Position numbers and translations under genes: made by a program. A model generated the notes under the pieces. The model saw nothing but the letters and a program-made list of their open reading frames with translations, was not told where the DNA came from and did no database searches. A DNA stretch of 37,710 bases from a virus, in the IMG/VR virus record IMGVR_UViG_3300046001_001376, positions 1 to 37,710 of that record; one strand, written 5' to 3'. This document shows positions 1-37,710 of this stretch, one piece after another; within the stretch, counting starts at the first letter, position 1; each line of letters starts with the position of its first letter.

Positions 1-76
1 GGCGATAATTTTAGGTACGGCAGTATCCACGGCGGTAATTTATTTTATCTATCAAATGTTTCACTGGAGAGATTAA
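1..76 (+). CDS. C-terminal fragment of tail-anchored membrane protein
   Basis: Only the last 24 codons are present, because the window begins inside the gene. The reading frame starts at base 2 and gives a hydrophobic segment (AIILGTAVSTAVIYFIYQMF) followed by HWRD and a TAA stop. The stop overlaps the ATG of the holin gene (TAATG). The full-length gene is at 36345-36866 at the other end of the window, and this stretch is identical to it. Confidence 0.85.
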   Translation, partial: AIILGTAVSTAVIYFIYQMFHWRD

Positions 77-486
77 TGCTTGGACTTGACGCGCTACTTA
101 CCGTTGGCGGTAAACTAATTGACAAACTAATTCCTGACCCTGAAGCTAAAGCTAAAGCACAAATGGATTTGGCTAAGATGGCGCAAGACGGCGAACTGGC
201 TAAAATTGCCAACGACGCCGACTTGTACAAGACTGAGCAAAACAATCTGACGCAGCGTATGCAGGCTGATATGGCGTCCGACAGCTGGCTGTCGAAGAAC
301 ATTCGCCCGTTAACGCTGATCTACATTCTTGTTGCGTATCTTGCGCTGGCTATCCTTGACGCGTCTGCGCTTGATATTGCGGACAGTTTTGTGCAACTGC
401 TAGGCCAATGGGGTATGTTGGTTATGTCCTTTTATTTTGGCGGGCGCACACTAGAAAAGATTATCGGCACAAAAAATGACAAATAA
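76..486 (+). CDS. Holin of the 3TM / gene-transfer-agent type
   Basis: A 136-residue inner-membrane protein expected to form the lesion that lets the endolysin reach the cell wall. The N-terminal half (about 1-75) is charged and helical, with PDPEAKAKAQMDLAKMAQDG typical of the GTA_holin_3TM family. Two hydrophobic segments follow, roughly 79-96 (LTLIYILVAYLALAILDA) and 108-125 (LLGQWGMLVMSFYFGG). The ending TLEKIIGTKNDK is also usual for the family. The gene sits directly before the endolysin and overlaps it by 11 bp, and its ATG overlaps the stop of the upstream membrane protein. The protein is identical to the right-end copy despite a dozen silent base changes. Family assignment is from remembered family features. 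Confidence 0.85.
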   Translation: MLGLDALLTVGGKLIDKLIPDPEAKAKAQMDLAKMAQDGELAKIANDADLYKTEQNNLTQRMQADMASDSWLSKNIRPLTLIYILVAYLALAILDASALDIADSFVQLLGQWGMLVMSFYFGGRTLEKIIGTKNDK

Positions 487-898
487 CTTTACCCTTGCAG
501 AACTGACGCACACGGATCACCGCGCGTTTGACAACACGCCGAACGAAGCGGAACGGGCTAACTTGCAACGACTGGCGGAGTTTCTGGAGTCGGTCAAGAC
601 GACTTTGGGTAATAAGCCAATCATCGTCAACAGCGCCTTCAGAAGCAAACAGGTAAACGATGCTGTTGGCTCTAAAGACAGCAGCCAGCATCGCAACGGT
701 TGCGCTGCCGACATTCGTGTGCCTGGTATGAAGCCCGACGAAGTTGTGCGGGCTATCATTGCCGCTAAACTGCCGTTCGATCAGATAATCCGTGAGTTTG
801 ACGCTTGGACCCATGTAAGTATTCCTAACACCGCAACGGCTAAACCGCGCGGGTCTAAGTTAATCATTGACCGCCAAGGGGCGCGAGCTTTTGTTTAA
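476..898 (+). CDS. Endolysin, M15-family peptidoglycan peptidase
   Basis: A 140-residue zinc peptidase expected to cleave peptidoglycan stem peptides during lysis. The M15_3 signature is complete: SAFRS at 53-57, then SQHRNGCAAD, in which H72 and D79 are likely zinc ligands, and WTHVSI, in which H113 is the third ligand with E107 as candidate catalytic residue. There is no signal peptide, so export depends on the adjacent holin. The start overlaps the holin stop by 11 bp and no strong Shine-Dalgarno is visible, suggesting coupling. This copy has R27 and E35 where the right-end copy has L27 and Q35; neither is in the active site. The 3' end overlaps a convergent minus-strand gene by 35 bp. Confidence 0.92.
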   Translation: MTNNFTLAELTHTDHRAFDNTPNEAERANLQRLAEFLESVKTTLGNKPIIVNSAFRSKQVNDAVGSKDSSQHRNGCAADIRVPGMKPDEVVRAIIAAKLPFDQIIREFDAWTHVSIPNTATAKPRGSKLIIDRQGARAFV

Positions 899-1064
899 TG
901 CTTTGCGGCACTTTAGGCTTGGGACACCAACCTAAACAGTCGTCGCTCCAATTGCCTACAATCAACACGCCGCCAGGATTAAGCAGCAACAAGCTGACTG
1001 CTCTTGGCGGCGGTTCATTGTCAGGGTCACGAAAATACAGTTCGTCAGTCGTTATCTGCTTCAT
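864..1064 (-). CDS. Small conserved phage protein, unknown function
   Basis: A 66-residue protein of unknown function and the last gene of the leftward early cassette. It has the pattern LYFRDPDNEPPPRAVSLLLL followed by NPGGVLIVGNWSDDCLGWCPKPKVP, which I recall from small proteins of many proteobacterial phages. It is probably a compact beta-rich fold. No membrane segment or catalytic motif is visible. Its 3' end lies 35 bp inside the endolysin gene on the opposite strand, and no terminator is evident between the two. Its start overlaps the upstream gene by 20 bp. Confidence 0.75.
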   Translation of the reverse strand: MKQITTDELYFRDPDNEPPPRAVSLLLLNPGGVLIVGNWSDDCLGWCPKPKVPQSIKQKLAPLGGQ

Positions 1065-1233
1065 TTATTAGCCTTTGTAAATAGATAGCCAAATCCATTG
1101 CTTCTTCCTGCGCATGAATTAACCATTGCTTTTGCGTCAGGTCGGTACGTTCTGTAGTAACGCCGTATTTACGCAATCCAATCTCAGCACGGCGCGTCAT
1201 CTTGTTAGTGACTGCGTCTACATTTTTATCCAC
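1045..1233 (-). CDS. Small MazG-like helical protein
   Basis: A 62-residue mostly helical protein. The pattern RAEIGLRKYGVTTERTDLT followed by W-x-x-HAQEEAMDLAIYLQRLI resembles short phage relatives of the MazG/all-alpha NTP pyrophosphohydrolase superfamily. In that fold an E-E-x-x-D group binds magnesium, and EEAMD could supply it. The protein is much shorter than an active MazG domain, so hydrolysis of nucleotides is only a suggestion. It overlaps both neighbours (20 and 8 bp), as is usual in this cassette. Confidence 0.7.
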   Translation of the reverse strand: MDKNVDAVTNKMTRRAEIGLRKYGVTTERTDLTQKQWLIHAQEEAMDLAIYLQRLINEADND

Positions 1234-1654
1234 TATTTTTATCCTTTAGCTTGGCTTCAATTGCGCGGGCAAATGTTTGAACAGCGTGCATCGGGTCGAA
1301 TTCATAGCAGCCGTTTACCCATATTTCGCTAACCTGATCTCGCGTCAGCCCTACCCATTCGCGCTGTGGAACCATTCTTTTACCGTCAGACACACGCTTT
1401 ACTTTGCCTTCGTTCCAATCTTTTATAAACTCGGCTTCGTAATCCGGTTCAGGCTGCGTTTTTGGACACTGCTTACAATACCCGCCAATACCGCACTGCC
1501 CGCCATCGCATTCTGCTTGTTCAGGCTGCGCTAGTGCTGCGCGTAGTGCTTCGATTGCAGCCCATCCGTAGCCAGCCCATGACGTATACACTTTCCCATC
1601 AACGGCTGGTATCAGCGCATCCAGCGCCATCTGCATCACTTCTTTGTCAGTCAT
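1226..1654 (-). CDS. Phage early protein with ALAQPE linker, paralogue of next gene
   Basis: A 142-residue protein of unknown function. It begins MTDKEVMQMALDALIP, has an AIEALRAALAQPEQ segment near residue 35-45, and then a cysteine-rich stretch (CDGGQCGIGGYCKQC) that could bind a metal. It ends with EWVGLTRDQVSEIW and AIEAKLKDKN. This N-terminal helix plus ALAQPE linker plus GLTxxE/Q plus IEAKLK layout is widespread in proteobacterial phages. The same layout occurs in the gene immediately upstream (1651-2052), which lacks the cysteine stretch. The start overlaps that gene's stop by ATGA. Confidence 0.75.
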   Translation of the reverse strand: MTDKEVMQMALDALIPAVDGKVYTSWAGYGWAAIEALRAALAQPEQAECDGGQCGIGGYCKQCPKTQPEPDYEAEFIKDWNEGKVKRVSDGKRMVPQREWVGLTRDQVSEIWVNGCYEFDPMHAVQTFARAIEAKLKDKNSG

Positions 1655-2052
1655 GTGTTCTTCTCCTTTAGCTTTGCTTCGATGTCATGGGCATAATCTA
1701 AAGTATTAAAAAAATAGTTCGTAACGCGTTTTTCTGCCATCAATTCATATTCATCATCCGTCAGCCCTGCCCATTCTTTTGCTGGTGGTGCTGTGTAGAG
1801 TGGGATGCAGTCCGTTTTGTCGCTTACTAAAACTGGACGCGGCTTAACAACTAAATCGTCACAATCAATCAATGGAGTGCCATCAAGTTCTGTCAGCATC
1901 CACGCCACAGGCTCCGGTTCAGGCTGCGCTAGTGCTGCGCGTAGGGTTTGAATTGTTTCTAAAGTACGTTCTGTACTACCTGGAATCCAACCACTCGATG
2001 GTAAAAGTAAAAGCGTATTAAGCGCCATTCGTATTACGTCTTTATCAGTCAT
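1651..2052 (-). CDS. Phage early protein with ALAQPE linker, tandem paralogue
   Basis: I start this gene at base 2052 (MTDKDVIRMALNTLLLL), giving 133 residues. A strong AAAGGA lies 7 bases upstream, the start overlaps the upstream stop by 8 bp, and the protein then aligns with its neighbour. A longer open frame to 2247 only runs over the upstream gene. Layout: N-terminal helix, TLETIQTLRAALAQPEPEPVAWM, a central region with YTAPP, then EWAGLTDDEYELM and a DIEAKLKEKNT end. Function is unknown. A 27-bp stretch coding for the linker (1919-1945) is identical to 1520-1546 in the neighbouring paralogue. Confidence 0.75.
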   Translation of the reverse strand: MTDKDVIRMALNTLLLLPSSGWIPGSTERTLETIQTLRAALAQPEPEPVAWMLTELDGTPLIDCDDLVVKPRPVLVSDKTDCIPLYTAPPAKEWAGLTDDEYELMAEKRVTNYFFNTLDYAHDIEAKLKEKNT

Positions 2053-2257
2053 TTTTTTTCCTTTCGCGAATAACTTCAGAACAATCACATTCGTAACGCG
2101 GATCATGAATAGCTGTTTGCCACTCCTCTGCCACCTTCGCACATTCCTCGCGCTCTGCATTCTTGATTGTGATAATAAACGCCGCCAAATCCTCGGCTGT
2201 GAATGCGTAAATTCCGTATTCATTTCGCGCTGTCTTGATAATTTCATCTATTGTCAT
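2045..2257 (-). CDS. Small phage protein with EREECAKV motif
   Basis: A 70-residue protein that starts MTIDEIIKTARNEYG and carries ITIKNAEREECAKVAEEW, a pattern I recognise from many short hypothetical phage proteins in proteobacteria. It ends with a basic RERKKND tail and contains three cysteines (39, 57, 59), the last two in the sequence ECDCS. It is probably soluble and helical. Function is unknown. It overlaps the flanking genes by 4 and 8 bp. Confidence 0.75.
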   Translation of the reverse strand: MTIDEIIKTARNEYGIYAFTAEDLAAFIITIKNAEREECAKVAEEWQTAIHDPRYECDCSEVIRERKKND

Positions 2258-2478
2258 TCTTCCCCCTCCTTCATATAGTTCATTAATTCAGCGTTAAGTT
2301 TTGCTCTAGCCCATTTCTTCTCGCCTTCCATCAGCATTAGAGCCAGCGAGAACTGCACGAAGTTTTGCAACATATCAAGATCGATCTCGTTTACATCGCC
2401 AGCCCTGATGTTCCTGATCGTGCGCATCGCCTCTTTTCTGGTGTGCCCTACTTTGTTACGCCATAGCGGGTCAGGCAT
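2254..2478 (-). CDS. Small helical phage protein, unknown
   Basis: The start is placed at 2478 (MPDPLWRNKVGHTRKEA), giving 74 residues. An AGAGG Shine-Dalgarno lies just upstream, and the start overlaps the upstream stop by 8 bp; the longer frame to 2550 runs inside the upstream gene. The protein is mainly helical, with a hydrophobic amphipathic stretch LDMLQNFVQFSLALMLMEGE that is too polar for a clear membrane span. No known domain is recognised. Confidence 0.65.
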   Translation of the reverse strand: MPDPLWRNKVGHTRKEAMRTIRNIRAGDVNEIDLDMLQNFVQFSLALMLMEGEKKWARAKLNAELMNYMKEGEE

Positions 2479-2767
2479 GTAAAACCTCTGCTGATTTAAG
2501 TTTGCCTGTCTCGCCGTCATAAACAAGTCGCAAATTATGGGGCGCAACATTAGTCGGTTCTAAAAAATGTGGCATACAAAACATATTGGTGTGCATATAT
2601 GTCCTTAAAACGTAAATAAAATCAGGTTTTGGCTCAGGCTTGATGCGGTACTCCACACCTTCTATCCATGTAGGGTTGCAATCCGTCCAACCAATTGCCA
2701 TATGTATTTGAATCTCAGCACCATCAGCCCAAGCCTTGATTAGCTCTGCGTGTTTGTGTGGTTTCAT
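2471..2767 (-). CDS. HKHAELIKAWADGAEIQ-type phage protein
   Basis: A 98-residue protein of unknown function. The N-terminal pattern HKHAELIKAWADGAEIQ followed by WTDCNPTWIEGVEYRIKPEPK is common in proteobacterial phages and prophages. The tryptophan- and aromatic-rich core suggests a small beta fold. Its start overlaps the stop of the upstream HTH gene by ATGA. No catalytic residues can be named. Confidence 0.75.
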   Translation of the reverse strand: MKPHKHAELIKAWADGAEIQIHMAIGWTDCNPTWIEGVEYRIKPEPKPDFIYVLRTYMHTNMFCMPHFLEPTNVAPHNLRLVYDGETGKLKSAEVLHA

Positions 2768-3024
2768 TTCAGTAGCTCCCGAATCTTTTCAATAGGCATC
2801 TTGGTCGCATCGTATACAGCCAATATCAGCGTAGAACTTACCGGCACAAATCCGTTGCGTATGCGGCTAATGACTGGCGGCGTGGTATTAAGCAAATGCG
2901 CGATAGCGGCGTCATTCTTAAACTTGTAAAAATTAATCAAGCAATCCAACAATTTGTGTGGCTTTTTCATATACGGTTTTCTTTCTTTTTTAGGTCGCAT
3001 CTCTGGTGCTTGAATTATCGGCAT
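2764..3024 (-). CDS. Small helix-turn-helix DNA-binding protein
   Basis: An 86-residue protein with a Cro/CI-like helix-turn-helix: FKNDAAIAHLLNTTPPVISRIRNG (about residues 35-58), followed by PVSSTLILAVYDATKMPIEKIRELL. It may act as a transcription regulator. I recall close relatives in Betaproteobacteria and their phages that start near MKKPHKLLD, so an internal start at 2970 (68 residues) is possible. The start at 3024 keeps the overlap (10 bp with the upstream gene) seen throughout this cassette. Neither start has a strong Shine-Dalgarno. Operator sites cannot be assigned from sequence alone. Confidence 0.75.
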   Translation of the reverse strand: MPIIQAPEMRPKKERKPYMKKPHKLLDCLINFYKFKNDAAIAHLLNTTPPVISRIRNGFVPVSSTLILAVYDATKMPIEKIRELLK

Positions 3025-3179
3025 ATTTTTTTCTTAACATCTTTCAGGTTGGCTTCAAATAACCATGCTACGCACTGCTGGTCGGTTGTCTTAACTACTA
3101 GCGGCGGTGGTGCTGGCGGCGTTGTACCCATCCAAAAACCAGCCGCTAATGACGTAACAATAATTAATATGTACTTCAT
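3015..3179 (-). CDS. 54-residue small membrane or exported protein
   Basis: A short gene supported by its exact ATGA overlap with the upstream gene (ATG at 3179, upstream stop at 3176-3178) and by a GGAAAG upstream. The protein begins MKYILIIVTSLAAGFWMGTT, a single hydrophobic N-terminal segment that could be a membrane anchor or signal peptide. A proline-rich stretch PPAPPP follows, then a short soluble tail with two cysteines and a basic end (KDVKKKICR). There is no lipobox. Function is unknown; an inner-membrane role during early infection is a guess. Confidence 0.6.
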   Translation of the reverse strand: MKYILIIVTSLAAGFWMGTTPPAPPPLVVKTTDQQCVAWLFEANLKDVKKKICR

Positions 3180-3358
3180 AACCGCAACAACTTTCCCATA
3201 AACTTTTCCAAAATATTAATGTTGTACGGGTTAATGCCCAACATAATGTCCTGTATAAACTGTTCTTCTGGACTGACGTTGCGCTGGTATATGTCCTGCG
3301 CGTAATGGGCGCCAATCTTTGGCGGTGGCTCTTTAATAAATTGACCGTTTACTAGCAT
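3176..3358 (-). CDS. Small phage protein, unknown
   Basis: The start is set at 3358 (MLVNGQFIKEPPPKIG), giving 60 residues, because a GAGGA motif lies 8 bases upstream. The longer start at 3373 lacks a ribosome site and overlaps the upstream gene by 41 bp instead of 26. The protein contains KIGAHYAQDIYQRNVSPEEQFIQDIMLG and ends in a basic, hydrophobic helix (ILEKFMGKLLRL). No domain is recognised. It is coupled to the next gene by an ATGA overlap. Confidence 0.6.
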   Translation of the reverse strand: MLVNGQFIKEPPPKIGAHYAQDIYQRNVSPEEQFIQDIMLGINPYNINILEKFMGKLLRL

Positions 3359-3572
3359 TTTGTGTGTCCTCATTAAGTCTGCGTGTCTCTACTTTACGGC
3401 GCTTTAATATGGCCGCTTCAGTTTCCGTATATACGTCTTTTAAAAAACCCATAAACTGTTCTGCGGTATAAAACTGTTGATTGCACAGCTCACAACGTCG
3501 CTGGCGCCGAACATAGTCCACATACATTCGCGTGTTTATAACGCTAGTTTTCCCGCCGCATTTGCATTTCAT
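3333..3572 (-). CDS. NrdR-like zinc-ribbon protein
   Basis: A 79-residue protein with a zinc ribbon at its N-terminus: C3 and C5 in MKCKCGGK, then RRQRRCELCNQQF with C27 and C30. The spacing and the basic run before the second pair resemble the N-terminal ribbon of the regulator NrdR, but the ATP-cone domain is absent. DNA binding and a role in transcription are therefore plausible but unproven. The rest (YTAEQFMGFLKDVYTETEAAILKRRKVETRR) is helical and basic. It overlaps the upstream gene by ATGA. Confidence 0.75.
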   Translation of the reverse strand: MKCKCGGKTSVINTRMYVDYVRRQRRCELCNQQFYTAEQFMGFLKDVYTETEAAILKRRKVETRRLNEDTQNASKRSIY

Positions 3573-3760
3573 GGCCGCTCTGCCTCACCTAAAATTTCGA
3601 CACGCTCTCGTGCCGCGCGTAAAGATGTGTACCGTTGATGCAGCCGTTGCAGCATCGACACGCGACGTTCGCCAGCGCGTTCCTTATTCAGCAAAGCCAG
3701 AACTTGATTTTCGTTCATGCCACTAATTTCGTCATTCAAACTACGCCAGGTATGGTTCAA
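3569..3760 (-). CDS. Small helical basic protein, TTG start
   Basis: The best start is a TTG at 3760, preceded by GGAG 7 bases upstream, giving 63 residues (MNHTWRSLNDEISGMNENQ). An internal ATG at 3718 has no ribosome site. The protein is highly charged and helical (NKERAGERRVSMLQRLHQRYTSLRAARERVE), resembling a short coiled coil. Function is unknown. Its start overlaps the upstream 51-residue gene by 20 bp and its stop overlaps the next start by ATGA. Confidence 0.6.
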   Translation of the reverse strand: MNHTWRSLNDEISGMNENQVLALLNKERAGERRVSMLQRLHQRYTSLRAARERVEILGEAERP

Positions 3761-3896
3761 TTTTCTTCTCCAATAAGGTTATACTTTTTTCTAATCTAAC
3801 TACTGCACGATTTGCTGCGTTAGCCGTCCGCCGGCGTTGCGTCAAAACAGCTTTAGCTGTCTTTAACTGCGCCTTGTAAAGTTCTAGCCTGTTCAT
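3741..3896 (-). CDS. 51-residue coiled-coil protein
   Basis: A short gene revealed by an exact ATGA overlap with the helicase stop (ATG at 3896, TGA at 3893-3895). The product begins MNRLELYKAQLKTAKAVL and continues as one basic helix with heptad-like leucines (RLEKSITLLEKKIEPYLA). It is probably a small coiled coil, perhaps a partner of the helicase or of the next small helical protein. The frame has phage-like codon use and no internal stop. Function is unknown. Confidence 0.55.
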   Translation of the reverse strand: MNRLELYKAQLKTAKAVLTQRRRTANAANRAVVRLEKSITLLEKKIEPYLA

Positions 3897-5230
3897 TTAA
3901 GTTCTTCCATTGCTATGTCGGATATTGCGCGTTTGTCGTGTAAGGCCGCGTAAATGCGCTCGTCTACTGTTTTGTTCGTGAGCATGATGTAACACCATAC
4001 ATCGTGCTTTTGTCCGCTGCGATGCAGGCGTCCGATTGTTTGCTCGTAAAGCTCCAGGCTCCACGGCAACGACAGAAACACCATTCGACAGCCTCCGTGT
4101 TGTAAGTTAAGTCCGTGGCCGGCGCTTTTCGGGTGGACAAGTAATAGTTCCACTTGCCCCGCGTTCCACCGCTCAATAGCGTTACTATCGTCCAGCGTAA
4201 CCGCGCTCGGATAGCGTCTTTTAAGTTCCTCCAATTCCTCTTTATATGTGTACGCAATAATCGTATTCGCACGTTGGTTCTCCTGTAGTAATTCATCAAG
4301 CCGATCAAATTTGTGTGTGCTAAACCAAATCGGCGTCTGTGTCGTAATAAACTTGCCTGGCACTGCACTGGCAACCTTAACCGTGTCGTAGATAAAGCCA
4401 GATGCCATCTGTTGCAACTTGCCGGTGACCACTGCTGCGTTGGCCGCAATAACTTTTGCCGTAGGGAATTGCAGCACAAACTCTTGTTTCATTTCCTTGT
4501 ACGCTTCCATCGGCATATCGCAACGCACTTCTACCGTGTGCAGTTGCGGCAGCTTGTCCTTGTATTCGCCAGCGTCCAGCACAAACGTCGCTGGTTTGAT
4601 ACGCTGCATGACCTGCTCAAGCGCGCCGACGCGCGGCGCCCACTCGCCAAAGTCTTTATTGATTAACACAAAGTATTGCTGCATGAACGCACCTTTAGCG
4701 CGGCCAAGCAATTGCTGGTCAACGATCTTGCACTGACCGAATACGTCCTCAAGGCCGTTGCTGGTAAAGCTGCCGGTCAAACCCCAACGAATCTTGCAGT
4801 CCAATACTTTGTTCAGCGCCTTAAAGCGCGCGCCTGACGGGTTCTTTAGTTTGGTCAACTCATCAAATACAATGCCGTCAAAACCAGCAACGCCGTATTC
4901 AGACAGCCATTGCAAATTGTCGTAATTCGTAACCACTACATCGGCAACGCCTGACATGGCGCGCTCGCGTTGGTTTGGCGTGCCTATCGCAACGGCAAGT
5001 GTTAATGCAGGCGCCCACTTCGGCGCTTCGACCGGCCATACGTCAGTGCAGACGCGCTTAGGTGCGATAACTAAAAACCGTTTAACGTGTTTGTCTTTAA
5101 TCATTGCCTGCATGGCTGTCAGCGTGATTGCGGTTTTGCCTGCGCCCACTGGCGCAAGTATCATGGCGCGGTCGTGTGCAAACAGAAAATCTGCCGCGTT
5201 ATTTTGATAAGGTCGTAATGAAAGTGTCAA
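3893..5230 (-). CDS. SNF2-like DEAD/DEAH-box helicase
   Basis: A 445-residue superfamily 2 ATPase of the SNF2 type found in phage replication and early regions. An LRPYQ motif lies at residues 5-9, Walker A PVGAGKT at 27-33, motif II as DELT at 123-126 (a usual phage variant of DEAH), LTGSF near 155, and motif VI QTIGRLHRSGQKHDV near 405-420. It probably translocates on double-stranded DNA. It is encoded directly after a VRR-NUC nuclease and overlaps it by 32 bp, a common phage pair that suggests joint action. The start appears to be TTG at 5230, which keeps the LRPYQ motif; the nearest in-frame ATG (residue 23) would remove it. A GAAAGA upstream is a weak ribosome site. Confidence 0.93.
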   Translation of the reverse strand: MTLSLRPYQNNAADFLFAHDRAMILAPVGAGKTAITLTAMQAMIKDKHVKRFLVIAPKRVCTDVWPVEAPKWAPALTLAVAIGTPNQRERAMSGVADVVVTNYDNLQWLSEYGVAGFDGIVFDELTKLKNPSGARFKALNKVLDCKIRWGLTGSFTSNGLEDVFGQCKIVDQQLLGRAKGAFMQQYFVLINKDFGEWAPRVGALEQVMQRIKPATFVLDAGEYKDKLPQLHTVEVRCDMPMEAYKEMKQEFVLQFPTAKVIAANAAVVTGKLQQMASGFIYDTVKVASAVPGKFITTQTPIWFSTHKFDRLDELLQENQRANTIIAYTYKEELEELKRRYPSAVTLDDSNAIERWNAGQVELLLVHPKSAGHGLNLQHGGCRMVFLSLPWSLELYEQTIGRLHRSGQKHDVWCYIMLTNKTVDERIYAALHDKRAISDIAMEELK

Positions 5231-5477
5231 TTTGTTCTTTCGTCCATAGACAAGCGTAATTCTGATTTAACAACTTCATGTCGGCAGCAAACAACTTTTG
5301 CAGTTCGCTTAACTTGCCGCCTTTGGTTTTCAATTCAACAAACCATGTCGAACCGTCTGGCAAGCAAGCTATTCGGTCTGCTACACCTTTGCGTCCAGGT
5401 GACGTGAACTTCCACGCTTTGCCGCCTTGACGCTCGACTGCCCAAACAAAGTATTTTTCGATTTCTTTTTCTAACAT
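5199..5477 (-). CDS. VRR-NUC domain nuclease
   Basis: A 92-residue stand-alone VRR-NUC domain, a PD-(D/E)XK-type nuclease related to the Holliday-junction resolvase/FAN1 nuclease domain. Key residues are visible: E5 near the N-terminus, GVADRI with D34, FVELKTKGGKLSELQ with E48 and K50, and Q60 in the following helix. The length is normal for phage single-domain members. It is the first gene of the leftward cassette and precedes the SNF2-like helicase, suggesting a branch-processing helicase-nuclease pair. No Shine-Dalgarno is visible before the ATG at 5477. A candidate promoter at 5484-5512 would start transcription at or next to the ATG. Confidence 0.92.
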   Translation of the reverse strand: MLEKEIEKYFVWAVERQGGKAWKFTSPGRKGVADRIACLPDGSTWFVELKTKGGKLSELQKLFAADMKLLNQNYACLWTKEQIDTFITTLSK

Positions 5478-5483
5478 GACCGA

Positions 5484-5512
5484 AATATATACGCTAAAAA
5501 AGTCTTTGACAA
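5484..5512 (-). promoter_or_regulatory. Leftward sigma-70-like early promoter
   Basis: On the minus strand TTGTCA (5512-5507), a 17-base spacer and TATATT (5489-5484) make a reasonable promoter for the leftward early cassette. Its -35 box overlaps that of the rightward promoter by five bases. Initiation would fall near 5477, the first base of the VRR-NUC ATG, implying a leaderless message. Confidence 0.5.
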
Positions 5513-5533
5513 GCTTTATTTTTGTGCTATTCT
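5506..5533 (+). promoter_or_regulatory. Rightward sigma-70-like early promoter
   Basis: TTGACA at 5506-5511, a 16-base spacer and TATTCT at 5528-5533 form a likely promoter for the replication module. The first gene starts at 5564 with AAGG six bases upstream. It shares its -35 region with the divergent leftward promoter, so the two may compete for RNA polymerase. Confidence 0.6.
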
Positions 5534-5563
5534 AATTGCTCACACACTACATTAAGGTAAATT

Positions 5564-5746
5564 ATGAAAATCTCAGATAACCCAGATGTTTTAGTAACAA
5601 CATCCATTAGCGGGCATATCTACTTGCTGGAATCGTTTACTATTAAGAATAAACGCTTTGCCGAATTTCTTGGTGATTTGATTATGCTTTACCCTGATGG
5701 CAGCACCAAAGGCAAAGCCTACCCAGTGAAATGGGAGGCTCTGTGA
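5564..5746 (+). CDS. Small phage protein, unknown
   Basis: A 60-residue soluble protein (MKISDNPDVLVTTSISGHIY to YPVKWEAL) at the head of the rightward replication operon. It has an AAGG ribosome site and follows a good promoter. It looks like a mixed alpha/beta mini-protein, with no recognised domain. Its stop overlaps the next start as GTGA. Position suggests an early function. Confidence 0.65.
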   Translation: MKISDNPDVLVTTSISGHIYLLESFTIKNKRFAEFLGDLIMLYPDGSTKGKAYPVKWEAL

Positions 5747-5931
5747 AAGCATTCCCAACATCAATAGACAACGGCCACAGCCAAAATCAAGACGGCATGG
5801 ACTTGCGTGATTACTTTGCCGCTAAAGTTATGCAAGGTATGTTAGCGTCCGATTTACGCGCACACACAGAACAGTATGTTGCAAAAGCGTATGAAATTGC
5901 TGACGCAATGATGGAGGCACGCAAATTATGA
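5743..5931 (+). CDS. DYFAAKVMQG-motif phage protein, GTG start
   Basis: I choose a GTG start at 5743, which overlaps the upstream stop (GTGA) and has GGGAGG just before it, giving 62 residues. An ATG at 5731 has no ribosome site. The motif LRDYFAAKVMQGMLA followed by AKAYEIADAMMEAR is common among short phage proteins of unknown function. It is often a stand-alone early gene. The stop overlaps the next gene by ATGA. Confidence 0.7.
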   Translation: MKAFPTSIDNGHSQNQDGMDLRDYFAAKVMQGMLASDLRAHTEQYVAKAYEIADAMMEARKL

Positions 5932-7037
5932 ATCATTCTAATATCGTCGGCGGCTCGACCGCCAAGCGCGTCATTGCCTGCCCTGCGTCTGTGCAGTTGG
6001 TTGCCAAGATGCCACCAAAGCCGTCAAACGAACACGCAGACCGTGGCACGCTGTTGCATAACGTCATCGCCGAGGCGCTTGAATTTGTTAAACCGCTGAA
6101 TACTTTTATCGGCGCGACTTATGAAAAGCAAACGCTGACGCAGGAACTGCTTGATGAGAAACTCCGACCAGCTATCGAGGCGCTTAATGAAATTGACCCC
6201 AATCGCGAGATGGAATACGCAGTTGAAACGCGCGTCGGCTTTGGTGATTTTCTTCCGAACGTGTTTGGCTCTACTGACCTTATCGGTCGTATTGGCAATA
6301 GAGCTATCGTGCTGGATTGGAAATTCGGCGATGGCGTTATGGTCGAAGCTGAAGAAAACGATCAGCTGATGTTTTACGCTGCTGCTGCTATGCGTACTGA
6401 TAGTGCTAAGTGGGCGTTTGATGGCGCCGAAGAAATCGAGCTTATCATCGTGCAGCCGCCGTTTACCCGTCGTTGGGTTACGACACGCGCACGCATCGAA
6501 CAGTTCGAGCGCGACTTGGCGCGTGCAGTTAAAGTATCAGCGCAGTCTGACGCGACTATGAAGTCCGGTGAGCATTGCCGGTGGTGTGCAGCTAAACCTA
6601 TTTGCCCTGCCATGACTGGCGCAGTTGACCGCGCATTGAAGCAACAGCTTGTCGAATTGGATACGCCGATGTTGGCGTCGTATTTGAAACAGGCAGATAT
6701 ATTAGAAGGTTGGATAAAAGACCTTCGCGCTTTGGCTTTTCAAGTGCTAGAATCAGGTTCGCCTATGCCAGGTTATAAGTTGGTTGCTAAACGTGCTACA
6801 CGTCAATGGACTAGCGACGACGCAGTTGACGCATGGGTAGATGTTAACGGCATCAAGGACGCATACGAAACAAAACTTAAGTCGCCAGCGCAGATGGAAA
6901 AGCTGGTAAAGAACATACCGGATGAGCTTGTCAAACGAGTTTCATCTGGTACTACGATGGCCGAGGACTCTGATCCAAGGCCAGCGGTGTTGCAAATCGG
7001 TCAGCAATTAAATGCTGCCCTCTCTAAACTTTTATAA
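5928..7037 (+). CDS. PD-(D/E)XK nuclease (DUF2800 / Cas4-AddB-like)
   Basis: A 369-residue predicted exonuclease of the DUF2800/RecB-like group, probably used in recombination or replication. The PD-(D/E)XK core is visible: D117 in FGSTDLIG, then D130 and K132 in IVLDWKFGDG, then Q146 and Y150 in NDQLMFY. C18 near the N-terminus (IACPASVQL) together with C217, C220 and C226 (CRWC and PIC) matches the four-cysteine arrangement that holds an iron-sulfur cluster in AddB- and Cas4-type nucleases. An N-terminal GTLLHNVIAEALE helix is also typical. The start overlaps the upstream stop (ATGA). The next gene may be its DNA-binding partner. Confidence 0.88.
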   Translation: MNHSNIVGGSTAKRVIACPASVQLVAKMPPKPSNEHADRGTLLHNVIAEALEFVKPLNTFIGATYEKQTLTQELLDEKLRPAIEALNEIDPNREMEYAVETRVGFGDFLPNVFGSTDLIGRIGNRAIVLDWKFGDGVMVEAEENDQLMFYAAAAMRTDSAKWAFDGAEEIELIIVQPPFTRRWVTTRARIEQFERDLARAVKVSAQSDATMKSGEHCRWCAAKPICPAMTGAVDRALKQQLVELDTPMLASYLKQADILEGWIKDLRALAFQVLESGSPMPGYKLVAKRATRQWTSDDAVDAWVDVNGIKDAYETKLKSPAQMEKLVKNIPDELVKRVSSGTTMAEDSDPRPAVLQIGQQLNAALSKLL

Positions 7038-7048
7038 GGTAATCTACT

Positions 7049-7666
7049 ATGTCATTCGCACTCGCAAACCTTCCTTCTGTTTCTTCCCTGTCAGTCGCAC
7101 TGCGTGCTATTGAGCAGGACGTCGGCCCAGCCGGTACTGTCATCATCAAGATGGACAAGACTGGTCATTGGGTATTCGGCGCAGATCAGACCGAAGTCGA
7201 AGAAGGCACTACTTGGGCTGTCAATCCTTTTTCTTTCATCCACGGCTTTATCGCTTGGGGTGATGGTGAAGTGCTTGGCGAAAAGATGGTCAGCGTAAGC
7301 CAGCCATTGCCTGAAACTGACGTCGCGCCACCAAACGCTAAACGCGGCTGGGAAACGCAGGTTGGTATGTCGCTGAAGTGCTTGTCTGGCGAGGACAAAG
7401 GTATGGAAGCGCGCTTCTCTACTACGTCCGTCGGCGGTAAGCGTGCCGTGCAGGCACTGGCCGTTGCCATTGCCGAGCAGGTAGACAAAGATCAGGCGAA
7501 CCCTGTTCCTGTCATCACTTTGAAGAAAGACCACTACGCACATAAATCATACGGTCGTATTTATACGCCTGTGTTTGATGTGCAGAGCTGGGTTTCAATG
7601 GACGCTGAACCTGCTGAAGTTGAAGCAGAGGAAGCACCAGCACGCCGTCGTCGGGCTGCGGTCTAA
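7049..7666 (+). CDS. Replication/recombination-associated phage protein, possibly ssDNA-binding
   Basis: A 205-residue protein whose function cannot be fixed from sequence. It has a beta-rich central part (GTVIIKMDKTGHWVFGADQT to FIHGFIAWGDGEVLGEKMVS) and a conserved-looking segment KRGWETQVGMSLKCLSGEDKG. The tail is acidic and ends in a basic patch (EPAEVEAEEAPARRRRAAV). Position between a Cas4-like nuclease and the DNA polymerase, together with a polar tail, makes a single-strand DNA-binding or annealing role plausible. AAGG lies upstream of the ATG. Confidence 0.7.
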   Translation: MSFALANLPSVSSLSVALRAIEQDVGPAGTVIIKMDKTGHWVFGADQTEVEEGTTWAVNPFSFIHGFIAWGDGEVLGEKMVSVSQPLPETDVAPPNAKRGWETQVGMSLKCLSGEDKGMEARFSTTSVGGKRAVQALAVAIAEQVDKDQANPVPVITLKKDHYAHKSYGRIYTPVFDVQSWVSMDAEPAEVEAEEAPARRRRAAV

Positions 7667-7772
7667 TTGAGGTTAGGGGGCTGTTAAGCCAGCAATCGAG
7701 GATGGTGACTAGCGGATTTTCTGGCTTTCCCCCGCTACTAGCTGAAACCCAAATCGAAGCCCCCGCCTAACT
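7667..7772 (+). other. Structured leader or short leader ORF before methyltransferase-like gene
   Basis: The 106 bases between two genes can be read in two ways. As RNA, GGGGGCT (7676-7682) pairs with AGCCCCC (7758-7764) and is extended by GTTA/TAAC after a 3-base bulge. Inside, AAGCCAG (7686-7692) pairs with CTGGCTT (7721-7727) and TAGCGG (7710-7715) with CCGCTA (7732-7737), in interleaved, pseudoknot order. As protein, an open frame from ATG 7702 to TAA 7768-7770 encodes 22 residues (MVTSGFSGFPPLLAETQIEA then PA) and stops two bases before the next ATG. That next gene has no Shine-Dalgarno of its own. Either structure or coupling could set its translation. Confidence 0.4.
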
Positions 7773-8378
7773 ATGAAAGTCTTAATCGCGTGTGAATACT
7801 CTGGGCGTGTGCGCGACGCCTTTATAGCCGCCGGTCACGATGCTATGTCGTGCGACTTGTTACCTACTGATTCACCAAGACCGCACTATCAGGGCAATGT
7901 ATCTGACATTATTAATGATGGCTGGGATTTAATGATTGCGCATCCTCCCTGTACTTACCTGTCTGTTAGCGGTATGCACTGGACGACGCGCGGCCTGCGT
8001 GACCCACAGCTGACAGAGGATGCGCTGGACTTTGTGCGCTTGCTGCTGGCGGCGCCTATCGAACGGATTGCGCTGGAAAATCCGATTAGCGTTATCTCTA
8101 GCCGCATTCGCAAGCCTGACCAAATTATTACGCCGTACCAGTTCGGACATGACGCCAGCAAGAAAACCTGTCTTTGGCTTAAAAACCTGCCTTTGCTTAC
8201 GCCGACAGATATTATCGAACCGCGCATAGTAGATGGCAAAAAGCGTTACGGCAACCAGACTGACAGCGGGCAAAACAAATTGCCGCCGTCTGCTGACCGC
8301 TGGAAAATCCGCAGTGCTACTTATGAAGGTATTGCGCAAGCAATGGCCGACCAATGGGGTGGCTATGCTCTGGCTTGA
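7773..8378 (+). CDS. Short cytosine-C5 methyltransferase-like protein
   Basis: A 201-residue protein related to DNA cytosine-5 methyltransferases. It begins MKVLIACEYSGRVRDAF (SAM-binding motif I region) and has the catalytic-loop motif HPPC at 57-60 followed by TYLSVSG. ENP at 102-104 corresponds to the ENV motif. Full C5 enzymes exceed 300 residues and carry a target-recognition domain and C-terminal motifs IX-X, which are not evident here. It could be a minimal modification enzyme protecting phage DNA from restriction, or a derived non-catalytic relative. No ribosome site is visible upstream. The end overlaps the polymerase start by 14 bp. Confidence 0.8.
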   Translation: MKVLIACEYSGRVRDAFIAAGHDAMSCDLLPTDSPRPHYQGNVSDIINDGWDLMIAHPPCTYLSVSGMHWTTRGLRDPQLTEDALDFVRLLLAAPIERIALENPISVISSRIRKPDQIITPYQFGHDASKKTCLWLKNLPLLTPTDIIEPRIVDGKKRYGNQTDSGQNKLPPSADRWKIRSATYEGIAQAMADQWGGYALA

Positions 8379-10281
8379 CTTCGAGACGCGCAGCCATTGC
8401 GACTTAAAAGAACATGGCGTTTACAACTACGCGATGGACGGCACAACCGAAGTACTGTGCATGTCCTACGCTTTTGATGATGAACCTGTTAAAACTTGGA
8501 CACCAAAGTTAACATTTCCCGCTGACGTGTTAAATTATAAAGGGTTAATCTACGCCCACAATGCTGCATTTGAGCGGTTAATTTTTTCCTACGTTCTGCA
8601 AGTCAAGTTCGACCTGACGCAATTCTATTGCACCGCTGCACAGGCGCGGGCTAACTGTGCGCCAGGTTCGCTTGAAGATGTTGGCCGGTTCATTGGCGCC
8701 GGCATGAAGAAAAGCCATAAAGGTGCGCAGCTAATCCGTCGCATGAGCATTCCACCGTTTGAAGAATCAGCCGCGCTGACCGCTGAGATGGTCGAGTATT
8801 GCGAACAGGACGTTCGTGCCATGCGTGCGCAGTCGCAGGCGATGCGCCCACTATCGGCGCAGGAGCTGGCCGACTATCATGCTAACGAGCGTATCAACGA
8901 CCGTGGCGTGTTGGTCGATGTGCCGTTGTGTGAAGCAGCGGTTTACTATGCCGAAGTAGAAAAAGAAGAAATACAATTGATCGTCAATGAAGTGACCGAA
9001 GGCGTCATTACATCCGTTCGCAGTCCTAAAATGCGTGAATGGGTGTTGGAACGTGTCGGCGATGAAGCTAAAAAACTAATGTGGAACGGCGAGAAATACT
9101 CAATTGACAAAACCGTTCGCGCTAACTTACTTGCAATGGAGAATGACGATGAAATACCGCCCGCTGTCGCTGACGTCATTCAATGCGCAGATGATCTATG
9201 GGCATCCTCGGTGGCTAAGTTCGCTCGGCTTGCACAACTTGCTGATCAGGAGGATGGCCGAGTTAGAGGAGCGTTTGTATTTGCTGGAGGAAGCGCTACT
9301 GGCCGTGCTTCCAGCTACGGAGCGCAGGTACATAATTTCACAAGAAAGTGCGCAGCCGAACCAGACGCAGTACGCGACGCTATGGTCAGAAGGCACGCTA
9401 TCGTCCCGCGATTTGGAAGGCGTACTACGGATGTTCTCAAGGGAATGCTCCGGCCCGCATTAGTTGCCGCGCCTGGCAAGGTGCTAATCGTGGCCGATTG
9501 GGCTGCTATTGAAGCCCGCGTTAACCCGTGGCTGTCCAATTGCCTTGCTGGCGTAGCTAAACTGGAATTGTTTGCGTCCGGTGAAGATGTGTACAAAGTC
9601 AACGCAGGCGCGACGTTTCATATCAAACCTGCCGAAGTAAACAAAGACCAGCGCCAGATCGGCAAGGTGCAGGAGCTGGCCTGTGGGTTCGCCGGCGGTG
9701 TCGGAGCGTTCGCTGCTATGGGACGCGCTTATGGTATCGCCCTGCCTGAGTCGGACGCCAAACGCATGGTTGACGGTTGGCGTCGTGCTAACGCATGGTC
9801 TGTACCGTACTGGTCAAAATTAGAGGAAGCCTACACGCGGGCAATGCGCAATAAAAACCGTGAATTTACAGCAGGGCGCGTGACTTATTTGTTTGACGGC
9901 GTGCATTTATGGTATGCGCTGCCATCCGGTCGCATTCTGTGCTATCCGTTCGCGCGGCTAGAAGATGACGGCGTGACTTATGCAAAAGCAGCTTGGAAAC
10001 CGGCGGCGGACGCCACCGAATGGCCGCGCGCCCGCTTGTGGAAGGGCTTGGCTTGTGAGAACATAACGCAAGCGACAGCCAACGATTTGCTACGGCACTC
10101 TTTACGCCAATTGGATGACGTTATCCTGCATGTTCACGATGAAATAGTCCTTGAAGTGCCAGAAAATCAACTAGAATCCGCGTCCGCTAATCTGCATCAA
10201 ATCATGTGTACTGCGCCCGCATGGGCTGAGGGTCTGCCATTGGATGCGGAAGTTGCGTCGATGTACAGATACGGTAAGTAA
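8365..10281 (+). CDS. Family A DNA polymerase with 3'-5' exonuclease domain
   Basis: A 638-residue replicative polymerase. I start it at ATG 8365 (MLWLDFETRSHCDL), which keeps the exonuclease motif intact and has GGGGTGG upstream; a longer frame from 8233 only overlaps the previous gene. DEDD exonuclease motifs: LDFET with D5 and E7, YAHNAAFE, and YCEQDVRAM. Polymerase motif A is VADWAAIEARV near residue 377, motif B is the RQIGKVQELACGFAGG region near 430, and motif C is HVHDEIVLE near 590. The 5' nuclease domain of Pol I is absent, as is usual in phage versions. It should replicate phage DNA together with the primase-helicase downstream. Confidence 0.95.
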   Translation: MLWLDFETRSHCDLKEHGVYNYAMDGTTEVLCMSYAFDDEPVKTWTPKLTFPADVLNYKGLIYAHNAAFERLIFSYVLQVKFDLTQFYCTAAQARANCAPGSLEDVGRFIGAGMKKSHKGAQLIRRMSIPPFEESAALTAEMVEYCEQDVRAMRAQSQAMRPLSAQELADYHANERINDRGVLVDVPLCEAAVYYAEVEKEEIQLIVNEVTEGVITSVRSPKMREWVLERVGDEAKKLMWNGEKYSIDKTVRANLLAMENDDEIPPAVADVIQCADDLWASSVAKFARLAQLADQEDGRVRGAFVFAGGSATGRASSYGAQVHNFTRKCAAEPDAVRDAMVRRHAIVPRFGRRTTDVLKGMLRPALVAAPGKVLIVADWAAIEARVNPWLSNCLAGVAKLELFASGEDVYKVNAGATFHIKPAEVNKDQRQIGKVQELACGFAGGVGAFAAMGRAYGIALPESDAKRMVDGWRRANAWSVPYWSKLEEAYTRAMRNKNREFTAGRVTYLFDGVHLWYALPSGRILCYPFARLEDDGVTYAKAAWKPAADATEWPRARLWKGLACENITQATANDLLRHSLRQLDDVILHVHDEIVLEVPENQLESASANLHQIMCTAPAWAEGLPLDAEVASMYRYGK

Positions 10282-10287
10282 AAAAAA

Positions 10288-10307
10288 GGCCGCCTATCGG
10301 GGCGGCC
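10288..10307 (-). terminator. Hairpin with T tract facing leftward
   Basis: GGCCGCC (10288-10294) and GGCGGCC (10301-10307) form a 7-bp GC stem with a 6-base loop. An A tract precedes it on the plus strand, so only leftward transcripts would have the U run of an intrinsic terminator. No leftward gene lies here. It may block antisense transcripts or act as an RNA hairpin between polymerase and primase-helicase. Confidence 0.5.
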
Positions 10308-10327
10308 AAAACACTTTGGAGTGAAAC

Positions 10328-12598
10328 ATGAAGTTTTTAGATTATCTCATAAATTTGGCGCCTGAAGGCGAAACCGCGTTAATCGTGCGCCAGAAGCCCA
10401 CCGGTAACGAACTGCAATTCCATGCCGACGGTGCTATCAAATGCACATGGCCGGCCTATCTGCCGACCAAACAAATGAAGGAAGGCGCGTGGTACGGCAA
10501 CACCGCATCCTTCATCATTGACCGTTTCAAAGACGGCAAGGTGTCCGCCAGCGCGGCCAATTGCGAGTATGTGCTGGTTATGATGTTGGACGATATTGGC
10601 ACAAAGTCCGCCGTGCCACCGTTGCCGCCGACGTGGATAATGGAAACGTCAGAAGGGTCATTTCAGTGGGGCTATGCGTTCAGCGATCAACCGACCAAAT
10701 CCGAGTTCAGCGCCGCCATCAAGGCTATCGCCGCTGCCGGCTACACCGACCCAGGCGCTACCAATGCAGTGCGTAACTTCCGTTTGCCTGATAGTGTGAA
10801 TTTAAAGCCAGGGCGTGACGGTTTCAAGGCCAAGTTGGTCGAGTTTCACCCTGAGCGTGAATTCACCCTTGCCGAGATATGCACTGCTTTAAACGTGACG
10901 CCGTTGGAGGCCAGCGACGCCTTGCGCCCTATCCGGTTGGCTGACGATGGCGCTGACGACGTGCTGGCGTGGCTGTCTGCTAATAGCATGGTGTTATCAA
11001 AACCAAACGGCGAAGGCTGGGCAGGCGTGATTTGTCCGAACAATGCCGAGCATACCGACGGCAATCCCGAAGGCCGCTATATGCCGGCCAATCGTGCGTA
11101 CTGCTGCCTGCACTCGCATTGCCTTGAATTAGACTCGACCGTGTTCCTAAAATGGGTCGCTGACCAGGGCGGTCCGAATCATGAATCAGGTTTGCGTGAT
11201 GAATTGCTGGCTACCGTGATGGACTCGGCGTTGTCTAAAATTCAGCCTACCGCAGAATTTCCCGATGTTGCCAAAAAGATTATCGCCGAAGTCGAACGCA
11301 AGGAGCTTGGCCGAATCGAAAAGGAAGACTGGTACGACCGTTTCGCCTATATACAAACCGACGACGGTTATTTTGACATGCAAGACCGGCGCGAGATTGG
11401 CCGCAGTACGTTTAATGCGCTGTTCCGGCACATTGGTTGCCTGTCTATTCATAACGGCCAAAAAATAGAAGCATCAGTGTGTTATGACCAAAACCGACAG
11501 GCCAAAGGCGCTAAGGCGTTGGTCGGCATTACCTACGCCGCCGGCGAATCAGTGTTAACGGCGCGTGATGGGTTAGCCTACGGCAACCGCTGGCGCGACG
11601 CGCGCCCGCAACCGGTGCCTGGCGACGTGTCCCTATGGCTCGCGCACGTCGAACGCATGGTTCCGATTGACTATGAGCGTGAACACCTGCTAAACGCGCT
11701 GGCCTATAAAGTACAAAACCCGAATAAGAAAATCAATCACGCTATCTTGGTCGGCGGGCATCCTGGCAGCGGTAAAGACACCATGCTTGCGCCGTTCTTC
11801 TGGTCTATAGGTGGCAAGGATAAGATGAATTGCTCGCTTGTAAAGAACGAAGACCTAAGCAGTCAATGGGGATATTCACTTGAATGTGAAGTGATGGAAA
11901 TTGCCGAATTGCGTCAGGCCGAAGCGAAAGACCGGCGCGCGCTTGAGAACTCATTAAAACCTATCATTGCCGCGCCGCCGGAGCTATTGCAAGTCAACCG
12001 TAAAGGATTGCATCCCTATATGGCGCTGAATCGCGTGTTTGTTGTGGCATTCTCGAATGAGCGTGCCGCTATCAGTTTGCCGTCCGATGACCGTAGATGG
12101 TTTTGCATATGGGCAGACGCTGCGGGTCCCTTGCCAAACGCGCTTGAAATTTGGAATTGGTATTTCGCGGGCGGGTTCGCGGCGGTCGCCGCTTGGTTAC
12201 ATTCGCGTAATGTGTCTGCTTTCAATCCGTCCGCCGCGCCTCCTATGACAGAGGCCAAAATGATTATGATCGAGCAGGGCAGGAGCAGCGCTGAGTCTTA
12301 TTTGGTAGAGATAATTTCGCGCCGCTTAGGTGAATTTGCTGTCGGCGCTATAGCGTCGCCATTTTATAGTTTGTGCGATAAACTAGCGGGCAGCGCGCCT
12401 ACTGGCGTCAAGGTGTATCAGGCGGCTTTGCTGCACGCATTGAAAGAAGCGGGATGGGTGGACATGGGGCGTTTAAAATCGCGAGAATTAGACACCAAAA
12501 AACAGATATTTTGCGCGCCTGAATTGGTCAACATGAGCAAATCAGAATTGCGCCGGCTAGTGGAGGATGCGCCACCGCCGATGCGGATAGTGAAATAA
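10328..12598 (+). CDS. RepB-type primase fused to SF3-like helicase
   Basis: A 756-residue replication protein. The N-terminal part resembles RepB/AEP primases: LVMMLDDIGTK near residue 80, then WIMETSEGSFQWGYAF and a basic region NFRLPDSVNLKPGRDGF near 150-170. A central region with C-rich elements (VICPNNAEHTDGN and AYCCLHSHC) may bind zinc. The C-terminal ATPase has Walker A GGHPGSGKDTM near 475, an acidic EVMEIAELRQ segment near 520, and FVVAFSNERAAISLPSDDRRW as the DUF5906-type sensor region. It probably primes and unwinds for the family A polymerase upstream. GGAG precedes the ATG at good spacing. It is the last gene of the rightward early operon. Confidence 0.88.
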   Translation: MKFLDYLINLAPEGETALIVRQKPTGNELQFHADGAIKCTWPAYLPTKQMKEGAWYGNTASFIIDRFKDGKVSASAANCEYVLVMMLDDIGTKSAVPPLPPTWIMETSEGSFQWGYAFSDQPTKSEFSAAIKAIAAAGYTDPGATNAVRNFRLPDSVNLKPGRDGFKAKLVEFHPEREFTLAEICTALNVTPLEASDALRPIRLADDGADDVLAWLSANSMVLSKPNGEGWAGVICPNNAEHTDGNPEGRYMPANRAYCCLHSHCLELDSTVFLKWVADQGGPNHESGLRDELLATVMDSALSKIQPTAEFPDVAKKIIAEVERKELGRIEKEDWYDRFAYIQTDDGYFDMQDRREIGRSTFNALFRHIGCLSIHNGQKIEASVCYDQNRQAKGAKALVGITYAAGESVLTARDGLAYGNRWRDARPQPVPGDVSLWLAHVERMVPIDYEREHLLNALAYKVQNPNKKINHAILVGGHPGSGKDTMLAPFFWSIGGKDKMNCSLVKNEDLSSQWGYSLECEVMEIAELRQAEAKDRRALENSLKPIIAAPPELLQVNRKGLHPYMALNRVFVVAFSNERAAISLPSDDRRWFCIWADAAGPLPNALEIWNWYFAGGFAAVAAWLHSRNVSAFNPSAAPPMTEAKMIMIEQGRSSAESYLVEIISRRLGEFAVGAIASPFYSLCDKLAGSAPTGVKVYQAALLHALKEAGWVDMGRLKSRELDTKKQIFCAPELVNMSKSELRRLVEDAPPPMRIVK

Positions 12599-12600
12599 GA

Positions 12601-12625
12601 AAAAGGCCCGAAAGGGCCTTTTTTT
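12601..12625. terminator. Bidirectional intrinsic terminator
   Basis: AAAA, GGCCC, GAAA loop, GGGCC, then seven T. The stem with A and T flanks works in both directions. It lies between the convergent ends of the primase-helicase gene (stop at 12598) and the leftward early operon (last stop at 12668). Confidence 0.92.
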
Positions 12626-12667
12626 ACATCCATATCAAAAGTAACAGAATAAGTACTTCAAAAATTA

Positions 12668-12856
12668 TTAACATTCCTTAAATTCCTGTAAAGCTTTAAT
12701 TTCAATTTCATCGATAACATGCTCCGCCAATAGCGTGACAATATCAACGCCGCCAATTCGCGCGGTTACCAAATAAGCGCGCCCGTTATATCCGATACTC
12801 TTATCCGGCGGCTCAATGTCTAATTCGCAATCCAGTCCATGAGATTCTATTCGCAT
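12668..12856 (-). CDS. Small acidic protein, unknown
   Basis: A 62-residue acidic protein (MRIESHGLDCELDIEPPDKS to ALQEFKEC), last in the second leftward operon. It has a probable beta hairpin (GYNGRAYLVTARIGGVDIVTLL) and a C-terminal helix. No domain is recognised. It overlaps the upstream gene by 10 bp and is followed within 70 bases by the bidirectional terminator. Confidence 0.65.
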   Translation of the reverse strand: MRIESHGLDCELDIEPPDKSIGYNGRAYLVTARIGGVDIVTLLAEHVIDEIEIKALQEFKEC

Positions 12857-13122
12857 GTTAAAACCTCAATCAATGGAATTGACGCATCATATTGTGCGGT
12901 TCCGGTATCGTTCAAATTATCGTACGGCGTCGGTATCAAAAAATTTCTGTGCTCAAATTGTCGAATATACGCCGCTGTCGTCTGGCCGATATAAACCGGA
13001 AATTTCCTTATATCCTTAAACCGTGATTTTCTAAACTTTTTCCGCGCCAGCGCCATAAATTCTATTTGATCGCGATCATTTTTGATTGTGTATGTAGTGC
13101 CATCGATTTTAAGTATTTTCAT
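12847..13122 (-). CDS. Small phage protein, unknown
   Basis: The start is placed at 13122 (MKILKIDGTTYTIKNDRDQ), where ATG overlaps the upstream TGA (ATGA), giving 91 residues. The longer frame to 13146 runs into the upstream gene. The sequence is basic in the middle (ALARKKFRKSRFKDIRKF) and acidic near the end, suggesting a small nucleic-acid- or protein-binding fold. No family is recognised. Confidence 0.6.
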   Translation of the reverse strand: MKILKIDGTTYTIKNDRDQIEFMALARKKFRKSRFKDIRKFPVYIGQTTAAYIRQFEHRNFLIPTPYDNLNDTGTAQYDASIPLIEVLTCE

Positions 13123-13295
13123 TTGTGATCTTCCATTAATTGCCAAATTTCTATATATGCCATTAAAAACCCGCGCTGGTAGTCGGTCAGTTCTTCCCGA
13201 TGAATAAGATCATCTGCGCTTTCGAACGGCAAATTGTTTTCGCGGCAAAATTGTAATAAGTAATCGCATAATGCAATATCAAAATTTTTATACAT
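13119..13295 (-). CDS. Small acidic helical protein, unknown
   Basis: The start is at 13295 (MYKNFDIALCDYLLQFCREN), giving 58 residues, because GGGGAGGG lies five bases upstream; an open frame reaching 13385 only shadows the upstream gene. The protein is helical and acidic, with ADDLIHREELTDYQRGFLMAYIEIWQLM. No catalytic motif is visible. It overlaps the gp88-like gene by 8 bp and the next gene by ATGA. Confidence 0.65.
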   Translation of the reverse strand: MYKNFDIALCDYLLQFCRENNLPFESADDLIHREELTDYQRGFLMAYIEIWQLMEDHK

Positions 13296-14043
13296 AATCC
13301 CTCCCCATAATTTGCACAAATCCGCCGGTGTCTTTTTTGCCTTTTCCTTTGGCGTACAATGCGACGACGACGCCGGCCGGCTCAATATGTCGAACGTCGG
13401 TATTATCGCCGTCGATAACTTTCCACCCTCTGAAATTGTGCGGGATGTCGGATTGCTTTTGAAATACTACGGCCGTACGTTTATTGGCCGGATTAGTCAA
13501 TCCTTTGATAGATATCGTTTTCGGTGTAATGGCAGAGAACGAAAATGTTAGATCATAATTGCCGGCCGTTTTACCGGCCAGGTTGCGCGACGGATGTTTT
13601 GTGTAATCATAAAATTGACAATCGGCAAATATTTGGAAAATAGTTTTCCCATCAATCAAAATATTCTCAAAAGGGATATCGCTAGTCCCGTTAGGACGGA
13701 CTAAAGGGATTAAATTAAGGTTAGCGGCTCTACGAATATGCGACCATATGTCAGCGCAAAGCGAAAGCATAAAGGCTCGCTGATTGTCATAAAAGAAAGC
13801 AGTCTTTTCGGCTCTCGCTTTTTGCACTGAATTAAAAGCGCCGCGACCGGCCGATTTTAGGCACGGCTCAAAACATCCGGCCGATTGCGCGAACGGGCAA
13901 AGCTTTGCATCTGGTACCAGATAGCAGATAGCGGTCAGGAACCCGATTTTCTCGCCCTTGATTGTCTTCGCGCTGGACTCACCCAATATGCGCCGGTAAG
14001 GTAAACCTTCTGCTTTTAACTGTAATTTGTAAGGGTTTTGCAT
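13288..14043 (-). CDS. gp88 / DUF7227-like cysteine-containing phage protein
   Basis: The start is at 14043 (MQNPYKLQLKAEGLPYRRIL) with AAGGA upstream, giving 251 residues. The signature CPFAQSAGCFEPCLKSAGRG followed by NSVQKARAEKTAFFYDNQRAFM, then PLVRPNGTSDIPFE and DCQFYDYTKHPSRN, matches a widespread phage family related to mycobacteriophage gp88, whose function is not established as far as I know. The three-cysteine cluster may bind a metal or iron-sulfur cluster. The C-terminal part contains NYDLTFSFSAITPKT. It is the largest gene in this operon. An enzymatic role is possible but cannot be shown here. Confidence 0.8.
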   Translation of the reverse strand: MQNPYKLQLKAEGLPYRRILGESSAKTIKGEKIGFLTAICYLVPDAKLCPFAQSAGCFEPCLKSAGRGAFNSVQKARAEKTAFFYDNQRAFMLSLCADIWSHIRRAANLNLIPLVRPNGTSDIPFENILIDGKTIFQIFADCQFYDYTKHPSRNLAGKTAGNYDLTFSFSAITPKTISIKGLTNPANKRTAVVFQKQSDIPHNFRGWKVIDGDNTDVRHIEPAGVVVALYAKGKGKKDTGGFVQIMGRDYV

Positions 14044-14054
14044 TTTAGCTATCC

Positions 14055-14366
14055 TTAAAATTGAGCATATACAAGCGCGCCAAATTCGGTCACGCCGCAA
14101 AGCATGGTGCTATCGTTGACGTAATCGGTAACCGCTTTAGCTACTGCGTCGTCATCCAGCCCGTCGACGTCAAAACCATAATCAGCGGCGATGGCGTCCG
14201 GCATTTGTTCGGCAAATTCGCAGCACAGGCCGATAACGTCTAATTCGGTGTCAGGCGCCATTTCTTCGAGGTAATCAAACAAGATACCCAAGCCATCATA
14301 TGAAAACTGTTCTGTACGAATTTTAAAAGCGTCGCGAAATTGATATTTGTTTAGCGTCTGTTTCAT
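14055..14366 (-). CDS. Acidic phage protein with FDYLEE / LCCEF motif
   Basis: A 103-residue acidic protein starting MKQTLNKYQFRDAF. The pattern FSYDGLGILFDYLEEM, then ELDVIGLCCEFAEQ, is common in hypothetical phage proteins of proteobacteria. A start two codons earlier (14372) overlaps the upstream stop as ATGA; GGGAG is better spaced for the 14366 start. The strong negative charge could mean DNA mimicry or anti-restriction, but this is only speculation. No domain is recognised. Confidence 0.7.
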   Translation of the reverse strand: MKQTLNKYQFRDAFKIRTEQFSYDGLGILFDYLEEMAPDTELDVIGLCCEFAEQMPDAIAADYGFDVDGLDDDAVAKAVTDYVNDSTMLCGVTEFGALVYAQF

Positions 14367-14368
14367 GT

Positions 14369-14452
14369 TCATGCTCCCAAAATAAAGACAAGGATAAAAT
14401 ATATTGCCGGCAACATAACGGCGCAAAATAAGATAGTTTGAATTCTGTTCAT
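14369..14452 (-). CDS. 27-residue membrane micro-protein
   Basis: A very short gene linked by ATGA overlaps on both sides: its ATG (14452) overlaps the stop of the 56-residue gene and its stop (14369-14371) overlaps the ATG at 14372. The peptide MNRIQTILFCAVMLPAIYFI followed by LVFILGA is almost entirely a single membrane helix with one basic residue at the N-terminus. Function is unknown; inner-membrane insertion is likely if it is made. The exact chain of overlaps is the main support. Confidence 0.5.
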   Translation of the reverse strand: MNRIQTILFCAVMLPAIYFILVFILGA

Positions 14453-14619
14453 TGGGCTACCTCAAAATACGCAACGCCGAACGCGTCAATTAACTGCACC
14501 GGTGCAAGCGCGTCGGCAATGGCGTCGGCCAATGATTCGGGCATCGTGCCATCGTTATTTTCTGAACCAAGATACTGCGCGCCTTTTGGCACGTCTTCAT
14601 AGCGGGTATAAGTTTTCAT
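14449..14619 (-). CDS. 56-residue acidic protein, unknown
   Basis: A short gene reading MKTYTRYEDVPKGAQYLGSE and ending in YFEVAQ. It lies ten bases after the stop of the 100-residue gene and overlaps the next micro-gene by ATGA. The body is acidic with an alanine-rich helix (ESLADAIADALAPVQLID) and a short beta-like end. No domain is recognised. A possible weak AAGG lies upstream (minus strand, near 14628). Confidence 0.6.
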   Translation of the reverse strand: MKTYTRYEDVPKGAQYLGSENNDGTMPESLADAIADALAPVQLIDAFGVAYFEVAQ

Positions 14620-14628
14620 TGTGCGACC

Positions 14629-14931
14629 TTAATAGTAGATAGCAGCGCGTATTTCTGCGTGCGTTGCGGGGCGGTCATTCAGTAACATTTGATACGCAAA
14701 TTCGTTTTCTTCGCGGTAGCCAAACGTTCCGTGCGTTTCAAGCGCGTCAATGTACGCATAAGAAATCTGGTCAGCGATCATGTCATATACGCCGGTATTG
14801 TGCATTACCGCTTCGGCGTCGGCGCGCTGCAAAACCGGAATAGTTTCGGACGTCCATTCTCCGCCGATATTGACGTCGACCGCTTCAAGTACTGTTTCGT
14901 AAATTACGCCGTTAATTTGAATAGTGATCAT
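14629..14931 (-). CDS. Small phage protein, first gene of second leftward operon
   Basis: A 100-residue protein (MITIQINGVIYETVLEAVDV to AEIRAAIYY). The N-terminal part is a beta hairpin-like segment, the rest is acidic and rich in tyrosine and alanine. A GAAAGG ribosome site lies six bases upstream, and the gene follows the promoter at 14985-15013 with a leader of about 45 bases. Function is unknown; the position suggests a host-takeover gene. Confidence 0.7.
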   Translation of the reverse strand: MITIQINGVIYETVLEAVDVNIGGEWTSETIPVLQRADAEAVMHNTGVYDMIADQISYAYIDALETHGTFGYREENEFAYQMLLNDRPATHAEIRAAIYY

Positions 14932-14984
14932 TTTAAACCTTTCAGATTGTGCAATTTGCCCGATGCGTTCTGCACATGCAAAGA

Positions 14985-15013
14985 ATTATCAAGCATATGA
15001 ATTTAGCTGTCAA
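14985..15013 (-). promoter_or_regulatory. Leftward sigma-70-like promoter of second early operon
   Basis: On the minus strand TTGACA (15013-15008), a 17-base spacer and GATAAT (14990-14985) give a near-consensus promoter. Transcription would begin near 14978 and run through eight overlapping genes to the terminator at 12601-12625. Confidence 0.75.
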
Positions 15014-15033
15014 TCAATAATTTGCAATTATTT

Positions 15034-15065
15034 TTGCGGACAATGTGGGGTAATTGCGGACAATG
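15034..15065 (+). repeat. Pair of direct repeats TTGCGGACAATG
   Basis: TTGCGGACAATG occurs at 15034-15045 and 15054-15065, 20 bases apart. The same core with T for C recurs at 15121-15132, inverted at 15247-15258, and with one further change at 15396-15407. An inverted, less exact form is at 15410-15421. Confidence 0.9.
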
Positions 15066-15120
15066 ATTTGGGGCGCGGTTGCCCACGTCAAACGCAAGCG
15101 GTGGTGCGGGTTTTGGCTAT

Positions 15121-15258
15121 TTGTGGACAATGTACCCATAAAAAAGTTAATACCTGATTTTTATAGGATTACTGTATAGGCAAACAGTACTGTATAAGCT
15201 AAAAAGTACTGTACGCATAATGGCAGCGATTTAAATCATATGGGTACATTGTCCACAA
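15121..15258. repeat. Perfect 20-bp inverted repeat with AT-rich core
   Basis: TTGTGGACAATGTACCCATA (15121-15140) is exactly inverted at 15239-15258, separated by 98 AT-rich bases. Each arm contains a TGTGGACAA motif like a DnaA box. The core has ACTGTA at 15171, 15189 and 15208, spaced 18 and 19 bases, like iterons. Confidence 0.95.
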
Positions 15259-15430
15259 TGACCCACAAGTTCCATTCTGATAACTTCTGCATATCTTGCA
15301 CCGAACGCAATAAATCGATCGCTGGCGCGAACAAAAACCACCAGGCAAATAATGCTATTCTGATAACTGTTTGCAAAAGCGCCCGCGCCCAATATTTGTG
15401 GACAATCCACATTGCCCACATATCACAATA

Positions 15431-15489
15431 ACATCATGCTAGTCTGACATCATGCCAGTCTGACATGTTAGTGAGCACTTACTAACATG
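15431..15489 (+). repeat. Tandem 16-mer followed by 9-bp hairpin
   Basis: ACATCATGCTAGTCTG (15431-15446) is followed directly by ACATCATGCCAGTCTG (15447-15462), differing at one base. CATGTTAGT (15464-15472) and ACTAACATG (15481-15489) then form a perfect 9-bp inverted repeat around an 8-base loop. Such an arrangement would suit a regulator-binding site. Confidence 0.85.
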
Positions 15490-15502
15490 CCATTGTGCTA
15501 AC

Positions 15503-15522
15503 TAGGGTCTGACCCTATTTTT
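15503..15522 (+). terminator. Small rightward terminator-like hairpin
   Basis: TAGGGTC-T-GACCCTA followed by five T. Realistically a 4-5 bp stem with a 3-5 base loop. It could stop rightward transcripts that leave the repeat region before the terminase genes. Confidence 0.5.
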
Positions 15523-15534
15523 GCCGCCGGCGGA

Positions 15535-15550
15535 GGGCAGGGGGGGAGGG
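15535..15550 (+). other. G-tract cluster, possible G-quadruplex
   Basis: GGG, CA, seven G, A, GGG gives four runs of three G with very short loops on the plus strand, directly after a CCGCCGGCGG palindrome. It lies about 70 bases before the small terminase gene. A role in packaging-site recognition or in origin control is possible but unproven. Confidence 0.5.
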
Positions 15551-15622
15551 CCTTGCGCGGAAGTGTGTGGCTGGGATGGAAGCAGAAACATTTTTTTATT
15601 TTTTTGGTATATACTCCAAGCC

Positions 15623-16099
15623 ATGTTTCATTCACTACCCCTTACTATTCGTGAGGTCAAAGCGACTGAGGCGCGATTGCAGGCTATTTACGAAGCTGCC
15701 GCGCTTGGGCTTAAAGGCGACGCTTTGGCGCTTGCATCAGGAATGCTTCCTAGTGAATATAGGCAGCTGTGCCAACTTGACCCGTTAGCCGAGCTTGCTA
15801 TGCTTAAAGGCCGCGCTGACAGTGAGATCGAAGCATCATCACAGTTACGCGAATCAGCCAGGAACGGCGACGCCAAGTCCGCCTTAGCAATCCTCCAGCA
15901 CGTCCACGGTTGGACAGCCAAGCAGGAAATCTCCGTCAACGTACAGAACATCAGCATCACGCAGGCGCTTGAACAGGCGCAGCAGCGTGTCATCGAAGGT
16001 CAATTTACTGAGGTACTAGATGGCCCAACAGCCAATATACTCGCCGGACGAAGAACAACTGCTAATGACGCGGTTATGGTCACCGGAACTAAAGAATAA
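15623..16099 (+). CDS. Terminase small subunit
   Basis: Starting at ATG 15623 (MFHSLPLTIREVKATEARLQ) the protein has 158 residues, close to P22 gp3 in size. It is helical, with a possible DNA-binding part (AALGLKGDALALASGMLPSEYRQL, about 26-50) and SARNGDAKSALAILQHVHGW typical of phage small terminases. It should recognise the packaging site and stimulate the large subunit encoded next. The open frame upstream to 15521 is G-rich and unlike the rest, so I reject it. No clear Shine-Dalgarno is present; a TATACT at 15610-15615 could be a -10 box giving a very short leader. It overlaps the large-subunit gene by 80 bp. Confidence 0.82.
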   Translation: MFHSLPLTIREVKATEARLQAIYEAAALGLKGDALALASGMLPSEYRQLCQLDPLAELAMLKGRADSEIEASSQLRESARNGDAKSALAILQHVHGWTAKQEISVNVQNISITQALEQAQQRVIEGQFTEVLDGPTANILAGRRTTANDAVMVTGTKE

Positions 16100-17546
16100 T
16101 CCGGAAGCATTTGTTCGGTTTGTTTTTCCGTGGGGGCAAAAGAATACACCCCTAGAAAAGTTTAAAGGCCCCCGCAAATGGCAGCGCGAGGTATTACAAA
16201 ACATTACCGCGCATATCGCCGCCAATCAGGGCAAAATGAATATGGATACCATGCGAAGCGCAGTTGCTTCGGGGCGTGGTATTGGTAAGTCTGCTTTGGT
16301 TAGCTGGTTGGTGTTGTGGATGCTATCTACGCGTATTGGCTCTACTGTTGTTGTGTCGGCTAATAGTGAAGCGCAGTTAAAGTCAGTCACATGGGGTGAG
16401 CTTTCCCGTTGGTCAGCCATGCTGATTAATAGCCATTGGTGGGAAATCAGCGCGACTAAGCTGCTGCCTGCTGCCTGGCTAACTGAGCTAGTCGAACGTG
16501 ACCTGAAGAAAGGCACGCGGTATTGGGCGGCAGAGGGCAAACTGTGGTCGGAAGAAAATCCTGACAGTTACGCGGGTGTCCACAACCACGACGGCATGAT
16601 GGTGATTTTTGATGAGGCGTCTGGTATACCTGACGCGATCTGGTCAGTGGCGGCGGGCTTCTTTACAGAGAACATCCTAGACCGCTATTGGTTCGCCTTT
16701 AGTAACCCCCGCCGGAACACCGGCTATTTCTTCGAGTGCTTTAATGCTAAACGAGCGTTTTGGAACGCAAGAACTGTCGACGCCCGCACGGTGGAAGATA
16801 CAGACAAGCAAGTATATAACCAGATTATCGCGGAGTACGGCGAGGATTCGCGCGAAGCGCGGGTTGAAGTCTATGGCGAATTTCCATCCGCAGGCGAAGA
16901 CCAGTTCATTAGTCCCGTCACGGTTGAGGATGCTTTTAAACGTCCAAAATATAAGGACGAAACAGCACCGATTGTCATGGGTGTTGATCCGGCGCGGGGT
17001 GGGGCCGACTCGACGGTTATCGTTGTACGCCAAGGTCGCGATCTTATCTCCATCAAACGCTATCAGGGCGAAGATACTATGTCGATTGTTGGTCGCGTTA
17101 TCGACGCAATCGAAGAGTTCAAACCAGCTCTCACCATTATTGACGAGGGCGGGCTAGGCTACGGCATCTTGGACAGACTGACAGAACAGCGGTACAAGGT
17201 GCGCGGCGTCAACTTTGGCTGGAAAGCCAAGAACCCTATTATGTGGGGTAACAAGCGCGCTGAGATGTGGGGCGCGATGAAGGATTGGGTTAAGACGGCC
17301 AGCATTCCAGAAGACAGGAAACTGAAGTCTGACCTGACCAGCCCGACCCGCAAACCTAACTCGGCGGGGACAATCTTTCTCGAAGGCAAGAAAGAGATGA
17401 AAGCACGAGGCATGGCGTCGCCAGATGCAGCGGACGCATTATGTGTAACTTTTGCTTTCCCTGTGGCGCATCGAGAGTATAATGCAAAAAATATTCGTAG
17501 CCAATCGCAACCTGGTATGGTACTTAACAGTTGGATGGGGTCATAA
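16020..17546 (+). CDS. terL: Terminase large subunit
   Basis: A 508-residue packaging motor and nuclease. The ATPase domain has Walker A SGRGIGKS (about 84-91), Walker B MMVIFDEAS (193-201) and a coupling SNPRRNTG segment near 228. The RNase H-like nuclease has D323 in GVDPARGGADS, D375 in IIDEGGLG and the SPDAADALCV motif near 475. The size matches P22 gp2. GAGG lies seven bases before ATG 16020, so I accept the unusual 80-bp overlap with the small subunit. The stop overlaps the next ATG (TAATG). Confidence 0.96.
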   Translation: MAQQPIYSPDEEQLLMTRLWSPELKNNPEAFVRFVFPWGQKNTPLEKFKGPRKWQREVLQNITAHIAANQGKMNMDTMRSAVASGRGIGKSALVSWLVLWMLSTRIGSTVVVSANSEAQLKSVTWGELSRWSAMLINSHWWEISATKLLPAAWLTELVERDLKKGTRYWAAEGKLWSEENPDSYAGVHNHDGMMVIFDEASGIPDAIWSVAAGFFTENILDRYWFAFSNPRRNTGYFFECFNAKRAFWNARTVDARTVEDTDKQVYNQIIAEYGEDSREARVEVYGEFPSAGEDQFISPVTVEDAFKRPKYKDETAPIVMGVDPARGGADSTVIVVRQGRDLISIKRYQGEDTMSIVGRVIDAIEEFKPALTIIDEGGLGYGILDRLTEQRYKVRGVNFGWKAKNPIMWGNKRAEMWGAMKDWVKTASIPEDRKLKSDLTSPTRKPNSAGTIFLEGKKEMKARGMASPDAADALCVTFAFPVAHREYNAKNIRSQSQPGMVLNSWMGS

Positions 17547-17803
17547 TGACGAAAAAAAGCGTATCGTTAAGCGTAGGGCGCGGCGAGAAACAATCCGTTG
17601 CTAAGGGCGCTGGTTTGACTGCCAAGGGCCGCGAAAAGTATAACCGCGAAACGGGCAGTAATTTGAAAGCGCCAGCGCCGCACCCAAAGACTGCGGAAGA
17701 TAAAGGCCGCAAAGCGTCCTTTTGTGCCAGAATGGGTGCTGTTGCGGCTAACGCAAAAGATGGCGAACGCGCCAAAGCGTCACTTAAACGATGGAAATGT
17801 TAG
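17546..17803 (+). CDS. DUF6321-like basic protein
   Basis: Eighty-five residues from ATG 17546, which overlaps the terminase stop as TAATG. The pattern KGAGLTAKGREKYNRETGSNL followed by RKASFCARMGAV and ERAKASLKRWKC belongs to a small basic phage family (DUF6321) often found next to terminase or portal genes. It is rich in Lys and Arg and could bind DNA. Function is not known. Confidence 0.85.
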   Translation: MTKKSVSLSVGRGEKQSVAKGAGLTAKGREKYNRETGSNLKAPAPHPKTAEDKGRKASFCARMGAVAANAKDGERAKASLKRWKC

Positions 17804-17804
17804 T

Positions 17805-17954
17805 ATGAAAACAGGTCTATACGCAAACATTCATGCAAAGCAGGAACGCATTAAAGCCGGTAGCGGCGAGAAGATGCGTAAGCCAGGTACTGCTGGCGCA
17901 CCGACAAGTAAAGACTTTAAACAGTCTGCTAAAACCGCTAAGAAAGTTAAATAA
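17805..17954 (+). CDS. 49-residue basic phage protein
   Basis: A short gene starting MKTGLYANIHAKQERIKAGS and ending FKQSAKTAKKVK, one base after the previous stop (TAGT then ATG). I recognise the GLYANIxAKxxRIxxGSGEKMRKPGxxGAPT pattern from many phages, usually beside the DUF6321-like gene and the portal. It is very basic and probably binds DNA or packs in the head. No function is established. Confidence 0.8.
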   Translation: MKTGLYANIHAKQERIKAGSGEKMRKPGTAGAPTSKDFKQSAKTAKKVK

Positions 17955-18079
17955 TGCCACTTAAAAAATCGCCTACTAAGCAAGCGTTCCGCGAGAATGT
18001 AAAAGCTGAAGTTAAGTCTGGCAAGCCGGTTAAGCAGGCCGTGGCAATTGCATACGCAGTTAAACGAAAATCTAAATAA
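17954..18079 (+). CDS. 41-residue basic phage protein
   Basis: A very short gene whose ATG overlaps the previous stop (TAATG) and whose own stop overlaps the portal start (TAATG). The product MPLKKSPTKQAFRENVKAEV continues with KSGKPVKQAVAIAYAVKRKSK. This resembles a family of tiny phage proteins with a GKPxKQAVAIA motif. It is strongly basic and helical. Together with the two preceding genes it forms a trio of small basic proteins between terminase and portal. Confidence 0.75.
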   Translation: MPLKKSPTKQAFRENVKAEVKSGKPVKQAVAIAYAVKRKSK

Positions 18080-20229
18080 TGGCATATAACAGCGACGTTA
18101 AAGCAGCCGGTAAAGTATCTGAATCTGACGAGTCAGATAACCTAGCCAAAATGCGCAGCCGGCTTTCGCTGGCTATTGGCGCGTATAGCGAGTCGCGCGA
18201 AGATGAGCTGGACGACCTACGCTTCTACGCTGGCTCACCAGACAATCAATGGCAATGGCCGGCAGATGTGCTGGCGACCCGTGGTGCAGTGCAAGGTCAG
18301 ACTATCAACGCCCGCCCTTGCCTGACAATTAACAAGCTGCCGCAACACGTTCGCCAAGTAACGAACGATCAGCGTCAAAACCGTCCGAGTGGCAAAGTCA
18401 TTCCGGTAGACGACAAGGCTGACGTTGAAGTGGCAGAAATTTTTGACGGTATGGTTCGCCATATTGAGTACATATCAGATGCGGATGTTGCTTATGATAC
18501 CGCTTGCGAAAATCAAGTAACCTACGGTGAAGGCTACATCCGCATTCTGACTGAATATTGTACGAACGACAGTTTTGATCAAGATATTAAGATTGGCCGT
18601 ATTCGCAATTCGTTTTCGGTCTACATGGACCCGACTATTCAAGACCCATGCGGGTCTGACGCTGAGTGGTGCTTCATTACGGAAGATATGCTCAAGGATG
18701 ACTACGAGCGCGAGTTCCCTAATGCAAAGCCTATTTCAACTTTGGAACAAGGCGGTGTGGGCGATCAGTCGCTGGCGAATTGGGTTAATAAAGACACCAT
18801 TCGGATTGCCGAATACTTCTACATTGAACACACTCCGAAAAAACTGAACCTGTACCACGGCAACGTGTCTGCTTTTGACGGTTCACCGGAAGATGAGCAA
18901 ATGAAAGCAATGGGCATGAAGCCCTTGCGTACCCGCACGGTTGACGTGAAGCAAGTCAAATGGTGCAAAACTAACGGGTATGAGTTTATTGAAGAAAACG
19001 ATTGGGCAGGCGCTTCTATTCCCGTCGTGCGCGTGGTTGGCAATGAGTACGAAGTCGATGGCAAGCTGTATGTAGCTGGTTTGGTGCGTAACGCTAAAGA
19101 TGCACAGCGTATGTACAACTATTGGGTTAGCCAAGAAACCGAAATGCTGGCACTGGCGCCGAAAGCACCGTTTATTGGTTACGGCGGTCAGTTTGAAGGC
19201 TACGAAAACCAATGGAAAACGGCTAATACGACTAACTGGCCGTATCTGGAAGTCAATCCAGACGTCACAGACGGCCAAGGCGGCGTTTTGCCACTGCCAG
19301 CTAGGTCACAGCCACCGGTAGCGTCTAGCGGCCTGCTGCAAGCTAAAATGGGGGCGTCGGATGATATTAAATCGACTACGGGCCAGTATGATACGAGTCT
19401 GGGAGCGACTTCTAACGAGCGATCAGGCAAAGCAATTATGGCGCGTGAGCGTCAGTCTGATACTGGCACTTACCATTACGTTGATAATCTGGCACGCGCT
19501 GTTCGCTATGTCACGCGGCAAATTGTAGACCTGATTCCTAAAATCTATGACACGCAACGTATCGCCCGCATCATTGGTGCTGACGGCGAAACGAACATGG
19601 CTAAGATTGACCCGATGCAAGCCGAACCAGTCAAGAAAATTGTCGATCAGGCCGGCATTGTGATTGAAAAAATCTACAACCCTGGCATTGGTAAGTACGA
19701 TGTGTGCGTAACCACTGGCCCTAGCTACATGACCAAGCGTCAGGAAGCTTTGGAAGGTATGTCCGTACTGCTGCAAGGCAATCCACAATTGTGGGCTGTT
19801 GCTGGCGACTTGTTTATTAAGAACATGGACTGGCCTGGCGCGCAAGAAATGGCTAAACGGTTTGCCAAAACGATTGATCCTAAGCTTATGTCCGATCCGG
19901 ATGAAGACCCAGCATTGCAAGCTGCTAATATGCAAATGGAAGCAATGGGTCAGGAAATGGACCAAATGCACCAAATGTTGCAGAACGTCAGCAAGTCAAT
20001 GGAAGCGCAAGAGTCCAAACGTAAAGATTACGAAGCTGATATTAAGGCGTTCCAAGCTGAAACACAGCGTATTACGGCTGTTCAAGCGGGTATGTCTGAG
20101 CAACAGATTCAAGATATTGCAATGGGCGTGGTAGCTGCGGCGATGGAATCTAATAACTTGGTTCGTGAAATGCCGGAACGTGAAATGCCAATGCAAGAAG
20201 AAATGCCACCAGAACAAGGAATGGAATGA
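18079..20229 (+). CDS. Portal protein, P22-like
   Basis: A 716-residue portal, close to P22 gp1 in length. The N-terminal region RLSLAIGAYSESREDELDDLRFYAGSPDNQW, then RPCLTINKLPQHVRQVTNDQRQNRPS, is typical of P22-type portals. The middle includes ASIPVVRVVGNEYEVDGK and a conserved ERSGKAIMARERQSDTGTYHY helix region. The C-terminal 100 residues are rich in Met, Gln and Glu and form a long coiled coil that may make the barrel. It forms the dodecameric DNA gate. It is coupled to neighbours by TAATG and ATGA overlaps. Confidence 0.95.
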   Translation: MAYNSDVKAAGKVSESDESDNLAKMRSRLSLAIGAYSESREDELDDLRFYAGSPDNQWQWPADVLATRGAVQGQTINARPCLTINKLPQHVRQVTNDQRQNRPSGKVIPVDDKADVEVAEIFDGMVRHIEYISDADVAYDTACENQVTYGEGYIRILTEYCTNDSFDQDIKIGRIRNSFSVYMDPTIQDPCGSDAEWCFITEDMLKDDYEREFPNAKPISTLEQGGVGDQSLANWVNKDTIRIAEYFYIEHTPKKLNLYHGNVSAFDGSPEDEQMKAMGMKPLRTRTVDVKQVKWCKTNGYEFIEENDWAGASIPVVRVVGNEYEVDGKLYVAGLVRNAKDAQRMYNYWVSQETEMLALAPKAPFIGYGGQFEGYENQWKTANTTNWPYLEVNPDVTDGQGGVLPLPARSQPPVASSGLLQAKMGASDDIKSTTGQYDTSLGATSNERSGKAIMARERQSDTGTYHYVDNLARAVRYVTRQIVDLIPKIYDTQRIARIIGADGETNMAKIDPMQAEPVKKIVDQAGIVIEKIYNPGIGKYDVCVTTGPSYMTKRQEALEGMSVLLQGNPQLWAVAGDLFIKNMDWPGAQEMAKRFAKTIDPKLMSDPDEDPALQAANMQMEAMGQEMDQMHQMLQNVSKSMEAQESKRKDYEADIKAFQAETQRITAVQAGMSEQQIQDIAMGVVAAAMESNNLVREMPEREMPMQEEMPPEQGME

Positions 20230-20588
20230 AACCCGCCGATTTCGTAGGTTTGATGTTTTTATCGCGTGATGTAGCGCATAGCGTGCATTTAAATACTCGA
20301 AGTTTTGCCAAACATAGCGCGCTTAATACGTTTTACGACGAAATTGTTGACTTAGCAGACAAGTTTGCAGAAGCTTATCAGGGTAAATACGGTTTGGTTG
20401 GCCCAATCAGTCTAATGTCTGCCAAAAAAACTTCGAATATTACCGAGTTTTTGGAAGACCAGATGAATGAAATTGAAGATGTGCGGTACGACGTGGTTGA
20501 TAAAGACTGCACCGCTATTCAAAATATCATCGACGAAATTGTTGGTCTTTATTTGTCTACTTTGTACAAACTTAAATACTTAGCATGA
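20226..20588 (+). CDS. DUF5856-like ferritin-fold phage protein
   Basis: A 120-residue helical protein: SRDVAHSVHLNTRSFAKHSALNTFYDEIVDLADKFAEAYQGKYG resembles the DUF5856 family of phage proteins, which look like shortened Dps/ferritin four-helix bundles. Histidines and acidic residues (H17, H20, H29, E39, D43) could form a metal site. Its place between portal and virion genes suggests a structural or head-associated role. Function is not established. Confidence 0.7.
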   Translation: MKPADFVGLMFLSRDVAHSVHLNTRSFAKHSALNTFYDEIVDLADKFAEAYQGKYGLVGPISLMSAKKTSNITEFLEDQMNEIEDVRYDVVDKDCTAIQNIIDEIVGLYLSTLYKLKYLA

Positions 20589-21316
20589 CTTTACTCGCCT
20601 CCCAAACATATTTTGGTAAGAATGAACCATTTGAACTTCAAGTGGCGCGGAACCAGATTCCTGGTCATTCCTTAGTTAATGTATTTGGGTATCAACCATT
20701 GGTTGACGGCACGTCTATTTGTATTTGGGAAAATACCACGCCGTATTTGTACCCATCAGCCGCAGTTCAGATGACGATGGTTAGTACAAGCGCGGCGGAC
20801 GTAGGTGTGGTTAAGTTAATTTCAGGGCTAAACCTTAACTACGAACCAATATCAGAAATTTTGGCTACAAATGGCACGACGCCAGTAGTTACAACAAACT
20901 ATTTCTTGCGTATTAATAACGTGCGCACGTTATCTGGCAACGCGGTGGGAACTGTAACGCTTACCAATAACGGAACAACGTATGCAAAGATATTGCCTGG
21001 CGTGGGGCAAACCCAAATGTCGCAGTACACAGTTCCTTTAGGCCATACCTTTTATCTGACCCGCGTAGACGCGTTTTCACAAGTATCAGGTGGATCAAAT
21101 AACTACTGTACTTACAATGTACAAGCGTTATTGGCAAACGGAACGTCGTATTCGGTGTTGCAAGCGCCATTTACTGCAAACTATAACGCACGTCGTATAG
21201 TCCCGTTTCCTTATGCTGAAAAAACAAGCTTACAATGGCGCGCAACAGTTGCTGCACAAACAGCCGCAGTATCTATGGTAATAGAAGGCATTTTAGTTAA
21301 AAACTCAACGGATTAA
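20585..21316 (+). CDS. Beta-rich virion structural protein
   Basis: A 243-residue beta-rich protein overlapping the previous gene by ATGA. It resembles phage proteins with the pattern VFGYQPLVDGTSICIWENTTPYLYPSA, found in T7- and P22-like phages of aquatic bacteria and usually annotated as structural. The C-terminal part (PLGHTFYLTRVDAFSQVSGG to MVIEGILVK) looks like a jelly-roll or Ig-like sandwich. A head-decoration or neck role is plausible. Confidence 0.65.
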   Translation: MTLLASQTYFGKNEPFELQVARNQIPGHSLVNVFGYQPLVDGTSICIWENTTPYLYPSAAVQMTMVSTSAADVGVVKLISGLNLNYEPISEILATNGTTPVVTTNYFLRINNVRTLSGNAVGTVTLTNNGTTYAKILPGVGQTQMSQYTVPLGHTFYLTRVDAFSQVSGGSNNYCTYNVQALLANGTSYSVLQAPFTANYNARRIVPFPYAEKTSLQWRATVAAQTAAVSMVIEGILVKNSTD

Positions 21317-21318
21317 AC

Positions 21319-21585
21319 ATGGCAAATTACACCTACATTTCGGCTTCGGCCAACATTAAACCGATGGCTGGCAAGTTGAAAGGCATTTTTGTAAGTGCCG
21401 CGTCCAATACGCCAACCATTGCCGTTTATGATTCGTCAAACACGACGACTACCAAGCCTATCCTAGGTGTCTTTACGCCAGTATCCGCAACATCGTACTT
21501 GTTGCCTTTAGACGGCGCGTATGCTAAGGATGGACTTTATGTTGTCATTGGTGGTACAGTAACGGCAACTATTATTTACGAATAA
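21319..21585 (+). CDS. Small beta-rich virion protein
   Basis: An 88-residue beta-rich protein (MANYTYISASANIKPMAGKL to GGTVTATIIYE) encoded two bases after the previous gene. Many Ser, Thr and Val residues and no charge clusters suggest a small capsid-decoration or fibre-like subunit. It may interact with the 243-residue protein. No named family is recognised. Confidence 0.6.
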   Translation: MANYTYISASANIKPMAGKLKGIFVSAASNTPTIAVYDSSNTTTTKPILGVFTPVSATSYLLPLDGAYAKDGLYVVIGGTVTATIIYE

Positions 21586-21608
21586 CCTTATCGGCGAGGT
21601 TCACCGAG

Positions 21609-21622
21609 GATTCTAAGGAATC
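21609..21622 (+). promoter_or_regulatory. Hairpin over the scaffold ribosome site
   Basis: GATTC (21609-21613), TAAG loop, GAATC (21618-21622) partly encloses the AAGGAA Shine-Dalgarno of the scaffold gene, whose ATG is at 21629. A weaker CGG/CCG pairing lies just upstream. It could limit scaffold translation. Confidence 0.45.
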
Positions 21623-21628
21623 AATAAA

Positions 21629-22393
21629 ATGTCAGATGAAGTAGAAATAGCGGAAGTTCCCGCGCCAGAACTGGAAGTTACGGCAACTCCAGAACCTGAA
21701 GAAGTAGCGCCGGAAGAAACTGAAGTCAAACAGTCGAAAACCTTCTCACAAGAAGAGTTGGACGCTGCTATTGGCAAACGGCTTGCAAGAGAGCAACGAA
21801 AATGGGAACGAGAACAGTCTCAGCGACCTGTCGCTAAAGCTGCTGAAGTGCCTCCCGCGCTCGACCAATTTGATAATGTTGATGACTATGCCGAAGCACT
21901 GGCTATCTCAAAAGCAGAACAATTATTGGCCGACCGTGAAGCAAAACGGCAACAGTCTGAACTTTTAGAGTCCTATCACGATAGAGAAGAAGAAGCGCGG
22001 GGCAAATACGATGACTTCGAACAAGTCGCGTACAACCCGAACTTGCCAATCACTACCGTAATGGCTCAAACGATTCAATCTTCTGAAGTTGGTCCTGATT
22101 TGGCTTATTACCTAGGGACTAATCCGAAAGAAGCGGATCGCATTTCCAGACTCCAACCTTTTATGCAGGCTAAAGAAATTGGACGGATTGAGGCCAAGTT
22201 AATCTCAAGCCCTCCAGTGAAGAAAACATCGACAGCCCCATCGCCGATTAGCCCTGTCACTGCTAAAAGCAATGGTAACTCTGCTTACGATACTACTGAC
22301 CCACGATCTGTCAAAACTATGACTACATCGCAGTGGATTGAAGCTGACCGCCAAAGACAAGCTAAAAAGTTTGAGTTGTCAAAACTCCGCTAA
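21629..22393 (+). CDS. Head scaffolding protein
   Basis: A 254-residue acidic, helical protein placed directly before the coat gene. The N-terminus is a low-complexity Glu/Pro/Val stretch (EVPAPELEVTATPEPEEVAP). The middle is helical (KTFSQEELDAAIGKRLAREQRKWERE and AEALAISKAEQLLADREAKRQQSE), and the C-terminus is basic (EADRQRQAKKFELSKLR), as in scaffolds that contact coat through a basic end. P22 gp8 has 303 residues. It should guide procapsid assembly and then leave. AAGGAA lies upstream of the ATG. Confidence 0.88.
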   Translation: MSDEVEIAEVPAPELEVTATPEPEEVAPEETEVKQSKTFSQEELDAAIGKRLAREQRKWEREQSQRPVAKAAEVPPALDQFDNVDDYAEALAISKAEQLLADREAKRQQSELLESYHDREEEARGKYDDFEQVAYNPNLPITTVMAQTIQSSEVGPDLAYYLGTNPKEADRISRLQPFMQAKEIGRIEAKLISSPPVKKTSTAPSPISPVTAKSNGNSAYDTTDPRSVKTMTTSQWIEADRQRQAKKFELSKLR

Positions 22394-22413
22394 TTTTACT
22401 TTTAGGAAATATC

Positions 22414-23622
22414 ATGGCAAATAGCATTCTTACAATCGACATGATCACGCGCAAGGCGCTTGAGATTCTCGAAAACAATCTGGTTCTGACCCGTAACGTA
22501 AACCGCCAATACGACGATTCTTTCGCCGTTGAAGGTGCAAAAATTGGTTCCACCCTGCGTATTCGTCTGCCTGACCGCGCTCTGGTGACCGACGGCGCCG
22601 CCCTGCAAGTTCAGGACGACAACGAGCAATTCACCACCCTGTCTGTGGCTAACCAAAAGCATATCGGCGTGAACTTTACGTCTGCCGAACTGACCATGCA
22701 ATTGGATGACTTCGCAGAACGTGTACTGAAACCGCGTATTTCGCAGCTGGCTTCGAGTATTGATGCTGACGTCGCCAATGCTTACAAAAACATTGGTAAC
22801 TCAGTCGGTACGCCAGGTTCGACCCCATCGACTTCGCTGGTTCTGTTGCAAGCGCAGCAAAAGCTGAACGAAAACGCTGCGGTTATGTCCCCACGTTACG
22901 CTACTGTTAACCCAGCTGCTAACGCCGGTCTGGTTGAAGGCATGAAAGGTCTGTTCAATCCTACGGATACCGTCAGCCGTCAGTTCAAGAATGGCATGAT
23001 GGGTACGGGCGTTCTGGGCTTTGAAGAAGTCAATATGTCCCAGTCGATCAAGCAACACACCACCGGTTCCCGCGACGCTTCTGCCGCAACCGTGACTGCT
23101 GCTGCCGTTACTTCGGAAGGTTCCGCAACCATTACGCTGTCGCAAGCTTCGGTTACCACCACCATTAAAGCCGGTGACGTGTTTACTGTTGCTAGCTGCT
23201 TTGCTGTTAACCCACAAACTCGTGAAACCACTGGTTCGCTGTTCCAGTTTGTTGCACTGGCTGACGCTACTGCTGTCACCGGTACTTGGACTGTTACTGT
23301 TGCGCCTATGTACTCGGCATCGCACGCTCTGGCAACGATGGACTCGCTGCCAGCAAATAACAAGTCTGTTACTTTCTTGGGCGCCGCTTCTACTGCTTAC
23401 GCACAGAATCTGGTCTACCATAAAGACGCTATCACCTTCGCAACCGCTGACTTGCTGTTGCCACAAGGTGTTGACATGGCTTCGCGTGCTGTTCATAACG
23501 GTATTTCGCTGCGTGTTGTTCGTCAGTACGACATTAACAACGACCGTATGCCTTGCCGTATTGACGTTCTGTACGGTTACAGCACGATTCGTCCACAAAT
23601 GGCTTGCCGTATCTGGGGCTAA
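22414..23622 (+). CDS. Major coat protein, P22-like
   Basis: A 402-residue HK97-fold coat protein. The start MANSILTIDMITRKALEILE and the region DRALVTDGAALQVQDDNEQFTTLSVANQKHIGVNFTSAEL match P22-type coats. Residues about 220-330 (TIKAGDVFTVAS to TGTWTVTVAPM) probably correspond to the inserted I-domain. The ending YDINNDRMPCRIDVLYGYSTIRPQMACRIWG is typical of the family. Codons are more uniform than in neighbouring genes, consistent with strong expression. AGGAAA lies upstream and a strong terminator-like hairpin follows. Confidence 0.96.
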   Translation: MANSILTIDMITRKALEILENNLVLTRNVNRQYDDSFAVEGAKIGSTLRIRLPDRALVTDGAALQVQDDNEQFTTLSVANQKHIGVNFTSAELTMQLDDFAERVLKPRISQLASSIDADVANAYKNIGNSVGTPGSTPSTSLVLLQAQQKLNENAAVMSPRYATVNPAANAGLVEGMKGLFNPTDTVSRQFKNGMMGTGVLGFEEVNMSQSIKQHTTGSRDASAATVTAAAVTSEGSATITLSQASVTTTIKAGDVFTVASCFAVNPQTRETTGSLFQFVALADATAVTGTWTVTVAPMYSASHALATMDSLPANNKSVTFLGAASTAYAQNLVYHKDAITFATADLLLPQGVDMASRAVHNGISLRVVRQYDINNDRMPCRIDVLYGYSTIRPQMACRIWG

Positions 23623-23626
23623 GACT

Positions 23627-23649
23627 AAAGAGGGCTTCGGCCCTCTTTT
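23627..23649 (+). terminator. UUCG hairpin after the coat gene
   Basis: AAA GAGGGC TTCG GCCCTC TTTT, a 6-bp stem (9-10 bp with the A/T flanks) closed by a very stable UUCG loop. It begins five bases after the coat stop. It can act as a partial terminator or protect the coat mRNA 3' end. Confidence 0.92.
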
Positions 23650-23673
23650 CTAAAACTTTTTAAGGAAAATATC

Positions 23674-24063
23674 ATGGCAATCCCTAATGGCGCAGGTGGT
23701 TATCAACTCGGCGACGGCAATCTGAATGAAGTTGATCTGGTTATTCAAGCTGCTCCGGTAACTAAAGCTGCTGCTGCAACCCTGACCGCAGCTGAACTGA
23801 CTAACGGCATTGTTATTTATAGCGGCGCAACTGCTTCTATTACTCTGCCTACCGTAGCTGATACAGAAGTGCTGGTTTCTAGTGCTAAAAATAACAGCTC
23901 TTTTAACATTAACTTCATCAACACCGGTGCAGGTACGCTCACCATTGCAGTGGGAACTGGCTGGACTTTGGTTGGTACAGTTACTTCTGCAACCCTGACT
24001 TCCGCTGCATGGCGCGCCCGTAAAACAGGTGACGGTGCGTGGACTTTGTACCGTCTGTCATAA
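23674..24063 (+). CDS. Small beta-rich virion protein, likely head decoration
   Basis: A 129-residue protein starting MAIPNGAGGYQLGDGNLNEV. The pattern TLTAAELTNGIVIYSGATASITLPTVAD, then NFINTGAGTLTIAVGTGWTLVGT and WRARKTGDGAWTLYRL, is a beta-helix or jelly-roll-type repeat known from head-fibre and decoration proteins. AAGGAAAA precedes the ATG. It sits between two UUCG hairpins directly after the coat gene, which suggests high expression and a capsid-surface role. Confidence 0.7.
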   Translation: MAIPNGAGGYQLGDGNLNEVDLVIQAAPVTKAAAATLTAAELTNGIVIYSGATASITLPTVADTEVLVSSAKNNSSFNINFINTGAGTLTIAVGTGWTLVGTVTSATLTSAAWRARKTGDGAWTLYRLS

Positions 24064-24067
24064 ATCT

Positions 24068-24090
24068 GAAGGGGGCTTCGGCCCCTTTCT
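24068..24090 (+). terminator. UUCG hairpin after the decoration gene
   Basis: GGGGC (24072-24076), TTCG, GCCCC (24081-24085) followed by TTTCTTT. It begins a few bases after the stop of the 129-residue gene and has the same design as the hairpins after the coat gene and the next gene. Confidence 0.85.
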
Positions 24091-24104
24091 TTAAAGGATA
24101 AATT

Positions 24105-24341
24105 ATGTCAAATACTAAAGCCGTAGGTGTCGCTTTTGCTGACCCGTTGTTTGACGACGTTCAGTTTCAAGCATACACAGTAGCGCAGTTACCTGCCGCT
24201 GCTGCTGCATTACTCGGCACACGTTCAGTTGTTACCAATTCCAACGCAGCTTTGACTGCTGGCATTGGCGCTGTTGTTGCTGCTGGTGGTTCTAACATCG
24301 TCCCAGTTTTTTGTGACGGTACTAATTGGCGTATTGGTTAA
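24105..24341 (+). CDS. Small virion protein with fibre-type C-terminus
   Basis: A 78-residue protein (MSNTKAVGVAFADPLFDDVQ) with an AAAGGA ribosome site. The C-terminal half SVVTNSNAALTAGIGAVVAA followed by GGSNIVPVFCDGTNWRIG resembles the trimer-forming, surface-exposed ends of head or tail fibres. It may be a short head fibre or knob. It is flanked by UUCG hairpins on both sides. Confidence 0.65.
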   Translation: MSNTKAVGVAFADPLFDDVQFQAYTVAQLPAAAAALLGTRSVVTNSNAALTAGIGAVVAAGGSNIVPVFCDGTNWRIG

Positions 24342-24348
24342 AATAAAT

Positions 24349-24367
24349 GGGGCTTCGGCCCCGTTTT
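24349..24367 (+). terminator. UUCG hairpin before the head-completion genes
   Basis: GGGGC (24349-24353), TTCG, GCCCC (24358-24362), then GTTTTC. The third such hairpin in about 750 bases; the T run is interrupted by a G, so read-through is expected. Confidence 0.8.
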
Positions 24368-24372
24368 CTACT

Positions 24373-24546
24373 ATGAACATATACCTACAGCACCCTATTC
24401 ATGGCCGCAAGATCGCCACTATGGAACTTGAAGCCGAAAATGATGAACAAAACGGCTGGACGCGATACAATGACGAAGAACCACAGGTTGAAAATGAGCT
24501 AGTAGCACGGCGTAAACCTACGCGGAGCGCAGCTAAAGGAATCTAA
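24373..24546 (+). CDS. 57-residue phage protein, unknown
   Basis: A short gene starting at ATG 24373 (MNIYLQHPIHGRKIATMELE). The pattern HGxKIAxxExEAxxDEQNGW is common to small phage proteins found near head-completion genes. The rest is charged (VARRKPTRSAAKGI). A longer upstream frame overlaps the hairpin and the previous gene and is rejected. The start follows the UUCG hairpin with no clear Shine-Dalgarno. Function is unknown. Confidence 0.65.
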   Translation: MNIYLQHPIHGRKIATMELEAENDEQNGWTRYNDEEPQVENELVARRKPTRSAAKGI

Positions 24547-24548
24547 GC

Positions 24549-25265
24549 ATGACAACATACACTGCTGGCGAACAAATTAATGCTGCGCTGCGCTTGATTG
24601 GTCAGCTGGCAGAAGGTGAACAACCTACACCGCAAGCTTCGCAAGACGCACTGGCTGCGCTTAATCAGATGATTGATAGCTGGAATACAGAGCGGCTGTC
24701 AGTATTTTCTACGCAAGATCAAGTTTATACATGGCCTGCGGGCGACATTAGTAAAACCATTGGACCAACCGGCGACTTTGTTGGCAATCGTCCCGTGTTG
24801 TTGGACGATGCTACTTATTACCGCGACCCAGGCACGGGCGTATCGTTTGGTATCAAGTTTATTAACCAACAGCAGTATGATGGCATTGCAGTTAAAACTG
24901 TAACGTCGACATATCCGCAAGTTATGTTTATAAACATGACTTTTCCGGACATTACGGTATTTGTCTACCCGCGTCCTACGCGCGACTTGGAATGGCATTT
25001 TATTTCTGTTGAAGAATTAACTAAACCAGCAAATTTGGCTACGTCGATATTGTTTCCGCCAGGTTATCTGCGCGCGTTTAAGTACAATCTGGCGTGTGAA
25101 ATTGCGGCTGAATTTGGTGTGGAACCACCTCCTACAGTTCAACGGATTGCTATGACTAGCAAACGTAATCTAAAACGTATTAACAATCCAGACGATATTA
25201 TGTCGCTGCCTTACGCTATTGTGGCTACACGTCAGCGTTTCAATGTTTACGCTGGTAATTACTAA
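24549..25265 (+). CDS. Head-completion / DNA-stabilisation protein, P22 gp4-like
   Basis: A 238-residue adaptor that should bind the portal after packaging. The N-terminal helix region (AGEQINAALRLIGQLAEGEQPTPQASQDALAALNQMIDSWNTERLS) is the typical gp4-type start. The C-terminal region has FPPGYLRAFKYNLACEIAAEFG and PDDIMSLPYAIV. It is longer than P22 gp4 (166 residues) because of a central beta region. Its stop overlaps the next gene as TAATG. Confidence 0.9.
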   Translation: MTTYTAGEQINAALRLIGQLAEGEQPTPQASQDALAALNQMIDSWNTERLSVFSTQDQVYTWPAGDISKTIGPTGDFVGNRPVLLDDATYYRDPGTGVSFGIKFINQQQYDGIAVKTVTSTYPQVMFINMTFPDITVFVYPRPTRDLEWHFISVEELTKPANLATSILFPPGYLRAFKYNLACEIAAEFGVEPPPTVQRIAMTSKRNLKRINNPDDIMSLPYAIVATRQRFNVYAGNY

Positions 25266-26698
25266 TGCAATCGCCGATTCTTGGGCAATCGTATGTAGCC
25301 CGTAGCGTCAACGCGGCGGCTAACCGGATGATTAATATGTATCCGGAAGCTACCCCACCGCCAGAAGGCAAAGATGCGGGCTATCTAAGCCGCGTTCCAG
25401 GGTTGCGTAAACTAGCTACAGTTGGCACAGGCCCGATTCGTGGGCTGTGGCAATACGGTGGTTACGGATATGTAGTGTCAGGCGCGCGGCTGTATCGCAT
25501 TGATACGTCATGGAATAGTACCGTTATTGGTGCTATTTCTGGCACTGGCCCCGTGTCTATGGTGGATAACGGCACGCAGTTGTTTATTGCGGCTAATCCC
25601 ACAGGCTACATTTATAACGCGTCTACGCTTCAATTTGCGCAAATTACGGACATTGATTTTCCTGGCGCGGTAATGGTCGGGTATCTGGACGGTTACTTTA
25701 CGTTTCAGGAACCTAACTCGCAACGCTTTTGGGTTACTCAGCTGTTGGACGGCTCATCAATTGACCCGTTAGATTTTGCCAGTGCCGAAGGTATGCCAGA
25801 CGATTTAATTTCGCTTTTTGTTGACCATCGTGAAGTATGGCTATTTGGTACGCAGTCGGTTGAAGTTTGGTATAACGCAGGAACCGCCGGTTTTCCCTTC
25901 GAACGCATTCAAGGCGCCGTTAATGAACTCGGCTGCGCGGCTACCTATTCTGTCGCCAAAATGGATAACTCGCTGTTTTGGCTGGGCGCTGACGCCCGTG
26001 GTCACGGTATCGTTTACCGTGCTAATGGCTATACCGGCACACGCGTATCCACGCACGCGGTAGAAATTGCCATTCAAACTTATGAAGTAATTAATGATGC
26101 GATTGGCTTTACATACCAGCAAGACGGGCATTCCTTTTACATCTTGACGTTCCCGACTGCTCAAAAAACTTGGGCTTACGATGCGGCTACAGGCGCATGG
26201 CATGAGCGCGCCGGTTTTGCAAACGGTCAATTTATTCGCCAGCGGGCTAATTGCCAGATGTTTTTTAACGAAGAAGTCGTTGTTGGCGATTTTCAAAACG
26301 GCAAAATATACGCATACGATTTAGAAGTTTTTGCTGACGATACTTTGCCACAGAAATGGCTTCGTTCGTGGCGCGCGCTACCTACCGGCACTAATAACCT
26401 TAAACGTACCGCACAACATTCGCTTCAAATTGATTGTGAAGCCGGTGTGGGGTTGAATAACGGTCAAGGTGCAGACCCACAAATTATGCTTAGATGGTCT
26501 GATGACGGCGGGCATACATGGTCTAATGAATATTGGATGTCTATGGGGCGTATCGGAGCGTACTTTGTTCGTGCTATTCGCCGTCGTTTGGGTATGACAA
26601 TTAAGCTGCGTGACCGCGTGTACGAAATCTCAGGTACTGATCCTGTTAAGATTGCCATTATGGCCGCTGAATTAGTCGTTGACCCAACTAATGCCTAA
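25265..26698 (+). CDS. Packaged-DNA stabilisation protein, P22 gp10-like
   Basis: A 477-residue beta-propeller-like tail hub. The start SPILGQSYVARSVNAAANRMINMYPE is characteristic of the P22 gp10 family (472 residues in P22). Inside are GLWQYGGYGYVVSGARLYRI, LISLFVDHREVWLFGTQSVEVWYNAG and WLRSWRALPTGTNNLKRTAQHSLQIDCEAGVG. It should sit below the gp4-like adaptor and close the portal channel. It is coupled to the adaptor gene by TAATG and overlaps the fibre gene by 8 bp. Confidence 0.93.
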   Translation: MQSPILGQSYVARSVNAAANRMINMYPEATPPPEGKDAGYLSRVPGLRKLATVGTGPIRGLWQYGGYGYVVSGARLYRIDTSWNSTVIGAISGTGPVSMVDNGTQLFIAANPTGYIYNASTLQFAQITDIDFPGAVMVGYLDGYFTFQEPNSQRFWVTQLLDGSSIDPLDFASAEGMPDDLISLFVDHREVWLFGTQSVEVWYNAGTAGFPFERIQGAVNELGCAATYSVAKMDNSLFWLGADARGHGIVYRANGYTGTRVSTHAVEIAIQTYEVINDAIGFTYQQDGHSFYILTFPTAQKTWAYDAATGAWHERAGFANGQFIRQRANCQMFFNEEVVVGDFQNGKIYAYDLEVFADDTLPQKWLRSWRALPTGTNNLKRTAQHSLQIDCEAGVGLNNGQGADPQIMLRWSDDGGHTWSNEYWMSMGRIGAYFVRAIRRRLGMTIKLRDRVYEISGTDPVKIAIMAAELVVDPTNA

Positions 26699-27992
26699 TC
26701 CAACTTATTTACCTGCTAACCGTGCCGTAATTGTAGACCCGCAAACTAATATGGTTTCGCGGGAATGGTACTTGTTTTTTCAGAATTTATTGACTCTAGC
26801 TGAAGCCGGCGGCGGTGGTGGCGGGTCTGGTACGGTAACGTCTGTTGATGTGTCCGGCGGTACTACTGGATTAACGGTTGGTGGTGGGCCGGTTACAACT
26901 AGCGGCACTATGACACTTAGTGGCACGCTAAATACCGCCAATGGTGGTACAGGCGCCTCTACAGCAAGCGGCGCCAGAACTAACTTAGGGTTGGTTATCG
27001 GCGTTAATGTACCTAGCCCTACAGGTACAGGCGCGTCTGGCAGCTGGTCTATTAACGCAGCAACTGTCACTAATGGCGTCTATACGTCAGGCAGCTATGC
27101 CGATCCTACATGGATTACTTCGCTGGCTGGCGCCAAGATTACTGGCAATATTACCGGCAGCGCCAACAGCGTAGCAAACGCATTAACTGTTGGTACTGGA
27201 CTTTCGTACAGTGCTGGCACAACGTATGACGGCTCGGCAGCGGTCACGATTGATAACGCTGCACCAATGGTTTACCCTGGTGCGGGCATTCCTAACTCAA
27301 CAGGAACGGCTTGGGGCGCGTCGTACACGACCACAGGCACAGGTACTACTCTGGTGCTGGATACGTCGCCTAGCTTGATTACGCCTTTGCTTGGTACGCC
27401 TACCAGCGGTGATTTTAGTACCGGCACGTTTACTTGGCCTACATTTAATCAGAACACGACGGGTACAGCCAGCAATGTAACTGGCGTGGTTGCTATTGCT
27501 AATGGCGGTACTGGTCAAACTACGGCTATTGCTAGTTTTGATGCGCTTTCGCCTACAACAACTAAAGGCGATTTAATTGTTGATGACGGCACAAACAATG
27601 TTCGGCAAGGCGTTGGCGCGGATGGATATGTTTTAACCGCTGATTCTACTGTTGCTACAGGTGTTAAATGGGCAATTGTTAGTGGCGCTGGGGTTACAAT
27701 AACTAATGATACTACTACAGCAACTAATTTATACCCAACATTTCTAACGGGTACAAGTGGTTCGTTATCAACCATATATACCGGCAACACGAAGTATCTG
27801 TACAAACCTAGCACGGGTGAGTTAACATCGGAGCATTTCATAGCCAATAACGGCATTTTTGTCAATAAGTTGGCTATAGCTACAAACTACACAATTGCAG
27901 CAGGTTACTCAGGTTCGTCTGCGGGACCGATAACAATTAATACCGGCATTACGGTTACTGTGGCGTCAGGTTCTCGATGGGTGGTGATATGA
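26691..27992 (+). CDS. Tail fibre protein with collagen-like glycine repeats
   Basis: From ATG 26691 the protein has 433 residues. The N-terminus (MPNPTYLPANRAVIVDPQTN to FFQNLL) resembles attachment domains of podovirus fibres. GGGGGGSGTVTSVDVSGGTTGL and TANGGTGASTASGARTNLGL are typical fibre repeats. The middle is Ser/Thr/Gly-rich, and the C-terminus ends GSRWVVI, the same ending as the fibre protein at 33281-34162. It probably forms a trimer that contacts the host surface. The start lacks a clear ribosome site; a TTG at 26679 is an alternative. It overlaps both neighbours. Confidence 0.85.
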   Translation: MPNPTYLPANRAVIVDPQTNMVSREWYLFFQNLLTLAEAGGGGGGSGTVTSVDVSGGTTGLTVGGGPVTTSGTMTLSGTLNTANGGTGASTASGARTNLGLVIGVNVPSPTGTGASGSWSINAATVTNGVYTSGSYADPTWITSLAGAKITGNITGSANSVANALTVGTGLSYSAGTTYDGSAAVTIDNAAPMVYPGAGIPNSTGTAWGASYTTTGTGTTLVLDTSPSLITPLLGTPTSGDFSTGTFTWPTFNQNTTGTASNVTGVVAIANGGTGQTTAIASFDALSPTTTKGDLIVDDGTNNVRQGVGADGYVLTADSTVATGVKWAIVSGAGVTITNDTTTATNLYPTFLTGTSGSLSTIYTGNTKYLYKPSTGELTSEHFIANNGIFVNKLAIATNYTIAAGYSGSSAGPITINTGITVTVASGSRWVVI

Positions 27993-28426
27993 GCGAAATT
28001 GTTGCGCCAGATTTTATGCGGGAAAAGGTTGAGATATTGCAGGCTGAATTATCTAAACAACCGCAATATGAAGCGCCTACAGAGCACATTTTCCACGGCG
28101 GTATGTATTGCCGTCAGGTATGGCGTCCAGCCGACTGTTTAATTGTAGGCAAAGTTCATAAAAAAGAACACTTTTATATGGTTGTATCCGGTACAGTCAT
28201 AGTAACGACCGACGATGGCCCGCAAACTATTACGGGGCCTATGCTTTTATGTAGTAAGCCTGGAACTAAACGTGCGGTATACGCCGAAACTGATGCTTTG
28301 TGCATGACTTTTCATCGTGTTGATTCAAAAACTGTTGAAGAAGCTGAAGCTGAATTAGTTGAGGATGACCCAAACTCTATGTTTACTATTGGAAATAAAA
28401 TTAAACCTTTAGAGGTAACCCAATGA
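27989..28426 (+). CDS. Cupin-fold phage protein
   Basis: A 145-residue protein starting MSEIVAPDFMREKVEILQAE, coupled by ATGA to the fibre gene with GGTGG upstream. The cupin core is EHIFHGGMYCRQVW, GKVHKKEHFYMVVSGTVIVTTDDG and GPMLLCSKPGTKRAVYA. Of the usual metal ligands the HxH pair is missing, and the later His is replaced in the PGTKRAVY segment. It is therefore probably a non-catalytic structural or binding protein. It occurs between fibre and ejection genes, where similar cupins are known in phages. Confidence 0.75.
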   Translation: MSEIVAPDFMREKVEILQAELSKQPQYEAPTEHIFHGGMYCRQVWRPADCLIVGKVHKKEHFYMVVSGTVIVTTDDGPQTITGPMLLCSKPGTKRAVYAETDALCMTFHRVDSKTVEEAEAELVEDDPNSMFTIGNKIKPLEVTQ

Positions 28427-29172
28427 GTTTTATAGCCGCAGCTGTAATTGGCGCAGGAGCATCTTTAATTGGCGGTTCAATGGCCGCTGGCGCGGCCAAA
28501 GATGCCGCAGCTATGCAAGCTCGGTCATCTGGAAAAGCCCTTGCATTTGAACGCCAACAGTACGAAGAAGGCGTTGCTCGGCAAAAGCCATTTTATGAAG
28601 CAGGCGTAAACGCGTTAGGCCAGTACCAGACAGGTATTCAGCCTGGAGGCGAATTGACGCGCGGCTTTACAATGGCTGACTATCAAGAAGACCCTGGGTA
28701 TGGCTTCCGCATGAAAGAAGGTACGCGGGCGTTAGACCAAAGCGCGGCGGCAAGAGGTGGGCTGTTGTCTGGCAACGCCTTGCGTGGCGCGCAACAGTAC
28801 GGTCAACAGCTAGGCTCACAAGAATATCAGAACGCCTACAATCGTTTTGTTGGCGAGCAAGGCACACAACGTAACGCGTTAGCAAACTTGGCAGGCATTG
28901 GTCAAACGGCTGTTGGCAGCATGAATCAGGCCGGCGCGGCTTATGGACAGTCAGGCAGCGGAATAATGCAGCAGCAAGGTCTTAACGCAGCTAATGCGGG
29001 GCTATATGGTGCAGGCGCGCGCGCGTCGTCTTACGGTCAAGCTGCTAATCAGTTACAAAGAGTTAATTGGGGTAACCCAAATGCACCATATGTAAACACA
29101 TACGGTGCTAGTAGCGGATATGCTCCTACTGCTGGTTCTTTCTCTTATGATCCCTCAGCCGGACAAATTTAA
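28423..29172 (+). CDS. DNA ejection protein, P22 gp7-like
   Basis: A 249-residue protein that starts with a hydrophobic, glycine-rich helix (MSFIAAAVIGAGASLIGGSM) able to insert in membranes, then a helical region (AFERQQYEEGVARQKPFYEAG) and DYQEDPGYGFRMKEGTRALDQSAAARGGLLSG. This matches the gp7 / DNA-transfer family. The C-terminus is rich in Gly, Gln, Ala and Tyr (low complexity). It should be packaged in the head and ejected first with the DNA. It overlaps the cupin gene by ATGA. Confidence 0.85.
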   Translation: MSFIAAAVIGAGASLIGGSMAAGAAKDAAAMQARSSGKALAFERQQYEEGVARQKPFYEAGVNALGQYQTGIQPGGELTRGFTMADYQEDPGYGFRMKEGTRALDQSAAARGGLLSGNALRGAQQYGQQLGSQEYQNAYNRFVGEQGTQRNALANLAGIGQTAVGSMNQAGAAYGQSGSGIMQQQGLNAANAGLYGAGARASSYGQAANQLQRVNWGNPNAPYVNTYGASSGYAPTAGSFSYDPSAGQI

Positions 29173-29180
29173 GGAATAAT

Positions 29181-30623
29181 ATGGCCGGAATTAACTACGA
29201 TTTGTACGGCGGCGGTTTAATGGGCGGCTATCAAGCTGGACAAGACCGCGACAGACAAAATATGCTTGCGCAGCAACAAATGCAGCAAGTTACTAGGCAG
29301 AACCAGCTAGGCGAAATGCAGCTGGCTGAAGCGCAACGTGCGCAACAAGAACAAAACCAATTGCGTCAGCTGTATAGCGGCGCAAAAGACGTAACCAGCC
29401 CTGAGTTTGTTAAACAAGTCTATGGCGTATCGCCGCAGCAAGGCATGGCGTATGAAGAAACTTTGGGTAAGCGCCAAAAAGCTATGACTGAAGGTCAAAA
29501 AGCGCAGGTAGACCTTGTTGACGCAAAACTAAAACAACGACAAAATCTTTTGCAAGGCGTGCGTACTCCAGAACAATATTTGGCTTGGCACGAAAGTAAC
29601 CACGCTGATCCTGTATTGGGGCCTGTTCTTGCGTCTACGGGCGTGACGGCTGAAGGCGCGCGCGAACAAATTATGCAAGCGTTGTCGCAACCTGGCGGTT
29701 TTGAAAAGTTATTGCAAGAATCGCAGGTAGGGGTTGAAAAGTTTAGAGAAATGAATAAACCGCAGGTTGTGCCTGCTGGTTCATCAGTGTATCAAGACGG
29801 TAAAATTGTTGTTACCGCGCCAGAAAAAGAAGGCACATTGCCTGCAAGCGCGCAAGAATTTGCGCTTGCACAAAAAGACCCTAAATTTATGCAGTTTTTG
29901 CAAGCGCGCGCTGCTGCTGGCCGCGCGCCTGCGCAGCCACGCGCTGAACAGCCGCCAGTGGCAGTGGTTGACCCTGTGACAGGTAAGCCAGTGTATGTTA
30001 GCCGTGAAGCAGCCATTAGCGGCAAAATGTCGCCTGCTGCTGCACAAGAATCGCTGCCGCCTAAAGAAATTCAAAAGCGTGAAGCTTCGTATCCACAAGC
30101 TACATCTTCGGTTAGAGGATTTGAGAAAAAATCAGACAGTTTTATTGCTGACTTGAAAAAGTTGCGCGATGATCCTGGCCTTGAAAACATAACCGGTGCG
30201 ATAAGCGGGCGTACTCCCTCGTTTAGTGCTGCGGGTAGCCGCGCGCAAGCGTTGTACGATAAAGTTACTGCTAAAGGTGGCTTTCAAGCGTTGCAAGATA
30301 TGCGCGACGCGTCTAAAACAGGCGGTGCATTGGGTAACGTGTCTAACCAAGAAGGTAAACAGCTTACCGCGTCGTTTTCTGCTATTGATCGTAGGCAAGA
30401 TGCTGCCGATGTTCGCGAGGCCATTAACCAAGCTATTGCGGATATTGAGGGTTCTAAAGTTCGTATGCGCGAAGCGTATGATGATACTTATTCATACAAA
30501 GGGTCAAAATCTCAACCCGCGCCTACAGAAGTAACAGGACAAGATAAACAAGCTTTAGATTGGGCTAACGCTAATCCAAAAGACCCTCGTGCAGCCCAAA
30601 TTAAACAACGGTTAGGACGCTAA
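29181..30623 (+). CDS. Internal virion / ejection protein, P22 gp20-like
   Basis: A 480-residue helical, Gln- and Ala-rich protein (MAGINYDLYGGGLMGGYQAG, then QQQMQQVTRQNQLGEMQLAE). The C-terminal half has GFEKKSDSFIADLKKLRDDPGLENITGAISG and GNVSNQEGKQLTASFSAIDR, patterns I know from phage injection proteins. Length and position match P22 gp20 (471 residues). AAGGAA precedes the ATG. It probably forms part of the conduit for DNA across the envelope. Confidence 0.78.
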   Translation: MAGINYDLYGGGLMGGYQAGQDRDRQNMLAQQQMQQVTRQNQLGEMQLAEAQRAQQEQNQLRQLYSGAKDVTSPEFVKQVYGVSPQQGMAYEETLGKRQKAMTEGQKAQVDLVDAKLKQRQNLLQGVRTPEQYLAWHESNHADPVLGPVLASTGVTAEGAREQIMQALSQPGGFEKLLQESQVGVEKFREMNKPQVVPAGSSVYQDGKIVVTAPEKEGTLPASAQEFALAQKDPKFMQFLQARAAAGRAPAQPRAEQPPVAVVDPVTGKPVYVSREAAISGKMSPAAAQESLPPKEIQKREASYPQATSSVRGFEKKSDSFIADLKKLRDDPGLENITGAISGRTPSFSAAGSRAQALYDKVTAKGGFQALQDMRDASKTGGALGNVSNQEGKQLTASFSAIDRRQDAADVREAINQAIADIEGSKVRMREAYDDTYSYKGSKSQPAPTEVTGQDKQALDWANANPKDPRAAQIKQRLGR

Positions 30624-30624
30624 T

Positions 30625-33048
30625 ATGGCTGGTTTTGACCCTGATGCTTATTTAGCCGCACAACCCAAATTTAACCCTGACGTTTATTTAGCGTCAGGTA
30701 ATGAAGGTATGCCTAAAGAACGTAGCTTTTTTGGCGACTTAGGTGCAAATGTTGCGAATTTAGCTGACGTTACGGTAGGCGGCATTATTCCTGGGGTTGT
30801 AGGGCCAGTAAGTTATGCAACGTCCCGCGCGATGGGGCGCACACCAGAACAAGCGACCAAAACTGCCGCGCGAATTACAGAACCTATTAGTCAGCCATTT
30901 GGTAAAGCTTTCGGCGTTACTGAATCGCCAGCGTACACCGGTGCGGGCAGCCAACAAGTTATGGATTTTATCGGCAAGAATGTCGGTAAAGGCGCGGAAT
31001 GGATTTCCAGTCAAACTGGCTTGCCAGTTGCAGACGTAGAAAATATGATTGGCACGGCTACGTTAGCCGTACCTGCTGGCGTAAGAGGTACAAAAAATGC
31101 GCTCGGCGTAGCTGCGCCGGTAGTTAAAAATGCGATGGTAGCCGCCGGTGAAACACCACTAGGCCAAGCTGTTATTAAGCCTTTGCAAGAACGCGCAGCG
31201 CGTACTGCGGAAGAACGATCTGCGCAAAGCTGGCAAAATGCTACCAAAATTGAAGCTGCTCAAAAAGCACAAAAATTAGGTATCGCGTTAAACCCCGCTG
31301 AATCTAACCCGACTAAAGCAAATATTGCAAAGTCGGTAGTCGCTGGTTCCAAAGATATAAACGTAAAACTTAACGCGGCTAATCAGCCTAAATGGACGCA
31401 ACTGGCAGCTAAAGATATGGGCTTGCCAGAAAACACAGTGCTAAATGCTAAAGCTTTTAATGAAGCTTTAGATAAGCACAGCGCGCCGTATGAAACAGTA
31501 CGCAAAATTCCGGTGCTTACGCCGGATGAAAATGTTGTCCGTGGCATTGAAGGGTTACGCATAGATCGACCTGCTATTGGTGGCGAAACAAGTGCTAAAG
31601 CGGTAAATTCATTAGTGGATGACGCGGTTACCAAAGTTACCGAGGGGCGTTCGGGAGCTGAAATTGTTAACGATATTCGCAAGTTACGGCGTGATGCTAA
31701 TGCTATTTATAGTACTCAAGAAAAAAGCGGTATTCCTGACCCGTCGCGCATTGCGCACGCAGACGCTAGTATTAAAATTGCAGACCAATTAGAACAGTTA
31801 ATTGAAGCAAACGTAACCGACCCTAAATTAATTGACCAAATTCGTAAAGCGCGGTCTGCGCAAGCCAAAGTATATGATTATGAACGGGCTACTGACTTAG
31901 CTACTAATAAAGTAGACCCACAAAAATTAGCTAAAATGCTTAGTGAAGGTAAACCTTTATCTGGCGCTGCCGCAGATATGGCGTCTATTGCGGCTAATTA
32001 TCCTTCTGTTTCTACCGTAGGCGCTGAAATTACGAAAGGTTTTCCGCGTTTGACGCGAAGCGGTGTTGGGGGATCATTAGGTTTTGCTGCGGGGTCAATG
32101 GTTGGGGCTCCTTTTGTTGGCGCTGTTGCAGGTGCTGGTATTGGGGGCTTAACCAGCGCCATTGCTTCAAAACGTATGCTTTCGCCTAAATATCAGGCAA
32201 CGCACGCGGTTCCTCAAGATTTTAGAATTCCGGTTAATAAGTTGGCGCCTGAAGTTGCCCCTACGCCTAATTTGCCAGTTCCTTACGATTTCCGTAACGC
32301 GCTAGTTGAACCTGCGCCAGCGGGTCCAAACTGGGTTTTTGGCCGTTCACAACCAGAAGTTAAAGTTGGAATGCCACAAACTGCACCTATGCTGCCTGCA
32401 CCAAGCGCCGAATCTACTATGCAAGGCGTTCAACAACGTCGGCAGTACGATTACGAATTGCAAAAGTATTTAGACGAACAAGCTGCGCAACAAGCGGCTG
32501 CCGTTCCTCGCGCGCCTACTGGTGCGGGTACTTTGTTTGACCTTGATCCTGTTACTGGTAAGCTGCGCAGCGTTAGCCAAGGCATAAAAGGTGCTACGCC
32601 AGAAACAATTATTAGCACCGGTCATTCGCTTAAATCAGCGGCTGAAAAAGTATCCAAAGGCCAAAATTTTGCTTTATCCGCAGAAGAAAAGATTGCATGG
32701 GATAAAACCAAAACTGACGTATCAATTGTCGATCCTACGTTTAAAAAATTGTCCGGCAAAGAAATTGCCGAACGTACAATGGATAGAGCATGGGTAGAAG
32801 AAACAATTGTTAAAGCTAAAGCTAAAGCGGCTGCTTTTGATGAAATTGCCAAACGTGCAGAAAATGCACAAGCAATACGCGAAGCAAACGTAAACCGTGA
32901 GAAAATGCTCGAATTAATGGAATCGCTTGAAGCAAGCTTAACTGCGCCGCGTCCGGTGTCGTCAGGTGTGCAAGGCCCAAAAACACGCGAAGCTTTTAAA
33001 AACAATATGATCGAACAAAGCAATATTAAAAACAACTTAGGTCGATAA
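30625..33048 (+). CDS. Large internal virion / ejection protein, P22 gp16-like
   Basis: An 807-residue protein starting MAGFDPDAYLAAQPKFNPDV, with a repeated FxPDxYLA motif at the N-terminus. Hydrophobic segments occur near 30-50 (ADVTVGGIIPGVVGPVSYAT) and about 480-515 (GGSLGFAAGSMVGAPFVGAV), able to insert in membranes. The rest is helical and Ala/Lys-rich. It follows the gp7- and gp20-like genes and is the largest gene of the window, as in other P22-like ejection sets. It is expected to leave the capsid during infection. The stop overlaps the next gene as TAATG. Confidence 0.8.
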   Translation: MAGFDPDAYLAAQPKFNPDVYLASGNEGMPKERSFFGDLGANVANLADVTVGGIIPGVVGPVSYATSRAMGRTPEQATKTAARITEPISQPFGKAFGVTESPAYTGAGSQQVMDFIGKNVGKGAEWISSQTGLPVADVENMIGTATLAVPAGVRGTKNALGVAAPVVKNAMVAAGETPLGQAVIKPLQERAARTAEERSAQSWQNATKIEAAQKAQKLGIALNPAESNPTKANIAKSVVAGSKDINVKLNAANQPKWTQLAAKDMGLPENTVLNAKAFNEALDKHSAPYETVRKIPVLTPDENVVRGIEGLRIDRPAIGGETSAKAVNSLVDDAVTKVTEGRSGAEIVNDIRKLRRDANAIYSTQEKSGIPDPSRIAHADASIKIADQLEQLIEANVTDPKLIDQIRKARSAQAKVYDYERATDLATNKVDPQKLAKMLSEGKPLSGAAADMASIAANYPSVSTVGAEITKGFPRLTRSGVGGSLGFAAGSMVGAPFVGAVAGAGIGGLTSAIASKRMLSPKYQATHAVPQDFRIPVNKLAPEVAPTPNLPVPYDFRNALVEPAPAGPNWVFGRSQPEVKVGMPQTAPMLPAPSAESTMQGVQQRRQYDYELQKYLDEQAAQQAAAVPRAPTGAGTLFDLDPVTGKLRSVSQGIKGATPETIISTGHSLKSAAEKVSKGQNFALSAEEKIAWDKTKTDVSIVDPTFKKLSGKEIAERTMDRAWVEETIVKAKAKAAAFDEIAKRAENAQAIREANVNREKMLELMESLEASLTAPRPVSSGVQGPKTREAFKNNMIEQSNIKNNLGR

Positions 33049-33281
33049 TGGAACCTCAAGCTTTATTTAATTTGGTAATAGGTGCGGGACTTACTGTATT
33101 AGGTTGGTTTGCGCGTGAACTATGGGCGGCGGTTAAAGAATTAAAATCGGATTTATCCAAGCTGCGCGAAGAATTACCTAAATCGTACATTACCAAAGAC
33201 GACTATCGCCAGGATATGCGAGATGTTAAGGATATGTTGGGCAAAATTTTTGACCGACTTGACGACAAGGCAGACAAATAA
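33048..33281 (+). CDS. Small membrane-anchored coiled-coil protein
   Basis: A 77-residue protein with an N-terminal hydrophobic segment (ALFNLVIGAGLTVLGWFA, about 5-22). A charged coiled coil follows (ELWAAVKELKSDLSKLREEL and DMRDVKDMLGKIFDRLDDKA). This resembles small phage proteins of unknown function found between ejection and tail genes. It could anchor a complex to the inner membrane or aid lysis. It overlaps both neighbours as TAATG. Confidence 0.7.
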   Translation: MEPQALFNLVIGAGLTVLGWFARELWAAVKELKSDLSKLREELPKSYITKDDYRQDMRDVKDMLGKIFDRLDDKADK

Positions 33282-34162
33282 TGGCTTCATTAACTCCAAC
33301 ACCTAAACAGCAATTTTTTACCGCTGCCGGTATTCCGCTAGTAAACGGTAAGGTTTACACCTACGCAGGCGGCACAACAACGCCAATCGCCACTTATGTC
33401 GATCAAGCAGGCGCAACCGCCAATACTAACCCTATTATTCTTGACTCGCGCGGCGAAGCAAATATCTGGCTTCAGCCAACTATTGCGTACAAGTTTGTGC
33501 TTACCGACTCTAATGACGTACAGATATACGTTGTCGATAACATCCTTGTGCCGGTTGACGATCTTTCTTTTGGTTCACCGCCGCCAATCGGCGACGTGGC
33601 GCCTAATACCGGTGCGTTCACCACGCTGTCTGCCACGGATAACGTCAGCTTTACCGGCGCTGGCGCCACGCTGTTGCAGGTAGGCACGTCGCTGGACCGG
33701 CCTACTGCCTTAGTAGGTATGCTGCGCTATAACTCTACGCTAAGTCAGTTTGAAGGCTACAGCGCGAGTGGTTGGGGCGCGTTGGGTGGCGGCGCTACGG
33801 GCGGCAATACTAATCAGATTTTCTACGAAAACGATGCACTTGTCACGTCAAGCTATACAATACCTGCTGGTAGAAATGCTATGTCTACTGGTCCATTGAC
33901 GTATGATGCCAGCTTTAGTGGAACCGGTAGTATTGCCAGTACAACGATGACTATTGACACGGCTACCACCGGTTCCTTGTCTATCGGGTCTATTATCGCA
34001 GGTACTGGCGTAACGGCAGGCACTGCGGTTACGGCCTTTATATCCGGTTTGGGTGGGGTTGGAACGTACACGGTTACGCCTTCGCAGTCAGTATCGTTAA
34101 CTGCTTTGACGTCGGATATTATTATTACCGTACCTGATGGTAGTCGTTGGGTTGTTATTTAA
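33281..34162 (+). CDS. Tail fibre/spike with head-binding N-terminal domain
   Basis: A 293-residue fibre protein. The N-terminus SLTPTPKQQFFTAAGIPLVNGKVYTYAGGTTTPIATYVDQ with DSRGEANIWLQPTIAYKFVLTDSNDVQIYVVDNI is the widely used attachment domain of podovirus tail fibres and spikes. A short beta-rich body (TLSATDNVSFTGAGATLLQV) and GGNTNQIFYENDALVTSSYTIPAG follow. The C-terminus ends PDGSRWVVI, as in the fibre at 26691-27992. No chaperone or catalytic spike domain is visible. The start overlaps the previous stop as TAATG. Confidence 0.85.
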   Translation: MASLTPTPKQQFFTAAGIPLVNGKVYTYAGGTTTPIATYVDQAGATANTNPIILDSRGEANIWLQPTIAYKFVLTDSNDVQIYVVDNILVPVDDLSFGSPPPIGDVAPNTGAFTTLSATDNVSFTGAGATLLQVGTSLDRPTALVGMLRYNSTLSQFEGYSASGWGALGGGATGGNTNQIFYENDALVTSSYTIPAGRNAMSTGPLTYDASFSGTGSIASTTMTIDTATTGSLSIGSIIAGTGVTAGTAVTAFISGLGGVGTYTVTPSQSVSLTALTSDIIITVPDGSRWVVI

Positions 34163-34171
34163 AGGATAGAT

Positions 34172-34879
34172 ATGGCATCAACAATTACAGCAGGTAACGC
34201 AACTAATGGTTTAGGTATTAGTTCCGACAACACCGGCATCTTGCAACTCAAGTCCGGTACAGGCGCAGGCACTACGGCGCTGACCTTGGATGCTTCGCAG
34301 AATGTTACCGTTGCGGGTACTTTAGCTGCCGGCGCGATTACAGCAACAGGTACAGTTTCCGCGCCGTCGATACAAATAACCGGCGTGGCTACTAATATAT
34401 ATCCTTTAATGGTTGGTACGGCAGTTGCTTCAACGTCCGGTAGTTCAATTGATTTTACAGGTATTCCTGCTTATGTTAAACGAGTCACGGTGTTGTTTAA
34501 CGGAGTTTCAACTAACGGATCAACTGCACTTCAAATTAGACTTGGTGACGCTACGGGGATTTCTGCCACTGGGTATTTAAGTTCCAGCACTCAAATAGTT
34601 TCTTCGGCAACTACTACATCTACCAATTCGTCATTAAGCACAACTGGTTTTGAGTTAAATGATACTTCAACTGTTTCGACTACCCGCGTAGGAACGATGG
34701 TATTTAGTTTGTTTGAAGGTACAACATGGATTGCATCGGGTAATTTTGGGACGACTAACGCGGCATCTAGTACGCTTGTAAATGGCAGCAAAGTACTAAC
34801 ATCTGCGTTGACGCAACTTCGAATTACCGCTAGTGCTACCGCTTTCGACGCTGGCTCAATTAACATAATGTGGGAATAA
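34172..34879 (+). CDS. Short fibre protein, paralogue of the 34986 gene
   Basis: A 235-residue Ser/Thr/Gly-rich protein with AAAGGA upstream. The N-terminal third has fibre-type repeats (TGILQLKSGTGAGTTALTLD). From ITGVATNIYPLMVGTAV onward it aligns with the protein at 34986-35600: FTGIPAYVKRVTVLFNGVST, RLGDATGISATGYL, and the ending FDAGSINIMWE. It probably binds the host surface, or belongs to a set of alternative receptor-binding tips. No enzymatic motif is seen. Confidence 0.75.
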   Translation: MASTITAGNATNGLGISSDNTGILQLKSGTGAGTTALTLDASQNVTVAGTLAAGAITATGTVSAPSIQITGVATNIYPLMVGTAVASTSGSSIDFTGIPAYVKRVTVLFNGVSTNGSTALQIRLGDATGISATGYLSSSTQIVSSATTTSTNSSLSTTGFELNDTSTVSTTRVGTMVFSLFEGTTWIASGNFGTTNAASSTLVNGSKVLTSALTQLRITASATAFDAGSINIMWE

Positions 34880-34881
34880 TC

Positions 34882-34989
34882 ATGCAAATACTTGAAATGA
34901 ACGTGCAAACCGGTGAGCTGATTGTTCATGAGTTGCCTGACCCAGTTGTTGTAGCTGAGGAACCAGTAGTCGTGGAGCAAACACTATGA
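34882..34989 (+). CDS. 35-residue acidic protein between fibre genes
   Basis: A very short gene starting two bases after the previous stop (MQILEMNVQTGELIVHELPD) and ending VVVEQTL. Its stop overlaps the ATG of the next fibre gene (ATGA). It resembles the first part of small tail-fibre-associated proteins that begin with a NVQTGE-like segment. It could couple translation of the next gene or aid fibre assembly. Support is the intact frame and the exact overlaps. Confidence 0.55.
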   Translation: MQILEMNVQTGELIVHELPDPVVVAEEPVVVEQTL

Positions 34990-35600
34990 GCGTAATTATT
35001 GACGGCACTAATGGAATTACTACACCTGGCGTAGTTAATTCAGCGGCAGAAACTATTGCTACTACTTTAACCGTTACTGGCGCGGCGACGGCGGCGTCTT
35101 TGCAGGTAGGTGGAGTAGCAACTAACCTGTACCCCTTAGTGTCTGGTACTGCGGTGACTGCATCTGGAACTTCGGTAAACTTTACAGGCATACCGGCTAC
35201 GGCTAAACGCATTACTGTTTTGCTTAGTGCTATAAGTACATCTGGAACTTCGCCAATGATTATAAGACTTGGTGCATCTGGTGGTATTGAAAATACAGGA
35301 TATATTGGATTTTCAAAACGATTTGCAACTTCTGCATTAGCAACTCCCGCACAGCTTACTACTGCATCTTATTTGACGACGACCGCAGCGGCATCATCAA
35401 CTTTTCAAGGTACGGCTGTAGTAACTAATCTTTCAGGAAATGAATGGATATTTAATACTGCTGTTGGATCAAGTACAGATGATGCACACTATACGACAGG
35501 AAGTAAAACACTAGCCTCAGTGTTAACCCAAGTCAGTATCACAACAGTCAACGGCACAGACACCTTTGATGCTGGTTCAATTAACATAATGTGGGAGTAA
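34986..35600 (+). CDS. Short fibre protein, paralogue of the 34172 gene
   Basis: A 204-residue protein (MSVIIDGTNGITTPGVVNSA). After a different N-terminus it shares GVATNLYPLVSGTAV, FTGIPATAKRITVLLSAIST, an RLG segment, a KTLASVLTQVSIT strand and the ending FDAGSINIMWE with the gene at 34172-34879. The middle (about 105-165) differs strongly. This pattern of conserved scaffold and variable middle suggests receptor-binding diversification. Its start overlaps the 35-codon gene by ATGA. Confidence 0.75.
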   Translation: MSVIIDGTNGITTPGVVNSAAETIATTLTVTGAATAASLQVGGVATNLYPLVSGTAVTASGTSVNFTGIPATAKRITVLLSAISTSGTSPMIIRLGASGGIENTGYIGFSKRFATSALATPAQLTTASYLTTTAAASSTFQGTAVVTNLSGNEWIFNTAVGSSTDDAHYTTGSKTLASVLTQVSITTVNGTDTFDAGSINIMWE

Positions 35601-35603
35601 GCA

Positions 35604-36344
35604 ATGTCAATAGGTCTTAAAGGTAATAACGACGGCTCCGGCGCTATTCAAATTGGCGGTTCTGACGCCATTAGCATTAGCACCGGCCTTATTACGTCGT
35701 TCGTAGGCGGCGTCGCGTTGCCAGCTGGTACGGCTACTGTTGCGCCGTTAACCTTTACCGCTGGTACTTCATTAACTTCGCCAGCTGCGGGTGTTGTAGA
35801 GTTTGACGGCAGTACATTTTTCTCTACCGACGACGTGACCGATGGACGCGGATACATTCCGTCCGTTCATTATTTTAGGCTGACGTCTGACGGCAGCGCA
35901 ATTACGACCATTGCTAACTTTTTTGGCACAACGTCCGGCGTAAACTTGGACGCAAATATTTTTTATGAAATTGAAGCCAACCTGTATTTCACCAAAACTA
36001 CCGCTGGCACTGCGACGTTTACCATGACGTTTAGTAACGCGCCCACAAACAATAACGCCAACTATGTCGGCACACCTGTTGGCGGCGTCGGTACGGCAGG
36101 TACGGCGCAAACTGCTGCATTAGTTAAGTCTACCGCTACGGCAGGCGCGTTGCCAGCAACCGGTACTTTGACAACAGCGGTTAACCATCAATATGTTGTG
36201 CAGTCCATGTTTCAAGCGAATGCCACAACTGGCGGCAGCATAAACCTTCAGGTAACGTCAAGCGCCGGTTCAATCACGCCTTTGGCCGGTAGCTATTACA
36301 AAATTACGCGTCTGCCTGCGGTTAATACCGGCGCATTTGCGTAA
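35604..36344 (+). CDS. Fibre or appendage structural protein
   Basis: A 246-residue beta-rich protein starting MSIGLKGNNDGSGAIQIGGS. LPAGTATVAPLTFTAGTSLTSPAAGVVEFDGSTFF is a segment I know from many phage fibre and tail-associated proteins. The rest (YFRLTSDGSAITTIANFFG to INLQVTSSAGSITPLAGSYYKITRL) looks like a C-terminal beta sandwich that forms a tip or collar. It follows the two paralogous fibre genes. The receptor is unknown. It is directly adjacent to the next gene. Confidence 0.75.
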   Translation: MSIGLKGNNDGSGAIQIGGSDAISISTGLITSFVGGVALPAGTATVAPLTFTAGTSLTSPAAGVVEFDGSTFFSTDDVTDGRGYIPSVHYFRLTSDGSAITTIANFFGTTSGVNLDANIFYEIEANLYFTKTTAGTATFTMTFSNAPTNNNANYVGTPVGGVGTAGTAQTAALVKSTATAGALPATGTLTTAVNHQYVVQSMFQANATTGGSINLQVTSSAGSITPLAGSYYKITRLPAVNTGAFA

Positions 36345-36866
36345 ATGATAGAAATAGCCGTCGCTTTTGGTATTGCTAAGGCGGCGGTTGCTGGCGTTAA
36401 GGAAGCTATTGCCCTCGGCCATGAAATACAGGACTGTTACCATGACATAGCCTCGTTCTTTAACGCGCAAGGTGAGATTGAGGCGGCGGTCATTCAACAG
36501 AAAGCAGATAAAGCCGCAGGTAAAGTACCTGAAAAGTCTGCTACCACCGAAGCGTTAGACGCTATGTTCGCGTCGCGCCAGATGGCTAGGTTAGAAGTCG
36601 AACTGCGTGAAATGTTGGTCTATAACTCTGGCAATGAGTCTGGCCTGTACGAAGAAATGTGCCAGCGCAGGGCGGCAATTGTGCAGGAACGTAAAGAAGC
36701 AATTGAAGAAACTGCCCGCGCGGAACGTATGCGGTTAGCAGCTATCCGACGCAAGAAAGAAGAACGCATACAAACCATACAGAACTGGATGGCGATAATT
36801 TTAGGTACGGCAGTATCCACGGCGGTAATTTATTTTATCTATCAAATGTTTCACTGGAGAGATTAA
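36345..36866 (+). CDS. Tail-anchored coiled-coil membrane protein
   Basis: A 173-residue protein. Residues 1-30 form a hydrophobic/amphipathic helix (IEIAVAFGIAKAAVAGVKEAIALG). About 80-145 form a long charged coiled coil (LEVELREMLVYN and RKEAIEETARAERMRLAAIRRKKEERIQTIQ). Residues about 147-168 form a single membrane span followed by HWRD. It lies just before the holin, and its stop overlaps the holin start (TAATG). A role in lysis, for example as an unusual spanin-like component, or in the virion is possible. No classic Rz/Rz1 pair is seen. Confidence 0.7.
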   Translation: MIEIAVAFGIAKAAVAGVKEAIALGHEIQDCYHDIASFFNAQGEIEAAVIQQKADKAAGKVPEKSATTEALDAMFASRQMARLEVELREMLVYNSGNESGLYEEMCQRRAAIVQERKEAIEETARAERMRLAAIRRKKEERIQTIQNWMAIILGTAVSTAVIYFIYQMFHWRD

Positions 36867-37276
36867 TGCTTGGACTTGACGCGCTACTTACCGTTGGCGG
36901 TAAACTAATTGACAAATTAATTCCTGACCCTGAAGCTAAAGCTAAAGCACAGATGGATTTGGCTAAGATGGCGCAAGATGGCGAACTGGCTAAAATTGCC
37001 AACGACGCCGACTTGTACAAGACTGAGCAAAACAATCTGACGCAGCGTATGCAGGCCGATATGGCGTCCGACAGCTGGCTATCAAAAAACATTCGTCCGT
37101 TAACGCTAATCTACATTCTTGTTGCGTATCTTGCGCTGGCTATCCTTGACGCGTCTGCGCTTGATATTGCCGACAGTTTTGTGCAACTGTTAGGCCAATG
37201 GGGTATGTTGGTTATGTCCTTTTATTTTGGCGGGCGCACATTAGAAAAGATTATCGGCACAAAAAATGACAAATAA
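36866..37276 (+). CDS. Holin of the 3TM type, right-end copy
   Basis: Encodes exactly the same 136 residues as the gene at 76-486 although 12 bases differ, all at silent positions. Domain features are those given for the left copy. In the circular genome there is probably only one holin gene, represented here by two strain variants. The ATG overlaps the stop of the complete upstream membrane protein. Confidence 0.85.
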   Translation: MLGLDALLTVGGKLIDKLIPDPEAKAKAQMDLAKMAQDGELAKIANDADLYKTEQNNLTQRMQADMASDSWLSKNIRPLTLIYILVAYLALAILDASALDIADSFVQLLGQWGMLVMSFYFGGRTLEKIIGTKNDK

Positions 37277-37688
37277 CTTTACCCTTGCAGAACTGACGCA
37301 CACGGATCACCGCGCGTTTGACAACACGCCGAACGAAGCGGAACTGGCTAACTTGCAACGACTGGCGCAGTTTCTGGAGTCGGTCAAGACGACTTTGGGT
37401 AATAAGCCAATCATCGTCAACAGCGCCTTCAGAAGCAAACAGGTAAACGATGCTGTTGGATCTAAAGACAGCAGCCAGCATCGCAACGGTTGCGCTGCTG
37501 ACATTCGTGTGCCTGGTATGAAGCCCGACGAAGTTGTGCGGGCTATCATCGCCGCTAAACTGCCGTTTGATCAGATAATCCGCGAGTTTGACGCTTGGAC
37601 CCATGTAAGTATTCCTAACACCGCAACGGCTAAACCGCGCGGGTCTAAGTTAATCATTGACCGCCAAGGGGCGCGAGCTTTTGTTTAA
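37266..37688 (+). CDS. M15-family endolysin, right-end copy
   Basis: A 140-residue peptidase that differs from the left copy only by L27 for R27 and Q35 for E35, both in the N-terminal helix region and away from the zinc site (H72, D79, H113). Five further base differences are silent. It overlaps the holin stop by 11 bp. As with the holin, it is probably the same gene seen in a second variant. Confidence 0.92.
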   Translation: MTNNFTLAELTHTDHRAFDNTPNEAELANLQRLAQFLESVKTTLGNKPIIVNSAFRSKQVNDAVGSKDSSQHRNGCAADIRVPGMKPDEVVRAIIAAKLPFDQIIREFDAWTHVSIPNTATAKPRGSKLIIDRQGARAFV

Positions 37689-37710
37689 TGCTTTGCGGCA
37701 CTTTAGGCTT
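37654..37710 (-). CDS. 3' end of the 66-residue minus-strand gene, cut by window end
   Basis: These 57 bases equal positions 864-920 and encode the last 18 residues (KPKVPQSIKQKLAPLGGQ) plus the stop of the small protein described at 864-1064. The rest of the gene lies beyond the window edge, or equivalently at the left end of the circular genome. Confidence 0.8.
   Translation of the reverse strand, partial: KPKVPQSIKQKLAPLGGQ

Follow-up and report, generated by a model that had tools for sequence, protein, structure and literature searches.

Where does this virus begin to copy its DNA, and which protein finds the place? The question is raised by a repeat-packed region (14932–15622) in the window, by which we mean the whole stretch of 37,710 nucleotides analyzed here, the 37.7-kb genome of a podovirus whose portal is of the P22 type. 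The region lies between a leftward ORF (14629–14931) and the rightward terS/terL genes starting at 15623, of which terS (15623–16099, + strand) was identified from gene order and an annotated relative as the first late gene on the right side. A first-pass annotation of this DNA had proposed a replication origin that either recruits host DnaA or serves the phage's own initiator through a look-alike motif. From the analysis below, we concluded that the region is very probably the start of DNA copying in this freshwater virus of bacteria, and we consider it likely, judging from sequence comparison and analogy, that the origin is read through 9-bp iterons by the wing of the phage's own primase-helicase, in a P4-like mechanism whose specificity co-diversifies.

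The nearest named relatives of the window were Phage DSL-LC05, which is predicted to be virulent and to infect a Pseudomonadota host (PMC10611076), and two Manatee Spring podoviruses. A blastn comparison of the window with named phages gave no match, a genome scan returned a single short match in an uncultured bin, with no host and no clear prophage, and no integrase was recognized among the proteins scanned. We also observed that the two ends of the window (1–920 and 36791–37710) carry the same sequence with 19 mismatches over 920 bp, which makes it probable that the record represents a genome, circular or permuted, whose assembly drew on mixed strains. Separately, an ORF at 7773–8378 matched a PHROG annotated as DNA methyltransferase (phrog_757, E 6e-67) and overlaps the DNA polymerase ORF at its listed 5′ end.

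The array layout recurs across the family

All of the motif copies reported earlier (15034, 15054, 15121, inverted at 15247, a near copy at 15396 and a weak inverted one at 15410) were present. As 9-bp iterons, they correspond to TTGTCCGCA at 15035–15043 and 15055–15063 (both − strand), TTGTCCACA at 15122–15130 (−), 15249–15257 (+) and 15397–15405 (−), and a weak copy, TTGCCCACA, at 15412–15420 (+). To these we added a tandem TGACCCACA iteron at 15259–15267 (+), 10 bp past the 15249 copy, which the first-pass annotation had missed; the same TTGTCCACA/TGACCCACA pairing occurs in loci L167 and L175. Sites with at most one mismatch numbered seven in the 691 bp, whereas shuffled sequences averaged 0.54 and never exceeded 4. 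The TTGTCCACA iterons at 15122 and 15249 lie within the left (15121–15140, +; TTGTGGACAATGTACCCATA) and right (15239–15258, −) arms, respectively, of a perfect 20-bp inverted repeat whose arms stand 98 bp apart. We confirmed this repeat and its excess over chance, the longest in 40 dinucleotide shuffles being 11 bp; once mismatches were allowed, it grew to 30-bp arms at 87% identity. Enclosed by the inverted iterons is an AT-rich centre of 98 bp (15141–15238), a putative unwinding region. When the repeat was sought in relatives, the arm motif TTGYGGACAATGTRCCCAT was found in 12 other viral contigs, 10 of which had the same array layout, while the remaining two (L174 and L178) appeared to be chance matches. 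In L167 and L175, which also use TTGTCCACA iterons, a conserved TACCCAT (ATTTGTGGACAATGTACCCAT) follows the arm and adjoins the AT-rich centre.

On the left side of the region, a sigma-70-like leftward promoter (TTGACA-17-GATAAT, 14985–15013, −) matched 11 of 12 positions, and this site and the gene order are consistent with the proposal that the region divides early from late transcription. The GC skew suggested as a check on the origin followed gene direction and gave no independent support at this locus.

We gathered about 300 viral loci by scans for terL and for the primase-helicase. A conserved design emerged in approximately 170 related P22-portal-type podoviruses: their divergent intergenic region, which precedes terS, holds 9-bp iterons, both tandem and inverted, to either side of an AT-rich centre. 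Of the loci gathered, nearly all have short 9-bp repeats before terS that point away from the AT-rich gap on both sides and are often spaced by exactly 9 bp, giving contiguous copies in, for example, L136. With automatic iteron calls, a (−)…(+) pair 45–160 bp apart was found at 145 of 168 loci, with a mean gap AT content of 0.66, compared with 55 of 168 loci and a gap AT content of 0.46 for the opposite arrangement. Iteron spelling differed by lineage and comprised TTGTCCACA, TAGCCAACA, CTGCCAACA, TGACCCACA, TTGCCTACA, TTGCTGACA, TGGCACACA and TTATACACA, as well as TGACTACA, TGACCCAAA, TGACCGAAA, TTGCCCAAA, TTGCCAATA, TTGCTTATA, TGACACATA and TGATACATA. Some phages mixed variants and others carried strings of identical copies, as if arrays were homogenized within a phage. 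Other tandem arrays had expanded in the same intergenic region in L044, L136, L143, L153, L208 and L265, with units that included GACCGGCTG, CTGCCAACA (eight copies), GCCTGCCT, CAGTCAG and CCGACCGCC.

Within the AT-rich centre, three ACTGTA words had been read as iterons. All three are present (15171, 15189 and 15208), yet they are better explained chiefly by a LexA (SOS) box: the first and second together make up an exact LexA-type palindrome, TACTGTATAGGCAAACAGTA, at 15170–15189, which agrees at 12 of 12 positions with CTGT-N8-ACAG within TACTGTATATATATACAGTA and is the only such match in the window. Searches for repeat families and inverted pairs revealed further degenerate LexA-like half-sites (TACTGTATAAGC…AAGTACTGTA) at 15188–15213. 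Boxes with at most one mismatch occurred in 29 of 181 distinct family regions, compared with 0–1 in shuffles and at most 5 for palindromes with permuted half-sites. In 20 of 28 distinct cases, and on several iteron backgrounds, the box lay directly between a (−) and a (+) iteron; other palindromes occupy the centre in other relatives. Control of lysogeny by LexA is not the first interpretation to suggest itself, since no integrase was recognized among the proteins scanned, the genome scan yielded no clear prophage and DSL-LC05 is predicted to be virulent. The position of the box suggests control of phage replication, of which we found no description in the literature searched, and LexA may gate the origin, or a promoter within it.

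A further palindrome, CATGTTAGTGAGCACTTACTAACATG (15464–15489), is of a type seen upstream of terS in relatives. Palindromes of this TTAGTNAGYRCTNACTAA type, single or in arrays, were observed in the window and in L039, L042, L046, L051 and L171–L176, at a median of 178 bp upstream of terS, and their strict form was present in 23 of 181 distinct regions compared with 0–1 in shuffles; they are possibly a late-gene operator or a packaging element. Another element, AATCCCTTAC, was common to L039, L046, L051, L055, L131 and L148, where it sits at the site presumed to be the leftward early promoter; some of these relatives have it at the terS promoter as well.

Iteron bases co-vary with residues of the primase-helicase wing

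The proposed initiator is a 756-aa primase-helicase (DUF5906, NrS-1-like; 10328–12598, +). DUF5906 lies in its helicase domain, and the N-terminus gave a weak RepB_primase match below the curated cut-off. An AlphaFold model of the protein had a mean pLDDT of 76.6 and a pTM of 0.40, at which the packing of domains along the whole chain is unreliable. In the model, the C-terminus runs helix, strand, helix, helix, strand, wing, strand, helix; residues 717–724 form a hairpin between strands 711–716 and 725–729 (pLDDT about 83–87). This strand-wing-strand of the predicted C-terminal winged helix (residues 711–729) is encoded at 12458–12514 (+), with the K718 codon at 12479–12481 and the R720 codon at 12485–12487.

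We first labeled phages by whether CCNACA or CCNAAA iterons dominated, and found residue 720 to be the most informative primase column: all 37 ACA phages had Arg there, and none of the 45 AAA phages did. The rule then held in iteron classes outside this training set. Iterons were called blind to the protein, with A fixed at bases 7 and 9 and base 8 limited to A, C or T. Among 120 distinct pairs with automatic calls, Arg720 was present if and only if iteron base 8 was C (66/66 vs. 0/54), A at base 8 was paired with Gly, Ser, Lys or Pro at residue 720 (39/39), and T with Ala, Ser or Thr (15/15), a one-to-one co-variation of residue and base. Column 720 carried 96% of the base-8 label information, compared with 55% for the next primase column, and was the only one of the 756 columns with disjoint residue sets between the base-8 classes. 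The best columns of TerS, TerL and DNA polymerase reached 0.39, 0.47 and 0.46, respectively. A second correspondence linked Lys718 to T at iteron base 4 (32/33), and the best primase columns for bases 2, 3, 4 and 8 all fell within residues 714–723.

Every confident call (158/158) agreed with the residue-720/base-8 rule. When weak calls were included, 196 of 202 agreed, the six exceptions being among the 44 weak calls, and at least four of these (L009, L027, L066 and L073) were plain motif miscalls for which the true iterons are known. The window itself, with its seven iterons, scored 6.97 in automatic calling, just under the threshold of 8, and we included it manually. On a tree of primase residues 1–650, which leaves out the wing, the base-8 label switched about 10 times, with 8 of the switches forced by supported branches. 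The most similar pair with contrasting labels, L274 and L291, had primases that were 98% identical over residues 1–650 and nearly identical over the rest, differing at residues 713–724 (LGRVASSDYPS and CGRLKSRDYDT, respectively) and at a few residues up to about 745, with the last 13 residues identical again; L274 uses TGACCCAAA iterons and L291 uses TTGTCCACA.

The primase had at first seemed to be refuted as the binder by primases 97–98% identical that carried different iterons, all of which, as it turned out, share CCNACA. These iterons vary at bases 1–3 and 6, and we therefore take those bases not to be set by the primase. Sliding 60-aa identity windows along the primase gave no peak because the iteron labels were too fine, a matter that the base-by-base analysis resolved. 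Among the leftward ORFs, we found no class-specific DNA-binding gene that tracked iteron type beyond kinship.

Candidate readers of the iterons and a proposed mechanism

The proposal that replication starts with host DnaA bound to the TTGTCCACA repeats draws on the fact that TTGTCCACA is one base off TTATCCACA, and some relatives do contain TTATACACA or TTATCCACA. Since iteron sequence differs between lineages, however, a conserved host protein such as DnaA is not the common reader: in relatives that share the layout, the iterons are TGACCCAAA, TTGCCAATA or TGATACATA, which are not DnaA boxes, the switches track a residue of the phage primase-helicase, and TTWTNCACA boxes were not conserved across relatives. 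The E. coli DnaA-box consensus is TTATNCACA, unlike the CCNACA pattern of the window's phage clade, in which base 5 is fixed as C and base 6 varies. The earlier argument from the actinobacterial DnaA box also fails on taxonomy, given the Pseudomonadota host predicted for DSL-LC05 (PMC10611076). We therefore regard DnaA recruitment as highly improbable, and the other half of the first-pass proposal, an own initiator using a look-alike motif, as well supported. Binding of the arrays by TerS as a pac site for headful packaging would fit their place immediately upstream of terS in a phage with a P22-type portal; at the same 79 loci, though, the best TerS column explained 39% of base 8 compared with 97% for primase residue 720, and we find this reading barely credible.

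The co-variation could also arise with no contact at all, if recombination carried the 3′ end of the primase gene and the nearby intergenic DNA together. The two are neighbors, the primase C-terminus being the part of the gene closest to the origin, so that a degree of co-inheritance through linkage is to be expected, and in switched pairs identity declines from the C-terminus toward the intergenic DNA. Linkage leaves unexplained why column 720 alone separates the classes while flanking C-terminal columns are far weaker; moreover, the ends of the L274 and L291 proteins become identical again beyond their differing wings, and Arg opposite a G:C pair matches usual protein–DNA recognition. Linkage as the sole explanation is very unlikely. 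Somewhat less so, yet still improbable, is that the iterons are operators for divergent early and late promoters, bound by the primase-helicase or another phage regulator, with the origin elsewhere. They do lie between divergent genes and close to a good leftward promoter, and in three relatives (L051, L080 and L155) a further pair of copies sits approximately 50–60 bp upstream of terS. Against this, the matched protein is a primase-helicase and no transcription regulator, and inverted arrays flank an AT-rich centre in the same layout as the P4 ori. Autoregulation may exist alongside origin function.

A replication origin is thus well supported by the family-wide layout and by the primase co-variation, from which we infer origin activity. 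In the mechanism that we propose, the wing of the C-terminal winged helix would bind the 9-bp iterons; the co-variation predicts that base pair 8 is read by Arg720 and base pair 4 by Lys718. If P4 alpha is a guide, oppositely oriented iterons would load helicase to the left and right of the AT-rich centre; the centre would melt, and the same protein would prime it. Iteron spelling would drift and be homogenized within each phage while the wing changes alongside, so that each lineage would come to hold its own initiator–origin pair. In the window and many relatives, the host LexA box in the centre could hold back the origin itself, or else a promoter inside it, until the SOS response sets in. 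More tentatively, we suggest that in this widespread group of phages without a recognized integrase, a LexA site in the origin melting region gates replication by host DNA damage, while iterons and wing, tied by a simple residue-to-base code, diversify together into many origin types incompatible with one another.

Comparison with known initiators

Phage-specific initiator–iteron pairs, as in the window's family, are also known from lambda O and its ori. The lambda ori lies inside gene O, whereas the arrays described here are intergenic, about 2.4 kb downstream of the initiator gene: the sites fall at 15.0–15.4 kb and the primase gene ends at 12598. With the NrS-1 primase-polymerase and D5-type helicases, the protein shares DUF5906 and a weak match to PDB 6k9c/6k9e (E 0.49); a difference is that we found no iteron origin described for NrS-1 in the literature consulted. 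In its apparent union of an AEP primase with an SF3 helicase and a winged helix, the protein recalls pRN1 ORF904 and the Bordetella phages BIP-1/BPP-1. A 2014 study of pRN1 and the Bordetella phages did not find an iteron origin; its authors put forward a stem-loop carrying “not yet identified sequence motifs,” leaving open how AEP-like primase/SF3 helicase/winged-helix proteins find their origins (PMC4234260). In the window's family, by contrast, the motif would be the iterons, and more than 100 natural initiator–origin pairs give a legible code (residue 720 with base 8, residue 718 with base 4). With such a code, origin recognition can be put to a direct test using short DNAs and a single small domain, origins could be located by sequence in phage genomes from metagenomes, and there is a model for how replicons turn incompatible.

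The closest likeness is to P4, whose alpha protein binds TGTTCACC repeats via a winged helix, then unwinds and primes (PMC4234260). In the P4 record, we found TGTTCACC repeats 9–11 bp apart in both orientations, with ori between leftward and rightward genes, and the window and its relatives likewise have short repeats at such spacings in both orientations between divergent genes, resembling the type 1 repeats of P4 ori/crr. Like P4 alpha, the primase-helicase appears to carry primase, SF3 helicase and, at its C-terminus, a winged helix on a single chain, as judged in part from the AlphaFold model. No sequence similarity to P4 alpha was detectable (hhalign probability 0.5%), and because homology was not found we class the protein as working alike and not as a member of the alpha family. 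The P4 primase is of the TOPRIM type, whereas that of the window appears AEP/RepB-like (a weak match), and P4 has a separate crr, whereas in the window's family iterons and recognition wing have diversified together. By this analogy, the region most likely serves as an origin that has an initiator of its own, akin to P4 in its arrangement and in the way it works while being no sequence relative of P4.
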